Shown piece by piece: positions 1 through 56,281 of a DNA stretch of 56,281 bases. Within the stretch, counting starts at the first letter, position 1; the number at the start of each line of letters is the position of its first letter. Position numbers and translations under genes: made by a program. Below the pieces are notes generated by a model. The model ran no database searches and was not told the origin of the DNA. It was given only the letters and a program-made list of their open reading frames with translations. Source of the stretch: Cetobacterium somerae ATCC BAA-474 (lineage in GTDB: Bacteria > Fusobacteriota > Fusobacteriia > Fusobacteriales > Fusobacteriaceae); contig NZ_KI518119.1 of NCBI RefSeq assembly GCF_000479045.1, positions 1 through 56,281 on the forward strand, written 5' to 3'.

Positions 1-494
1 TTTTCTTTATTATAAAAAATAGTCAAATAAAAAATTTTATTTTTATTGTTAAAAAAAGGAATCGGTATAGCTTTTTGTATAATAGCATATTCATATACTT
101 TATCTTTTTTTACAGATTTTATCGAATTTTGTTTAATATTCTCATCTAAATTATTTATTATTCTAAAGAAAGTAGGATAACTTATCATACTATTGTAGGA
201 ACTGAGAGTTTTTTTAGCTTTTTCATATAACTTAGTTACTGGCAGTGCATGATACTCTTTATATAAAGTCTTTAAATGTTCCATTACATCTTCGTTTACC
301 TTTTTAAAAGTATTTTTATCTACTCGAGTTTTTTTTACTAGACCTTTTTCTCCTGAATCTTTATATTGACTTACCCATCTTTTTAAAGTGGCATAAGAGA
401 TTTGAGTCTCTTTTTCTATCTCTCTTAATTTTTTCTCCTTCTTAAAAAAGGGTTCAAGTATCTTATATTTTTTGTTTTTTTTATCTGTTTCCAT
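1..494 (-). CDS. Mu-type transposase, N-terminal part (runs off left edge)
   Basis: An open frame begins at the ATG at 494 and stays open for about 164 codons to the window edge, so the C-terminal part is missing. Residues about 20-50 form a helix-turn-helix (ETQISYATLKRWVSQYKDSG) followed by KKTRVD and a second helical segment (VMEHLKTLYKEYHALPVTKLYEKA). This resembles the N-terminal DNA-binding modules of Mu/IS21-like DDE transposases and recombinases. The catalytic DDE domain would lie outside the window, so the call rests only on the HTH pair. The ribosome site GGGAG lies about 10 bases upstream. It could also be a phage or regulatory HTH protein. Confidence 0.5.
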   Translation of the reverse strand, partial: METDKKNKKYKILEPFFKKEKKLREIEKETQISYATLKRWVSQYKDSGEKGLVKKTRVDKNTFKKVNEDVMEHLKTLYKEYHALPVTKLYEKAKKTLSSYNSMISYPTFFRIINNLDENIKQNSIKSVKKDKVYEYAIIQKAIPIPFFNNKNKIFYLTIFYNKE

Positions 495-529
495 AGATAT
501 TTTTACTCCCTTTTAAAATCTTTTGTTAA

Positions 530-538
530 ATTATAACA
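530..538 (-). promoter_or_regulatory. Extended -10 promoter of the transposase-like gene
   Basis: On the minus strand the sequence TGTTATAAT is an extended -10 element 36 bases before the ATG. No good -35 is present, which is usual for TGnTATAAT promoters. Confidence 0.5.
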
Positions 539-582
539 CAAATAATGCGTAAAAAAAAGGCTCATTTATTTTGATAATTTTC

Positions 583-611
583 TTGACTTTTTTCAAAATA
601 AAATGTATTCT
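583..611 (+). promoter_or_regulatory. Promoter of the ptsG-like gene
   Basis: TTGACT at 583-588, a 17-base spacer and TATTCT at 606-611 form a sigma-70 type promoter, with the start point expected near 617. GGAGGAG at 648-654 is the ribosome binding site. Confidence 0.65.
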
Positions 612-658
612 TTTAGTGAATTAAATATTCTTTATTATCAATCTTATGGAGGAGTTTT

Positions 659-2134
659 ATGAAAATATTTGCTGAAGTTCAAAAAATCGGTAAAGCTTTG
701 ATGACACCGGTTGCGATTTTACCAGCTGCTGGTATATTCCTTGCTGCTGGAAATAAGTTAGGTATACCTTTAATGGAACAAGCTGGAGGAATAATATTTG
801 GTAATTTACCACTTTTATTTGCCGTTGGAGCTGCTATTGGTTTAGTTGGTGGAGACGGTATTGCTGCTCTTGCTGCTATTGTTGCACTTTTAATTATGAA
901 TACTACTATGGGAACACTTACAGATGCTGCTAACGGTATTGCTGCTGGAAATCCTGCTTTCGCAGAGGTTTTAGGAATACCTACTCTTCAAACTGGAGTT
1001 TTCGGAGGACTTATTGCAGGTATTATCGCTGCTATTTGTTACAAGAAATTCTATAAAACAGAGTTACCAGCTTTCTTAGGTTTCTTTGCAGGAAAAAGAT
1101 TAGTTCCTATTATGACTGCGGTTCTTGCTTTCTTAGTTGGTTTAGCTATGCCATACATTTGGCAACCTGTTCAAGCAGGACTTGCTCAATTATCTTATTT
1201 AGCTAACGAAACAAACACTAATATTTCTACATTATTATTTGGAATTACAGAAAGAGCTTTAATCCCATTTGGATTACACCATATTTTCTATGCTCCTTTC
1301 TGGTATCAATTCGGAGAGTATACAAATAATGCTGGACAAATAGTTAACGGAGACCAAGCTATTTGGTTTGCAATGTTAAAAGATGGAGTTCATTCATTCT
1401 CATCAGCTACTTACTCTGGAGCTGGTAAATTCTTAACTGGTAAATTCCCATTCATGATGTTTGGATTACCTGCTGCTGCTCTTGCAATGTATCATGAAGC
1501 AAGAACTGAAAATAAAAAAATGGCTGCTGGAATTTTATTCTCTGCTGCTCTTACTTCTTTCTTAACAGGAATAACTGAGCCTTTAGAGTTCTCTTTCTTA
1601 TTCGTTGCTCCTATACTATATGGAATTCACTGTATTTTCGCTGGATTATCATTTATGTTAATGAATATGTTTGGTGTTAGAATTGGTATGACATTCTCTG
1701 GTGGAGTTATTGACTACATTATGTTTGGTGTTCTTCCTGGAACTGAAGGGTTTGAAACTAACTGGCCAATGGTTATTGTTGTAGGTTTAGGATTCTCTGT
1801 AGTTTACTACTTTGGATTCAGATTCTTTATCAGAAAATTCAACTTAGCTACTCCTGGAAGAGAAGTTGGAGCTGAAGTTGATGATCAACCTAAAGCTGAA
1901 GGTAGTGAATTAGCTACTCTAGTTCTTGCTGCTTTAGGAGGAAAAGAAAACGTTATCTCTGTTGATGCTTGTATCACTAGATTAAGACTTGAAGTTAAAG
2001 ATACTGCTCTTGTAAATGATGCAGAATTAAAAAGACTTGGAGCTTCTGGGGTTTTAAAAGTTGGACAAAATGGAGTTCAAGCTATATTTGGTGCTAAAGC
2101 TCAATTTATAGCAAATGACATAAAAGGTTTATAA
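659..2134 (+). CDS. ptsG: PTS glucose-family transporter IIBC (PtsG-like)
   Basis: This is an inner-membrane sugar permease of the phosphotransferase system that imports and phosphorylates glucose or a related hexose. The order is a IIC membrane domain (about residues 1-395) and a C-terminal IIB domain. [18 protein letters not shown] and ITEPLEFSF are the conserved IIC substrate-loop motifs of the glucose branch. ACITRLR near residue 438 carries the phosphorylated cysteine of IIB. No IIA domain is fused, so a separate IIA (Crr-like) protein must donate phosphate. It is a single-gene transcript with its own promoter and terminator. Glucose is favoured by similarity to enterobacterial PtsG over GlcNAc, but specificity is not proven by sequence alone. 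Confidence 0.85.
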
Positions 2135-2149
2135 TATTTATTATCAAAA

Positions 2150-2190
2150 AAAAATGAGTGGAGAGTTAATTCTCTTCACTCATTTTTTTT
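2150..2190. terminator. Bidirectional terminator
   Basis: Stem ATGAGTGGAGAG / CTCTTCACTCAT with a 6-base loop has an A-run before it and a T-run after it, so it can end both the ptsG-like transcript and the opposing methyltransferase operon. The minus-strand stop codon (2166-2168) sits in the loop. Confidence 0.85.
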
Positions 2191-3707
2191 ATATTCATTA
2201 CCTTACTAAAATAATTATCAATTTCATCTTGAATATTTTCACTATAATTTTCAAGTTGTTTTTTTACAAGATTTTCAATATATCTTATTTCATCTTGAAT
2301 AGTTGGATAATATAGTGGAGATTCTTTTAAAGGAGTTGAATAAAACTCTAAATTCTTTCCTTTTTTCTTTCCTATATAATTAAACCACGAAAAGAAAATT
2401 TTAGAATTTAAATAACCTAAAATATAGTATAAATTAACTTCTTCTGTTTTCGCAGTTAAATAATATATATCTGCACTTCCATAGAACTCTTTTTCTGTAT
2501 AAGCGAAGTTATTAGTTTTACATCTTTGCCTAACTATAATTTTAGGTTTTAAAAAAATATCTTCATCTCTAGCCCATTGTAACTCCCACCAATTTATCCT
2601 ATTATTTATAACCTCTCTTCGCATAGATAGTTTACTCTTATAATCCAATAAATAATTTGTAACTACATCATCTAATTTAGACTTGCCATTTAAATACATA
2701 ATCCAAAATGGTGGTTTTTTTGATATTTCATATTTACCTATATCTCTATTTTTATAAAATGGTTTTAAATATTTTTTGAACTCCTCTTTGTATTCATCAA
2801 AAACAAAAACTTTATCAGCTCCACTCACTATTCCCTGATTAATATTTACAAGATCTCCTAAAACAACATTACTTTTCTCTCTAATTTTCTTTATATTTTC
2901 TTTCCAAAAAGGGGGAATTAATGCAATTTTACTGTGTTCCTCTGTAAAAATATTTTCTTGTTCAATAGAATACTCGATACCATCATCATTTACAGATATC
3001 TCTAAGTTTTCTCTATTTTTCTGCCAATAAAAAATTATATTGTGTTGCCCAATAGCATCTTTAAATATTGAATAACTATAGTTTTCCAATCTAAAGAAAC
3101 TACCTTCAAACTTCATTTTTTCTCTTATCCCTTCTGCACTATCAGCTTTTAGCCAATAATTGGTAGTTAAATATACTAAAATACCACTATCTTTTAATAT
3201 ATCAATACCTTTATCTATAAAAAAATAGAAATAATCCATTTTTGGTTTATAATATTTTTTCCCAAAATCAGTTTCTTTTATTGTATGAAAAATTTCTTTA
3301 TGATTTTTTTCTCCTAAATATGGTGGATTTCCTATTACTATATCATATTTTTCTTCTATTTTTTCATATAATGAATCACACTCTTTCAGGTTTAGTTTTC
3401 CAAAGACCCCATATTTAAAGAAAAGAGCCTCAGCTCTTTTTTCTAATAGTTTTAATGCATTTAGATCTACATCAAATCCTGTTATCCAATTTTCACTATA
3501 TTTATATTCTCCAAAAATTTCCTTTGAAATTTTTAACAACTCCTCTAATATTGCTAACAAAAGATTTCCAGAGCCACATGATATATCTATTACTTTTATA
3601 TTTAGTATATTCTCTTTCAAATTATTTTCTAAATATTTATTCAAAGCTACTTTACTCATGCTACTAGCATATTTTTCTGGTGTGTATATCTTATAATTGT
3701 ATTCCAC
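2166..3707 (-). CDS. Adenine-specific DNA methyltransferase (Eco57I/TaqI-like)
   Basis: Predicted class I N6-adenine DNA methyltransferase of 513 residues. Motif I for S-adenosylmethionine is VIDISCGSGNLL at about 39-50 and the catalytic NPPY motif is at 127-130 (VIGNPPYLG). The region after about residue 270 looks like a target-recognition domain, ending in a segment like the TaqI C-terminal specificity domain (GSADIYYL, YILGYLNSKI). It starts with GTG directly after the scpA stop codon; its AGGAGG site lies inside the end of scpA, so translation is probably coupled. No restriction endonuclease gene adjoins it. It could be an orphan epigenetic methyltransferase or a type IIG fragment, but a PD-(D/E)XK nuclease domain is not apparent. 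Confidence 0.85.
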   Translation of the reverse strand: MEYNYKIYTPEKYASSMSKVALNKYLENNLKENILNIKVIDISCGSGNLLLAILEELLKISKEIFGEYKYSENWITGFDVDLNALKLLEKRAEALFFKYGVFGKLNLKECDSLYEKIEEKYDIVIGNPPYLGEKNHKEIFHTIKETDFGKKYYKPKMDYFYFFIDKGIDILKDSGILVYLTTNYWLKADSAEGIREKMKFEGSFFRLENYSYSIFKDAIGQHNIIFYWQKNRENLEISVNDDGIEYSIEQENIFTEEHSKIALIPPFWKENIKKIREKSNVVLGDLVNINQGIVSGADKVFVFDEYKEEFKKYLKPFYKNRDIGKYEISKKPPFWIMYLNGKSKLDDVVTNYLLDYKSKLSMRREVINNRINWWELQWARDEDIFLKPKIIVRQRCKTNNFAYTEKEFYGSADIYYLTAKTEEVNLYYILGYLNSKIFFSWFNYIGKKKGKNLEFYSTPLKESPLYYPTIQDEIRYIENLVKKQLENYSENIQDEIDNYFSKVMNIKKMSEEN

Positions 3708-4388
3708 TTAATCCCTCCTAAAGAGCTTTAAGTTACCTTCACCCTCTATTAATATAACCCCATCTCTATATAAATCTAAAATTGCTAAAAATATATATAC
3801 TAAATGAGTTCTATTTTCTGCTCGTCTAAAAAGTTCTAATACAACCTTTTCTGAAGAGTAAAGAATAACTTTTATTCTATCCATTTCCTCTTTTAAAGAA
3901 TATCTTTTTTCAACCTCAATTTCTAGATACTCCTCATCTTTTGGCAAATATTTTACATAACTATTAAACATATCTTGAAGTTTTAGACTAGTTAAATCAA
4001 ACTCCTTAGGAATATTTTTAGTTATTTTTCTTCCTTCTTTTCTAGTATAAGAGATGTTGTATTCACATTCAATACTTGATATCACTTGTGCAACTTCTTT
4101 AAATACTTTATAATCTTCTAATCTTCTTTTTAGATCCTTTTCTTTTTCCTCTTCCTTTTCAACACTTAGTATAGATACTGCTTTTATCTCTAATAATTCC
4201 GATGCAATTTCTAAAAACTCCACCTTTACACTTAAACTATCACTTTGTGCTTTCTCTATAAATTGAAGATATTCATCTATTATCTGAGATATTTTTATTT
4301 CAGATATTTTCATTTTCTTCTTTTCTATAAGATGTAGTAAAAGGTCTAAAGGGCCTTCAAAGTTATCTATTTTTAATACAATCTCCAT
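3708..4388 (-). CDS. scpA: Segregation and condensation protein A
   Basis: ScpA is the kleisin subunit that bridges Smc heads in the bacterial condensin and acts in chromosome segregation. The N-terminal signature FEGPLDLLLHLIEKKKMKISEI is typical, and the C-terminal winged-helix region (SEKVVLELFRRAENRTHLVYIFLAILDL) is present. Its 226 residues are slightly shorter than the usual ~240-260. The ATG overlaps the last 26 bases of ribF, and the next gene begins immediately after its stop. scpB is not in the window. Confidence 0.93.
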   Translation of the reverse strand: MEIVLKIDNFEGPLDLLLHLIEKKKMKISEIKISQIIDEYLQFIEKAQSDSLSVKVEFLEIASELLEIKAVSILSVEKEEEKEKDLKRRLEDYKVFKEVAQVISSIECEYNISYTRKEGRKITKNIPKEFDLTSLKLQDMFNSYVKYLPKDEEYLEIEVEKRYSLKEEMDRIKVILYSSEKVVLELFRRAENRTHLVYIFLAILDLYRDGVILIEGEGNLKLFRRD

Positions 4389-5322
4389 CTGCTTTTACCC
4401 TTACCTTTTCTTTCCAATTTAAAACATCATTTTTTATTGTTTCTTTTAATTCATCCATTGAATTAAATTTCTTTTCTTGTCTTAAAAACTCTATTAAAGA
4501 AACATATATTCTTTTTCCATATATATCTTTATCAAAATCTAATATATGAACCTCAATACTTCTTTCATCAGGTTTCAATGTTGGATTTTTTCCTATATTA
4601 ATGACTGCATGCCACCAATTTTGTTCACCTTCTATTTTAACTCTTCCTCCATATATACCAAAAGGAGGATATATCTTATTTAATATTTTTAAATTTGCCG
4701 TAGGAAACCCCATTATTCTTCCTAACTTTCTTCCATGAACAACTTCACCAATAATTAAAAATGGTTGTCCTAAGCATCTATTAGCTATATCTAAATTCCC
4801 CGTTGCTAACATTTCTCTTATAAATGTTGAACTTATAATCTGCTCTTTAATTTTTACTGGTTCTATTATATTAACGAAAATTTTATGTTGTTTTCCCAAT
4901 TTTCTTAAATTCTCAACTGTTCCTTTTCCCCCTTTTCCAAAAGAAAAGTTAAATCCTACATATATCTCTTTTGCTTTTAACAACTCTGCTAAAACTCTTT
5001 CTACAAATATCTGAGGAGTCATATTAGAAAACTCTTGAGTAAATGGTTGAAGTATTAAATAATCTACCCCTAAAGATTCTATTATATGAATTTTCTCTTC
5101 TAAAGAGCTAATTAATTTAGGTGCTTTTACTCTATTTGTCACTTCCATTGGATGATTTAAAAAAGTAAAAACAACTGATTTACCACCGGTTTCTTTTGCT
5201 TTTTTTACAGCTTGAGAAATTAATTCCCTGTGTCCCATATGAATTCCATCAAAAGCACCTATAGCTACGTATGTATTTTCAAAGTTTTCTTTAGTTAGCA
5301 AAATATCCTCTATTATTTTCAT
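4363..5322 (-). CDS. ribF: Bifunctional riboflavin kinase / FAD synthetase
   Basis: RibF converts riboflavin to FMN and then FMN to FAD in the cytoplasm. The nucleotidyltransferase domain carries GAFDGIHMGH at residues 22-31 and STFIRE further on. The C-terminal flavokinase domain has GRKLGRIMGFPTANL, the conserved PTAN motif. Length (319) is normal for the family. The gene starts 10 bases after whiA and overlaps scpA by 26 bases, so the genes are co-transcribed. Confidence 0.95.
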   Translation of the reverse strand: MKIIEDILLTKENFENTYVAIGAFDGIHMGHRELISQAVKKAKETGGKSVVFTFLNHPMEVTNRVKAPKLISSLEEKIHIIESLGVDYLILQPFTQEFSNMTPQIFVERVLAELLKAKEIYVGFNFSFGKGGKGTVENLRKLGKQHKIFVNIIEPVKIKEQIISSTFIREMLATGNLDIANRCLGQPFLIIGEVVHGRKLGRIMGFPTANLKILNKIYPPFGIYGGRVKIEGEQNWWHAVINIGKNPTLKPDERSIEVHILDFDKDIYGKRIYVSLIEFLRQEKKFNSMDELKETIKNDVLNWKEKVRVKADGDCIKNR

Positions 5323-5332
5323 TGTACTCCCC

Positions 5333-6235
5333 TTATGCTTCCCTTTCTTTTTCTAAAAGTTCATTATGTATTTCTTCTAATCTTCTAAATCTATTTCTAA
5401 TTCCTGATTTAGATATTCCTATCATCTCTGCTAACTCTTGTAGTGATGCCTCTGGATTTTCTAATCTTAAAAATGCTATTTCCTCTAAAACTGGACTCAA
5501 TTCATTTAATCCAATTTTATACCCAATATAGTTTATCATTTTCACCTGTTTTCTAGCTGTATCCAAAGTTTTAGTTTCATTGGCAACTTCCCAATTCATC
5601 TCTCTAATAGTTTTATTTTTTAAATCTTTTATCATCGTTGTTTCTTCATAGTTATAAAACTCTTTCATCGAACCAATTAAAACTATTATATCCATAATAT
5701 CCTCTGCATTTCTCATATATACAAGTGGCTTATTTCTTTTTATTGTTTTATAAACTTTTTTTTCAAGTTTCACTAAGAGGTTGTATAATTCATCTGCTAA
5801 TTCATCACTATCAACAAAAAAATCTAAAGCATACTCTTTTTCTGGTGATTTTATATAACCACACCCTAAAAACATTCCTCTTATAAATCCTTTTTCAACC
5901 TCTTCACTCACCTCATCTACTTTAGATGAATATTTTTCTAAATTTTCAATAAATTTTTTTACTCCAGGTTGTGATGGAATACTTATGACATAAGTATTAT
6001 GTTCTCCAAATTTTTTACTTTTAGAAAATTTTATAAAAATCTTTAAGTTTGTTAACTCTTTTAGCATAAAATAAATTCTCTCTGCTATCTCTTTATTTTC
6101 TAATTTCAGCTCTATGCTGTTTTGATTAATAGCGTGTTTTAATAAGAGTATCGCTCTTATCTCGGCGTATTTTTCATCTTCATTCAAGTCGCAACGATGA
6201 AGTATTTCATTTTTAACTTTATAAGTATACGACAC
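5333..6235 (-). CDS. whiA: DNA-binding protein WhiA
   Basis: WhiA combines a LAGLIDADG-homing-endonuclease-like N-terminal region (about residues 1-200) with a C-terminal helix-turn-helix. Here the C-terminal block has LNELSPVLEEIAFLRL followed by LQELAEMIGISKSGIRNR, the family hallmark. In actinobacteria it controls sporulation genes; in non-sporulating Firmicutes it is linked to division and metabolism. It begins with GTG preceded by a GGAGG site. It lacks the usual rapZ-yvcK neighbours and instead lies between polA and ribF. Confidence 0.92.
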   Translation of the reverse strand: MSYTYKVKNEILHRCDLNEDEKYAEIRAILLLKHAINQNSIELKLENKEIAERIYFMLKELTNLKIFIKFSKSKKFGEHNTYVISIPSQPGVKKFIENLEKYSSKVDEVSEEVEKGFIRGMFLGCGYIKSPEKEYALDFFVDSDELADELYNLLVKLEKKVYKTIKRNKPLVYMRNAEDIMDIIVLIGSMKEFYNYEETTMIKDLKNKTIREMNWEVANETKTLDTARKQVKMINYIGYKIGLNELSPVLEEIAFLRLENPEASLQELAEMIGISKSGIRNRFRRLEEIHNELLEKEREA

Positions 6236-6244
6236 AATCTCCTC

Positions 6245-8911
6245 CTACTTTGTTTCAGCCCAATTCTGTCCTATAGAGCTATTTACTTCTAATTTAACTT
6301 TAGAGAATTGAATACTTTCTCTCATTATTTTTTCTATTTTTTCTTTATATTCTAAAACCTTTTCTTTTTCCACCTCAAATATCAATTCGTCATGAACTTG
6401 AAGTAACATATGTATATCTTTTTTATCTTTTAATAAATCATATAAATTTATCATAACCTTTTTTAAAACTTCAGCAGCTGTTCCTTGAATTACTGTATTT
6501 ACAGCCATTCTTTCTGCTTGATTTTTTATAACTCTATTTTTTGAGTTGATTCCTTCTATTATTCTTTTTCTCTTAAAATATGTCTCAACATATCCATGTT
6601 CTTCAGCATATTCAATTATCTCTTTTTCTAAATGCTTAACTGCTGGGTACTGTTCAAAATATCTTGTTATATAATCTGAAGCTTCTTTTGGTGTTATTTT
6701 TAATTCTTGAGATAATCCAAAAGCTGTCTTACCATATATTATACTAAAGTTTACTGTTTTAGCAGCATCTCTTTGCTCTCTTGTCACTAAAGCATCTTCT
6801 GATAAGTCAAAGATTTTTCTAGCTGTTAAACTATGTAAATCTAAATTCTCAGAGTACGCTTCTATTAAATTTGTATCCTGTGATATTTCAGCTAAAACTC
6901 TTAATTCTATTTGAGAATAATCTATTCCCAATAAAACAGAACCATCCTTAGCTATAAATCCTGCTCTTATTTTCATTCCCTCTTCAGTTCTCACTGGAAT
7001 ATTTTGAAGATTTGGGTCTGATGATGATAATCTTCCTGTTGCTGTACCTGTTTGATTAAAAGTTGTATGTAATCTATTATTTTCATCAACCATTCTTGGA
7101 AGAGGATCCACATAAGTTGATTTTAATTTACTTAATTTTCTAAACTCTAAAATAGATTTAGCTATTTCATACCCTTGTTCAGCTAATTTTTCTAAAACCT
7201 CACTGTCAGTTGAAAATCCTGTTTTAGTTTTTTTCACTGGGGGAATATTTAAATTAATAAATAAAACCTCACCTAATTGTTTTGGAGAATTGATATTAAA
7301 TTCCCCTTCTGCTTCTTCATATATTTTTTTTGTTAACTCATCTATTCTGCTCTCTAGCTCTAAGCTATATTTAGAGAAGTATTCTGGTGATATTTTTATC
7401 CCTTCAATCTCCATATCAGCTAATACTCTAATCAAAGGCATCTCTGTTTCTTTTAAAACATTGTATAGATTATTATTTTCCAACTCTTTTACAAGCTCTG
7501 GATAAGCAACAAGCATTCCCCTTGTTCTTTTTGTAAGAAACCTTCCATAATCTTCAGTAGATATATCCTCTATTTTTGTTTTTCCAAAAACTTCATTATA
7601 CTTTTCTACATCCTCTTCTATAACATTTCTTAACATTACCTCAATCTCTTCTCTAGTTTGAGATGTTAATAAATGATAAGCTAACATTGTATCAAAATCC
7701 ATATTTTTTACAAAATATCCATGTCTCAAAAAGTTTTTAAAGCCATATGATATAAATTTATTGTTAGAATTTAAAACTTCTTTAAAAGAATTTTTACTCT
7801 CTTCATCTTTTAACGGCAAAAAGTAATCTTTATTTTTTAAAGATACTGCTACGCCTTTTTCTCCCCAATAAATAGCTATTTCACTATCTGAATTTAACTT
7901 TTCTTTTATTTTAACTCCTTCTAATACAAAGAATCCTTTTTCTTCAAGTATTTCAGGTGTTCCTTGAAAACTAAATAATCCTAGTTGCATTCCATTTTGT
8001 GAAGCTGGTTGAGCTATAACTTGACTTTGTCCATCTTCTAAATTCATTTTTTTTATTAGAGATTTAAATTCTAATGTTTTAAAAAGTTCTAAAAGTTTTT
8101 TATCATCTTTTTTATACTCTAACTCATCTGCCTTCACACCTAAGTTCAATAGTTCAATAGTTGCTAACTCACGACTTATAAAAGCTAACTCTCTATCTTC
8201 AATTAAATTATTTACTAAAGATTTTCCTATTCCAGGAAGCTCAGTCAAAGAATCTATATTCTCATAAATCCCTTCTAAATTTCCATATTTTTCTAGCATC
8301 GGGATAGCTTTTTTAGAACCAATTTTTCTTACACCTGGAATTCCATCACTTGTATCTCCAATTAATCCAAATAAATCTGGAATCATTTTTGGTTTTACTC
8401 CAAGCTGTTCAATAACATCCTCTTCAGTTGATAGTATTTTCAGTCCTCCACCATCACCTTTTCCTAAAAGAGCGATATTCACATGTGAATCTAAAATCTG
8501 AGATAAATCTTTATCCCCTGTTATTATATAAGATTCAATACCTTTAGCTCCTAACTCTTTAGCCAAGCTTCCTAATACATCATCTGCCTCATATCCATCT
8601 ATCTTAAATTTTTTTATTCCAAAACAATCTAAAAGTTCCTCTATTCTAGGTATTTGAGCTACTAAATCCTCTGGCGCTGCATCTCTTTGAGCTTTATATT
8701 CTTTATATATTTCACTTCTTTTTAAAGTGGCTCTTTTTACATCAAAAGCAGCTCCTATATAATCAGGATTTAATTGATTTATAATACTCATAAGAGTATT
8801 AACAAATCCATATACCGCTCCTGTTGGTTCATTTTTAGTTCTAAAATTTAAATTTCCATAAAAAGCTCTATACATTATTGCACTCACATCTAATAAAACT
8901 GCTTTTTTCAT
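6245..8911 (-). CDS. polA: DNA polymerase I
   Basis: Family A DNA polymerase used in Okazaki fragment processing and repair. The 5'-3' exonuclease domain is N-terminal (LLDVSAIMYRAF, YEADDVLG, TGDKDLSQ, FGLIGDTSDGIPG). The central 3'-5' exonuclease-like domain lacks the DxE metal motif (FFVLEGV stands there), so proofreading is probably absent, as in Bacillus Pol I. The polymerase domain has motif A GIDYSQIELRVLA, the O helix NFSIIYGKTAFGLS and motif C QVHDELIFE. I start at the ATG at 8911, which has an AAGGGG site, rather than the ATG at 8944, because the promoter -10 places the transcript start at about that upstream ATG. The protein is 888 residues and heads the whiA-ribF-scpA operon. Confidence 0.94.
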   Translation of the reverse strand: MKKAVLLDVSAIMYRAFYGNLNFRTKNEPTGAVYGFVNTLMSIINQLNPDYIGAAFDVKRATLKRSEIYKEYKAQRDAAPEDLVAQIPRIEELLDCFGIKKFKIDGYEADDVLGSLAKELGAKGIESYIITGDKDLSQILDSHVNIALLGKGDGGGLKILSTEEDVIEQLGVKPKMIPDLFGLIGDTSDGIPGVRKIGSKKAIPMLEKYGNLEGIYENIDSLTELPGIGKSLVNNLIEDRELAFISRELATIELLNLGVKADELEYKKDDKKLLELFKTLEFKSLIKKMNLEDGQSQVIAQPASQNGMQLGLFSFQGTPEILEEKGFFVLEGVKIKEKLNSDSEIAIYWGEKGVAVSLKNKDYFLPLKDEESKNSFKEVLNSNNKFISYGFKNFLRHGYFVKNMDFDTMLAYHLLTSQTREEIEVMLRNVIEEDVEKYNEVFGKTKIEDISTEDYGRFLTKRTRGMLVAYPELVKELENNNLYNVLKETEMPLIRVLADMEIEGIKISPEYFSKYSLELESRIDELTKKIYEEAEGEFNINSPKQLGEVLFINLNIPPVKKTKTGFSTDSEVLEKLAEQGYEIAKSILEFRKLSKLKSTYVDPLPRMVDENNRLHTTFNQTGTATGRLSSSDPNLQNIPVRTEEGMKIRAGFIAKDGSVLLGIDYSQIELRVLAEISQDTNLIEAYSENLDLHSLTARKIFDLSEDALVTREQRDAAKTVNFSIIYGKTAFGLSQELKITPKEASDYITRYFEQYPAVKHLEKEIIEYAEEHGYVETYFKRKRIIEGINSKNRVIKNQAERMAVNTVIQGTAAEVLKKVMINLYDLLKDKKDIHMLLQVHDELIFEVEKEKVLEYKEKIEKIMRESIQFSKVKLEVNSSIGQNWAETK

Positions 8912-8947
8912 TTTTTTCCCCTTTCTACAATTTACATTTTTCATAAT

Positions 8948-8956
8948 ATTATACCA
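8948..8956 (-). promoter_or_regulatory. Extended -10 promoter of polA operon
   Basis: The minus strand reads TGGTATAAT. The predicted start point (about 8940-8942) coincides with the upstream in-frame ATG at 8944, which argues for the internal polA start at 8911. Confidence 0.6.
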
Positions 8957-9016
8957 TATTCAATACCTTAGTTAAAAAAATTATTTTATAAATAAATATT
9001 ATTTTTTTTATTTTTC

Positions 9017-9025
9017 TGTTATAAT
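9017..9025 (+). promoter_or_regulatory. Extended -10 promoter of ssb
   Basis: TGTTATAAT lies 34 bases before the ssb ATG and is followed by an AGGAGG ribosome site at 9048-9053. Confidence 0.6.
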
Positions 9026-9058
9026 CTCTGTGTATAAACTAAAATATAGGAGGTATTT

Positions 9059-9484
9059 ATGAATCTAGTCGTATTAATTGGACGTTTAACTAGAGATCCT
9101 GAACTTAAATTTGGTCAAAGCGGAAAAGCATACTCAAGATTTAGTTTAGCAGTTGACAGACCTTTTTCTAAAGGAGAAGCTGACTTTATTAACTGTGTTG
9201 CTTTTGGAAAAACAGCTGAACTTATCGGTGAATACTTAAGAAAAGGTAGAAAAGTTGCTGTTAATGGTAGACTTCAAATGAATAGATATGAGGTAAACGG
9301 AGAAAAAAGAACAAGTTATGACGTACTTGTTGAAAGCATGGAATTTGTTGAAGGAAGAGGAGAAGCATCTGCACCATCTGATTTTGCTCCAACGCCATCT
9401 TATTCAGCACCTAAAGTTGCTGAGCAATCTTCTAATGATGACTTTGGTGGATCATCTTTTGATGAAGATGAGTTTCCATTCTAA
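9059..9484 (+). CDS. ssb: Single-stranded DNA-binding protein
   Basis: SSB coats single-stranded DNA in replication, repair and recombination. An OB-fold spans about residues 1-105, beginning with MNLVVLIGRLTRDPEL and containing FINCVAFGKTAE and GKAYSRFSLAVDR. A Ser/Pro/Ala-rich linker leads to the acidic tip DEDEFPF, which docks partner proteins. The 141-residue length is in the normal range. It is divergent from polA with its own promoter, and no terminator is obvious before the TPP riboswitch, so read-through into the thiamine leader is possible. Confidence 0.95.
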   Translation: MNLVVLIGRLTRDPELKFGQSGKAYSRFSLAVDRPFSKGEADFINCVAFGKTAELIGEYLRKGRKVAVNGRLQMNRYEVNGEKRTSYDVLVESMEFVEGRGEASAPSDFAPTPSYSAPKVAEQSSNDDFGGSSFDEDEFPF

Positions 9485-9502
9485 TAATTAAATAATATTT
9501 TA

Positions 9503-9578
9503 AACTACTAGGGGTGCCCTTTGGCTGAGACTTACTCTTAGAACCTGATCTAGTTAATACTAGCGTAGGGAAGTAGTT
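9503..9578 (+). promoter_or_regulatory. TPP (THI-box) riboswitch aptamer
   Basis: The THI-box order is intact: GGGGTGCC at 9511-9518, GGCTGAGA at 9523-9530, GAACCTGATC at 9541-9550 and GCGTAGGGAAG at 9563-9573. The closing P1 stem pairs AACTAC with GTAGTT. It lies ahead of tenA-thiZXY and is expected to lower their transcription when thiamine diphosphate is plentiful. Confidence 0.95.
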
Positions 9579-9610
9579 AATTATCACTTTTATTTTATAA
9601 TTGTGTATAT

Positions 9611-9648
9611 AAAGCTATTTTCCTATTTTTTGGAAGATAGCTTTTTTT
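9611..9648 (+). terminator. Expression-platform terminator of the TPP riboswitch
   Basis: Stem AAAGCTATTTTCC / GGAAGATAGCTTT followed by seven T residues lies 33 bases after the aptamer and 31 bases before the tenA ATG. This indicates control by transcription termination. Confidence 0.85.
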
Positions 9649-9678
9649 ATTTATATAAATTTTAACAGGAGGTTTTTT

Positions 9679-10332
9679 ATGTTTTCAAAAGAGTTATACA
9701 AAAGTGCAAAAGAAATTTGGGATAGCTACTACACCCATCCATTTGTAAGAGGAATCGGTGAGGGTTCTCTAGAAAAAGATAAATTTAAATTCTATATTAT
9801 CCAAGATTATATCTACCTTCTTGATTATGCAAAACTTTTTGCATTAGGTGTTATAAAAAGTAAAAATGAAAGTGATATGAAAAAATTTGCTGCACTTACA
9901 GATGGAATTCTAAATTCTGAAATGGGAATACATAGAGTTTATATGAAAAAATTAGGAATTACTGAACTAGATATTGCATCAGAAAAACCAACTCTTGATA
10001 ATACTTCATATACTAGTTACATGCTCTCAGTAGCTCACTGTGGTGATATAAAAGAAGTGGCTGTTGCTGCTCTTTCTTGTATGTGGAGTTATGAAATGAT
10101 TGGTTTGAAGTTAAAAGAACTCTATGGTTCTAGCGATGAATTCTATGGTGAATGGATTGAATGTTACTCTTCTTCTAGATACAAAGAGTTAACTAATTGG
10201 AATATTGAGCTAGTCGAAAAATATTGCCAACATATTTCAGCAGAAGAAAAAGAACATTTAAAAACAATTTTTATTAATTGTAGTATTTACGAGTATAAAT
10301 TTTGGGATATGTCTTATAAGGGGTCTTTTTAA
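9679..10332 (+). CDS. tenA: Thiaminase II / aminopyrimidine aminohydrolase TenA
   Basis: TenA hydrolyses aminopyrimidine breakdown products of thiamine to give HMP for salvage. The heme-oxygenase-like helical fold is 217 residues, a normal length. Visible active-site features are Asp43 in the YIIQDYIY segment, the catalytic cysteine at 134 in ALSCMWSYEMIG, and a C-terminal YEYKFWDMSY block with the conserved Glu. It is the first gene after the TPP riboswitch and lies one base before the transporter ATPase gene, matching the known tenA-thiXYZ salvage cluster. Confidence 0.93.
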   Translation: MFSKELYKSAKEIWDSYYTHPFVRGIGEGSLEKDKFKFYIIQDYIYLLDYAKLFALGVIKSKNESDMKKFAALTDGILNSEMGIHRVYMKKLGITELDIASEKPTLDNTSYTSYMLSVAHCGDIKEVAVAALSCMWSYEMIGLKLKELYGSSDEFYGEWIECYSSSRYKELTNWNIELVEKYCQHISAEEKEHLKTIFINCSIYEYKFWDMSYKGSF

Positions 10333-10333
10333 C

Positions 10334-11050
10334 ATGAATATGCTTGAAGTAAAAAATTTAACTTTTAAATACGATAATCATAACTTTATTTTAGACAATC
10401 TTTCATTTAATATAAAACATAATGAACTAATTAGTATAGTAGGTGGAAGTGGGTGTGGAAAATCAACACTCATAAAAATATTAGCAGGAATTGAAAAAAA
10501 TTTTAATGGCACTGTTCAGTTAAAAAGTATATCTTATATGCCACAATCAAATACTCTTTTACCATGGAGAACTATTTTAGAAAATATACTTTTACCAATT
10601 GAAATAAAAAAAGGAAATAAAAAGATAGAAAAAGAAAAAGCCATCTCTCTCCTAAAACGTTTTGATTTATTAGAATATTCAGATAGTTATCCTAAAGAGC
10701 TTTCTGGAGGAATGAAACAGCGTATCTCGCTTATTCGTACATTAATGAGTGGTGGGGACTTGCTTCTCTTAGACGAACCTTTTTCAGCTTTAGATGCTAT
10801 AACTAGAGAGGATTTACAAAATTGGCTTTTAAATCTAATATCAACACTTAAAAAAAGCATGATTTTTATCACTCATGATATTGATGAAGCAATCTTTCTA
10901 TCTCATAGAATTTTTGTTTGTTCAAAAAAACCTCTTTCTAAATTTAAAGAGTTTTTAGTTCCTGAAAATATAACTCTTGAAAAAAAAATACATCTGAGAA
11001 AAGAGATTCTTTCTATTATTAAAGGAGATAACTTTTATGAAAAAAATTAA
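10334..11050 (+). CDS. thiZ: Thiamine-precursor ABC transporter, ATP-binding protein
   Basis: ATPase of an importer of the nitrate/sulfonate/taurine (SsuB-like) class. Walker A is GGSGCGKST at 37-45, the signature is LSGGMKQR, Walker B is LLLLDEPF and the switch histidine is in FITHDIDEA. The gene overlaps the permease gene by 14 bases. The ThiZ assignment comes from position behind a TPP riboswitch with tenA and a ThiY-like binding protein. Confidence 0.88.
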   Translation: MNMLEVKNLTFKYDNHNFILDNLSFNIKHNELISIVGGSGCGKSTLIKILAGIEKNFNGTVQLKSISYMPQSNTLLPWRTILENILLPIEIKKGNKKIEKEKAISLLKRFDLLEYSDSYPKELSGGMKQRISLIRTLMSGGDLLLLDEPFSALDAITREDLQNWLLNLISTLKKSMIFITHDIDEAIFLSHRIFVCSKKPLSKFKEFLVPENITLEKKIHLRKEILSIIKGDNFYEKN

Positions 11051-11777
11051 TTTTTCTATAATCTCTCTTTTTTCATTTTTTATACTATGGGAAGTTCTAG
11101 GAAGATATATTAATAAAGGTTATATTCTTCCTACTCCTTTAAATATATTAAAAAAAATCTGGATTCTCAAAGAAGGTCTTTTCTTTATACATTTACCAGC
11201 TACACTCAATATTGCAGTGATTTCTTTAATATTAACTATTTTATTAGGTCTATTTTTAGCTATCTCTATGGATTTTAGTCATATAGTATACAGTTGTATC
11301 CATCCTTTAATTATAACTAGCCAAACTATTCCTATTACTGCTCTAGCTCCTATTTTTATCTTATGGTTTGGTTACTCCATTTGGAGTAAAGTTGTGGTTG
11401 CTGTAATTATATCTTTTTTCCCAGTTACAATAACTATATATAACGGTTTACAAAATGTAGAGAAAGATGAGATTAATTATTTTAAAAGTCTTAAAGCAAG
11501 TAAAACACAAATTTTTTTAAAGTTAAAATTACCTAGAGCCCTTCCCAATTTTTTTTCAGCTCTTAAAATGAGTATTCCTCTTGTTTTAATTGGAGCAGCT
11601 ATTGGAGAATGGTTAGGCGCTACATCTGGTCTTGGATATTTTAGTAAAAGAATGATGTCTCAATTAGATGGTGCTGGCGTTTTTGCACCTATAGTTATTA
11701 TATCTTTACTTGCTATAACTTTAGTACAAATTATAACTATATTCGAAAATATAATATTACATTGGAGGAGTAAATGA
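11037..11777 (+). CDS. thiX: Thiamine-precursor ABC transporter, permease
   Basis: Inner-membrane permease (246 residues) with about six hydrophobic segments and the EAA loop IYNGLQNVEKDEINYFKSL before a LPRALPNFFSALKMS segment, typical of SsuC/ThiX permeases. ATPase and binding-protein genes overlap it on both sides (14 and 4 bases), indicating a single transcription unit. Predicted substrate is a formylaminopyrimidine or HMP-like thiamine fragment. Confidence 0.87.
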   Translation: MKKINFSIISLFSFFILWEVLGRYINKGYILPTPLNILKKIWILKEGLFFIHLPATLNIAVISLILTILLGLFLAISMDFSHIVYSCIHPLIITSQTIPITALAPIFILWFGYSIWSKVVVAVIISFFPVTITIYNGLQNVEKDEINYFKSLKASKTQIFLKLKLPRALPNFFSALKMSIPLVLIGAAIGEWLGATSGLGYFSKRMMSQLDGAGVFAPIVIISLLAITLVQIITIFENIILHWRSK

Positions 11778-12748
11778 AAAAAATACTTACTGTTTTAATA
11801 CTTGTTACTTTATTACTAAGTTGCAATTCAAAAAAAGAGGATAATTTAAAAGAAGTTTCTATAATTTTAGATTGGTATCCTAATGCTGTACACTCTTTTC
11901 TTTACACAGCTGTTGAAAAAGGATACTTTAAAGATGAAGGAATAAAATTAAACATAATTTACCCCTCTTCACCTAGTGATTCTTTAACTTTGCCTGCTGC
12001 AAAAAAAGCTGATATAGGAATCTCTTATTTAAATAGTGTCATTATGGCAAGAGCTAATGAAAACGTTCCTATAAAATCTTTTGGTGCAATACTCCAAAGA
12101 TCCATTAATACAGTTATATCTTTAAAAGAAAAAAATATAACTTCTCCAAAAGATTTTCAAAATAAAATTGCAGGTACTAGTGGTGGAGTTCTTTCTGAAA
12201 CGTATTTAAAATCAATGATGATTTCTCAAAATTTAGATCCTAACTCTCTTAAAATTACTGATGTCGGATTTGAACTTCTAACATCTATGATTACAAATCA
12301 AGTTGATTTTACAATTGGAAATATGATTAATCATGAAGTTCCTGTCATTAAAGAGAAAGGTATAGATATAAACTATTTTTTAATTGATAACTTTGGAATT
12401 CCTCAAGCATACGAACTTATTTTAGTTGCTAATGATGAACTTTTAAACCAAAATAAAGATACTTATACAAAAGTTCTAAAAGCTATGCAAAAAGGATTTG
12501 AAGATGTTAAGAACAATCCTAGTGAATCTTTAAATCTTCTTCTTTCAAAACAAGCTGTTGATCAATTTCCACTAAGTGAAACTGTAGAAAAGGAAAGTTT
12601 AGAAATTTTACTACCAATAATGGAAACACCTCAAAATAAATTTTTAACTCAAACTAAGAAAGTTTGGGAAAATAACGTTAATTGGTTATACGAAAATGGT
12701 ATCATTCAAAAAAAACTTCCAGCTGAAAATTTTATATATCAATTTTAA
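11774..12748 (+). CDS. thiY: Thiamine-precursor binding lipoprotein (NMT1/THI5-like)
   Basis: Substrate-binding protein of 324 residues. The signal peptide ends in a lipobox LLLSC with the acylated cysteine at 17, so it is an anchored lipoprotein. The mature N-terminus VSIILDWYPNAVHSFLYTAV matches the NMT1/THI5 family that binds aminopyrimidines, with a GTSGGVLSE loop further on. The ATGA overlap with the permease supports coupled translation. Confidence 0.9.
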   Translation: MKKILTVLILVTLLLSCNSKKEDNLKEVSIILDWYPNAVHSFLYTAVEKGYFKDEGIKLNIIYPSSPSDSLTLPAAKKADIGISYLNSVIMARANENVPIKSFGAILQRSINTVISLKEKNITSPKDFQNKIAGTSGGVLSETYLKSMMISQNLDPNSLKITDVGFELLTSMITNQVDFTIGNMINHEVPVIKEKGIDINYFLIDNFGIPQAYELILVANDELLNQNKDTYTKVLKAMQKGFEDVKNNPSESLNLLLSKQAVDQFPLSETVEKESLEILLPIMETPQNKFLTQTKKVWENNVNWLYENGIIQKKLPAENFIYQF

Positions 12749-12798
12749 ATTTTTTAATATATAATACCCTTTAGAAATAAATTTTTGGAGGGATTATT

Positions 12799-14142
12799 TT
12801 GAAACAAATTCGCTCTCTTTGGAGAGAAAATAGAAGTGAAATTCTATCTATTTTTACTATTGCTTTACCTACTATTGTAGATATGTTTGTGCAAACACTA
12901 CTTGGATTTTTTGATTTAATTATGGTTGGACGATTAGGTCCAGAAGCTATTGCTTCTGTCGGTTTAGGAACTGCTCCAATTTTAACTGTTATTCCAATAT
13001 TTTTCGCAATCAGTGTTGGAACTACAGCTATGGTCAGTCGTGCATTTGGAGCTAAAAATTATAATGAAGCTAAAGAGGGGATGAGTCAAAGTTTAATCTT
13101 AGGAGTTCCTGCAGCTTTCATCGTTACTTTTATCTTTATTATTTTCGGTAAAAATATCCTTGGAATTATTAGTAAAAACCAACCTATAACAGACGCTTTA
13201 AGTTATTTAAAAGTTGTTTCTTTAGGAATTCCTTTTTTGTGCTTTAACATTATTTTTTCATATGGATTTAGATCTATTAACAAAGCTAAAATTCCAATGA
13301 TTAATAATACAATTAGTATTTTTTCAAATATATTACTTAATTATATCTTTATCTTTGTTTTAAATCTTGGAGTTTTTGGTGCTGGAGTAGCTACAACAAT
13401 ATCTAGAGGAATAGTTACTTTAATATTTTCATTCTTAATAATATATAAAAAAAATTATTGTATTGCATTAAGTAAAAAAGATTTTAAAATAAATAAAGAG
13501 ATTTGTAGACGGCTTTTAAAAGTTGGATTACCCTCTGCTGGAGAACAAGGAATATTTAGAATTGGAATGCTTATTTTTGAAGCCATGGTTATAAACTTAG
13601 GAACACTTCAATATGCAGCACATAAAATAGCTTTAACTGCAGAGTCTTTCTCTTTCAATTTAGGACTTGGATTCTCTGTTGCTGGTACTGCTCTTGTTGG
13701 ACAGCACTTAGGAGCAAAACAGTATCAAGAAGCGAAAAAAGCTGGCTATTTAAACATGTTTTTAGCTATGGGAGTTATGACTGCATTTGGATTTATTTTT
13801 ATGATTTTTCCAAAATTTGTAATTTCAATGTTTACAAAGGAACAATCTATAGTTCCCATGGCTAGTTCTGCTCTTAGAATTGTATCTATCGCTCAGCCTA
13901 TTTTAGCAGTTTCAATGGTTTTAAGTGGTGCTTTAAGAGGAGCTGGAGATACTAAATCTGTTCTTTGGATTACATCTATTGGTATGTTTTTAGTTAGAAT
14001 TCCACTTACATATCTATTCTTATATGTATTTAACTTTGGTTTAAATGGTGCTTGGATGGTAATGATTGTAGATTTAACATATCGTGGGTTAGCGTGTTTG
14101 TATAGATTTAGACAAGGAAAATGGAGGTATATTGAAGTATAA
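12799..14142 (+). CDS. MATE-family efflux transporter
   Basis: Multidrug and toxin extrusion antiporter, 447 residues, about 12 membrane helices in two related halves (IALPTIVDMFVQTLLGFFDLIMVGRLG and the later LLKVGLPSAGEQGIFRIGM). These use Na+ or H+ gradients to expel organic cations. It begins with TTG 6 bases after a GGAGGG site. It starts 50 bases after thiY with no terminator between, so it may be partly under the TPP riboswitch. A TATAAT at 12760-12765 could give an extra start. Its substrate cannot be told from sequence. Confidence 0.88.
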   Translation: MKQIRSLWRENRSEILSIFTIALPTIVDMFVQTLLGFFDLIMVGRLGPEAIASVGLGTAPILTVIPIFFAISVGTTAMVSRAFGAKNYNEAKEGMSQSLILGVPAAFIVTFIFIIFGKNILGIISKNQPITDALSYLKVVSLGIPFLCFNIIFSYGFRSINKAKIPMINNTISIFSNILLNYIFIFVLNLGVFGAGVATTISRGIVTLIFSFLIIYKKNYCIALSKKDFKINKEICRRLLKVGLPSAGEQGIFRIGMLIFEAMVINLGTLQYAAHKIALTAESFSFNLGLGFSVAGTALVGQHLGAKQYQEAKKAGYLNMFLAMGVMTAFGFIFMIFPKFVISMFTKEQSIVPMASSALRIVSIAQPILAVSMVLSGALRGAGDTKSVLWITSIGMFLVRIPLTYLFLYVFNFGLNGAWMVMIVDLTYRGLACLYRFRQGKWRYIEV

Positions 14143-14144
14143 TT

Positions 14145-14474
14145 ATGATAATACAAATTTTTGGAAAAAAGAACTGTAACGAAACTAAAAAAGTTCAAAG
14201 ATTTTTTAAAGAAAGAGGAATTAAAACTCAATTTATTGATTTACTTGAAAAAGCTCCCTCAAAAAAAGAGTTTGAAAACTTCTTAAAATACTATGATTTA
14301 AATGACTTTTTAGATATTGAAGGAAAAGAGTATAAAAAAAGAAACCTAGAATATATGGTTTATGATACAATGGATTTGCTTCTAGAGAGTCCTATTCTTT
14401 TTAAAACTCCTATTATTAGATCAGATAAAGGTGTTATTTTAGGATATAATCCCGAAAAATTAAAAAATATATAA
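14145..14474 (+). CDS. ArsC/Spx-family thioredoxin-fold protein
   Basis: A 109-residue protein with the ArsC/Spx/YffB fold. The N-terminal motif is FGKKNCNETKKVQRFFKERG, with a single cysteine (CNET) where Spx has CxxC, so redox chemistry, if any, would follow the one-cysteine ArsC pattern. The C-terminal half has the family blocks DLNDFLDIEGKEYKK and LLLESPILFKTPIIR. It starts two bases after the MATE stop and ends at a strong terminator. A true arsenate reductase role is doubtful because no ars genes are nearby. Confidence 0.8.
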   Translation: MIIQIFGKKNCNETKKVQRFFKERGIKTQFIDLLEKAPSKKEFENFLKYYDLNDFLDIEGKEYKKRNLEYMVYDTMDLLLESPILFKTPIIRSDKGVILGYNPEKLKNI

Positions 14475-14518
14475 TAAAAAATCCTCATTAAAGAAATTAT
14501 CTTCGATGAGGATTTTTT
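14475..14518. terminator. Bidirectional terminator
   Basis: AAAAAATCCTCAT / ATGAGGATTTTTT stem with an additional inner AAGA/TCTT pairing serves the MATE-ArsC transcript and the opposing WYL gene. Confidence 0.85.
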
Positions 14519-14519
14519 A

Positions 14520-15359
14520 TTACTCATATTTAATTAAGGCTTTTCTATACTTCTCTTTAAACCACTCTCTTAAATCTTGTGGTTCTAATATTTCAACCTC
14601 ATCTAAAAAAAAACTAAAATATCTTTTTGCTTTTTCATGTGAACATTCTAATATATACTCATCTTTATCAATTTTTATAACTTGTGGTCTATTTGTTTCT
14701 ATTTCATTAAATATCTTTTTTCCACCTGTTGTTAATTTAATCTTAATATATTGTCCAAAAGATATAAAAGGATCAAAATTATCTTTCATTTTATCTATAA
14801 ACTCTTTATCTCTTAGCTTAAAAGATGTATTTTTTATATAAATTGATTTTATATATTTAATCTTATAGTTTTTCCACTTTCCTTCTCTCAAATTATAACA
14901 AAATAGATAATTCATAACCTCTAGCTTAGAACTTTCAATCAAATATGGTTCAACTTCAATATTTTTTTCATCTCGAAAAACTATCTTGATTGTTCTTTTC
15001 TCTTTTATTGAATAATTTATTCTTTCAACTATCTCTTTAAATAAAAAACATTCTCTCTTTTTCTTTCCTAAACTAGCATATTCAATTAAAATTTCTCTAA
15101 AGAACTCTGATTCATTTTGAATATTATTTTCCTCTAAAAAATTATAATATCCTTCTAAGTTTTTTTTATTTAAATTAAATTGAATAACTGAAGTTTCTCC
15201 TTTATAAGGATAAATAAATTTTTTCTCTTGGTTTTCCTTTATTTTTTCTGCATATATATAATTTAATAACGTATTTTTTTTTATAAAAAATTCCTCAATA
15301 TCATTTTCTAAAATCTCAACTATTTTTCTAGGTAAAGTCACTCTTATTTTTTTTTCCAT
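14520..15359 (-). CDS. WYL-domain protein with N-terminal RHH-like segment
   Basis: 279 residues. The first ~40 (IRVTLPRKIVEILENDIEEF) look like a ribbon-helix-helix DNA-binding segment. Residues about 115-185 match a WYL domain (INYSIKEKRTIKIVFRD, IEVEPYLIESS, YLFCYNLREGKWKNYKI), and a WCX-like C-terminal region ends in DLREWFKEKYRKALIKYE. WYL proteins sense nucleotides or nucleic acids and often act as transcription factors. It is monocistronic and sits between the MATE/ArsC genes and an RpiR regulator. Target genes are unknown. Confidence 0.75.
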   Translation of the reverse strand: MEKKIRVTLPRKIVEILENDIEEFFIKKNTLLNYIYAEKIKENQEKKFIYPYKGETSVIQFNLNKKNLEGYYNFLEENNIQNESEFFREILIEYASLGKKKRECFLFKEIVERINYSIKEKRTIKIVFRDEKNIEVEPYLIESSKLEVMNYLFCYNLREGKWKNYKIKYIKSIYIKNTSFKLRDKEFIDKMKDNFDPFISFGQYIKIKLTTGGKKIFNEIETNRPQVIKIDKDEYILECSHEKAKRYFSFFLDEVEILEPQDLREWFKEKYRKALIKYE

Positions 15360-15472
15360 ATTTCACTCCAATGAAATCGTTATCTAGTGGCTATTATATC
15401 ATGAAAATAACTATTTTTTTATAAATTTATTTATGATATAGTTATAATATAAATATTCTAGGAGGTTTTACT

Positions 15473-16267
15473 TTGGATATCGTATATGAAATAAAACAAA
15501 GGTATAACAGTTTTTCCCAAAAAGAAAAAGATATCGCTAATTATATACTCAAACATAAAGATAATATTGAAAATATATCAATTACTAACCTTTCAAAAGC
15601 AACAGGAGCATCTACTTCTACAATAACTAGATTTTCTAAAAAAATTAATTGTGATAGTTTTGTTCAAATGAAAATTAAGTTAAATACAACTTTTAATAAC
15701 CCTCTTCCTAAAGAAAATGATCTTTTCTCAGCTGTTCATAATTATTATACAGAGGTAATCGAAAAAACAAACCAATTAATCAATAAAAAACTTATTTTAA
15801 AAGTTGTTGAAGAGATAAAAAAAGCTAAAAGAATTTACATATATGGGGTAGGAAGCTCTGGACTTACTGCACATGAATTTATGCAAAGACTTTTAAGAAT
15901 GGGATTTAACGTTTCTAGTATCACTGATTCTCATATGATGATTATAAATAGTGCTATTGTTTCAGCTGATGATCTTGTTATTGGAATTTCTATTTCTGGC
16001 GAAACAAAAGAGATTGTGGATTCTTTAAGAGTTTCTCAAAAAAATGGTGCCCATACAATTGGAGTTACAAGTTTTCCTAATAGTTCCATTAAAAAATTTT
16101 CCAACGATTTAATTTTGATTTGTGCTTCAGATTTTATTCATAAAAGAGATTTTATTAACACTCAATTCTCAACTATGTATCTTTTTGACCTAATCTCTAC
16201 AATTCTTTTATCTAACAAGGATTTAAGAAAAAAAATGCAATTAACAATTGAAGCAATTTTAAAATAA
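15473..16267 (+). CDS. RpiR/MurR-family transcriptional regulator
   Basis: 264 residues: an N-terminal HTH (about 1-75, with ISITNLSKATGASTSTITRFSKK) and a C-terminal SIS domain (IYIYGVGSSGLTAHEF) that binds phosphosugars. It begins with TTG 7 bases after AGGAGG. It has its own terminator but directly precedes a PTS gene and nanE, whose promoter carries a palindrome at the expected start point. It is therefore the likely local regulator responding to an amino-sugar phosphate. Confidence 0.88.
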   Translation: MDIVYEIKQRYNSFSQKEKDIANYILKHKDNIENISITNLSKATGASTSTITRFSKKINCDSFVQMKIKLNTTFNNPLPKENDLFSAVHNYYTEVIEKTNQLINKKLILKVVEEIKKAKRIYIYGVGSSGLTAHEFMQRLLRMGFNVSSITDSHMMIINSAIVSADDLVIGISISGETKEIVDSLRVSQKNGAHTIGVTSFPNSSIKKFSNDLILICASDFIHKRDFINTQFSTMYLFDLISTILLSNKDLRKKMQLTIEAILK

Positions 16268-16290
16268 ACAGCTTAAAAGCTGTTTTTTTG
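16267..16290 (+). terminator. Terminator after the RpiR gene
   Basis: AAACAGC / GCTGTTT hairpin followed by a T-run, immediately at the stop codon. Confidence 0.75.
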
Positions 16291-16324
16291 TTGTAATTTT
16301 AATATTTATGTGATATATTCATAC

Positions 16325-16348
16325 TATAATTAATGAAAATTATTTTCA
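16325..16348 (+). promoter_or_regulatory. -10 element and overlapping palindromic operator
   Basis: TATAAT at 16325-16330 is followed by the perfect inverted repeat TGAAAAT-T-ATTTTCA at 16334-16348, which covers the predicted transcription start. A partial second copy (TGAAAATATTTTAT) lies at 16364-16377. The -35 is weak. The layout suits repression by the upstream RpiR protein. Confidence 0.6.
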
Positions 16349-16394
16349 TATATGCATATTTATATGAAAATATTTTATGCAACAGGAGGTTACT

Positions 16395-17888
16395 ATGTTT
16401 AAAAATTTACAAAAAATTGGTAAATCATTCATGCTTCCAATAGCTATTTTACCAGCTGCTGGATTGCTTTTAGGAATTGGAGGAGCTCTTTCAAACGCAA
16501 ACACTGTCAATGCTTATCCTTTCTTAAATATACCAATTCTACAAGGTATTTTACAAGTTATGTCTGCTTCTGGAGAAGTTATTTTTGCTAATCTAGCTCT
16601 TATTATGTGTATTGGACTTGCTATTGGATTAGCTAAAAAAGATAAAGGAACAGCTGGTTTAGCTGGTGCTGTAGCTTTTTTAGTTATGAATGCTTCTATT
16701 AAAGGATTAATTACAGCATTTAAACCTGAAGTAGGTTCTATCGACACAGGTGTTGTTGGAGCTATTGTTATAGGTTCTTTAGTAGCTTACCTACATAATA
16801 AATATAGCAATATTAAACTACCTGCTGTTCTTGGTTTCTTTGGTGGATCAAGATTTGTTCCTATTGTTTCTTCTTTTGCAGCAATTGGAATCGGTATAAT
16901 ATTTTTCTTAACATGGCCAACATTCCAAGGATGGCTAACATCTGCTGGAAAATCGATTGCTAGTTTAGGAATTTTTGGAACTTTCCTTTATGGTTTTCTT
17001 TTAAGACTAAGTGGAGCTGTTGGATTACATCACATGATTTATCCTTTATTCTGGTATACTGAGCTTGGTGGAACTGCTCAAGTTGCTGGAAAAACTATTG
17101 TTGGAGCTCAGAATATTTTCTTTGCTCAATTAGCTGATCCTAATCATACTGGTCTATTTACTGAGGGAACTAGATTTTTTGCTGGACGTTTTGCTACTAT
17201 GATGTTTGGTCTTCCAGCTGCTTGTTTAGCTATGTACCATTGCACACCTCTAAATAAAAGAAAACTTGTTGGTGGATTATTTTTAGGTGCTGCAATTACA
17301 TCTTTTATCACAGGAATTACAGAACCTATCGAATTTATGTTTTTATTTGTTGCTCCTTGGTTGTATGGAGTTCATGCATTCTTTGATGGTTTATCTTTTC
17401 TTGTAGCTGATTTATTAAATATATCTATTGGAAATACATTCTCTGGAGGTTTAATAGACTTTACTCTTTTTGGTGTTCTACAAGGAAATGAAGCGACTAA
17501 TTGGATGTATGTTTTAATAATTGGAGCGATTTGGTTTGCTCTATATTATTTTTCTTTTGTATTCTTAATTAAGCGTTTCAACATTGCAACTCCTGGTAGA
17601 GAGGGAGATGATGAAGAGATTAAAATAGTAACTAAAGATTCTCTTTTTGAAACATCTAAAGAAGTTTTAGCTGCTCTTGGTGGAAAAGAAAATATTGATG
17701 ATGTTGATGCTTGTATAACAAGACTTAGAGTATCTGTTAAAGATGTATCTAAAGTTGACAAAGCTAAATTAAAAAGTCTTGGTGCAACTGGGGTTTTAGA
17801 AGTACAAGGTGGAATTCAAGCTATTTTTGGAGCTATGGCTGATCCTATTAAACAAAAAATAAATGAGATTATAGAAAATAACAACTAG
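16395..17888 (+). CDS. PTS transporter IIBC, amino-sugar (GlcNAc/ManNAc) type
   Basis: Second glucose/GlcNAc-superfamily PTS permease in the window, 497 residues from the ATG at 16395, which has AGGAGG five bases upstream (an upstream in-frame ATG at 16377 precedes that site and is rejected). IIC motifs are VGLHHMIYPLFWYTELGG and ITEPIEFMF; the IIB cysteine is in ACITRLR near 440. Unlike the ptsG-like protein it is followed nine bases later by nanE and preceded by an RpiR regulator, so N-acetylmannosamine or a related amino sugar is the likely substrate. No IIA domain is fused. Confidence 0.85.
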   Translation: MFKNLQKIGKSFMLPIAILPAAGLLLGIGGALSNANTVNAYPFLNIPILQGILQVMSASGEVIFANLALIMCIGLAIGLAKKDKGTAGLAGAVAFLVMNASIKGLITAFKPEVGSIDTGVVGAIVIGSLVAYLHNKYSNIKLPAVLGFFGGSRFVPIVSSFAAIGIGIIFFLTWPTFQGWLTSAGKSIASLGIFGTFLYGFLLRLSGAVGLHHMIYPLFWYTELGGTAQVAGKTIVGAQNIFFAQLADPNHTGLFTEGTRFFAGRFATMMFGLPAACLAMYHCTPLNKRKLVGGLFLGAAITSFITGITEPIEFMFLFVAPWLYGVHAFFDGLSFLVADLLNISIGNTFSGGLIDFTLFGVLQGNEATNWMYVLIIGAIWFALYYFSFVFLIKRFNIATPGREGDDEEIKIVTKDSLFETSKEVLAALGGKENIDDVDACITRLRVSVKDVSKVDKAKLKSLGATGVLEVQGGIQAIFGAMADPIKQKINEIIENNN

Positions 17889-17897
17889 GAGGATTTT

Positions 17898-18545
17898 ATG
17901 AAAAGAGGTCTTATTGTATCATGTCAAGCACTAGAAAACGAACCTTTACACAGTTCATTTATAATGGGCAGAATGGCTGTTGCTGCTCAAATAGGAGGAG
18001 CTGTTGGAATTAGAGCCAATGGAGTAGAAGATATTCTTGAAATAAAAAAAGTAGTTGATTTACCAATCATTGGTATCATAAAAAAAGATTATGAGAATAT
18101 GGTTTCTTATATTACTCCCACTGAAAAAGAGTTAGAAGCACTTATTGCTACTAATATTGATGTCATTGCTCTTGATGCTACTATAAATGCTGATTTAAAC
18201 CTTTTAAAGTCTTTAAAAGTTAAATATCCTAACCAAAAATTTATGGCTGATATCTCTACTACTGAAGAGGGAGTTCGTGCAGAAAAATTAGGTTTTGATT
18301 ATATTGGAACAACTTTAGTTGGATACACTGAACAGTCTAAAGACTTAAATAACTTTGATGTTCTTAAAGAGTTAATATCAAAATGTAAAACTCCTATAAT
18401 TGCTGAGGGAAATTTTGACACTCCAGAGAAATCAAAATTAGCAATGGAATTAGGATCTTATGCTGTTGTTGTTGGTGGTGCTATCACTAGACCTCAACTT
18501 ATTACTAAAAAATTTGCTGATGAAGTAAATAAAGTTAAGTTTTAA
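17898..18545 (+). CDS. nanE: N-acetylmannosamine-6-phosphate 2-epimerase
   Basis: NanE turns ManNAc-6-phosphate into GlcNAc-6-phosphate for sialic acid and amino-sugar catabolism. The TIM-barrel protein of 215 residues has [14 protein letters not shown] at the start, the lysine-bearing [11 protein letters not shown] segment, VIALDAT and the phosphate-binding [10 protein letters not shown] at the end. Co-transcription with the PTS gene suggests that imported ManNAc-6-phosphate is its substrate. nanA and nanK are not adjacent. Confidence 0.92.
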
Positions 18546-18547
18546 TA

Positions 18548-18579
18548 AAAAAAGATAGAGTTTATTCTCTATCTTTTTT
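18548..18579. terminator. Bidirectional terminator
   Basis: AAAAAAGATAGAG / CTCTATCTTTTTT with a 6-base loop ends nanE and overlaps the last codons of the opposing aminotransferase gene. Confidence 0.85.
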
Positions 18580-19722
18580 ATTTACAAAATTAATAAATCT
18601 ATCTATTGCTTCATTTAAAATTTCTTCATCTTTTACTAAAGAAATTCTTATATAATTATCCATTCCAAAGGCTATTCCAGGAACAACTGCAACTCTTTCC
18701 TCTTCTAAAAGACTCTTAGCAAAATCTAAAGAGTTTAATTTTGTAATTCCATCTAAGGATACAAAAATATAGATTGCTCCTTTTGGTTTTATAACAGATA
18801 TTTGTTTTTCTTTTAACTTTTTATATACACTTTCAGCTCTTTTCTTATAAATTTCAACTTGTGAAGATATATCTTTACACTCTTTTAAAGCTATTAGTGC
18901 TCCTTTTTGAGAAATTATACTCGCTGATGTTACTGCATATTGATGTACCTTTACCAAATACTCTCTCATTTTTTTACTTGCTATTATATATCCTATTCTC
19001 CAACCAGTTAAAGAATGTGATTTTGAAAAACCATTAATTAAAATAACATTTTCTCTATATCCATCTTGTAAAAAGCTATTATGTTCACCTTCAAATATAA
19101 TTTCACTATAAACCTCATCGCTTATTATATACAAATGATTCTCTTTAACAAATTTTAATATCTCATCTCTATTTTTTCTAGATATAGTTATACCTGATGG
19201 GTTTGATGGATAATTTAAAATAATAGCTTTCGTCTGAGGAGTCACATATTTTTTTAAAACATCAACAGTCAATTCAAAATTGTCACTTGACGTATCCATT
19301 TTTATTAACTTAGCTCCAGCTAATGTTATTAATGGCTCATACCCTGGATAAACAGGTAAAGGAGTTAGAACCTCATCTCCTGGCATAATTATAGTCTTTA
19401 TTGCTGTTGATAATCCTTCTGTACTGCCGACAGTTATAATTATTTCATCTGGTTCTATATTTAAATTATATTTTTCTTTATAGTATCTTCCAATCTCTTC
19501 TCTTAACTCAATCATACCACCTAACTGTGGATAACCTAATTTAGCATCTTTCATATACCCAATAGTTTCATCTATTATTATTTTAGGTTGTGGTAAATCT
19601 GGTTCTCCTATTGTTAGATTAATCAGAGGCTTTTCACCCCCTTCATATTCTCTACAAGCTTCTGCTATCTTTCTTATAACAGATATCTCAATTTTATCTA
19701 AATTTGGATTTACTTTTAGCAT
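18562..19722 (-). CDS. Class I/II aminotransferase, probable (acetyl-)diaminopimelate aminotransferase
   Basis: PLP enzyme of 386 residues, fold type I. Visible motifs are the ligand loop NYPSNPSG (171-178), SDEVYSEI and the PLP lysine K234 in GFSKSHSLTGWRIGY, close to PatA-type enzymes. It is the third gene of the lysC-asd operon under a lysine riboswitch, so a transamination step of lysine/DAP synthesis is the best guess. General aspartate or aromatic aminotransferase activity cannot be excluded. Confidence 0.82.
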   Translation of the reverse strand: MLKVNPNLDKIEISVIRKIAEACREYEGGEKPLINLTIGEPDLPQPKIIIDETIGYMKDAKLGYPQLGGMIELREEIGRYYKEKYNLNIEPDEIIITVGSTEGLSTAIKTIIMPGDEVLTPLPVYPGYEPLITLAGAKLIKMDTSSDNFELTVDVLKKYVTPQTKAIILNYPSNPSGITISRKNRDEILKFVKENHLYIISDEVYSEIIFEGEHNSFLQDGYRENVILINGFSKSHSLTGWRIGYIIASKKMREYLVKVHQYAVTSASIISQKGALIALKECKDISSQVEIYKKRAESVYKKLKEKQISVIKPKGAIYIFVSLDGITKLNSLDFAKSLLEEERVAVVPGIAFGMDNYIRISLVKDEEILNEAIDRFINFVNKKDRE

Positions 19723-19736
19723 ATTTTCTCCTCTAG

Positions 19737-20720
19737 TTATTTTTTCATTAAAATTTCTGCAATTTGCACTGCATTTGTTGCTGCTCCTTTTCTAATATTA
19801 TCAGCTACAACCCATAAATTTAATCCTTTTTCTATGCTAAAATCTTTTCTTAAACGCCCCACATAAACTTCATCCGTTCCATTAGCTTCAGTAGCTAATG
19901 GGTATCTATTATTTTTCACATCATCTTCAAGCACAATGCCTTTTGTTTCTCTAAATTTTGCTTTTAGTTCTTCTAAGTTCGCTTCTCTTTCTAACTCAAC
20001 ATTTATCGATATAGAATGTCCATTTAAAACTGGTACTCTAACACATGTTGCAGTTATTGGAAGATTTTTTTTATTTAAAATTTTACGAGTTTCATTTATC
20101 ATTTTTTCTTCCTCTTTAGTATATCCATTCTCTAAAAAAGAATCTATATGTGGTAAACAATTATTAACTATTGGATGAGGATATGTTTTTGGTTCTTCTC
20201 CTTTTAATCCTCTTTGTAAATCCTCTATTCCTTTTATTCCACTTCCCGATACAGCTTGGTATGTTGAATATACAACTCTTTTTATACCATATAGCTCATC
20301 TATTACTTTTAATGGAACAACTGATTGAATCGTTGAACAATTTGGGTTAGCTATTATACCATTATTTTTAAATATATCCTCTGGATTTACTTCTGGCACT
20401 ACTAGTGGAACATTTTCGTCCATTCTCCAAGCACTACTATTGTCAACTACTATTACACCTTTTTCACTTGCAACCGGAGCAAATTTCTTACTAATATCTC
20501 CTCCAGCTGAAAATAGTGCTATATCTATCTCTCTATCAAAACTATTTTCTGTAAGCTCCTCTATCACTAAAGTTTTCCCTTTAAAAATAACCTCTTTTCC
20601 AGCTGAACGAGCCGAAGCAAAAAGATATAAATTTTTTATTGGCAAATCTCTCTCCTCTAAAACTTTTAAAAAAGTTCCACCTACCAATCCGCTTGCTCCT
20701 ACTATTGCTATATTATACAT
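19737..20720 (-). CDS. asd: Aspartate-semialdehyde dehydrogenase
   Basis: Reduces aspartyl phosphate to aspartate semialdehyde. The 327-residue protein has an N-terminal NADP loop VGASGLVGG and the active-site cysteine C128 in NPNCST; a VLNGHSISI block is in the dimerisation domain. It lies 13 bases after lysC and 14 bases before the aminotransferase gene in the lysine operon. Confidence 0.95.
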   Translation of the reverse strand: MYNIAIVGASGLVGGTFLKVLEERDLPIKNLYLFASARSAGKEVIFKGKTLVIEELTENSFDREIDIALFSAGGDISKKFAPVASEKGVIVVDNSSAWRMDENVPLVVPEVNPEDIFKNNGIIANPNCSTIQSVVPLKVIDELYGIKRVVYSTYQAVSGSGIKGIEDLQRGLKGEEPKTYPHPIVNNCLPHIDSFLENGYTKEEEKMINETRKILNKKNLPITATCVRVPVLNGHSISINVELEREANLEELKAKFRETKGIVLEDDVKNNRYPLATEANGTDEVYVGRLRKDFSIEKGLNLWVVADNIRKGAATNAVQIAEILMKK

Positions 20721-20733
20721 TTTAGTCCCTCCA

Positions 20734-21936
20734 TTATATTGAAAATACTTCTGCTAATTTTTCTACTACTTTTATTGTATCAGATTCTTTTATAATTAAC
20801 GAGATTGAAATTTCTGATGTAGTGCATTGATAAAATGCTGAATCTATCTCTGCTAATACTTCAAAAACTTTTGCTGCTACGCCAAAATTGCTTATCATTC
20901 CTATTCCTACTAAAGATATTTTTACAACTCCTGTTCTTTTTGTAACCTCTATATCTGGAATCTCCTTAGCAATCTCCTCTAATGATTTATTTAAAAAGTG
21001 CTCATCTGTCAAAGGACAAGTAAATCCTATACTTCCCTTAACGTTTTCAACTTCATTTTGTGATATCATATCAACATTAACACTATGCTTAGCTAAATTA
21101 TTAAAAATGATTGCTACATTTTTAGGAATTGCTAAAAAGTTTTCTAAATTTACCATTATAACATTTTTATTTATAGATATTCCTGTTACAGCTTTTTTTT
21201 CAATTATTTCACTATTATCACATATATATGTTCCTGTTTCAACTCCTAAAGTTTGTCCAACGTAAATCTTAACGCCATATTTTTTCCCTATTTCAACTGC
21301 TCTAGTCTCCATTACTCCTGCACCTAAATTTGCCATCTCCATCATCTCCTCGTATGAAATTTTTTCAAGTTTTTTAGCATTTTTATAAACTCTAGGGTCT
21401 ACACCATATATTCCTGTAACATCTGTATATATCTCACAATCACACTTTAATGCTGCAGCTAAGGCAACAGCACTCGTATCAGATCCACCTCTTCCCAATG
21501 TTGTTATATCGCCTTCTTCATTTACTCCTTGAAATCCAGCAACAATTACAATTTTTCCATCTTTTAAATGTTTTTCTATTCTATCAATTTTTATACTTTC
21601 GATTTTATTTTTAGTATGTGTTCCACCTGTTCTTATCCCTGCTTGAGCACCAGTTAAAGAGATAGCCTTACATCCAATTTCTTTTAATGCCATACTTAAA
21701 AGAGAGATTGATTTTTGCTCTCCTGTTGATAATAATGAATCAAGTTCTCTTACATCTGGAGTTTCTGAAATCTCTTTAGCTAATTTTATCAACTCATCTG
21801 TTGTTTTTCCCATAGCTGAAACTACAATTACAATTTCATCACCATATTTATAGTTTTTAGATATATCTTTAGCTATATCTTTTATTTTTTCTATTGTTGC
21901 AACTGAGCTTCCTCCAAATTTTTTTACTACTCTCAT
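20734..21936 (-). CDS. lysC: Aspartate kinase
   Basis: First enzyme of the aspartate pathway. It has KFGGSSVA at the N-terminus, the catalytic TLGRGGSDTSAVALA segment and two C-terminal ACT domains (about residues 265-400) for feedback inhibition. Length 400 is typical of monofunctional class enzymes. First gene behind the lysine riboswitch with an AGGAGG-like site. Confidence 0.95.
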   Translation of the reverse strand: MRVVKKFGGSSVATIEKIKDIAKDISKNYKYGDEIVIVVSAMGKTTDELIKLAKEISETPDVRELDSLLSTGEQKSISLLSMALKEIGCKAISLTGAQAGIRTGGTHTKNKIESIKIDRIEKHLKDGKIVIVAGFQGVNEEGDITTLGRGGSDTSAVALAAALKCDCEIYTDVTGIYGVDPRVYKNAKKLEKISYEEMMEMANLGAGVMETRAVEIGKKYGVKIYVGQTLGVETGTYICDNSEIIEKKAVTGISINKNVIMVNLENFLAIPKNVAIIFNNLAKHSVNVDMISQNEVENVKGSIGFTCPLTDEHFLNKSLEEIAKEIPDIEVTKRTGVVKISLVGIGMISNFGVAAKVFEVLAEIDSAFYQCTTSEISISLIIKESDTIKVVEKLAEVFSI

Positions 21937-21962
21937 TAGTTCCTCCTTAGATGATTTTAATA

Positions 21963-22000
21963 ATAAAAAAAGCGATAGTCAAAAAAATAACCATCGCTTA
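21963..22000 (-). terminator. Expression-platform terminator of the lysine riboswitch
   Basis: Minus-strand stem AAGCGATGGTT / GACTATCGCTT with a U-rich loop and a seven-base T-run, between the aptamer and lysC. Confidence 0.85.
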
Positions 22001-22038
22001 AAACTCTCATTTCAACTATGTTAGCTTAAAATAATCCA

Positions 22039-22202
22039 CGATAGCACAACACCAATTTGGTGACAGTTACATAAATATTCTTTATGTACCCAGCTTAAAT
22101 TTTTTAGTAGAAAAACTTAAACTTCGGCAAATTTTCCTTTTAACAAACATCTTTGATCTACTAATCTCAGTTTATTTACTAATAAAATTTGCAACCTCTA
22201 TC
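22039..22202 (-). promoter_or_regulatory. Lysine (L-box) riboswitch
   Basis: Reading the minus strand, the L-box landmarks occur in order: GATAGAGGTTGC at the 5' end, AGTAG, TTTGCCGAAG, AAGCTGGGTAC, ACTGTCAC and a closing GCTATCG. The P1 stem pairs GATAG with CTATC. It is about 164 bases long, the usual size, and precedes lysC-asd-aminotransferase. Confidence 0.92.
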
Positions 22203-22220
22203 AAAATATTAATTTAAGGC

Positions 22221-22249
22221 AGAATATCACATTTTTTTTCAAATGTCAA
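22221..22249 (-). promoter_or_regulatory. Promoter of the lysine operon
   Basis: TTGACA, a 17-base spacer and TATTCT on the minus strand. The argG stop codon TGA (22246-22248) is part of the -35 hexamer, so the promoter overlaps the end of the upstream operon. Confidence 0.8.
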
Positions 22250-23448
22250 AAGTTTTTTCTTAAAAGTGCTTCTATTTTAATCGGTAATCCAAAAAGATTT
22301 ATAAATCCTTCTGCATCTTTTTGATTATAAACACTATCTTTTTCAAAAGTTGAATACTCCTCTGAATATAATGTAAATGGAGATGTCGTTCCTGCTAAAA
22401 TAATATTTCCTTTATATAATTTTAGCTTTACTTCCCCCGTCACGAACTCTTGAGTTACATCTACAAAAGCTGTTATAGCTTTTCTTAAAGTTGTAAACCA
22501 TTGACCATTATAGACTAATTTTGAAAAATCATGTGATAGTTTTATTTTTTCTTGATACGTATCTTTATCTAAACACAATCTTTCTAATTCTTCATGAGCA
22601 AAAAATAAAATTGTTCCTCCTGGAGTTTCATAAACTCCTCTTGATTTCATTCCAACCAATCTATTTTCAACCATATCTAAAACACCAATCCCATGATTTC
22701 CACCAATTTTATTTAATTGTTTTATAATTTCTACTCCACTCATTTTTTCTCCATTTATTGCAACAGGAACTCCTTTTACAAATTCAATATTTATGTACTC
22801 AGATTTTTCATTTGCTACTTCTAGAGTCTTAACCCATTGTAAAACATTCTCATAGTTAGGCTCTTTTGAAGGACATTCTAAGTCAAACCCTTCATGACTT
22901 ACATGAAATAAATTCTCATCTCTACTATAAGGAGATTTTTTATGAAATGGAAGTGTAATCCCATTTTTTTCTAGATATTCAATCTCTTCCTCTCTTGATT
23001 TAATATCCCAAATTCTCCAAGGAGCTATTATTTTCAAAGATGGATCCAAAGCTTTTATAGCTAATTCAAATCTTACTTGATCATTTCCCTTACCCGTTGC
23101 TCCATGAGCTATATATTTCGCCCCTTCTATATGGGCCACCTCAACTAAAGCTTTTCCAATAACTGGTCTTGCCATTGATGTTCCTAGCAAATATTTATTT
23201 TCATAAATAGCACCTGCTTTTAATGTTGGAAATATATATTCTTCTACAAATTCATGAACTTTATCTACCAAATAAAATTTACTTGCACCTGTTAAATATG
23301 CTTTTTCTTCAATTGCTTTAAAATCCTCTGTTTGTCCTACGTTTACTGCCACTGCAATAACATCATAATCATAATTCTCCTTCAGCCACGGAATTATAAC
23401 TGATGTATCTAATCCTCCTGAATATGCTAAAATAACCTTTTCCTTCAT
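22246..23448 (-). CDS. argG: Argininosuccinate synthase
   Basis: Joins citrulline and aspartate with ATP to give argininosuccinate. The N-type ATP pyrophosphatase loop AYSGGLDTS is at 8-16, followed by [14 protein letters not shown] and YSRDENLFH. Length 400 is standard. It follows the binding-protein gene by 10 bases in an operon headed by an Arg-codon leader peptide. argH and other arg genes are not in the window. No terminator separates it from the lysine riboswitch. Confidence 0.95.
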
Positions 23449-23458
23449 CTCTCTCCTC

Positions 23459-24172
23459 CTAATTAAAATGTTTTATTATTAATTCATCATAAATACCCTC
23501 TGCTTTTATCTCTTCCAAAGCTTTATTTACTTTTTTAATAAGATTTTCATTATTTTTTTCTGCTGCTATTGCATATTTTTCAACTTCACTATCTATTTCT
23601 ATTATTTTTAAACCTTTATTTTTTGCCACATAACTTTGAGCTGGAGCTGAATCTAATATCATTGCATCAATATTTCCACCTTTTAAAGCCATAATAGAAG
23701 ATGGTGCTGAATTGTACTGAACTTTGTTAACTCCTTGAATTTTAGATATTATTAAGTCCCCTGTGTATCCAAGTACCACTCCTACTTTTTTATTTTTTAA
23801 TGAATCCATATTTATTATAGTACCTTCATTTTCTGGAACTATAATAACTTGATTAGCTACAAAGTAATCATTTGAAAAATTTACAAACTTCTCTCTTTCT
23901 TTTGTTACTGTCATTCCTGCAATTATTAAATCTATTTTATTTGTTTGAAGTGCTGGTAATAATCCATCAAAAGCTATATTCTTTATTTTTATCTCTTTTC
24001 CAATTTTTTCACCAATTTTATTTATTAAATCAATATCAAATCCTATAATCTCCCCATTTTCCATATACTCAAAAGGTGCAAACTCAGCATTTGTTCCAAC
24101 ATATAAAACTTCTTTTGATAATACAATTGCTCCCATTAAAATAAATAATAAAATTCCTAATATTTTTTTCAT
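23459..24172 (-). CDS. Amino-acid ABC transporter substrate-binding protein (arginine-type)
   Basis: Periplasmic solute-binding protein (237 residues) of family 3. A signal peptide of about 19 residues ([19 protein letters not shown]) is followed by [33 protein letters not shown] and [19 protein letters not shown], the typical polar amino-acid binding segments. No lipobox cysteine is visible. The operon partner argG and the Arg-rich leader suggest arginine or ornithine/citrulline. The ATPase and permease genes are absent from the window. Confidence 0.85.
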
Positions 24173-24198
24173 AATATCCTCCTAAATATTTTTTTGTA

Positions 24199-24229
24199 TA
24201 AAAAAAGCCAGTGCTTTAAAACACTGGCT
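24199..24229 (-). terminator. Attenuator terminator of the arg leader
   Basis: Minus-strand stem AGCCAGTG / CACTGGCT and seven Ts, between the 31-residue leader ORF and the binding-protein gene. It lies before, not after, the genes, which marks it as a regulatory terminator. Confidence 0.85.
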
Positions 24230-24267
24230 CAAATAATATAAATCTATAGAATAATAAAAAAATTAAA

Positions 24268-24363
24268 CTATAATAAAATACCTGAGATTGCTTTCTTGGC
24301 ACACAAAAATTCTATTTTTTTGTTATAGTTATTGTGTGTCCTTAAAACTCTTCTCATAGTCAT
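24268..24363 (-). CDS. Leader peptide with clustered Arg codons (candidate arginine attenuator)
   Basis: A 31-codon ORF starts 6 bases after a GGAGG site. Its peptide begins MTMRRVLRTHNN: three Arg codons (AGA, AGA, AGG) fall within five codons. Just after the third Arg codon the sequence can form a hairpin, CACACAA (24338-24332) with TTGTGTG (24306-24300) plus GG/CC, so a ribosome stalled at the Arg codons would block it. A strong terminator follows. This is the layout of ribosome-mediated attenuation by arginine supply. Function is inferred; no family match is claimed. Confidence 0.65.
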   Translation of the reverse strand: MTMRRVLRTHNNYNKKIEFLCAKKAISGILL

Positions 24364-24394
24364 TTTATTTCCTCCTATTTTTTTATTTGAAATG

Positions 24395-24424
24395 ATAATA
24401 GCAAATTTAATCCCTTATTGTCAA
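24395..24424 (-). promoter_or_regulatory. Promoter of the arg leader-argG operon
   Basis: TTGACA and TATTAT with an 18-base spacer on the minus strand, 32 bases before the leader ATG. Confidence 0.7.
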
Positions 24425-24451
24425 ACTTTTTTTCAAATTTTATAAAATAAA

Positions 24452-24480
24452 TTGCTGAATTTTTTTAAAAATACTATAAT
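24452..24480 (+). promoter_or_regulatory. Promoter of the SLC13-like gene
   Basis: TTGCTG, 17-base spacer, TATAAT, ending 32 bases before the ATG. Confidence 0.6.
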
Positions 24481-24512
24481 AATACTAAAATAAAAGAAAA
24501 TAGAGGTATTTT

Positions 24513-25631
24513 ATGAACTTAAACAAATTCTTACTTATTAATCTTTTTAGTAAATTAAAATCAGAATCTCTTTTTTTAATAGCAACTTTTTTTGCTATTA
24601 TCACAAGTTTTATTATTCTTCCTAAGTTTTCATATATTGATACACATGTATTAATGATTCTTTTTAACCTAATGGTTGTAGTAGAACTTTATAAAAAAGA
24701 AAATGTTTTGGATTTTATAGCTATTAACTTTTTAAAAAAATATAATAGTCAAAGAATTATATGTGCTGCATTAATTATTTTGGTTTTTTTCTTTAGCATG
24801 TTTCTAACTAATGATGTTGCTCTTATAACTTTTATTCCATTAACTATTATAATTGGAAAGAAATCTAATTTTTCAACTTTAAAAATAGTTATTTTAGAAA
24901 CTATTGCAGCCAACTTAGGAAGTGCACTAACGCCTATGGGGAGTCCTCAAAATATCTATTTATATTCTAAATTTGCTCCAGCTCCAATTGAATTTTTTAA
25001 AATTACTTTTGGTATATCTACCATTGGCCTTGTTATTTTATTACTTGTTAATTTTTTTACTCCTAAAGAGGAGTTAATTTTTGAACTTGAAACTCCTATA
25101 TTTAAAAAAAATATCAATGTTTTTGTTTCAACAGCTATATTTATCTCCGTTTTGTTAAGTATATTCTTTAAACTTCCAATTATTTATATCACAATTTTTA
25201 ATATTGGGTATTTAACTTATAAAAAAGAAAATATTTTTCAAAAAATAGATTGGATTCTTTTAGCTACTTTTATTAGCTTTTTCATTTTTGTTGGAAACTT
25301 ATCAAATATTGAATTAATAAGATCCTGGATGTTTAATTTATTATCTGAATCAACGCAAGTTTATTTCACAGGGATTATTCTAAGTCAATTTATAAGTAAT
25401 GTTCCTGCTGCAATTTTAATATCTGAATTTACAACTAAATGGCAACCTCTTTTACTAGGAGTTAATATCGGTGGTCTTGGAACTTTGATTGCTTCTTTAG
25501 CTAGTTTAATTTCATATAAACTTTATATTAGTGAATTTCCAGAAGAAAAAAGAAAGTTTTTTATTCTTTTTTCTATTTTAAATTTTTCTATTTTAATTCT
25601 TATGGGAAGCTTATTTGCATTCTTTATTTAA
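24513..25631 (+). CDS. SLC13/ArsB-NhaD superfamily ion transporter
   Basis: Membrane protein of 372 residues with about ten hydrophobic helices. FLTNDVALITFIPLTI and the ANLGSALTPMGSPQNIYLYS loop are signature segments of the ArsB/NhaD/CitM ion-transporter superfamily (NDVALI and the GxxxTPxGxPQN turn). Substrate could be a carboxylate, arsenite or Na+/H+; the sequence does not decide. It is shorter than most members (~420). Single-gene unit with promoter and terminator. Confidence 0.82.
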   Translation: MNLNKFLLINLFSKLKSESLFLIATFFAIITSFIILPKFSYIDTHVLMILFNLMVVVELYKKENVLDFIAINFLKKYNSQRIICAALIILVFFFSMFLTNDVALITFIPLTIIIGKKSNFSTLKIVILETIAANLGSALTPMGSPQNIYLYSKFAPAPIEFFKITFGISTIGLVILLLVNFFTPKEELIFELETPIFKKNINVFVSTAIFISVLLSIFFKLPIIYITIFNIGYLTYKKENIFQKIDWILLATFISFFIFVGNLSNIELIRSWMFNLLSESTQVYFTGIILSQFISNVPAAILISEFTTKWQPLLLGVNIGGLGTLIASLASLISYKLYISEFPEEKRKFFILFSILNFSILILMGSLFAFFI

Positions 25632-25633
25632 AT

Positions 25634-25663
25634 AAAAAAACTAGCCTTAAGGCTAGTTTTTTT
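25634..25663. terminator. Bidirectional terminator
   Basis: AAAAAAACTAGCC / GGCTAGTTTTTTT with a TTAA loop between the transporter and the opposing phosphodiesterase gene. Confidence 0.88.
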
Positions 25664-26639
25664 AAAATTCTAATGATTCTCCTTGAGTTGGAAAATAATA
25701 TTTGACACCATGTATATTATTATTTAATAGTTCTTTTCTTATATTCTCTCTCGTATTCTCGCTCTTTTTTAAACTAGGCTTTATATGAGTTATAACCACA
25801 TTTAATCCCTTTAATGTCCCCTTACCTGAATATTTTTCTAAAACCTTAAACTCTTCATTTATCCATCTTGGTGATAGATGCCCAAATAGACCTTTATCAT
25901 CTTTAGAGTTATCAAAGGATGATTCTATCATTATCGCTTTCAGTTTTTTATCTTTTATCAAAGGTCCTAAAACTTTAAAACTCTCCTCTAACCCATTACT
26001 TTTTTCCACTTTATCCGGTCCTACATCTCCATAATATACTATATATTCATCGTTATTTTCCAATAAAAACATTGTTGATTCATAATTGCTATGACTTAAT
26101 GGAAATGCAGTAACCTTTAAATTTGTACCATTTAGATCTTTAATTTTATTTGGTTCTAATACCTGATATTTATACTGATTTAATTTAAATCCCTCACCTT
26201 CATTTGAAAAATTTGGCCAAAGTTTCCAATTAAATACATTGTTTTTTAAAGTTTCAATTGTACTATTCAATCCATAAATATCCTTTGCAGTGTCTTCTGT
26301 TGATGATATTACTAACCCTGATATATGATCTAAATGTCCATGAGATATCAGATATCCTTTTATTTTCTCTCTAAAAATATATCCAATATCACTCCACTCT
26401 GTATCTTGAGGTATAGTTATATTCTTAAAACTCTCTTTTTCTAATCCACTTTTTATTCCAGGAAGTACTGTTCCTGCATCTAAAGCTATAAAATTTTCAT
26501 CATTTTTATCTCTTATAAGATATCCAGAAATACTTCCGTCCATTACTCCACCGTCACTTCCCAAAGTAATAATTTGAAACCCTTCAGCATAAGATACTAA
26601 TGATGAAATAAAAAAAATTGTTGATAATAATTTTTTCAC
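25662..26639 (-). CDS. Exported class II 3',5'-cyclic-nucleotide phosphodiesterase
   Basis: 325-residue metallo-beta-lactamase-fold protein with an N-terminal signal peptide (about 18 residues, ending SYA-EG). It shows the PDEase II signature ITLGSDGGVMDGSISGYLI and the metal motif SHGHLDHISG, then FPLSHSNYES, YYGDVG and VITHIKPS. Class II enzymes (yeast Pde1, Vibrio CpdP) hydrolyse cAMP/cGMP; CpdP is periplasmic. The signal peptide places this one outside the cytoplasm, so it probably degrades extracellular cyclic nucleotides for scavenging. It starts with GTG after a GGAGGG site and is monocistronic. Confidence 0.85.
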   Translation of the reverse strand: MKKLLSTIFFISSLVSYAEGFQIITLGSDGGVMDGSISGYLIRDKNDENFIALDAGTVLPGIKSGLEKESFKNITIPQDTEWSDIGYIFREKIKGYLISHGHLDHISGLVISSTEDTAKDIYGLNSTIETLKNNVFNWKLWPNFSNEGEGFKLNQYKYQVLEPNKIKDLNGTNLKVTAFPLSHSNYESTMFLLENNDEYIVYYGDVGPDKVEKSNGLEESFKVLGPLIKDKKLKAIMIESSFDNSKDDKGLFGHLSPRWINEEFKVLEKYSGKGTLKGLNVVITHIKPSLKKSENTRENIRKELLNNNIHGVKYYFPTQGESLEF

Positions 26640-26754
26640 TAAATCCCTCCAAAATATTATTAATAAAAATATTATAAATTTATTTTAACATTATTAAAGG
26701 AAATTTTAAACCTAATAAGAAGAATATGTTAAAGAAATTAAAGAGGTGATTTTT

Positions 26755-26916
26755 ATGTCAAAATGTTGTAACAAACCTAAAGTTGAACTTCCTAAAACAT
26801 GTGTGTGCTCTACTGAAAAAAAAGAAACTCCTCCTGCTCCAGATATATTAGATCCAAATGTTGAAGCTGAAGCAAGTGAAGTCAGAGGCGAAGAAGATCA
26901 AGAGAAAAACGATTAA
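26755..26916 (+). CDS. Small Cys-rich acidic protein, function unknown
   Basis: A 53-residue ORF too short for most gene callers. It has a good AGAGGTG ribosome site, an ATG and a terminator starting at its stop codon. The peptide begins MSKCCNKPKVEL and continues KTCVCSTEKKE; four cysteines lie in CC and CVC pairs in the first 22 residues, and the C-terminal half is strongly acidic (EAEASEVRGEEDQEKND). It has no signal peptide. A metal-binding or redox role is conceivable but not shown. It is convergent with the flavoprotein gene at 26945. Confidence 0.65.
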   Translation: MSKCCNKPKVELPKTCVCSTEKKETPPAPDILDPNVEAEASEVRGEEDQEKND

Positions 26917-26942
26917 AAAAGAGGACTTCTGTCCTCTTTTTC
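26915..26942. terminator. Bidirectional terminator
   Basis: AAAAAAGAGGAC / GTCCTCTTTTT with a TTCT loop, between the small ORF and the opposing flavoprotein gene. Confidence 0.85.
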
Positions 26943-26944
26943 AT

Positions 26945-27880
26945 TTATACTGTCTTCAAATAATTAGCTGCATTTATTCCTGCTATTGTTCCATCTGAAA
27001 CAGCTGTTGCAACTTGTCTTATATCTTTACAACAAATATCTCCTGCTGCAAATACTCCATCTATATTTGTTTTCATTTGAGAATTTACTTTTATAAATCC
27101 ATTTTCTAATTCTAATTTATTATATTTTTCTGTATTAGGAGTTGCACCAGCATAAACAAACACTCCTGCTCCTCCACATTTTATCTCTTTTACTTCTTTT
27201 GTCTTCTCATCAGTAATTTCTAAACTTTCAATTTTTTCTTTACCATTTATTTTTGTTAATCTTGAATGTAAATATAATTTTACATTTTCTAGTTTTTCTA
27301 ATTTATTTTTAAATTCAGCTATTGTTCCCAATGAATCTTCAAAATGAATAATTGATAACTCTTTTGCAAATTGAGCTAAATAAATAGCTTCCTTTATAGC
27401 TCCATCTGCGCCACCAACTACAAATATATCCTTCCCTGCATATTCTTTTCCTTCTTTCCAAGGATTTGAACAAACACCCTTTCCTCTTAATTCATTTTCT
27501 CCTGAAATTCCTAATTTTCTTGGTGTTGTTCCATTTGCAAGAATAATTGTTTTACCTAAATAAATATTTCCAGACTTTGTTGATACTTTTTTTAATAAAT
27601 TATCTAAATCTATTTCTATAACATCTTCTTTTAATACCTCTATATTATAAACTTTTAATTGACTTTCTAATTTGTTTTTAAAAGAATCTCCTGTTTCACA
27701 ATTATCCACAGATAAGTAGTGTGTCACTGAAGAAACTTTACCTACTGTTCCACCAATTTCTTCTTTTTCTAAAATTACAGGTTTATATCCACGACTTGCA
27801 ATATATACTGCAGCACTTACTCCAGCAGGTCCTCCTCCAATTATAATTGCATCATAGAAATTTTTTGTTTCATTTGTCAT
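26945..27880 (-). CDS. Thioredoxin-reductase-like flavoprotein lacking CxxC
   Basis: 311 residues from the ATG at 27880; an AGGAAG site lies 8 bases upstream, whereas the in-frame GTG at 27889 is too close to it. FAD loop is AIIIGGGPAGVSAAVYIASRG (N-terminus), the NADPH loop is VVGGADGAIKEA and the C-terminal FAD block is IDGVFAAGDICCKDIRQVATAVSDG. At the place of the redox-active CATC motif the alignment gives NPWK after GVCS, so the enzyme cannot reduce thioredoxin by the usual route. It may be a ferredoxin/flavodoxin-NADP reductase-like or other FAD oxidoreductase. Single-gene unit. Confidence 0.8.
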   Translation of the reverse strand: MTNETKNFYDAIIIGGGPAGVSAAVYIASRGYKPVILEKEEIGGTVGKVSSVTHYLSVDNCETGDSFKNKLESQLKVYNIEVLKEDVIEIDLDNLLKKVSTKSGNIYLGKTIILANGTTPRKLGISGENELRGKGVCSNPWKEGKEYAGKDIFVVGGADGAIKEAIYLAQFAKELSIIHFEDSLGTIAEFKNKLEKLENVKLYLHSRLTKINGKEKIESLEITDEKTKEVKEIKCGGAGVFVYAGATPNTEKYNKLELENGFIKVNSQMKTNIDGVFAAGDICCKDIRQVATAVSDGTIAGINAANYLKTV

Positions 27881-27930
27881 TTTCAACACTTCCTTTTAAT
27901 CTGTTTTGTAAAAATATCTTTCTTAAGTTA

Positions 27931-27959
27931 TTTATATCACATTTTGAATCATGAGTCAA
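27931..27959 (-). promoter_or_regulatory. Promoter of the flavoprotein gene
   Basis: TTGACT, 17-base spacer, TATAAA on the minus strand. Confidence 0.65.
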
Positions 27960-27965
27960 CTTTTT

Positions 27966-27998
27966 TAAAAAAATTTGTATGGTTTAAAAAACCATACA
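27966..27998 (-). terminator. Terminator of the mntP-phosphoesterase operon
   Basis: TGTATGGTTT / AAACCATACA stem followed on the minus strand by AAATTTTTTT, right after the phosphoesterase stop. Confidence 0.8.
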
Positions 27999-27999
27999 T

Positions 28000-28971
28000 T
28001 TAATAATATAAATCGATAATATTTATTTCACTAGTACTATTTACTCTGTATGGTATTAACCAAGAACTAAATCCTGCACTCACTATTGTATGAGTTATTC
28101 CAAATACTTTATATCCGTGATAATTTTTATACATCTTTTTCACTATTAAGTTATAAGGAAAAAATTGTCCTCTATGAGTATGTCCACAAAGCTCTAAATC
28201 AATTTTATTTGTAATTGCCTCATCTATTGAATTTGGATTGTGGTCCAATAAAATTGTTGGTAAATCTGTATCTATCTTTTTTTTCAAATATGCTATCTTT
28301 TTTCTTTTTTTATTTGTTATATCATCTCTTCCAATAATATTTATTCCTTCAACTTTTAAAACACTATCCCTCAAAATTTTTATTCCTAGATTTTCAATAT
28401 ATTTTATATTTTCCTCTATTCCTCCATGATATTCATGATTTCCTAAAATCGCGTACATTCCGTACTTAGGTTCAATCTCTCTAAAACTAGCTGTAAAATT
28501 TGCTTTTATATCTTTACAACTAAAATCAACTAAATCTCCTCCGATTAATAATATATCCGGTTCTTCCTCATTCATTCTTTTTAATGAGTTTTCTATATTC
28601 TCTTTATTAGTTAGAGCTGATAAATGTACATCTGATATAAACGCTATTCTCAATTTTTTACCATTTTTATATCTTTCTAATTTTATCTCACTTTTTATTA
28701 CTTTTGCCATTGAAAAATTATAGTACGCATATATAAAAAATATTGGAAGTACTATAAATGCTATAGTTACTATGTTCAATTTGCTTAATCGATAAAAGTA
28801 ATTTACTACGCCTAAAATTACTAATAAAAAAAATATATAATGAGCTATAAAAATATAGTTTCCTAAAAATCTACCTAAAAAAATATTTCTCCTAAAAAAA
28901 GTTCTTCTAATATAAAAAATTGGTAAAATTGCCAATAAAAATATAAAGTTTATTAAAAACAATTGTTCCAT
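28000..28971 (-). CDS. Membrane-anchored metallophosphoesterase
   Basis: 323 residues. Three or four hydrophobic helices occupy about residues 1-90, then a calcineurin-like catalytic domain with FISDVHLSAL (D-x-H), IGGDLVDF (GD-x-x-D), ILGNHEYHGG (GNH[ED]) and CGHTHRGQ (GH-x-H). This is the YaeI/YkuE group, of which YaeI is linked to lipid A and YkuE to cell-wall-associated phosphoesterase activity. It starts 10 bases after mntP in the same transcript. Substrate unknown. Confidence 0.88.
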   Translation of the reverse strand: MEQLFLINFIFLLAILPIFYIRRTFFRRNIFLGRFLGNYIFIAHYIFFLLVILGVVNYFYRLSKLNIVTIAFIVLPIFFIYAYYNFSMAKVIKSEIKLERYKNGKKLRIAFISDVHLSALTNKENIENSLKRMNEEEPDILLIGGDLVDFSCKDIKANFTASFREIEPKYGMYAILGNHEYHGGIEENIKYIENLGIKILRDSVLKVEGINIIGRDDITNKKRKKIAYLKKKIDTDLPTILLDHNPNSIDEAITNKIDLELCGHTHRGQFFPYNLIVKKMYKNYHGYKVFGITHTIVSAGFSSWLIPYRVNSTSEINIIDLYY

Positions 28972-28980
28972 AATTTCTCC

Positions 28981-29541
28981 TTATAGAAAATGACTAATAA
29001 AAGCTTTAAGTCCCATTAAAACTAATATTCCTCCTCCTAGATACTCTGTTTTATAACTTATTAAATGCCCTACTTTATGCCCTAAATAGACACCTAAAGA
29101 AGCTATTAAGAAAGTTATTATTCCTATTATTTCTATAGAGTAATATATATTTAAATTTGGAACTAATGAAAAGGAAAAACCAACAGCTAAAGCATCTATA
29201 CTTGTTGCAAATCCTAATAAAAGTAAGTTTGAAGCCATATCACACTTTCCTTCTTCCTCACACTCTTGCTCTTTCCAACCATCAAAAATCATTTTTCCAC
29301 CAACAAATAATAATAATATTGTTGTTATTATATAATCATATTGTGATATTTTTTCTGCAAAAACACCACCTATCTTCCATCCTATATACGGCATTAAAGC
29401 CTGAAATCCTCCAAATACAAGTGCGATTTTTAAAATATTTCTTTTTCTTAATTTTTTCATTGCTAATCCTTCAGTTAGTGATACAGCAAAGGCATCCATA
29501 GCCAATCCTATAGAAATTAATACAAGTGATAATATATCCAT
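28981..29541 (-). CDS. mntP: Manganese efflux pump MntP
   Basis: Inner-membrane Mn2+ exporter with six helices. The paired motifs GLAMDAFAVS and GFATSIDALAVGFS carry the conserved membrane aspartates. I choose the ATG at 29541 (186 residues, near E. coli's 188), five bases after GGAGG; the longer TTG-started frame would read through that site. No yybP-ykoY-type leader was recognised upstream. First gene of an operon with the phosphoesterase. Confidence 0.92.
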   Translation of the reverse strand: MDILSLVLISIGLAMDAFAVSLTEGLAMKKLRKRNILKIALVFGGFQALMPYIGWKIGGVFAEKISQYDYIITTILLLFVGGKMIFDGWKEQECEEEGKCDMASNLLLLGFATSIDALAVGFSFSLVPNLNIYYSIEIIGIITFLIASLGVYLGHKVGHLISYKTEYLGGGILVLMGLKAFISHFL

Positions 29542-29573
29542 CATTTCCTCCAATAAATTTTTTCAATTTTTAT

Positions 29574-29602
29574 ATTATACATTTTCTTTTGATTTTTCTC
29601 AA
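29574..29602 (-). promoter_or_regulatory. Promoter of mntP
   Basis: TTGAGA, 17-base spacer, TATAAT on the minus strand, 33 bases before the chosen ATG. Confidence 0.7.
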
Positions 29603-29611
29603 TTTATTTAA

Positions 29612-29640
29612 TAAAAAAAGAAGAGAGTTCCCTCTCTTCA
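29612..29640 (-). terminator. Terminator of the purine deaminase-permease operon
   Basis: GAAGAGAG / CTCTCTTC hairpin with a T-run on the minus strand, just after the permease stop. Confidence 0.8.
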
Positions 29641-29645
29641 TAAAT

Positions 29646-30971
29646 TTATACTATTAAATTTAAAATTGATAATCCACCTATTATCCATAAAGCTACATTT
29701 ATTTTTTTTATCTCTCCTGCTGCAATATGAGTTATTATATATGCAACAAATCCAAAACTTAAACCTATACTAATGCTATAAGTTAAAGGCATCATTACAA
29801 TTGTTATAAAAGCAGGGATTGCTAGTTTCATATCTGTAAAATCTATATTTCCAATAGATTTAAACATAAATACTCCCACCAATACTAACGCTGGAGCTGA
29901 TGCATATCCTGGTACTATTCCAACTAATGGTGTAAATAATAAAGCTAATAAAAATAATCCACTTGTTACTAAAGAGGCTAAACCTGTTCTAGCTCCAGCA
30001 GATATTCCTGCTGCTGATTCTGCAAATGAAGTTACTGTACTCGTCCCTAAAACTGCTCCAATTAATGTTGATGATACATCAACTTGTAGCATCCTCTTTA
30101 AACCTTTAGCACCTTCATCCCCTTGTACTAATCCCATATTTTTGTAACAAGCCATCATAAATCCAAGGGAATCAAATAGATCTATAAACATAAATGAAAA
30201 TATTGAACCTATTAAAGATATTTTTAAAGCCCCTAATATATTTATTTTCATAAAAATTGGACTTATTGATGGTGGCATTGAAATAATTGCTTTTGGTATA
30301 TCAACGATTCCAAAAAACATCCCTATAACTGTTGTTGCTGCAATACTTATTAAAATACCGCCTCTTACCTTTTTTATTTCACAAATAGCCATAATTGCTA
30401 ATCCTAAGATCCCTAATACAGTTGGTATTGAAAAATCTCCTAAACCTACAAATGTAGCCTCATTTGCAACTATTATTCCCATGTTTTTTAAACCTATAAA
30501 AGCTATAAATAACCCAATTCCTGAAGTTGCTGCTGTAGAAACTACACTAGGAATAGCATTAGCTATTTTTTCTCTTATTCCACCTAATGTCATAATTAAA
30601 AAGAATAGTCCTGATATGAATACAACACCCAATGCGTCTTCCCAAGAAACTCCTTGTCCTAAAACTAATGTATAAGTGAAAAATGCATTTAACCCCATAC
30701 CTGGTGCTAAAGCAAAGGGAGCATTTGCCCATAAAGCAGCAATTCCTGTTCCAATAGCTGTTGCTAAACAAGTTACTGTTATAAGAGCACCTTTATCCAT
30801 CCCAGCTGCAGAAAGAATTGCAGGATTTACGAAAACTATATATGCCATTGTTAAAAATGTTGTAAGACCACCTAAAACTTCTGTTTTTATTGAACTTCCT
30901 CTTTCTTCAATTTTAAAAACTTTTTCTAATATATCTAATGAAATATTTCTTTTTGTTACTATTTTTTCCAC
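29646..30971 (-). CDS. NCS2-family nucleobase permease (AzgA-like)
   Basis: 441-residue proton symporter with 12-14 helices. TFLTMAYIVFVNPAILSAAGMD and the GMGLNAFFTYTLVLGQG turn are hallmarks of the AzgA/PurP/YgfQ subgroup that imports adenine, guanine or hypoxanthine. I start at the GTG at 30971, eight bases after GGAGG; the longer TTG-started frame overlaps that site. It is the second gene behind a guanine-type riboswitch, supporting a guanine/hypoxanthine substrate. Confidence 0.9.
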   Translation of the reverse strand: MEKIVTKRNISLDILEKVFKIEERGSSIKTEVLGGLTTFLTMAYIVFVNPAILSAAGMDKGALITVTCLATAIGTGIAALWANAPFALAPGMGLNAFFTYTLVLGQGVSWEDALGVVFISGLFFLIMTLGGIREKIANAIPSVVSTAATSGIGLFIAFIGLKNMGIIVANEATFVGLGDFSIPTVLGILGLAIMAICEIKKVRGGILISIAATTVIGMFFGIVDIPKAIISMPPSISPIFMKINILGALKISLIGSIFSFMFIDLFDSLGFMMACYKNMGLVQGDEGAKGLKRMLQVDVSSTLIGAVLGTSTVTSFAESAAGISAGARTGLASLVTSGLFLLALLFTPLVGIVPGYASAPALVLVGVFMFKSIGNIDFTDMKLAIPAFITIVMMPLTYSISIGLSFGFVAYIITHIAAGEIKKINVALWIIGGLSILNLIV

Positions 30972-30986
30972 TTTACAATCCTCCAA

Positions 30987-32357
30987 CTATATTATATCTA
31001 TTACAGGAAATCTGTTTGGTAAAACTATTTTTGCCTTAGTTTTTATCTCCTCAGATTTTATTTTCACTTGCTCTATTAAATTACTCTCGTTTAAAACTAA
31101 AATTTCTCTATTTTTCATTAACCATTTTCCATTACACATTGTTGATTCAACATTTTCACTTGACATTGTATAAACAATATTAGCTATTGGATCATGAAGT
31201 GGTAAAGAATGAATTGTATTTGGATTTAAAATTATTAAATCTGCTTTTTTACCTACTTCTAGACTTCCTATTTCTCTTTCTAATAACGCGCACTTAGCTC
31301 CATTTATAGTAGCCATTTCTAATACTTGTTCTGCTGGTACAACTTTTGGATTTAATGTTCTTCCTTTATGAATTAAAGAAGTTAAATACATCTCTCTCAT
31401 CATATCCATTCTATTGTTTGAAGGTGCACCATCTGTTCCAATAGATACGCTTAGCCCTTTTTCAAGCATTTCTGGTATTCTTGCAAATCCTAATACAACT
31501 TTCATTGCCGCTGCTGGATTATGTGATACCTTTACATCATATAATCTAAATAAATCTATCTCTCTATCTGTTAACCACACTGTGTGAACAGCTAATAAAT
31601 TTGGTCCTAATGCCCCTAACTTATGAAGATGTTCAACAGTTGAATTTCCTCTATTTGTTTTCACATAATCATTTTCTGCTGCTATTTCAGCTATATGCAT
31701 ATGAATTCCTGTATTCAATTCATCTGCTATTTTTTTAGTTTTAATTATTAAATCATCTGAGTTATTAAAAATAGTTCTTAAACCAAACCAAATTTTTATT
31801 CTTCCATCTGCTGTATTATTATATTTATCAAATAGTTCTTTTTGTACTTGAATCTCTTCATCCGCTGTTTTTATCCAATTTGTAGGTAATCCAATCCCTT
31901 CATCCATAACTGATTTTGATAAAGCTGCTCTTATTCCTGTATTTTTTACCGCCTCAGCCATTGCTTCTACATACTGACCTCCTGCTTCTAAAAATGTTGT
32001 GACTCCAGATTTTATCATTTCTACACAACAAGCAGTTGAAGAGATTAATGAACTTTCATAATCAAAGTTACTCTCATAAGGCCAAACTCTTTCTCTTAGC
32101 CAAGTTAAAAGATCTACATCATCAGCTATTCCTCTTCCTAGTTGCTGAGATAGATGAACATGTGTATTTATTAAACCTGGTAATACAATTTTCCCTTTTG
32201 CATCTATAATTTCTGCAGTATCTATAATTGATTTTTCATCAACTTTTCCAATTGCCTTTATTAAATCGTTTTCAATTAAAATTGAACCATTATTATATAT
32301 CTCTCTTTTCTCATTCATTGATACTACATATGCATTTTTTATTAAGATTTGTTTCAC
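30987..32357 (-). CDS. Amidohydrolase, probable purine-ring deaminase
   Basis: 456-residue metal-dependent hydrolase of the chlorohydrolase/SsnA/guanine-deaminase-like superfamily. Metal ligands are visible in LINTHVHLSQQ (HxH), MHIAEIAAE, LAVHTVWL and SIGTDGAPSNN. GTG start, six bases after GGAGG. The riboswitch upstream and the nucleobase permease 15 bases downstream point to deamination of guanine, 8-oxoguanine or a related purine rather than S-adenosylhomocysteine or thiomethyladenosine, which other members use. Confidence 0.82.
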   Translation of the reverse strand: MKQILIKNAYVVSMNEKREIYNNGSILIENDLIKAIGKVDEKSIIDTAEIIDAKGKIVLPGLINTHVHLSQQLGRGIADDVDLLTWLRERVWPYESNFDYESSLISSTACCVEMIKSGVTTFLEAGGQYVEAMAEAVKNTGIRAALSKSVMDEGIGLPTNWIKTADEEIQVQKELFDKYNNTADGRIKIWFGLRTIFNNSDDLIIKTKKIADELNTGIHMHIAEIAAENDYVKTNRGNSTVEHLHKLGALGPNLLAVHTVWLTDREIDLFRLYDVKVSHNPAAAMKVVLGFARIPEMLEKGLSVSIGTDGAPSNNRMDMMREMYLTSLIHKGRTLNPKVVPAEQVLEMATINGAKCALLEREIGSLEVGKKADLIILNPNTIHSLPLHDPIANIVYTMSSENVESTMCNGKWLMKNREILVLNESNLIEQVKIKSEEIKTKAKIVLPNRFPVIDII

Positions 32358-32378
32358 AAAAAACCTCCATTTTTTAAA

Positions 32379-32419
32379 TAAAAAAAGTGTAAACTCTATC
32401 TGGGATAGAATTTACACTT
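32379..32419 (-). terminator. Expression-platform terminator of purine riboswitch 1
   Basis: A 16-bp stem (AAGTGTAAATTCTATC / GATAGAGTTTACACTT) with a three-base loop and T-run on the minus strand, ending just before the ribosome site of the deaminase gene. Confidence 0.9.
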
Positions 32420-32473
32420 AAAATTAAATTTAAAATATTTAACATATTTTAAAAAATTATAGTATAAGCTCTT

Positions 32474-32539
32474 CCCATAGCGTCCTGATTTAAGGTTAGG
32501 ACGTAGAAACTTTTGGACCATATTACCAAAATATATGAG
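32474..32539 (-). promoter_or_regulatory. Purine riboswitch 1 (guanine type)
   Basis: Minus strand: P1 CTCATA / TATGGG, P2 TTTTGG / CCAAAA with loop TAATATGGT, the invariant AGTTTCTACG junction, P3 CGTCCT / AGGACG with a CCTTAAAT loop, then GCTATGGG. The discriminating base before TATGGG is C, which indicates guanine/hypoxanthine rather than adenine. Confidence 0.92.
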
Positions 32540-32627
32540 TAAACTTTTTTATTTTAATAATACCATATTTGTATTTAAACTTCAATATTCTTGTGAAAAA
32601 TTATCTATTATTTTTTTTGTTTTATAT

Positions 32628-32637
32628 ATGTTATAAT
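32628..32637 (+). promoter_or_regulatory. Extended -10 promoter of the lipoprotein gene
   Basis: ATGTTATAAT ends 38 bases before the ATG; the preceding region is T-rich without a clear -35. Confidence 0.55.
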
Positions 32638-32675
32638 CTAAATACATTTTTATATTAAAAATAAAGGAGATTTTT

Positions 32676-33704
32676 ATGAGAAATTTATCTTATACTAAAT
32701 ATATTGGTATCAGTTTTATTTTAAGTTTTCTTTTAGGCTGTAGTGCTATAATGACATCTATTGGTAATAATAAAATTTCTAATGCTATAAATATATATAA
32801 CTCTAGAGGAACGACAACGGATGGAACCTTAGAACTTATATCTGGATTAGACTATTCTTCTGAATCTCAAGTTGGAATATCTCAGTATCAAAAACAATAT
32901 TTTGAAATAACAAATACAAAAAACAATATTTTAAAAAATAAATATTTTACTAAACAAGATATAAACGCACTTAACTTATATCTTCTAACTATTGAAGAGT
33001 TTAAAAAGATACATACTAAATTTCCTACTATAAAGATTGATTATAATGATTTTAATAATTCCAAAGTTAAAATTACTAAAATTTTTGAAGACTTTGTTTT
33101 AAAAGATGAAAAGCTCTACATAAGTCGTAATCAAAAAATTCAAAATATAAATTTTTATAAAAAAATGAATAAATATATAAATAGTTATATTATTAATAGT
33201 ACTATTTCAAATTTAGAAAATGATGTAACTATAAATCTTTATGTAGGATCATCTTTTAGAGGATTTTCTCAGCTTGATTATCTTCTTACAAATTCTTTGA
33301 TGTATGCCTCTGACATGAATATAAATAGAAACCTTGGTAATTACATAATTTTTAGAGGTTTTAACTCTTTTTTAAAACCTAATTTTAAAAATTATTTTAT
33401 AGATTTTAATTTTTCTAATGTGTACACAAGAACTCTAGAAACAAAAGAGGAAATCAAAGAAAAAGAAAAGCTTTTTATTGTTCGAAAAAAAATTACTATT
33501 AGTGGTTATTATAAAATTTACAGTCAAAATTCAGCTCCACATACTAAATATTTTGAATTTAGTGAAAACTATACTCTTAAAATGAGAGAATATAATAATT
33601 CTACTTTTTACGATGACGAAAGAGATATCTTAAAAAATATTTTAGAAGATAAATTCTCAAATATTATTCGTTATGATTTAGATAATTTAATAAATATCAA
33701 TTAA
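32676..33704 (+). CDS. Lipoprotein of unknown function
   Basis: 342 residues. The signal peptide ends in a lipobox FLLGC with the acylated cysteine at 22, so export and membrane anchoring are well supported. The body is rich in Asn, Ile, Lys and Tyr and has no motif I recognise. The segment FRGFSQLDYLLTNSLMYASDM and the late ITISGYYKIYSQNSAP suggest a beta-rich domain, but this is only impression. It is a single-gene unit with its own promoter and terminator. Confidence 0.75.
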   Translation: MRNLSYTKYIGISFILSFLLGCSAIMTSIGNNKISNAINIYNSRGTTTDGTLELISGLDYSSESQVGISQYQKQYFEITNTKNNILKNKYFTKQDINALNLYLLTIEEFKKIHTKFPTIKIDYNDFNNSKVKITKIFEDFVLKDEKLYISRNQKIQNINFYKKMNKYINSYIINSTISNLENDVTINLYVGSSFRGFSQLDYLLTNSLMYASDMNINRNLGNYIIFRGFNSFLKPNFKNYFIDFNFSNVYTRTLETKEEIKEKEKLFIVRKKITISGYYKIYSQNSAPHTKYFEFSENYTLKMREYNNSTFYDDERDILKNILEDKFSNIIRYDLDNLININ

Positions 33705-33705
33705 A

Positions 33706-33730
33706 AAAAACCAGATTTCTCTGGTTTTTC
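33706..33730. terminator. Bidirectional terminator
   Basis: AAAACCAGA / TCTGGTTTT hairpin between the lipoprotein gene and the opposing DUF309 gene. Confidence 0.82.
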
Positions 33731-33737
33731 TTTTTTA

Positions 33738-34094
33738 CTAATATATTGGAAGATAAATCTCCTCATACTCTTTTTTTATTTTTAAACTTTCTATAGCCCC
33801 TAAAACTTTTTGTTTTAAATATTTAGAATCTATATTTAATCTCTCTATATCTTTAGATACTTCATCATAGTTATTTAACGAATTCTCCAAGACTTGAATC
33901 GCACCTTTATAATTTTTATTTCTCCAGTGATATAAACCCACAGCTATTAACAAGAGATTTATTGATACATGTTTTCTTGTCTCACATTTGGTTTCTTCTA
34001 TCCAAATTTCTTCTAGGATTTCATGACATTTAAAAAAATCTCTTTGAATTTGAAAAGTATCCATAAACTCCCTATATTTTTCTTTATTTTTCAT
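33738..34094 (-). CDS. DUF309-family protein
   Basis: 118-residue helical protein with FFKCHEILEEIWIEE, the DUF309 signature, and AVGLYHWRNKNYKGAIQVLENS, resembling a tetratricopeptide-like helix pair. The function of the family is not established. Its ATG overlaps the flavodoxin gene by 11 bases. Confidence 0.85.
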   Translation of the reverse strand: MKNKEKYREFMDTFQIQRDFFKCHEILEEIWIEETKCETRKHVSINLLLIAVGLYHWRNKNYKGAIQVLENSLNNYDEVSKDIERLNIDSKYLKQKVLGAIESLKIKKEYEEIYLPIY

Positions 34095-34596
34095 TTAATA
34101 TTTCACCAAAATTATTTGTTATCCATGCTTCCAATTTACTTTTTATTTCTTGAAGCATAAATATTTCATCTAAAGGTAAGCCCACAAATTTTCCATCAAC
34201 AATTGCGCTACTTTTTACAAAATCATACTCTTCAACTTCTGTAAATCCAACTATATTGGCATTTTTTTTAACCAAGGCATCATATACTGGTTTCATTCCA
34301 TTAACAAAAGTAGCTGCATAAAATCCTTGATTTCCTCTTCCTATAATTCCAACTGATTTATTTTCAAAATTAACTTTTGAAATAACCTCAATTCCATCTT
34401 TCCAATCTTCATGGGGTTCTCCAAAACCATAAGTTGGAACTATAAAAATTAAAGCTTTATATTTTTTTAAATTTTCAATAATCTCTGTATCTGCTATCTT
34501 GTATATATCACAATTTTCTTTTAATAAATCTTTTATCAAAGTAGCTGTAAACTCACTCTTTCCTCTAGCACTACTATAAAATACACCTATCTTCAT
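34084..34596 (-). CDS. Flavodoxin-like protein
   Basis: 170-residue FMN-binding electron carrier. The phosphate loop is VFYSSARGKSEFTA (a variant of the TxTGxT loop), followed by FIVPTYGFGEPHEDW and GIIGRGNQGFY, as in long-chain-type flavodoxins. The first gene of a two-gene operon; GGAGG is eight bases before the ATG. Confidence 0.88.
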   Translation of the reverse strand: MKIGVFYSSARGKSEFTATLIKDLLKENCDIYKIADTEIIENLKKYKALIFIVPTYGFGEPHEDWKDGIEVISKVNFENKSVGIIGRGNQGFYAATFVNGMKPVYDALVKKNANIVGFTEVEEYDFVKSSAIVDGKFVGLPLDEIFMLQEIKSKLEAWITNNFGEILNEK

Positions 34597-34623
34597 TTAT
34601 CACACCTCCATCTACACCTCATA

Positions 34624-34652
34624 AGTATAGTATTTTAAATGTGATTTTTCAA
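34624..34652 (-). promoter_or_regulatory. Promoter of flavodoxin-DUF309 operon
   Basis: TTGAAA, 17-base spacer, TATACT on the minus strand. Confidence 0.65.
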
Positions 34653-34661
34653 TAGTTTAAT

Positions 34662-35837
34662 TTAAATTTTTTCACTTTTTTCTTTATTTACTTTAAACTC
34701 ATTTAGAACTTCATTAAATAATTCCTTATTAGTGATTAAATCATATGCAGTTCCAGCTAAAATTTTTGCTCCTAATATTATAGCATTATGAGCTTCTTCA
34801 CTTTTTCCTGCACACAAAAATTCATCTGAATGAGATGAGGTTCCTTGAGGTACAAAGGCTACTCTTATACAAGATCCAGGCACATGATACATTACGTTTC
34901 CAAAATCTGTAGAACCTGTTTTCTCTCTAGGGGGAGATAATCTAGGAGCATTAACCAATTCGGCATTATCCATAAGGATTTGATTAAGCTTCAAAACAGG
35001 GATTTTATTATTTAACCTTTTTGTTTCTATAATCTCATAATCAGTTTCCGTCATAAGAGATGCACCTTGTACCACTTTTTTGAACCTTTCAATAACATGA
35101 TTTAAATAAGCTCTATCATAAGATCTTATACTAAACTTTGCTTCTGCATATTTAGGAACAACATTTGCAGGCCCTCCTGCATTTGTTATTGTATAATGCA
35201 TTTTTACATCTTCTCTTACATGCTCTCTCAAAAATTCAATCCCTTGAAATAAAAGGATTAATCCATCTAAAGCACTTCTACCTTTTTCTGGAGCTAAAGC
35301 TGCATGAGACCTAACTCCATGAAATTTAACTGTAAAATTTGAAAGCGCTAGTGATTTTACATCTGTTGTTGTATCTGGAGCACCATGCATCATTAAAGCA
35401 ACATCTATATCATTAAAACAACCATTTTCTAACATTTTTACTTTTGCACCTAGTGTCTCTTCGGCTGGTGTCCCATAAACTACAATTTTATAATTTTTAT
35501 CTTTTAATTGATTTTTTATACTTAAAGCAGCTCCAACTATACTTGGTCCTTGCATATGATGAGCACACGCGTGTCCCATTCCCTCTAAAGCATCATACTC
35601 ACATAATAAACCAATAGATGGTCCATTTTGTCCAACTTCATAAACTGCTCTAAAAGCTGTTTCAAATCCACCTATTCCAGTTTCTATTTTAAAATCATTC
35701 ATTCTTAAAATATCAATTATCTTTTTTGAGCTTTTGTATTCTTCTAGTCCAATTTCTGGATTATCAAAAATAAAATCCCCTAAATCAATTAAACTACTTT
35801 TTAACTCCTCAACATTTTGTAAAATCTCTTGCTTCAT
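34662..35837 (-). CDS. M20-family amidohydrolase (AbgB-like)
   Basis: 391-residue zinc hydrolase. Metal-site segments are LLCEYDALEGMGHACAHHM, YGTPAEETLGAK and a late TGSTDFGNVMYHVPG, with a dimerisation domain between. Members cleave N-acyl amino acids, p-aminobenzoyl-glutamate or peptides. It is 15 bases downstream of a YfcC-type carrier gene, which probably imports its substrate. Confidence 0.88.
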   Translation of the reverse strand: MKQEILQNVEELKSSLIDLGDFIFDNPEIGLEEYKSSKKIIDILRMNDFKIETGIGGFETAFRAVYEVGQNGPSIGLLCEYDALEGMGHACAHHMQGPSIVGAALSIKNQLKDKNYKIVVYGTPAEETLGAKVKMLENGCFNDIDVALMMHGAPDTTTDVKSLALSNFTVKFHGVRSHAALAPEKGRSALDGLILLFQGIEFLREHVREDVKMHYTITNAGGPANVVPKYAEAKFSIRSYDRAYLNHVIERFKKVVQGASLMTETDYEIIETKRLNNKIPVLKLNQILMDNAELVNAPRLSPPREKTGSTDFGNVMYHVPGSCIRVAFVPQGTSSHSDEFLCAGKSEEAHNAIILGAKILAGTAYDLITNKELFNEVLNEFKVNKEKSEKI

Positions 35838-35852
35838 AACTTTCTCCTTTAA

Positions 35853-37262
35853 TTAAAATGGACCATATCCTATCCAATTTGCGATTATTATAAGTATTGA
35901 TCCTGTTACTATCCATATTAAAAATAATTTTCCCATATATTTCATCCAATCTTCATAAGATACATTAGCTATTGCTAAGAATCCCATCAATGCTGACGAT
36001 GTTGGAAGAACATAATTACTAAATCCATCACCGAAATTAAATGCTAAAACGGCTGTTTGTCTTGTCATTCCTATCATGTCTGCTACTGGTAACATTATTG
36101 GCATTGTTACAGCTGCTTGTCCACTTCCTGAAGTAACTAAACCATTTATAAATAATTGCATTAAGAACATTCCAATAGACTGTAATACGTGTGGTAAAGA
36201 TGCCAACATATTCCCTAAATAATAAACAGCTGTATCTAAAATTTTACCATCATCTAATATTATAGAGATTGTTCTTGCTATTCCTATTATTAAAGCACCA
36301 AATACTAATGCTTTTGCTCCGCTTACAAACTCTTTTGCAATTGTACTAGGTGAAAATCCATAAGCTAATCCTCCTAGAATAGCCATCCATATAAATAGTG
36401 CAGCACTTTGATTTAATCCCCAATGCCATGCTGCTCCACCGTAGATTAATAATCCAAATAATCCAATTACAATTGCCAATACTAAATAGTGTCTGTTCTC
36501 TATTTCTGGCATAACATTTTCACCATTTTCAATGTTATTTTCTAATTTTTCTAAATCTCTAACTACACTTAATTCTGGGTTTTTCTTTATTTTTTTAGCA
36601 TAATTTAATATATAAATATTTGTTACAACTAAAAATACAACTAAACAGAAAATTCTATAACCTAATCCTGAAAACATCGGTAATCCTGCTAAGGCCTGAG
36701 CTACACCTGTTGTAAAAGGATTAAATGTTCCTGTACTAAATCCAATTGCTCCTCCTAAAGCTACCATAGAAATTCCTACTATTGCATCATACCCCATAGA
36801 TCTTGCTAAAATTATTGCAACTGGTGCAAATCCAATAAATGTATTAACTCCCATACTCATACATGCTACTGCAAACACTGTTGTAAAAGCTGGAATTAAT
36901 AACTCATCCTTATTCGAAAATACTTTAGTTACTTTAGCTGTTAATGCTTGGAACATACCTGTTTTTATAATTACATGAAATGCTCCTCCAACTATTAAAA
37001 CTAAAAATATTATACTACTTGATTTATTTAGTGCATCTACAATTTTAAATGGAATATCTAAAAAACTAACTGGTGTATTTTCTATAAAAGCAAATTGATC
37101 TGCAACAATAATAGTTTTTCCTGTTGCAACATCCTTTATCCTTGGAAAATGTCCTGCTGGAACAACCCAAGTTAATAACGCAGCAAAAATAATTAATCCA
37201 AAAATAATTACATACGTATGTGGAAAACTCATTTTACTTCCACTTTTTTCTTTTTTACTCAT
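35853..37262 (-). CDS. YfcC-family carrier (C4-dicarboxylate anaerobic carrier-like)
   Basis: 469-residue permease with about 12 helices. FPHTYVIIFGLIIFAALLTWVVPAGHF and the MSMGVNTFIGFAPVAIILAR and SGQAAVTMPIMLP segments identify the YfcC/DcuC-like family, some of which exchange arginine or peptides. The start is the ATG at 37262, four bases after GGAGGG; a longer TTG frame covers the site. First gene of the operon with the M20 hydrolase; a RpiR regulator is divergent. Confidence 0.85.
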   Translation of the reverse strand: MSKKEKSGSKMSFPHTYVIIFGLIIFAALLTWVVPAGHFPRIKDVATGKTIIVADQFAFIENTPVSFLDIPFKIVDALNKSSSIIFLVLIVGGAFHVIIKTGMFQALTAKVTKVFSNKDELLIPAFTTVFAVACMSMGVNTFIGFAPVAIILARSMGYDAIVGISMVALGGAIGFSTGTFNPFTTGVAQALAGLPMFSGLGYRIFCLVVFLVVTNIYILNYAKKIKKNPELSVVRDLEKLENNIENGENVMPEIENRHYLVLAIVIGLFGLLIYGGAAWHWGLNQSAALFIWMAILGGLAYGFSPSTIAKEFVSGAKALVFGALIIGIARTISIILDDGKILDTAVYYLGNMLASLPHVLQSIGMFLMQLFINGLVTSGSGQAAVTMPIMLPVADMIGMTRQTAVLAFNFGDGFSNYVLPTSSALMGFLAIANVSYEDWMKYMGKLFLIWIVTGSILIIIANWIGYGPF

Positions 37263-37325
37263 TTTACCCTCCAAAAATGTTTTTAAAAAATTATTTTAAA
37301 CAAAAAATGTTTATTTACAATCATA

Positions 37326-37354
37326 AATATACTACGATATTTTTTTATAGTCAA
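37326..37354 (-). promoter_or_regulatory. Promoter of the YfcC-M20 operon
   Basis: TTGACT, 17-base spacer, TATATT on the minus strand. The downstream leader contains two similar boxes (CAAAAATGTTTT at 37273-37284 and CAAAAAATGTTTA at 37301-37313) that could be operator copies for the divergent RpiR protein. Confidence 0.65.
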
Positions 37355-37468
37355 GTTTTTTTTGAACCATATGTTCTATTTCTTCGTCTTTTTTTCAGGA
37401 TTTTACATATTTATATATTTAAAAAAATATGGTAAGCTATATTATAAATATTTTTTAAGGAGATTCTT

Positions 37469-38305
37469 ATGATTGATTCTTTACAAAAAAGAGTTGCAAA
37501 TAAAAGTTTAACAAAAACTGAAACTATTATTGCAGATTTCTTTTTCCATAATGAAAATAGAATATATTTTTTAACATCTAGTGATATTGCAAACGAATTA
37601 CAAATAAGTGATACTTCTGTGATTAGATTTGTTAAATCTCTAGGATTTAATAACTTTAAAGAATTTAAAGATAGTTTAAAGCAACAAGTAAGTGATAAAA
37701 TTCTTACTCCATCTGAAAAATTAAGTTTAAACGAAGAACTTTTAAAGAAAAATAATTTAATTGAAACGTTTACGAACTCAATCTTTAAAAACATTGAAGA
37801 AACAATAAATATAAATTCCTATGATAAAATTTCAAAAATAATTGATATACTTTTTAACTCTAATAAAAAATATATTATAGGTTTTAAAAGTGTCTCTGGA
37901 GCCACGTCATTTTTCGGCCTACGTTTAGGTTTTATATTAAAAAATGTTATTACACATAATCAAAATAATTCTGAACTTATAAAAAATATAGTTGATATTC
38001 AAAAGGGTGATTGCTTGTTTTTAATTGCTCATCCTAAATATTCAAAAACTTATCCACTATTAATTGAAATTGCAAAAAAAGCTGAAGCAAAAATTATTAT
38101 AGTTACTGATAAATCAACATCACCTGTTGCCAATACTGGAGATATAACTGTATTTACAGATATACGAGGTATTAGTTACTTTAATTCAATTATTTCGACT
38201 CAAGCATTACTAGAATTTATACTAACTTCTATGAGTAAAAGTTTAGATGATGACTCTAAAAAGCGTCTAGCTTATATTAATGAACTTTTAAATGAAAATA
38301 AATAA
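37469..38305 (+). CDS. RpiR/MurR-family transcriptional regulator
   Basis: 278 residues with an N-terminal HTH (LTSSDIANELQISDTSVIRFVKSLGF) and a weaker SIS-like domain (KKYIIGFKSVSGATSFFGLRLGF, then IIVTDKSTSPVANTGDI). Divergent from the YfcC-M20 operon across a 206-base gap, so it is the probable regulator of that operon. Regulators of this family also control amino-acid and dipeptide catabolism. Confidence 0.85.
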   Translation: MIDSLQKRVANKSLTKTETIIADFFFHNENRIYFLTSSDIANELQISDTSVIRFVKSLGFNNFKEFKDSLKQQVSDKILTPSEKLSLNEELLKKNNLIETFTNSIFKNIEETININSYDKISKIIDILFNSNKKYIIGFKSVSGATSFFGLRLGFILKNVITHNQNNSELIKNIVDIQKGDCLFLIAHPKYSKTYPLLIEIAKKAEAKIIIVTDKSTSPVANTGDITVFTDIRGISYFNSIISTQALLEFILTSMSKSLDDDSKKRLAYINELLNENK

Positions 38306-38317
38306 TTTGGAGGATAT

Positions 38318-38854
38318 ATGAAAAAATTAATACTTACAGGACTTTTACTTAGCAATTTACTTTATGCTAACAACTCATTACTTATAACTCAGGAACAATT
38401 AAAAGAGCAACTTATCCCTTCTTTAACAAGTAGTATTGTTTTTGAAAAATTCAAACCCATTTTAGCTAGAGAAGGAAAAATAGGTGAAACTATAAAAACA
38501 TATACTAAAGATGGATTAGAAACAATAAATCAAGTTACAATTCCTAGCTATATTGTTAAAAATACAACTGATGCTAAAGAGGAATATATTGTAACTAAAG
38601 ATAAATTTGAAAAAAGATATACTTTTTTAAAAAAAGAAAATAAAACTTGGAGTTTCTTTAAACCAATTGGTGAAATTAAAGTTGTTAAAATTAAAAATAA
38701 TAATGATTTTTTTATTCTAGCTCCATGGGGAGAAAAAATGATTGTTAAAAAAGATGACTTTTTAGTTTCTCCTCTTGATTATTCTGAGATATATAGAATC
38801 GCTAATAAAGAGTTCTTTGAAACATATAAACCAAAAGATATATTACAAAAATAA
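38318..38854 (+). CDS. Exported protein of unknown function
   Basis: 178 residues with a signal peptide of about 17 residues (MKKLILTGLLLSNLLYA). The mature part has no recognised motif; it contains many Lys and Ile/Thr-rich strands (YIVTKDKFEKRYTFLKKE). It starts 13 bases after the RpiR gene with a GGAGG site, so the two are likely co-transcribed. Confidence 0.7.
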   Translation: MKKLILTGLLLSNLLYANNSLLITQEQLKEQLIPSLTSSIVFEKFKPILAREGKIGETIKTYTKDGLETINQVTIPSYIVKNTTDAKEEYIVTKDKFEKRYTFLKKENKTWSFFKPIGEIKVVKIKNNNDFFILAPWGEKMIVKKDDFLVSPLDYSEIYRIANKEFFETYKPKDILQK

Positions 38855-38922
38855 AATTATAAAAGGATTTTTTTATTTTTTTAGTATTTCATTATATAAT
38901 TTAATTTTAAGAGGTGATTTTT

Positions 38923-39480
38923 ATGTGGAAAAATTTAGGACCTATTGTCGCTTTATATCCTACTCCAACCGTTATTGTTGGTATGATTGATGAATATGAA
39001 AAAGTCAATTGGATTAATATTGCCCATATTGGTATAATTGGAAATGACTCTATTTTATTAAGTATACAAAAAAATCATTTTAGTAATGAAATTATTAAAG
39101 ATAAGCTTGCTGTTTCTGTTAATATTGTAACAGAAGATATGCTTGAAGCTGCTGATTTCGTTGGAATTGTTAGCGGCAGAAAAGTCGATAAATCAAATGT
39201 TTTTGATTACACCATAGGAATAAGAAATGTTCCTATGATAAATATTTCCCCTGTTGTTATGGAGTGTGAAGTTACTGATAATTATGAAACAAAGGAACAT
39301 AATCAATATATTTTAAAAATCAGACATACTCATATTAAATCTGAAGTTCTTGATTCTGAAGGAAATATTAATTATGATATTTTGAAACCTATTCTTTTTG
39401 AAATGCCTACTAAATCCTATTATAAATTAGGAGAAAAAGTTGGCAAGTGTTGGAAATTAGGAGAAAATTTTTCAAAATAA
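38923..39480 (+). CDS. Flavin reductase-like (FMN-binding split barrel) protein
   Basis: 185 residues from the ATG at 38923; AAGAGGTG lies before it and overlaps the longer GTG frame. LYPTPTVIVGMIDE, NWINIAHIGIIGND and the FVGIVSGRKVDKS segment fit the flavin reductase/FMN-binding split barrel family that uses NAD(P)H or reduces iron/flavins. Partner unknown; neighbouring flavoproteins are the FMN-binding-like protein at 39502 and the flavodoxin at 34084. Confidence 0.82.
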   Translation: MWKNLGPIVALYPTPTVIVGMIDEYEKVNWINIAHIGIIGNDSILLSIQKNHFSNEIIKDKLAVSVNIVTEDMLEAADFVGIVSGRKVDKSNVFDYTIGIRNVPMINISPVVMECEVTDNYETKEHNQYILKIRHTHIKSEVLDSEGNINYDILKPILFEMPTKSYYKLGEKVGKCWKLGENFSK

Positions 39481-39504
39481 AAAGCCCTTTTTGGGCTTTT
39501 TTTA
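39478..39504. terminator. Bidirectional terminator
   Basis: AAAAGCCC / GGGCTTTT hairpin with T-runs on both strands. Confidence 0.85.
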
Positions 39505-40011
39505 TTTTTTAAATGTATCTTTTTTAGATTCAAAAGCTTTTAGAGTATTTCTAAGCTCTCCATTTACACTATTTGCATGAAATGTTGATCCTGCCAAAGA
39601 ATCGATTGGTAATTCCTCTGCATTTTTTCCTTTATATTTATTTATCCACTCTTTATCATGTACATTTTGATGTTTCTCATTTGCATCTGGTAAATAAAAA
39701 TCTAAAAGTTTCCCTTCTGGTGAAATAATTGTTATTAATGCCTCATGTTTATTATAAGATTTTACATGTGTTAATCCTGCATATGCAACTACTTTTCCAT
39801 TATTTTCGATTGTTGTAAAATTATAATACCCTAGATTTGGTGCTTCATAAATCTCCCCTAATTTATCATATTTTATTCCTGAATCTTTAATAGCTTTTTG
39901 AATTTGAGGATTATAGTTCTCTATTGAATACTTTGACAAATCCTCTGATTTAGCCTTATATGCAAAAGCTAATTGTGATAAACAGAAAATCATAAATAAT
40001 ACTTTTTTCAT
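39502..40011 (-). CDS. Exported FMN-binding-domain-like protein
   Basis: 169 residues with a signal peptide (MKKVLFMIFCLSQLAFA). The C-terminal block IDSLAGSTFHANSVNGELRN resembles the D-x-x-[SA]-G-[AS]-T-x-x-[ST] motif where ApbE attaches FMN to threonine, seen in NqrC/RnfG and in extracellular electron-transfer proteins. Central GKVVAYAGLTHVKSY and ALITIISPEGKLLDFYLP support the FMN-bind fold. The motif differs from the consensus (two extra residues before the second Ser), so covalent flavin attachment is a prediction. Confidence 0.6.
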   Translation of the reverse strand: MKKVLFMIFCLSQLAFAYKAKSEDLSKYSIENYNPQIQKAIKDSGIKYDKLGEIYEAPNLGYYNFTTIENNGKVVAYAGLTHVKSYNKHEALITIISPEGKLLDFYLPDANEKHQNVHDKEWINKYKGKNAEELPIDSLAGSTFHANSVNGELRNTLKAFESKKDTFKK

Positions 40012-40043
40012 TTTTTCCTCCCGTTTTTAATATGATATGATCC

Positions 40044-40052
40044 ATTATAACA
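40044..40052 (-). promoter_or_regulatory. Extended -10 promoter of the FMN-binding gene
   Basis: TGTTATAAT on the minus strand, 33 bases upstream of the ATG. Confidence 0.5.
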
Positions 40053-40114
40053 TAAAAAATATAATATGTAATTTTTATAATGCTTTTTTCTTAAAAGCTA
40101 TTTTTATAAAATAG

Positions 40115-40143
40115 TTGAATTAATATTCAAAAAGTTGTAAAAT
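40115..40143 (+). promoter_or_regulatory. Promoter with overlapping inverted repeat (sulfite reductase gene)
   Basis: TTGAAT at 40115-40120, 17-base spacer, TAAAAT at 40138-40143. The -35 is one arm of the inverted repeat TTGAAT-TAAT-ATTCAA (40115-40130), which suggests a repressor or activator site of the two-fold symmetric type. Confidence 0.65.
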
Positions 40144-40179
40144 ACTAAAATCGGATATGTTCGAATAAAGGAGATAGAA

Positions 40180-41802
40180 ATGGAAAGAATCACAAAAAAA
40201 CTGAACGAAATTGAAAATCAATATTTAGAACTTGAAAACGGTATTATCGATTATACTAATAATATCATTAAGTCACCTGATTTAAAGAAAAAAGGTTCTA
40301 AATTTGGAATTTACGAACAAAAAGGTAAAAAAATGATGTTAAGACTTAAAGCTGTTGGTGGAGAACTTTCTACACAAAACTTTAAAGATTTAGTAGATAT
40401 TATGTTTAAACAAAACATCCCTTTTTTGCATCTTTCAACAAGACAAAATTATCAACTACATGAAGTTGATTTTGATAAAGTTAAATCTACTATTGAGCTT
40501 TGTAATAATAAAGAGATGTATTTCAGAGGTGGTGGTGGAAATACTTTCAGAAGTATTTTAGTCTCTACATATACAGGTGTTGACAAAAAAAGTAATTTTG
40601 ATGTTATTCCTTATGCTAAAATGATTGAAAATGAAGTTTTTTTTATTGATAAAGCCTTTGATTTTGGAAGAAAATTAAAAATTGGATTTTCTAATAGCTC
40701 AGATGATGAATTTGTAATGGCTGTACAAGATATGGGATTTGTAGCTAAAGAAATCAATGGTAAAAAAGGCTTTAAGGTTTTTGCTGGTGGTGGAATGGGA
40801 AGAGGAAGTAAAATTGGACACATTTTACTTGAATTCTTACCTGAAGAAGATTTATTAAAAGCAGTTAAAGCTATGATTGAGCTTTTTTATGATCGTGGTG
40901 ATAGAGTTAATAGAATGCAGGCTAGACTTAGATTTTTAGTTGAAAAAATTGGAATAGATGGATTTAGAAAACTTTTCTTAGAATATTTTAATAAAGAAAC
41001 TGTTGAAAATGGTATTATTAAACCTATTGATTACGCTAACTTTATTCCTAATTTAACTAAATTTGAAATAAATAATACTGATGAAAACTATAACCAATGG
41101 ATTGACTTCTGTGTAAAAGAAACTAAATTTAAAGATATTGTTTCTTTAGTTCTTTATGTAAAAAATGGAGATTTATCAAAAGAGCATGCTCAAAAATTAG
41201 CTAATCTTTTAGATAACATAAATTCTCCTATTGTTAGAGCTACTATTAACCAAAATCTAGTTATTCCTATGGTACATAAGTCAGCTTTACCATATATTTA
41301 TGAGTTTTTAAATAATGAAATTCCTGAAATTGTAAGTGAATCTTTTTCAATAAGAGGCCAAATTAGAGCTTGTGTTGGATCTACAGTTTGCATGATTGGA
41401 GTTCAAGATTCTGTTTCTATAGCTGATTCAATTGCTGTTGAATTAGATAATTTAGCTAATCTTTATCCACAATATAGAAAAATTATATTTAAGGAAGCTA
41501 AGAACATAAGAATCTCAGGATGTCCTAGTTCATGTGCTGGTATTCCAGTTGCTCCTCTAGGATTTATTGGTTTAAAAAAGAGAATAAATGATGTTTTAAC
41601 AGACTGTATGCAAGTTTATATGGGTGGAATTTTAACTGAATCTATTCAATCTCTTGCATTTGAAATACCTAACTTGATTATTCCTATTGATGAAATTCCA
41701 TTACTTGTTAGAAGATTATTTGAAGACTATCTAGAGATGTTACAAGTTTATGATTTAACTTTCACACAGTATATGTATGAAAGAAGACTAGAAGAGTTTT
41801 AA
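40180..41802 (+). CDS. Siroheme nitrite/sulfite reductase
   Basis: 540-residue hemoprotein with two ferredoxin-like half domains and two core domains. The 4Fe-4S/siroheme ligands are visible as CVGSTVC (C398, C404) and GCPSSC (C448, C452). Other family segments are HLSTRQNYQLHEV, GGGGNTFRSILVSTYTG and FKVFAGGGMGRGSKIG. The arrangement fits the NirA/SIR assimilatory group that takes six electrons from ferredoxin; nitrite and sulfite cannot be told apart here. Single-gene unit; the electron donor is not adjacent. Confidence 0.88.
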   Translation: MERITKKLNEIENQYLELENGIIDYTNNIIKSPDLKKKGSKFGIYEQKGKKMMLRLKAVGGELSTQNFKDLVDIMFKQNIPFLHLSTRQNYQLHEVDFDKVKSTIELCNNKEMYFRGGGGNTFRSILVSTYTGVDKKSNFDVIPYAKMIENEVFFIDKAFDFGRKLKIGFSNSSDDEFVMAVQDMGFVAKEINGKKGFKVFAGGGMGRGSKIGHILLEFLPEEDLLKAVKAMIELFYDRGDRVNRMQARLRFLVEKIGIDGFRKLFLEYFNKETVENGIIKPIDYANFIPNLTKFEINNTDENYNQWIDFCVKETKFKDIVSLVLYVKNGDLSKEHAQKLANLLDNINSPIVRATINQNLVIPMVHKSALPYIYEFLNNEIPEIVSESFSIRGQIRACVGSTVCMIGVQDSVSIADSIAVELDNLANLYPQYRKIIFKEAKNIRISGCPSSCAGIPVAPLGFIGLKKRINDVLTDCMQVYMGGILTESIQSLAFEIPNLIIPIDEIPLLVRRLFEDYLEMLQVYDLTFTQYMYERRLEEF

Positions 41803-41839
41803 AAAATAAAGAGAGAGTTCGCTTTCTCTTTATTTTTTG
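41799..41839 (+). terminator. Terminator of the siroheme reductase gene
   Basis: AAATAAAGAGAGA / TTTCTCTTTATTT with one wobble pair and a T-run. Confidence 0.8.
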
Positions 41840-41899
41840 TTTATTTTTGAAAATATTTTTTTATTTATATTTTTATTTAAAATATTTTTCTAATTTATC

Positions 41900-41928
41900 T
41901 TGACTTATATATTTTTTTAATTTAAAAT
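41900..41928 (+). promoter_or_regulatory. Promoter of the AspC-like gene
   Basis: TTGACT at 41900-41905, 17-base spacer, TAAAAT at 41923-41928. The same hexamers and spacing occur before the P-loop gene at 48191, as does a long T/A-rich block ATTTTTxAAAATATTTTTTT further upstream. Confidence 0.7.
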
Positions 41929-41959
41929 TACATTAAAAGAAATTTAAGAGGTGATTATT

Positions 41960-43189
41960 ATGTTGGCTGAACATTCTAAAAGTAAAAAAATTTTCGATAA
42001 TGGTTTTCAAATTGCTAAAAATGCTGATTTAGCATCTAAAATATACGGTAAAGAAAATGTAATTAATGCAACTTTAGGAATCTTTTATAATGATAATGAA
42101 GAGATGCACACTTTAGATATTGTTAATAACGAATATAAAAATTTATCAGACAAAGATCTTTTCAATTATTCTTCAAGTATAAACGGTGAAGAATTATTTA
42201 TCGATGCTGTTAAGCAATATATTTTTGGTAAAAATCATATTAATATTCTTAAAAATAATTTTTGTGAAGTTATTGCAACACCTGGTGGTAGCGGTGCTAT
42301 ATATAATACTTTTAAAAATTATATAAATCCTGGTGAAGTGGTTCTTCTTCCTAACTATATGTGGAGCTCTTATAAGCTTATGAGTAAAGAAGTTGGTGGC
42401 GGATATCAAACTTACTCTCTTTTTAATAAAAAAGGGAAATTTGATTTAATTAATTTTAAAAATTCAGTTATAGAATTAGCTAAAATTCAGAAGAATTTGG
42501 TTGTTGTTCTTAATAATCCCTGTCATAATCCCACAGGATATACTTTATCATCTTATGAAATAAAATCTCTTATGAATATTTTAAAAGAAGCATGTACTCT
42601 TTGCAATATTATTTTAATTAATGATATTGCCTACATGGATTTTAACAATAAAAAAAATGATTTAAGTGTGTTTTATCAAAATCTTCCTAGTAATCTTCTT
42701 ATGATGATTACATTTAGTATGTCAAAATCGTTTTGTTGTTATGGTCTAAGAGTCGGAGCACAAATAGCAATCTCTTCATCAAAAGACACTATAGATAATT
42801 TTACAGATGCAAGTCTTTATACTTGTAGAAGTGTTTGGTCTAATATCTCAAAAGGAGGAATGACTCTATTTAGTAATATTGTCTTAAACAGAAAGAAATA
42901 CAGACAACTTTTATTAGAACAAGGCTATATGAAAAATATGATTAAAGAACGTTCTGAAATCTTTTTAGGTGAGGCTGCAGCTGTTAATCTTAATATCTTA
43001 CCTTATAAAAGTGGATTTTTCATAACAATACCCTTTTCAAAAGGTTTAGAAAAAGAAATTGAATTAAAATTAAAAAATGAAAATATTTTTGCAATAATTA
43101 TTCCAGGTGGTATTAGGATAGCTATTTGTAGTATACCAAAGCATAAAGTTTATAATCTCGCAAAAAAAATAAAAATAGCAATTTCTTAA
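41960..43189 (+). CDS. Aspartate/aromatic aminotransferase (AspC/TyrB-type)
   Basis: 409-residue fold-type I PLP enzyme, started at the ATG at 41960 behind AAGAGGTGAT. NNPCHNPTGY (185-194) resembles the CHNPTG motif of the AspC/TyrB subfamily. The PLP lysine is K256 in FSMSKSFCCYGLRVGA, aligned with the SFSKNxSLYxERVG motif. It probably interconverts aspartate or aromatic amino acids and 2-oxoglutarate. Distinct from the PatA-like enzyme at 18562. Confidence 0.85.
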   Translation: MLAEHSKSKKIFDNGFQIAKNADLASKIYGKENVINATLGIFYNDNEEMHTLDIVNNEYKNLSDKDLFNYSSSINGEELFIDAVKQYIFGKNHINILKNNFCEVIATPGGSGAIYNTFKNYINPGEVVLLPNYMWSSYKLMSKEVGGGYQTYSLFNKKGKFDLINFKNSVIELAKIQKNLVVVLNNPCHNPTGYTLSSYEIKSLMNILKEACTLCNIILINDIAYMDFNNKKNDLSVFYQNLPSNLLMMITFSMSKSFCCYGLRVGAQIAISSSKDTIDNFTDASLYTCRSVWSNISKGGMTLFSNIVLNRKKYRQLLLEQGYMKNMIKERSEIFLGEAAAVNLNILPYKSGFFITIPFSKGLEKEIELKLKNENIFAIIIPGGIRIAICSIPKHKVYNLAKKIKIAIS

Positions 43190-43190
43190 A

Positions 43191-43232
43191 AATAAAGCAG
43201 GAGATAGTTTTTAAATTATCTCCTGCTTTATT
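43191..43232. terminator. Bidirectional terminator
   Basis: AATAAAGCAGGAGATA / TATCTCCTGCTTTATT, a 16-bp stem between convergent genes. Confidence 0.9.
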
Positions 43233-44642
43233 TTATATAATTATTTTATCTAATTCTTTGTTTACTTTAGCGTTTTTTAAACTAATAACTATTAATGCCA
43301 AAATAAAATTTAAAATTCCTATACTATATACCAAGTACATATTATCTAACTTTAATCCTTCTGGTGCAACTAAAAAATAACAAGTAATCATTGCGCTCAT
43401 AAAAGCTGCTGGTATTCCTGCCACCCAATAATTTCTTTTTTTCTCTATAAAATAATATGTGCATGTCCATAAACCTAGTGTTGCTAGCAATTGATTTGTA
43501 GATGCAACATATCTCCAAAGAGTATTAAATCCAAATTGTGATAAAAAACCAGCTAATAAAAATAATGGAATAGCTACTATTAATCTATTTTTCAATGAGC
43601 TTTGATTATAATTTAAAACTTCAGCAATTGTAACTCTTGCACTTCGAAAAGCTGTATCTCCTGTTGTGATTGGTAAAGCAATTAGTCCAAACAGTGTAAA
43701 CACCAGTCCATATTTTCCTAAAAGTCCAGTGATCATTTTGCTAACAGCTACCATTCCCCCTCCACTTCCTGCTAACCCTTCTACTCCATTAAAAAATCCT
43801 AAAGATATAGCTGCCCATGTCAAAGCTACAAAGCCCTCTAAATACATAGCTGCCATAAATGATTTTCTTCCATCTTTCTCATTTTTTAAACATCTTGCTA
43901 CTAAGACAGATTGTGTCGAATGAAATCCAGAGATTGCTCCACATGAAATAACAACAAACATATAAGGAAATATTGGTAATTTTTTAGGATGCATATTTTC
44001 TAAAGTTACTTCTGGTATTTTTACTCCTTTTATTAGCATTGCTCCAATTAATAAAAACATCATTAAAACTAAAGCTCCTCCAAACAAAGGATATACTCTT
44101 CCTATAATTTTATCAATAGGTAGAAGTGTAGCTACTATATAATACCCTACAATCAAAGTTAACCAAATCTCTTTGTTAATTCCTGTAAATGATTGTAAAA
44201 TCTCTGCTGGACCTGTAATAAAAGCAACTCCAACTATAATTAATAATATAATTAAAAAATATTTAGTAAAAAGCTTTGCTCTATTTCCCAAATATTTTCC
44301 AATTAACTCCTGCATATTTTCACCATTATTTCTCATAGAAATCATTCCCGTATAATAATCATGAACTGCTCCTGCAAAAATAGTTCCAAATACAATCCAT
44401 AAAAAAGCTGAGCTGCCCCACATAGCTCCTGCTACGGCTCCAGTAATCGGCCCTAAACCTGCTATATTTAAAAATTGAACTAGAAAACTTTTAATCCAAT
44501 TCATTTCTACAAAATCTACTCCATCAGCTTTTAATAAAGCTGGTGTTTCTCTATTATCTATACCAAAATTCTTTTCTAAATATTTTCCATATGTTAAATA
44601 TGCAACAATTAAAATAACTACACCAATAAAATAACTTTTCAT
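43233..44642 (-). CDS. cstA: CstA-family carbon starvation protein
   Basis: 469-residue membrane protein with about 12 helices. IAGLGPITGAVAGAMWGSSAFLWIVFGTIFAGAVHDYYTG is the CstA/CarO core, and CGAISGFHSTQSVLVARCL is a second conserved block. CstA proteins transport pyruvate or peptides. It is shorter than E. coli CstA (701), matching the compact family. I start at the ATG at 44642 after AAGGAGG, which removes an artificial overlap with ilvE; the real gap is 16 bases and the genes are co-transcribed. Confidence 0.88.
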   Translation of the reverse strand: MKSYFIGVVILIVAYLTYGKYLEKNFGIDNRETPALLKADGVDFVEMNWIKSFLVQFLNIAGLGPITGAVAGAMWGSSAFLWIVFGTIFAGAVHDYYTGMISMRNNGENMQELIGKYLGNRAKLFTKYFLIILLIIVGVAFITGPAEILQSFTGINKEIWLTLIVGYYIVATLLPIDKIIGRVYPLFGGALVLMMFLLIGAMLIKGVKIPEVTLENMHPKKLPIFPYMFVVISCGAISGFHSTQSVLVARCLKNEKDGRKSFMAAMYLEGFVALTWAAISLGFFNGVEGLAGSGGGMVAVSKMITGLLGKYGLVFTLFGLIALPITTGDTAFRSARVTIAEVLNYNQSSLKNRLIVAIPLFLLAGFLSQFGFNTLWRYVASTNQLLATLGLWTCTYYFIEKKRNYWVAGIPAAFMSAMITCYFLVAPEGLKLDNMYLVYSIGILNFILALIVISLKNAKVNKELDKIII

Positions 44643-44658
44643 AATTTCATCCTCCTTT

Positions 44659-45579
44659 TTACTCAACTATAGTTAACCACTCTCGATACTTTTCATTTTC
44701 ACCCTCAACTATTTTAAAAAACTCCTCTTGAATTTTCTTTGTCATCTCACCTCTACTTCCACATCCAACTTTTATATTATCTACAGAACTAACTGGTGTT
44801 ATCTCCGCTGCTGTTCCTGTTAGAAATATTTCATCAGCTAAATATAAAAATTCACGAGGTAAAGTTTCATATTTTACTACTAATCCTAAATCTTTAGCTA
44901 TTTTAACTACTACATCTCTTGTTATTCCTGCTAAAGATGAAGATGCCATTGGTGGTGTTAGAAGTTCTCCATTTTTTACAAGAAAAATATTTTCTCCACT
45001 TCCTTCACTTATATTTCCAAGATAATCTAATGCTAATCCCTCTTCAAATCCCATGTCCAATGCTTCCATTTTTATCAATTGAGAACTTAAATAATTTCCA
45101 GAAGCTTTAGCTAAAGCTGGTAAAGTATTTGGTGCAGGTCTTCTCCATGAAGATACACATACCTTTATTCCATTTTTCAGTCCTTCCTCGCCTAAATAAG
45201 CCCCCCACTTCCAAGCTGCTATTATAGCTTCTACTGGATTACATGTTGGATTTACTCCAAGCTGATTATAACCTCTAAAAATTAGCGGTCTAATATACCC
45301 AGCTTCTAATTTATTTGTCTTTATTGTATCTAAAATACCTTTTATAAATTCATCTTTAGTATAAGGAACTTCCATTTTATAAATTTTACAAGAATCATAT
45401 AATCTGTCTATATGTTCTTTTAATCTAAATACTGCTGATTTCCCATTTTTTAATTTATATAATCTTATTCCTTCAAAGCATCCAGACCCATAATGTAGTA
45501 CATGTGATAATACATGTACTTTTGCATCATCATGCTCTTTTAATTCTCCATTAAACCAAATTCTTCCTGTCTCAATCAT
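44659..45579 (-). CDS. ilvE: Branched-chain-amino-acid aminotransferase
   Basis: Class IV PLP enzyme, 306 residues from the ATG at 45579 (GGAGGAG six bases before). It transfers amino groups between Leu/Ile/Val and 2-oxoglutarate. RIWFNGEL, LHYGSGCFEGIRLY, ISEGSGENIFLV and LTGTAAEITPV are family hallmarks. Length matches E. coli IlvE (309). The 20 extra N-terminal residues of the longest frame come from the attenuator. It is preceded by a Leu/Val/Ile leader peptide and terminator and is followed by cstA. Confidence 0.93.
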   Translation of the reverse strand: MIETGRIWFNGELKEHDDAKVHVLSHVLHYGSGCFEGIRLYKLKNGKSAVFRLKEHIDRLYDSCKIYKMEVPYTKDEFIKGILDTIKTNKLEAGYIRPLIFRGYNQLGVNPTCNPVEAIIAAWKWGAYLGEEGLKNGIKVCVSSWRRPAPNTLPALAKASGNYLSSQLIKMEALDMGFEEGLALDYLGNISEGSGENIFLVKNGELLTPPMASSSLAGITRDVVVKIAKDLGLVVKYETLPREFLYLADEIFLTGTAAEITPVSSVDNIKVGCGSRGEMTKKIQEEFFKIVEGENEKYREWLTIVE

Positions 45580-45607
45580 ATTAACTCCTCCCAAATTTTT
45601 ATAAATA

Positions 45608-45697
45608 ATAAAAAAGGCTTGAAATCTACATAGACTCAAGCCTTAAAATACTTTTTTATCGCTCAAGCCTTAAATTTATACTAAAATAAGGCTTGAA
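45608..45697 (-). promoter_or_regulatory. ilvE attenuator: four repeated arms with terminator
   Basis: In transcript order the minus strand has TCAAGCCTT (45697-45689), AAGGCTTGAG (45671-45662), AAGGCTTGAG (45644-45635) and TCAAGCCTT (45622-45614) followed by TTTT. The last pair is a terminator; the first arm can pair with the second or third, giving mutually exclusive folds. Confidence 0.8.
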
Positions 45698-45718
45698 TAC
45701 TTAGAAGAAAAATCTCAT

Positions 45719-45790
45719 CTAACACCAAACCATAGAGCTTATTATTATTATCAGTACTAATAAAAAGTTTACTTTAAATTTAGTGTTCAT
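45719..45790 (-). CDS. ilv leader peptide (Leu/Val/Ile-rich)
   Basis: A 23-codon ORF behind GGAGG encodes MNTKFKVNFLLVLIIIISSM plus three residues. The core LLVLIIII is eight branched-chain residues in a row, including four consecutive ATA Ile codons. It ends at TAG 22 bases before the first attenuator arm. It is analogous to the enterobacterial ilvGMEDA and ilvB leader peptides. It is too short for ordinary ORF tracks. Confidence 0.85.
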   Translation of the reverse strand: MNTKFKVNFLLVLIIIISSMVWC

Positions 45791-45823
45791 TTTTTTCCTC
45801 CTTTTGTTTTTTTATTAAGACAA

Positions 45824-45852
45824 ATAATAAACTATTTTTTTATAATTGTCAA
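45824..45852 (-). promoter_or_regulatory. Promoter of the ilv leader-ilvE operon
   Basis: TTGACA, 17-base spacer, TATTAT on the minus strand, 33 bases before the leader ATG. Confidence 0.75.
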
Positions 45853-45956
45853 CTTTTTTTGAAAAAATATTTTTATTTTTATTTTAACTATAATTTTTTT
45901 GTTATTTTTTTAACAATATCTTGCACAAAAAAGAATTTCTTGATATTATTTATTTA

Positions 45957-46021
45957 GCTCATATATACCTCAAATACGGTGAGGAGTCTCTACAATCAAC
46001 CTTAAATTGATTACTATGGCT
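45957..46021 (+). promoter_or_regulatory. Purine riboswitch 2 (guanine type)
   Basis: Plus strand: P1 TCATA / TATGG (short), P2 CCTC / GAGG with loop AAATACGGT, junction AGTCTCTACA, P3 AATCAA / TTGATT with loop CCTTAAA, and ACTATGG. The base before TATGG is C. No U-tract hairpin follows before the nucleosidase gene; GTAGAG at 46051-46056 is complementary to the junction CTCTAC and may give the alternative fold. Confidence 0.85.
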
Positions 46022-46093
46022 TATTAATATAAAAGTTAATAACTATTTATGTAGAGTTTTGGGTATACTTTATTTAGGAGGCAACACAAAACT

Positions 46094-46879
46094 ATGAAAA
46101 AATTTATCACAACTTTTTTACTACTATCTTCAATCACTTTTTCAAAAGAAACTATTTTAATTCAAGGTGCTATGGATATGGAGGTTGATTATTTAATAAA
46201 AACTCTAAAAAATCCAACTAAACAGCATATAGGTTCTTGGACATTTTGGAAAGGAAACCTTGGAAAACATGAAGTTATTGTTTCTAGAACAGAAGTTGGC
46301 TTAGTTAATGCTGCAGCTGCTACAACTATTGGTATTGAAAAATATAAACCAACAATTATAATTAATCAAGGAACTTCTGGTGGACATGATTTTTCTTTAC
46401 ATACTGGAGATATAGTCCTAGGAACTGATATTATAAACATTGGAGCTATTCGAACTGAACGAAAAGAAGAGGGCGTTCCAGAAAATATAAGAGATGGGAT
46501 ATTTTTTGATGTAGTTCAAAGACTTAGAGATTCTAATAATAATCTTGTTACATATAAAAATTTTTCAAGCAACTCAAATTTAATTGAAATTGCTCAAAAA
46601 ACTAGTTATTCTAATGGAAAAATCTCTTTAGGTGTTATCGGTTCCGCTGATCAATGGAACAGAGAAATTGAAAGAATTAAATATTTAAATACAACATTTA
46701 AAACTCAAACTGAAGAGATGGAGTCAGTTGCAGTAGCCCAAATTGCGAAAGCTTATGATATTCCTTTTTTAGCTATAAGAGTTTTATCAAATACAGAGAT
46801 ACACAATGAAGAATTTAATCCTAAGACAGCTCTTTGGTGTCAAGAGTTTACTGTTAATGTTATAAATAATATACAATAA
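46094..46879 (+). CDS. Exported MTAN-like nucleosidase
   Basis: 261-residue PNP/UDP-family protein with an N-terminal signal peptide (MKKFITTFLLLSSITFS). Family segments are ILIQGAMDMEVDYL (start), GLVNAAAATTIGIEKY, NQGTSGGHDF and EEMESVAVAQIAKAYDIPFLAIRVLSN, the methylthioadenosine/S-adenosylhomocysteine nucleosidase pattern with the ME-x-x-S ribose site and the base-binding RVLSN in place of the usual R-x-I-SD. It should split purine nucleosides outside the cytoplasm. It sits behind a purine riboswitch and faces the nucleoside-binding BMP gene. The GGAGG-ATG distance (12) is long. Confidence 0.82.
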   Translation: MKKFITTFLLLSSITFSKETILIQGAMDMEVDYLIKTLKNPTKQHIGSWTFWKGNLGKHEVIVSRTEVGLVNAAAATTIGIEKYKPTIIINQGTSGGHDFSLHTGDIVLGTDIINIGAIRTERKEEGVPENIRDGIFFDVVQRLRDSNNNLVTYKNFSSNSNLIEIAQKTSYSNGKISLGVIGSADQWNREIERIKYLNTTFKTQTEEMESVAVAQIAKAYDIPFLAIRVLSNTEIHNEEFNPKTALWCQEFTVNVINNIQ

Positions 46880-46905
46880 AAAAAGTCGCAATTGCGACTT
46901 TTTAT
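46880..46905. terminator. Bidirectional terminator
   Basis: AAAAAGTCGC / GCGACTTTTT around the short AATT loop, between the nucleosidase and BMP genes. Confidence 0.88.
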
Positions 46906-47870
46906 TTTATTATTATTTCATTTAATTTTATTTTTTCTATTATAACTTCTAATTTTTTTAAATTCTCGTCACCTATTATCTCTTTTGTATTTCTAAAATC
47001 TGTTGTTCCTACACCATTTTCAGATAATCCGTAATAAGAATCTCCTCCTTGAAACTCGTTATTCAAGATAGATTTAACTGTATTATAAACTGCTATATCT
47101 ACATTTTTCATCATAGATGTTAACACTGTTCCTTTTATAAAATCATCTTGATCTGAGTCAACTCCTATAGCATATATGTTATTATCTTTAGCTGCTTCTA
47201 AAACACCTAAACCACTTCCACCAGCAGCATGGTATAATACATCTGCTCCTTGCTTTATCTGAAGAGTTGCCATCTCATTTGCCTTTAAAGGATCATTAAA
47301 AGCTGTTGTTCCACCAATATATGCACTCAAAATTTTTATATTTGGATTTATATACTTTGCACCTTGTTCATAACCATTTTTAAATTTATTAATTAAAGGC
47401 ATATCTATGCCTCCCACAAAACCAATTACATGATTCTTACTCATCATGGCTGCTAAAGCTCCCATTAAAAAAGAACCTTCATTCTCTTTAAATAATAAAT
47501 TTTTAATATTTTTTTCATTTGTTGTATTATCAATCATTGCAAATTTTATCTCAGGATAATCTCTCGCTACATTTTCTACAGCATCTTTCATAGGAAATCC
47601 TACTCCTATTATAAAATCATACTCTGCATCTGCATATTCTCTTAAAAACTCTTCATCCTCTAAAGATGATTTTGGCTCAACATACTTAAAATCTATTCCT
47701 AAATCTTTTTTAGCCATTTCTAACCCTCTATATGCTGAATCATTAAAAGATTTATCTCCTAATCCTCCTGTTGATAATACTAATCCAACTTTTATATTAG
47801 CAAAACTCTCAGTTTTTTGCCATGTAAACACAATAAAAACAATTAATAAAAACTTAAAAATATTTTTCAT
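46902..47870 (-). CDS. BMP-family nucleoside-binding protein
   Basis: 322-residue substrate-binding protein (from the ATG at 47870; GGAGG 11 bases before) with an export signal ending around SFA. IKVGLVLSTGGLGDKSFND, GVGFPMKDAVENVA, GFVGGIDMPL and LYHAAGGSGLGVLEAA identify the BMP/PnrA family that binds purine nucleosides in ABC import. Unlike most members it lacks a lipobox cysteine. Its purine riboswitch supports the nucleoside role. ATPase and permease genes are not in the window. Confidence 0.88.
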   Translation of the reverse strand: MKNIFKFLLIVFIVFTWQKTESFANIKVGLVLSTGGLGDKSFNDSAYRGLEMAKKDLGIDFKYVEPKSSLEDEEFLREYADAEYDFIIGVGFPMKDAVENVARDYPEIKFAMIDNTTNEKNIKNLLFKENEGSFLMGALAAMMSKNHVIGFVGGIDMPLINKFKNGYEQGAKYINPNIKILSAYIGGTTAFNDPLKANEMATLQIKQGADVLYHAAGGSGLGVLEAAKDNNIYAIGVDSDQDDFIKGTVLTSMMKNVDIAVYNTVKSILNNEFQGGDSYYGLSENGVGTTDFRNTKEIIGDENLKKLEVIIEKIKLNEIIIK

Positions 47871-47954
47871 AAAAATAAAAACCTCCAATATTGATTTAAT
47901 CCATAATTTATATGAACTTAAATAAAAATTGAAAGTTTTCAACTTTAAAATAAG

Positions 47955-48017
47955 CCCATAGTAAGTTATTTACGGTAACTTGTAGAGACGTTTCACCATA
48001 TTTGAAACATATATAGG
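47955..48017 (-). promoter_or_regulatory. Purine riboswitch 3 (guanine type)
   Basis: Minus strand: P1 CCTATA / TATGGG, P2 GTTTCA / TGAAAC with loop AATATGG, junction CGTCTCTACA, P3 AAGTTA / TAACTT with loop CCGTAAA, and ACTATGGG. C before TATGGG indicates guanine. A weak A/T-rich hairpin (AAAGTTGAAA / TTTCAATTTT) near 47930 may be its terminator. Confidence 0.88.
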
Positions 48018-48130
48018 ATTTGTTATTATTATATATTATATTTATAAAAAAGTATAGTTTTTTAATATATTTCATTTTTGTTAAATTATTTTTATTTTAT
48101 TTATTTTTAAAAATATTTTTTTATTTTTTC

Positions 48131-48159
48131 TTGACTTATTGAGTTTTTTTTCATAAAAT
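48131..48159 (+). promoter_or_regulatory. Promoter of the PEPCK/HPrK-like gene
   Basis: TTGACT at 48131-48136, 17-base spacer, TAAAAT at 48154-48159; the same hexamers as the AspC-like gene promoter. Confidence 0.7.
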
Positions 48160-48190
48160 TTAACTAACCAATATATCTTAGGAGGATTTT

Positions 48191-49909
48191 ATGAATCAAG
48201 AAATTTTTATAGGTAGAAATAGTGCGATTTTAAATTTTTCAACAAAATATTGTGATACTTCTGAAAATCTTTTATCAAGTTTAGCATTTAAAAAGGTTCT
48301 TTCTAAATATATATATTTAATTAACACTAAAAATACATCCATTTATCAATTTTTAAAAAAAAGTTGCGAAGATGACATAAGTGAAACTCTAGTTAAATTT
48401 TTTAAACTTCTTATCGTTTTAGATAAATCTGAGGTTTCTAAATTAAACCCAGTTTATGCTAATCTTCTATTAAATGAAACAATTCTTTTTGAATTTATTG
48501 AAGGTCTATATTCTTATTGGAGAAAATTTGAAAGATATGCTATTATTCGTAATAAAAATACAAGCTTAGGATTACAAAATATTAATTTTATTGACTCTAT
48601 GAATAGTTTTACAAATTTAATTTTAAAAACTTACAGATTAGTTGAACAAAATATTTTAGGTGAAAATCACAGAGTTTATAGACAACTAAATGCAGGAGTT
48701 AATGCGGGACTTATCTTAAATAACGCTCCTTGGAAATGTCCTAAAGAATATTCTTTTTTAGAAAGAATTCCCTTCACTGAATCAATAGTATTACAACCAC
48801 CTTTTATAACTTATCCTAGAAAAAATACACGAAAAGGTATTTTTTGTGAAAATAGAGAAAATCCTATTGAAAATTTAACTTTAAATTTAGATAATTGGAT
48901 TTGCTTTCCCGCTAAAGTTGGTGAATTATTAGCTTTTGTATATTTTGATATGAATTTTATGGCTCAAGGCGTTACTCTTTGTAATCTTTTTGAATTAGCT
49001 AAAAAAGAGGAATATCTTAATAAAAAACCCGATATTATATATATGTACGGTGTTAAAGACTTCCATACAGAGATGAGAACTGAATTTTTTAAAGATTTAC
49101 AAAATGATATTATGATTGGATATGTGAATTTTAATGAAGGTATTGATTATTTTGGGTATATGAAAAAAATGATTTTAACACTTCATAATTTAAAAATGAT
49201 TGATGCTGGGTATCTTCCAGTACACGGTGCTATGGTTAATTTAACATTTAAAAATGGATTAGAAAAAAATGTTATTATTATGGGAGATAGTGGGGCTGGA
49301 AAATCTGAAAGTTTAGAAGCCTTTAGAAAATTAAGTGAATCTTATATCAAAGAAATGAAGATTATATTTGACGATATGGGAGTCTTAAAACTTGATGAAA
49401 ATACTTTAACTGCTTCTGGAACAGAGATTGGAGCTTTTATACGACTTGACGATTTAGATATTGGATATCCTTACAAAGAAATTGATCGAAGTATTTTTAT
49501 GAATCCTGATAAAATAAACTCTCGGATTGTTATTCCAATATCCACTCATTCTGATATTATAAAAAAATATAAAGTTGATATGTTTTTATATGCTAATAAT
49601 TACGAAGATGGAGAAGTTTTAGAATTCTTTAATTCCTCTTCTATTGCTAAACCTATATTTATTCAAGGTGCACGAAATGCTAAAGGAACTACCAATGAAA
49701 TTGGAAAAGTAACATCATATTTTGCTAATCCATTTGGTCCTCTACAAAGAAAAAATGAAACCGATATATTAATTAATAAATATTTTGAAAAAATGTTTGA
49801 AGATAAAATTTTAGTAGGACAGATTAGAACATGTTTAGGTATTCATGGACTAGAAAAGGAAGGGCCTGAAAAGGCCGCTAAAAAATTATTTGAATTTATT
49901 ATTAAATAA
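48191..49909 (+). CDS. P-loop protein related to PEP carboxykinase / HPr kinase
   Basis: 572-residue cytoplasmic protein, probably a phosphotransferase. Residues 1-340 have no motif I recognise, though several blocks look helical. A kinase-like core begins with GAMVNLTF and Walker A GDSGAGKSE at 365-373, the HPr-kinase/PEPCK type of P-loop, followed by a Walker B-like IIFDDMGVL near 391-399. Later segments GTEIGAFIRLDDLD, RIVIPISTHSD, DMFLYANNYEDG and TTNEIGKVTSYFANPFGPLQ resemble PEPCK-like core regions, but the usual PEPCK substrate motifs cannot be located. The substrate is unknown. AGGAGG precedes the ATG. Single gene. Confidence 0.55.
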   Translation: MNQEIFIGRNSAILNFSTKYCDTSENLLSSLAFKKVLSKYIYLINTKNTSIYQFLKKSCEDDISETLVKFFKLLIVLDKSEVSKLNPVYANLLLNETILFEFIEGLYSYWRKFERYAIIRNKNTSLGLQNINFIDSMNSFTNLILKTYRLVEQNILGENHRVYRQLNAGVNAGLILNNAPWKCPKEYSFLERIPFTESIVLQPPFITYPRKNTRKGIFCENRENPIENLTLNLDNWICFPAKVGELLAFVYFDMNFMAQGVTLCNLFELAKKEEYLNKKPDIIYMYGVKDFHTEMRTEFFKDLQNDIMIGYVNFNEGIDYFGYMKKMILTLHNLKMIDAGYLPVHGAMVNLTFKNGLEKNVIIMGDSGAGKSESLEAFRKLSESYIKEMKIIFDDMGVLKLDENTLTASGTEIGAFIRLDDLDIGYPYKEIDRSIFMNPDKINSRIVIPISTHSDIIKKYKVDMFLYANNYEDGEVLEFFNSSSIAKPIFIQGARNAKGTTNEIGKVTSYFANPFGPLQRKNETDILINKYFEKMFEDKILVGQIRTCLGIHGLEKEGPEKAAKKLFEFIIK

Positions 49910-49912
49910 TTC

Positions 49913-50030
49913 TTGCTTTTTTATAAAATTTGAATTATAATTCAAGTGTTGAATTTTAATTCAGTTTTGTCTTGAATTCACATTGTTCATTGTTTTTGGA
50001 GTTATGCAAATAACTCCTTTTCTATTTTTT
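49913..50030 (+). ncRNA. Candidate small RNA with promoter and terminator
   Basis: TTGCTT at 49913-49918, 17-base spacer and TATAAT at 49936-49941 form a promoter inside a perfect 16-bp palindrome (49930-49945). A GGAGTTAT / ATAACTCC hairpin with T-rich tail ends at about 50030, predicting a transcript of about 80 bases. A second near-palindrome lies at 49949-49964. The hairpin may merely end the upstream gene. Confidence 0.35.
49997..50030 (+). terminator. Terminator after the P-loop gene / candidate sRNA
   Basis: GGAGTTAT / ATAACTCC with a GCAA loop, followed by TTTTCTATTTTTT. Confidence 0.75.
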
Positions 50031-50033
50031 GTA

Positions 50034-50072
50034 AAAAAAGTAGATACTTTTCTTGTATCTACTTTTTTATTT
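50034..50072. terminator. Terminator of the DAACS symporter gene
   Basis: AAAGTAGATAC / GTATCTACTTT hairpin flanked by A- and T-runs; functional on the minus strand after the symporter stop and possibly on the plus strand. Confidence 0.85.
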
Positions 50073-50073
50073 T

Positions 50074-51432
50074 TTAGATTTTAATTTTTTCTTCTTTATT
50101 TTCTAAAGAATGGTATATATCATGATCTAATTTTCCTTCACTTTTTGAAACATATACCGCTACAGCACTATCTCCTACAACATTAAGTGATGTTAATAAC
50201 ATCTCTAATGGTCTATTTATTCCTAAAATTATTGCATAAGCTGATACCGCAATTTCATTACTATATCCCATTCCTGTTAAAATAGTAAATAGAATTATAG
50301 CTCCACTACCTGGTGCTGCCGGTGTTCCAATTGATGCTAACAACGCTAATAATGATATTGTTGCTAAATTAAATACTGTAATTTCATAACCTGCTACTCC
50401 TGCGATAAAAAGAGTGGCTAAAACTTGCATTATTGCAGTTCCATTCATATTTACAGTCATTCCCATTGGTAATACAAATGACGTCGTTGTTTCATCCACT
50501 CCCAATTTTTCAATTGTTGTTTTAGTATTCAATGGTAATGATGCCGCTGATGATGATGTTGAAAAAGCGAACATTGCAACATTAGATATTTTTTTCATAA
50601 AATGAATTGGATTTAATCCTGTTGAAATCCATATGATAAATGAATAACCTAATATAAGGAATACAATTAAAGTTATAGCTGTTAAAACAAAATATATGCT
50701 AGCAATTTGTAAATATCCTATTCCATAAATTGCAAATGTTCTCATTAATAATGAAAATATGGCTATTGGAGCAAATTTATTTATTATAAATGTTAAGAAT
50801 ATCTGTGATATTTTATTCAACTCTAATATTCCTTTTTTTACAACTGAATTTTCATCATTCATAGTATTTAAAACTAATCCTACAGAAATTCCTAAAAATA
50901 CTGCCACTAAAACATTTCCATTATTTGATAATCCCGCTATTATATTTTGTGGAATAGCTTTTATTATTATTAATAATGGATTTGATGATGTTGCTCCTCC
51001 AGCTCCAGAAACTTTATTTATTGCTACTGAAAATAAATTAGCCTTATAAGCTATCATTCCTACTATCGATGCATATAGAAGAGCTAACACAGAACTTAAT
51101 CCAAATCCCAAGAAAGTTTTATAAGATATTCTTTTTAAACTTTTTGAATCTTGAATGCTTGTTACAGCAATAATTATTGATGTAAATACCATTGGTATAA
51201 TAACTAATTGTAACGCATTTATAAATAATTGCCCTATTATATAGAAAATTCCAAAAGATTTAGCTCCCTCTGTTTTTGTTATATCTTGGAACAAAATTGA
51301 GTTTATCGTATTCCAAACACTTTCTTTTCCTTGAGCAATTAAATTTTCTCTTAAAAAAAGAAATGCAACTCCCATAGTAACACCTAAAACTAAAGCATAA
51401 AATATTTTTTTTGTTAAATTATTTTTTTTCAT
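50074..51432 (-). CDS. Dicarboxylate/amino acid:cation symporter (DAACS)
   Basis: 452-residue secondary transporter from the ATG at 51432 (AGGAGA six bases before; the upstream GTG abuts that site). Hallmarks are the serine-rich loop STSSSAASLPL, MGMTVNMNGTAIMQ, IGTPAAPGSGAIIL and LGINRPLEMLLTSLNVVGDSAVAVYV of the glutamate/aspartate/cystine-carrier fold. A Phe-rich leader ORF and a terminator precede it, which hints at control by aromatic or serine supply, but the transported substrate is not known. Single gene. Confidence 0.88.
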   Translation of the reverse strand: MKKNNLTKKIFYALVLGVTMGVAFLFLRENLIAQGKESVWNTINSILFQDITKTEGAKSFGIFYIIGQLFINALQLVIIPMVFTSIIIAVTSIQDSKSLKRISYKTFLGFGLSSVLALLYASIVGMIAYKANLFSVAINKVSGAGGATSSNPLLIIIKAIPQNIIAGLSNNGNVLVAVFLGISVGLVLNTMNDENSVVKKGILELNKISQIFLTFIINKFAPIAIFSLLMRTFAIYGIGYLQIASIYFVLTAITLIVFLILGYSFIIWISTGLNPIHFMKKISNVAMFAFSTSSSAASLPLNTKTTIEKLGVDETTTSFVLPMGMTVNMNGTAIMQVLATLFIAGVAGYEITVFNLATISLLALLASIGTPAAPGSGAIILFTILTGMGYSNEIAVSAYAIILGINRPLEMLLTSLNVVGDSAVAVYVSKSEGKLDHDIYHSLENKEEKIKI

Positions 51433-51456
51433 TTTCACTCTCCTATTTTTTCTAAA

Positions 51457-51503
51457 AAAAATAGGAATAGCAACTATATAATATAGTTACCATTCCTATT
51501 TAT
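51457..51503 (-). terminator. Attenuator terminator of the DAACS leader
   Basis: A 20-bp stem (5' arm 51501-51482, 3' arm 51478-51459) with two wobble pairs and a three-base loop, then TTTTTTTT on the minus strand. It overlaps the last codons and stop of the leader ORF. Confidence 0.85.
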
Positions 51504-51602
51504 AAATATATAATAATTAAAAGAAAAGAACAAAGAATTAAAAAATGAAAAAAATGAAAATGATGTAATTTTTCTTTTCTTTTTTAGCCTTTTTCTTAAC
51601 AT
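51474..51602 (-). CDS. Phe-rich leader peptide
   Basis: A 42-codon ORF, six bases after GGAGGG. It begins basic (MLRKRLKKKRK) and continues SFSFFSFFNSLFFSFNYYIF: nine Phe, two Tyr and five Ser in a 20-residue stretch. The stop codon TAG (51474-51476) lies inside the 3' arm of the terminator. It resembles the pheA/pheST leader peptides in composition. No family match is claimed. Confidence 0.7.
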   Translation of the reverse strand: MLRKRLKKKRKITSFSFFSFFNSLFFSFNYYIFINRNGNYII

Positions 51603-51632
51603 TGTTCCCTCCTATTTTTTTACACTTTTGTT

Positions 51633-51661
51633 ATTTTAGCATATTTTTTATTTCTTAGCAA
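51633..51661 (-). promoter_or_regulatory. Promoter of the Phe leader-DAACS unit
   Basis: TTGCTA, 17-base spacer with TGC before TAAAAT on the minus strand, 30 bases before the leader ATG. Confidence 0.7.
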
Positions 51662-51724
51662 CTCTTTTTATTTTAAAAGGAAATTTATTTTTTTTTAAGA
51701 ATTAAATACTATAGAGGTGATTTT

Positions 51725-52606
51725 ATGGAAGAACATTACAAAGGATTTTTAGCACAAGTTATGTACACTTTTACAAACGAAGAGTTTTTAGTAAATTTAA
51801 CCAATAGTCTTATCATATTTCTTTTTAGATTTGCTATTGCTTTATTATTTTTTATAATTGGACGGAAAATTTTCAAGAGTTTTTTATCTAAATATTATCA
51901 AACTCATGCTTTTAAAGCTATTGATTCATCTTTTAGAACTTTTTTATCTTCAATTATTGATACTGGTTCAATAGTTATACTCCTTATTATTTCATTACTT
52001 ATAATGGGATTTCAACATACATCCCTAATAGCTTTTCTAGGTAGTATCGGAATAGGTGTAGGATTAGCCTTAAAAGATAATCTTTCCAACTTTGTTGGAG
52101 GGTTAATAATTTTAATTTTTAAAACCTACTCTGTTGATGATGAAGTAGAAGTTATTGGTAACTATGGTCTTATTTCATCTATTGATGTTTTTTCTACTAC
52201 AATTACTACTTTTAGTGGTGATATCGTAACTATTCCAAATGGAAACGTTATAAATAATCAAGTTATTAATTATTCAAAGACACCAAATCGAAGAATGAAA
52301 ATTGTAATTTCTGTAGCTTATGAAACAAATATTGATCAAGTTTTTCAAGTTTTAAATGATTTGATAAAAAATAATAAAAATATTTTAAAAAATCCTGCTC
52401 CTTTTATAAATATAGAAAAATACAATAATAGTTCAATTGATATAGCATTAAAAGTTTGGACTAAAAATGAGGTTTATTGGGATACATACTTTGATATCTT
52501 AAAAAATATCAAACCTTCACTTGATTCAGTTAATATTGTTATTCCATTTCCACAAATGGATATTCATATTAAGCATCAAAACCTTTATAATAATAAAAGC
52601 AACTAA
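51725..52606 (+). CDS. Small-conductance mechanosensitive channel (MscS family)
   Basis: 293 residues. N-terminal helices are followed by the pore segment FLGSIGIGVGLALKDNLSNFVGGLIILIFKTY, then the cytoplasmic beta domain (SVDDEVEVIGNYGLISSIDVFSTTITTFSGDIVTIPNGNVI). This matches the E. coli MscS architecture (286). It opens under membrane tension to release solutes. Single gene behind AGAGGTGAT. Confidence 0.93.
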   Translation: MEEHYKGFLAQVMYTFTNEEFLVNLTNSLIIFLFRFAIALLFFIIGRKIFKSFLSKYYQTHAFKAIDSSFRTFLSSIIDTGSIVILLIISLLIMGFQHTSLIAFLGSIGIGVGLALKDNLSNFVGGLIILIFKTYSVDDEVEVIGNYGLISSIDVFSTTITTFSGDIVTIPNGNVINNQVINYSKTPNRRMKIVISVAYETNIDQVFQVLNDLIKNNKNILKNPAPFINIEKYNNSSIDIALKVWTKNEVYWDTYFDILKNIKPSLDSVNIVIPFPQMDIHIKHQNLYNNKSN

Positions 52607-52626
52607 ATCATTTTAGCTGCTTTTAT
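52592..52626 (+). terminator. Terminator of the mscS-like gene
   Basis: AAAAGCAaCTAAA / TTTAGcTGCTTTT hairpin overlapping the mscS stop; usable for the opposing gene too. Confidence 0.78.
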
Positions 52627-52633
52627 TATTATA

Positions 52634-53332
52634 TTATACATAGTTACTTCTCTCTAAATAATTTGTATCATTACCATATACAAATAAAACTGATCCATTT
52701 TTTATCATATCTATAGCTTTTTTAGAAATATCTCTTGGTAATGCTGGACACCCTAAACTTCTTCCTAATCTTCCTTGAGATTTAGCAACTTTAGGATTTG
52801 CATAATCTGCTCCATGAATTACTATATATCTATCTTTTGCCTTATCATTTATACCTTTTTCTAAACCATTTAGAACTAACGAATATCCATTTCCACCCAT
52901 GTATGTATTCTCAGTTAAAAAAAATCCTAAAGAACTTTTATTTGAACTAACTTTATTTGAAAATGAAGTTGCTATGTTTCCACCACTGTTTTTACCATGA
53001 GATACATGTGAATATACAAGTAGTTCTTTCTTATCCATATCAATTACAAAAAATCTCTTTTCTGTTGATGGCTTTGAATAGTCTATTATTGTTAATAACT
53101 CTTTTTTTCTTCCATCAATTTTGTTATACCCGTTTAAAGCTGTTTTGAAAACATCATAATTTAATTTTCCATTTAATCCAATCTCTTCATATAATCTTTT
53201 TTCATTATCTTCTAACACTACTTTTGATGATTTTAACTCTGTTTTTGTAGGATTCTTTAATGTAAAACCAAATGATGTTGTTGATATTGAACCTAAAATA
53301 AGAGCTAACATTAAATACTTTTTCCCTAACAC
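52634..53332 (-). CDS. Exported murein L,D-transpeptidase-like protein (YkuD-related)
   Basis: 232 residues from the GTG at 53332 (GGAGG five bases before). Signal peptide about 22 residues. Catalytic block: IVIHGADYAN and GRLGRSLGCPALP, with the cysteine in SLGCPA, as in the murein L,D-transpeptidase catalytic-domain family (DUF-type YafK/YcfS relatives). It would form 3-3 cross-links or modify peptidoglycan or attach lipoproteins. Separated from the next L,D-transpeptidase by a terminator. Confidence 0.83.
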   Translation of the reverse strand: MLGKKYLMLALILGSISTTSFGFTLKNPTKTELKSSKVVLEDNEKRLYEEIGLNGKLNYDVFKTALNGYNKIDGRKKELLTIIDYSKPSTEKRFFVIDMDKKELLVYSHVSHGKNSGGNIATSFSNKVSSNKSSLGFFLTENTYMGGNGYSLVLNGLEKGINDKAKDRYIVIHGADYANPKVAKSQGRLGRSLGCPALPRDISKKAIDMIKNGSVLFVYGNDTNYLERSNYV

Positions 53333-53393
53333 AAAAACCTCCACTTAATACTTTTTTTCCTAATAAAACCCATTTTATTCTATCATTTTACAT

Positions 53394-53424
53394 AAAAAAA
53401 GTCAAGAATTTCACATTCTTGACT
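53394..53424 (-). terminator. Terminator between two L,D-transpeptidase genes
   Basis: GTCAAGAAT / ATTCTTGAC stem (loop GTGAA-like) followed by seven Ts on the minus strand. Confidence 0.85.
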
Positions 53425-53437
53425 CTATTTATGTCCT

Positions 53438-54376
53438 TTATTCAATTACTATAACTAATCCTTTATTTGTCTCTGCCCATTCATAAACATACTTAGCATG
53501 AGAAGTCGCATTTCTAACACACATATGAGATCTTGGAGTTGTTCCTAAAGTTGGACTGTATTCAATCATCTCCGTTCTTGGTAAATTAACTGGAACTCCA
53601 TGAATATATCCTCCTCCTGAAAATCTACTTGCATATGGTGCATAACCGTCAATCTCTGTATGACTACCATCTTTTAAATATTCCATTTTATACTTTTTCC
53701 CTTGAACTACAAATACACCTAAAGGTGTTGGTAATTGATATGGTGGTCTGTCCAATCCAGTAGATGCTGGATTCATACTTCTTACTTTCCAAACCTCTCC
53801 AACTTTTTCTAAAGTTGCTATGTTCTGATTTTTCCTATCTACAACTACTACTCTTGGAAAGTTATTTGCTTGTATCTCTTTTACATATCTAGCTGGAACT
53901 ATCCATTCTCCATCTATATCCTCAACTTTAACTTTATAATTTTCTAAATCTCTTGATGAAATAGAGATTAAAGAACCATCTGGAGCATATCTTTCTGGTC
54001 TATCCATTTGTCCCTCTATATATAGTGGTATTCCTTGACTTCTTCTATTCCCAAATTTATCTTTTACTGAAGGTCTTGATCCATCACTATATTTTTCCAT
54101 AGCTATTTGTCTTGCTACTGGTGGTAACCCATTTATATTTTTGTAATTTTTTAACGTTCCAAATCTAATATTTTCTCCTTGAAAACTATCTAATCGATCT
54201 AAATATCTAGATATTTTATCCCATTGAAATTCTCTTGTAATTTTACCATATTTATAAGTATCTTTTAAAGTATACTTATTATAAGTCAAATCCTTTTCAA
54301 TTGTTGCTGCACTAGATATTAAAAAGCTAAAAATAGAAAACATTCCTAAAAGTAAATATCTAAATTTATTTTTCAT
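53438..54376 (-). CDS. L,D-transpeptidase (YkuD domain), exported
   Basis: 312 residues with a signal peptide (about 23). The YkuD domain covers the C-terminal half: FPRVVVVDRKNQNIATLEK, TPLGVFVVQGKKY and the catalytic YIHGVPVNLPR ... GTTPRSHMCVRN, in which the cysteine of SHMCVRN is the nucleophile. Starts 37 bases after the RND gene behind AGAGGGG, so it is co-transcribed with it. N-terminal half lacks LysM or SH3 motifs that I can see. Confidence 0.88.
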   Translation of the reverse strand: MKNKFRYLLLGMFSIFSFLISSAATIEKDLTYNKYTLKDTYKYGKITREFQWDKISRYLDRLDSFQGENIRFGTLKNYKNINGLPPVARQIAMEKYSDGSRPSVKDKFGNRRSQGIPLYIEGQMDRPERYAPDGSLISISSRDLENYKVKVEDIDGEWIVPARYVKEIQANNFPRVVVVDRKNQNIATLEKVGEVWKVRSMNPASTGLDRPPYQLPTPLGVFVVQGKKYKMEYLKDGSHTEIDGYAPYASRFSGGGYIHGVPVNLPRTEMIEYSPTLGTTPRSHMCVRNATSHAKYVYEWAETNKGLVIVIE

Positions 54377-54413
54377 AACATACCCCTCTAATCAATTTTT
54401 ATGAAACTATATA

Positions 54414-56281
54414 CTAGATATACTTTGAAATTTTCTTTTTTCCTACTTCATAAACATAAAAGAGTACAGGAATTAAAATTAGTGTTAATAATGTTGAGAA
54501 AATTAATCCAAATATAACTGCTATGGCCATTCCCTTATACATTTCACTACCTTGCCCTATTCCTAAAGATAAAGGAACCATTCCAAACACTGTTGTCATT
54601 GTTGTCATAAAAATTGGTCTTAATCTTGTTTTTCCTGCTTCTAGTATAGCCTGATCTAAAGGTAACTCTCTTTCTAAAAGAATCTTTATATAATCTATTA
54701 AAACTATTGCGTTATTTACAACTATTCCTGCTAGCATAATGATTCCAACAAAAACCATCGTATTTGTTTTTTGTCCCGTTACTAATAATCCGCTATAGAC
54801 ACCTATTATTGACAACGGAACAGTTCCCATTACTATTATTGGAAGTATATATGATTCAAATTGAGCAGCTAATATAAAGTAAACTAAAAACATTGCAACC
54901 ATAAATGCAAACTTTAGTTGTTCATTTACTTCTGCCATATTTCTTCCACTTCCACCAAAAGAATATGTTATTGTTTTTGGTAGTCCTACCTCATCTAAAA
55001 TCTCTTTTATATACTTTTGACCTGTTACTAAATCTAAACCATTAGAAGTATTCGCGTCAATAGTTACCATTGTAATTTTATCCTCTTTATCAATTCCATA
55101 TGCTCCTTCACCAATTTCAAAAGTAGCTATATCTTTTAATTTTACAACTCCACCATTTTGAGATTTTATTCTCATCTCCTTTATTTTTTCAGGTGAATTT
55201 CTAAACTCTTCAGCAAGTCTTAAACTTACATCTACTTCTTCATTTGCTGTTTTTATCTTTATTGGAGCTCCACCTAAGATTTGATAACTTACTGAAAGTG
55301 TTAAATCATTAACTTTAACTCCATAATACTCCATTTTTTTTCTATCTAAAAGTATTCTCACTTCTGGATTTCCATTAACCATAGAGTTATTTATATCTGT
55401 AAATCCTGGATTTGCTGCCATTTTTTCTGAAATTACTTTTGAAACATAACCTAATTGATTTAGATCATCAGATTTTAAAATTAAAGTTATATCTCTTCCT
55501 GTTCCTCTTCCAAAAGCCATTCTAGGAACTAAATTTAATTTTACATCTGGAATATGTGATATCTTTTTTCTTGTCTCTCCCATTATTTGTTGCACTTTTT
55601 TATCTCTATCACTTTTAGGTCCTATATCTACAATTATTGAGACTGCTTCTTTCCCTACTGAAGATATAAATTTTTTTGTTTGAGAATCCTTTTCTACAAT
55701 AGATTCCAGCTCTTTTGCTACTCTATTAGCTTTTTCAATCTCCATCCCACTTGGAAGTTCAGCTATAATACTATATATTCCATCATCAGTTGTTGGCATA
55801 AACTCTCCGCCAATATTTCTAGCTCCATATCCTACAACTCCTATAAACAAAGCTACCATACTTATAATAACTATCGCTTTATGTTTTAAAGAATTTGATA
55901 ATATCTTTGAATAATATTTTTTTATATACTTTAAAACTCTTCCTTCTTCATGTACTGTATTTTTAGATTTTAAAATTCTACTTGATACCATTGGTACAAA
56001 AGTTATAGCTATTATCAACGATGCTAATAAAGAAAATGTTATTGAATATGCCATATCTTTATAAATCTCTTTCGCTCTTCCCTCTCTTATAACTATAGGA
56101 ATAAACACAGCGATTGTTGTTGCTGTTGAAGCTATTATTGGAATAATAACTTCTGTAGCTCCATTTTCCGATGCTTCCATTCTATCTTGTCCTAGCTCAG
56201 TTAAATGTCTAAAGATATTATCTAAAACAACTATTGAGTTATCTACTAACATTCCCACTCCTAAAGATAATCCCATTAAAG
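54414..56281 (-). CDS. RND-family efflux transporter (truncated at right edge)
   Basis: Inner-membrane proton-driven exporter of the AcrB/HAE1 superfamily. The frame is open to the last base of the window: the ATG at 56276 is internal, and about 380 N-terminal residues are missing compared with AcrB. The visible part starts at TM4 with GLSLGVGMLVDNSIVVLDNI (conserved Asp in GMLVDN), then the second periplasmic porter domain, and TM10 with IMLAGIVVNNAIVLIDYI. One Asp of the AcrB DD pair is Asn here. The partner MFP and TolC genes would be upstream (beyond the window). Downstream is an L,D-transpeptidase. Confidence 0.9.
   Translation of the reverse strand, partial: LMGLSLGVGMLVDNSIVVLDNIFRHLTELGQDRMEASENGATEVIIPIIASTATTIAVFIPIVIREGRAKEIYKDMAYSITFSLLASLIIAITFVPMVSSRILKSKNTVHEEGRVLKYIKKYYSKILSNSLKHKAIVIISMVALFIGVVGYGARNIGGEFMPTTDDGIYSIIAELPSGMEIEKANRVAKELESIVEKDSQTKKFISSVGKEAVSIIVDIGPKSDRDKKVQQIMGETRKKISHIPDVKLNLVPRMAFGRGTGRDITLILKSDDLNQLGYVSKVISEKMAANPGFTDINNSMVNGNPEVRILLDRKKMEYYGVKVNDLTLSVSYQILGGAPIKIKTANEEVDVSLRLAEEFRNSPEKIKEMRIKSQNGGVVKLKDIATFEIGEGAYGIDKEDKITMVTIDANTSNGLDLVTGQKYIKEILDEVGLPKTITYSFGGSGRNMAEVNEQLKFAFMVAMFLVYFILAAQFESYILPIIVMGTVPLSIIGVYSGLLVTGQKTNTMVFVGIIMLAGIVVNNAIVLIDYIKILLERELPLDQAILEAGKTRLRPIFMTTMTTVFGMVPLSLGIGQGSEMYKGMAIAVIFGLIFSTLLTLILIPVLFYVYEVGKKKISKYI

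Follow-up and report, generated by a model that had tools for sequence, protein, structure and literature searches.

The operon for an arginine-type binding protein and argininosuccinate synthase (argG) in the gut bacterium Cetobacterium somerae ATCC BAA-474 is likely preceded by a ribosome-mediated transcription attenuator that responds to the supply of arginyl-tRNA. This conclusion is based on computation only, without expression data. The leader lies on the minus strand of the window, which here means the whole stretch of 56,281 nucleotides that was analyzed (contig NZ_KI518119.1), at positions 24199-24424. Leaders of this type, 80 in total (49 non-redundant), were gathered before three kinds of arginine operon in Fusobacteriales.

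Architecture of the argG leader

The leader is headed by a sigma-70-type promoter (TTGACA-18-TATTAT, 24395..24424, on the minus strand like all leader features given below), with 11 of 12 matches and a TG before the -10 box; in the genus alignment, TTGACA and TG-TATnAT are conserved. The transcription start is expected near 24388, followed by a strong Shine-Dalgarno sequence, AGGAGG (24371..24376), and by the ORF for the leader peptide MTMRRVLRTHNNYNKKIEFLCAKKAISGILL, having 31 codons and a stop (24268..24363), whose translation is inferred. Its Arg codons 4 and 5 (AGA AGA, 24349..24354) and 8 (AGG, 24340..24342) are putatively regulatory. Between the leader ORF and the first structural gene sits a strong intrinsic terminator of 11 pairs, GAGCCAGTGTT-TTAA-AGCACTGGCTT with a T-run (24230-24199). 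The first gene (23459..24172, minus strand) encodes an arginine/lysine/ornithine-type ABC substrate-binding protein (TIGR01096, 158 bits), with this match and those to ArtI/ArtJ being below the cut-off, and is followed by argG, encoding argininosuccinate synthase (22246..23448, minus strand; NF001770, 587 bits, above cut-off).

In computed folds, segment 1, TGAGAAGAGTTTTAAGGACACACA (24333..24356), which contains the Arg codons, has TGTGTGCC, GAAAGC and TCTCA as its downstream partners, and segment 2, AGCAATCTCAGGTA (24279..24292, leader nt +71..+84), is the antiterminator strand. Segment 3, TATTTGAGCCAGTGTT (24220..24235), includes the 5' arm of the terminator and an upstream extension, and segment 4 (24199..24215) is the 3' arm AGCACTGGCTT with the T-run. 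The first hairpin, CACACA/TGTGTG, starts at the third Arg codon, the GG of AGG pairing with CC, and is extended by TGAGA at Arg codon 4, which pairs with TCTCA near the end of the ORF. A preliminary description of this locus had listed the ORF, its Shine-Dalgarno sequence, Arg codons, hairpin, terminator and genes, and all of these are present on the minus strand; the hairpin it gave as CACACAA/TTGTGTG also held, but the real one is longer than described, with TGAGA/TCTCA added.

Upstream, a divergent gene (24513-25631, plus strand) encodes an integral membrane transporter-like protein, for which NCBIfam gave only a weak match, to MamN. A lysine riboswitch (22034-22208, minus strand) is located just upstream of the aspartate kinase gene adjoining argG. 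Further riboswitches in the window are one for TPP and three for purine, at 9500-9588 (plus), 32458-32558 (minus), 47939-48036 (minus) and 45939-46036 (plus).

Conservation and distribution of the leader

The leader is present in all seven congeneric genomes having argG, with peptides that start as MTM[RK][RK]xLRT[QH], codons 4 and 5 being Lys in some relatives. It has 33 codons in six of the seven genomes and 31 in the window copy, which, compared with G002 and G006, is without one base in an A-run (about 24320, minus strand), so that its C-terminal frame is shifted. This loss is unique to the window among the seven genus leaders and leaves the Arg codons unaffected; it may be real or come from an assembly error.

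In other genera, a short ORF with a strong Shine-Dalgarno sequence and Arg codons, then a terminator, is found ahead of the binding protein-argG operon; in G047, the leader precedes argG alone, without the binding protein gene. The leader peptides have little in common across genera except an LRxR pattern, and the nucleotide sequence of the leader is not conserved between genera, whereas the in-frame Arg codons are. Terminator-like hairpins occur in the leaders of most relatives, and the terminator scan found none for two argC leaders (L283 and L284).

The initial pattern search (Shine-Dalgarno sequence, start codon and AGGnnnAGG) matched one leader in G052, ahead of an argC-argB-argD-like operon, and others in G047, G049 and G053, where the operons that follow are for arginine-type ABC transporters; except for argC, the gene names in these four genomes were read from translations, with no family search. 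Including these matches, 53 leaders were found across genera upstream of the orthologous permease and argC genes, with argC leaders also in a second family of the order. The genome of C. somerae itself has a second leader, MLFRNDRNRVQNNKNSIFYYILSNF (L302), before an arginine-type permease, with a terminator of -26.6. Another leader, MLKLRRRRIRRSRTKNNNSYLIQLA (L237, G053:C4:205443-205484, minus strand), has seven Arg codons in codons 2-13 and precedes an arginine-type transporter operon, with two successive terminator-like hairpins downstream of the leader.

A strict filter, requiring a Shine-Dalgarno sequence with a short ORF, at least two Arg in codons 2-13, at least two AGG, and a terminator, gave no match in 263,516 strand-bases of control loci. 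The window leader has one AGG and passes only a looser filter of at least one AGG, with which the 56-kb window, searched on both strands, yielded two matches: the target itself and an ORF that lies inside a larger gene. The second Arg-rich ORF of the window, at about 4680, was discounted because it is inside a larger gene, and the pattern matches at G041 and G042, where a long ORF begins, are chance, as are those within other coding sequences. The filter found no leader in the permease upstream regions of G003, G048 and several other genomes, and the regulon was sampled operon by operon, not exhaustively.

No leader was found directly upstream of argH in the C. somerae genome, where this gene is preceded by a transporter-like gene. 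The same argH (G000:C69:709-2136; L189, L191) lies behind a membrane-transport gene and away from argG. For argC, there was no match above the family cut-off in the genus; it is thus possible that arginine is made there only from citrulline.

Arginine codons and use of AGG

In codons 2-12 of the argG leaders (n = 27), 61 of 297 codons are for Arg, compared with 2.7% of the codons in the genes of the window, an enrichment of about 7-fold. AGG accounts for 48 of these 61 Arg codons, compared with 20 of 449 (4.5%) in the genes of the window, and occupies codon 8 in 26 of the 27 argG-type leaders, being instead at codon 7 in G038. The art-type and argC leaders (n = 53) have 175 Arg codons out of 631, 128 of them AGG. 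They were kept only if they had two or more Arg codons, which inflates their Arg density; AGG was not selected for. Taking all leaders, about one quarter of codons 2-13 are Arg codons, and about three quarters of those are AGG.

Over the 80 leaders, 176 AGG triplets are in the reading frame, as against 6 and 1 in the two others; AGG is therefore there as a codon, and an internal Shine-Dalgarno-like motif (AAGGA) was rejected by this count. The Arg filter favors frame 0 for the art-type and argC leaders; no such filter was used to gather the argG set. There is a gene for a dedicated tRNA-Arg(CCU) (L171). A tRNA-Arg gene with UCU was not seen in a draft tRNA search that gave only 28 loci.

Computed folding and the antiterminator

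The leader RNA folds with -46.4 kcal/mol, compared with -27.0 +/- 3.4 for shuffled sequences (z -5.7). In the stall scan, the transcript ended just before the 3' arm of the terminator, the bases covered by the ribosome were held unpaired and the partners of the 5' arm were computed, arm sequestration being the free-energy cost of opening this arm. When the ribosome occupies the Arg codons, the 5' arm is captured in most lineages by a strand located around +63 to +90; the corresponding strand of the G047 argG leader is further downstream. In the window, stalling at the Arg codons gives a computed pairing of AGCAATCTCAGGTA (24292-24279) with TATTTGAGCCAGTGTT (24235-24220), and without a ribosome there, segment 1 holds segment 2 through TGAGA with TCTCA and neighboring bases. 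A purely visual search for partners of the terminator core (CACTGGC) had missed the antiterminator, which instead pairs with the base of the 5' arm and the sequence upstream of it.

For 22 argG leaders, a ribosome at the Arg codons gave a mean arm sequestration of 5.2 kcal/mol, compared with 2.6 without a ribosome and 3.4 when it was at the stop codon, and the effect, averaged by position, fades around codons 13-17. Sequestration exceeded the ribosome-free value in 22/22 argG-type, 33/33 art-type and 16/18 argC-type leaders when the ribosome was placed at the Arg codons. Against dinucleotide shuffles, its mean z was +2.2 and positive in all 22 argG leaders, which are related to each other and hence are not 22 independent tests. 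Each lineage's own pairing of segment 2 with the arm was also better than with arms permuted among lineages (p = 0.003). The ensemble test with dinucleotide shuffles was used because RNAduplex with short arms gave only weak significance for single leaders. Over the leader set, then, the criterion of an antiterminator freed by a ribosome on the Arg codons is met. The same scan applied to E. coli controls peaked at the Thr codons of thrL, at the His codons of hisL and, weakly (2.6 kcal/mol), at the Trp codons of trpL.

Not all leaders support the switch to the same degree. The antiterminator of the window leader alone is not significant against shuffles (z 1.4, p 0.10), and in G006, nearly identical to the window, a substitution of TCTCA to TCTAA weakens segment 2. 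In two g1 leaders, those of G007 and G003, arm sequestration is higher with the ribosome at the stop codon than with it at the Arg codons; the argG leader of G047 has no effect in the whole-leader scan (0.1 in all states), and some argC-type leaders have no gain or a loss, in part because the automatic picking of terminators is crude (in L238, the wrong hairpin was chosen). At equilibrium of the full-length transcript with a stalled ribosome, the terminator still wins (P 0.74-0.90), which means that switching must be kinetic, the view also taken of the classical attenuators. Since the window leader is not significant by itself and the terminator wins at equilibrium, the claim rests on the leader set and on co-transcriptional folding.

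ArgR and known RNA families

The C. somerae genome had no match to ArgR (PF01316), the repressor that usually controls arginine genes, with 9 of 14 control genomes being positive. None of 96 Fusobacteriales genomes had a match above the cut-off, the only sub-threshold one being in G050. Two more distantly related genomes of the class differ: G097 had an ArgR match above the cut-off, and G012 did not. Outside the order, G097:C2:618-1247 is an open frame of 326 aa that matches the ArgR DNA-binding domain twice (73.5 and 68.8 bits) and may encode a tandem ArgR. At 24199-24424, no Rfam family, T-box included, matched at the gathering threshold; the other riboswitches of the window were detected.

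The preliminary description interpreted this locus as a candidate Arg leader-peptide attenuator, and the computation supports that interpretation, without bench data. It had no convincing antiterminator, and one has now been located, namely AGCAATCTCAGGTA with the 5' arm of the terminator. Two of the outcomes that had been named as refuting it were examined: lack of conservation of the leader ORF, which is itself refuted by the early Arg codons kept across genera (the rest of the peptide is not), and control by ArgR at an ARG box, which is not supported, the genome being without the ArgR gene. It had missed the same leader type before the arginine-type transporter operon of the same genome and before argC operons elsewhere, as well as the predominance of the rare AGG as the sensing codon.

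Proposed mechanism and alternative explanations

Here it is proposed that, with plentiful arginine, the ribosome would pass the Arg codons and segment 1 would pair with segment 2, leaving segment 3 free to form the terminator with segment 4 and turn off the binding protein-argG operon. With scarce arginine, the ribosome would stall at codons 4-8 and cover segment 1, and segment 2 would then pair with the 5' arm of the terminator ahead of the synthesis of the 3' arm, so that transcription would continue. The signal would be uncharged tRNA-Arg, perhaps the dedicated CCU tRNA reading AGG. The stalling, the read-through at low arginine and the nature of the signal are all inferred. A bolder reading, somewhat more likely than not, is that Fusobacteriales, with no ArgR detected, run an order-wide arginine regulon (argG, arginine-type transporter and argC operons) through separate leader-peptide attenuators, in which the rare AGG, decoded by a dedicated tRNA-Arg(CCU), has become established as the codon that gauges arginine charging most sensitively.

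Three other explanations were considered, and none of them seems at all probable. In a nascent-peptide sensor of the SpeFL/TnaC type, the peptide in the exit tunnel would bind arginine or ornithine and arrest the ribosome; short basic leader peptides before arginine genes and the nearly fixed Arg at codon 8 of the argG set would agree with this. However, such a sensor would have no cause to favor the rare AGG over AGA, whereas about three quarters of the leader Arg codons are AGG, and the 49 non-redundant peptides diverge apart from Arg, whereas the codon choice is conserved. A chain at codons 8-10 is also too short to fill the tunnel, and arrest induced by the metabolite would turn the operon on by arginine, the wrong direction for biosynthesis.

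It is likewise very improbable that the leader is a protein- or metabolite-binding RNA element with an incidental ORF. Its strong fold (z -5.7), which includes the ORF, is in favor; however, there is no Rfam match, the in-frame Arg codons are kept between genera while the sequence is not, and AGG is confined almost entirely to one frame (176/6/1). Very little also supports an ORF that is translated but senses the general speed of translation, with no specificity for arginine. The strong Shine-Dalgarno sequence would agree with it, as would the tendency of rare codons such as AGG to be read slowly; however, all three classes of downstream operon carry arginine-type genes, and Arg codons in the argG set are about seven times as frequent as in the genes of the window. 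The attenuator responding to arginyl-tRNA remains the preferred reading.

Comparison with known systems

A survey from 2010 stated that leader-peptide systems were previously known only from Proteobacteria and Actinobacteria, and added a histidine one in bacilli (PMC2965389); for Actinobacteria, another survey gives arginine T-boxes, not attenuators (PMC1262725). In the open-access literature searched, neither an arginine attenuator of biosynthetic operons nor leader-peptide attenuation in Fusobacteriota was found, which is no proof of novelty. The kind of mechanism is already known; within that literature, what seems to be new is that it serves arginine, occurs in this phylum, relies on AGG and apparently takes the place of ArgR. 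If true, the attenuator accounts for the regulation of arginine genes in Fusobacteriales without ArgR and would be a natural, repeated test that attenuators choose the synonymous codon whose tRNA discharges first. The idea of a first-discharged tRNA belongs to the theory of selective charging, and with about 80 leaders having one dominant codon, its prediction is directly testable.

The arginine T-boxes and the ArgR/AhrC repression of Firmicutes serve the same physiological purpose, unlike which the present system has no Rfam T-box match in the window and no ArgR gene in the genome. Closer in its sensing is rbfL of Staphylococcus aureus (PMC13009471), likewise a short leader containing AGA/AGG codons; when arginine is low, these are decoded slowly, which controls the gene downstream. 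In rbfL, however, low arginine blocks the translation initiation of a biofilm regulator, whereas here it would keep transcription from terminating ahead of arginine genes. The Arg codons of the leader ORF orf34/speFL of Salmonella and E. coli (PMC6386406) likewise sense the arginine level; however, that leader acts via Rho, an RNase G site and the RBS of the ornithine decarboxylase gene, in place of the intrinsic terminator found here, and rare and frequent Arg codons alike support its Arg response, compared with the AGG bias of the present leaders. The general design is that of the E. coli attenuators trpL, hisL, thrL, pheL, leuL and ilvL, having an ORF rich in codons for the end product, alternative 1:2, 2:3 and 3:4 pairing and a terminator before the operon. 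The Fusobacteriota leaders differ from these in the amino acid, arginine, in the phylum, in a sensing codon that is mostly the rare synonym AGG, and in that separate operons (argG, art-type transporter and argC) each carry their own copy.
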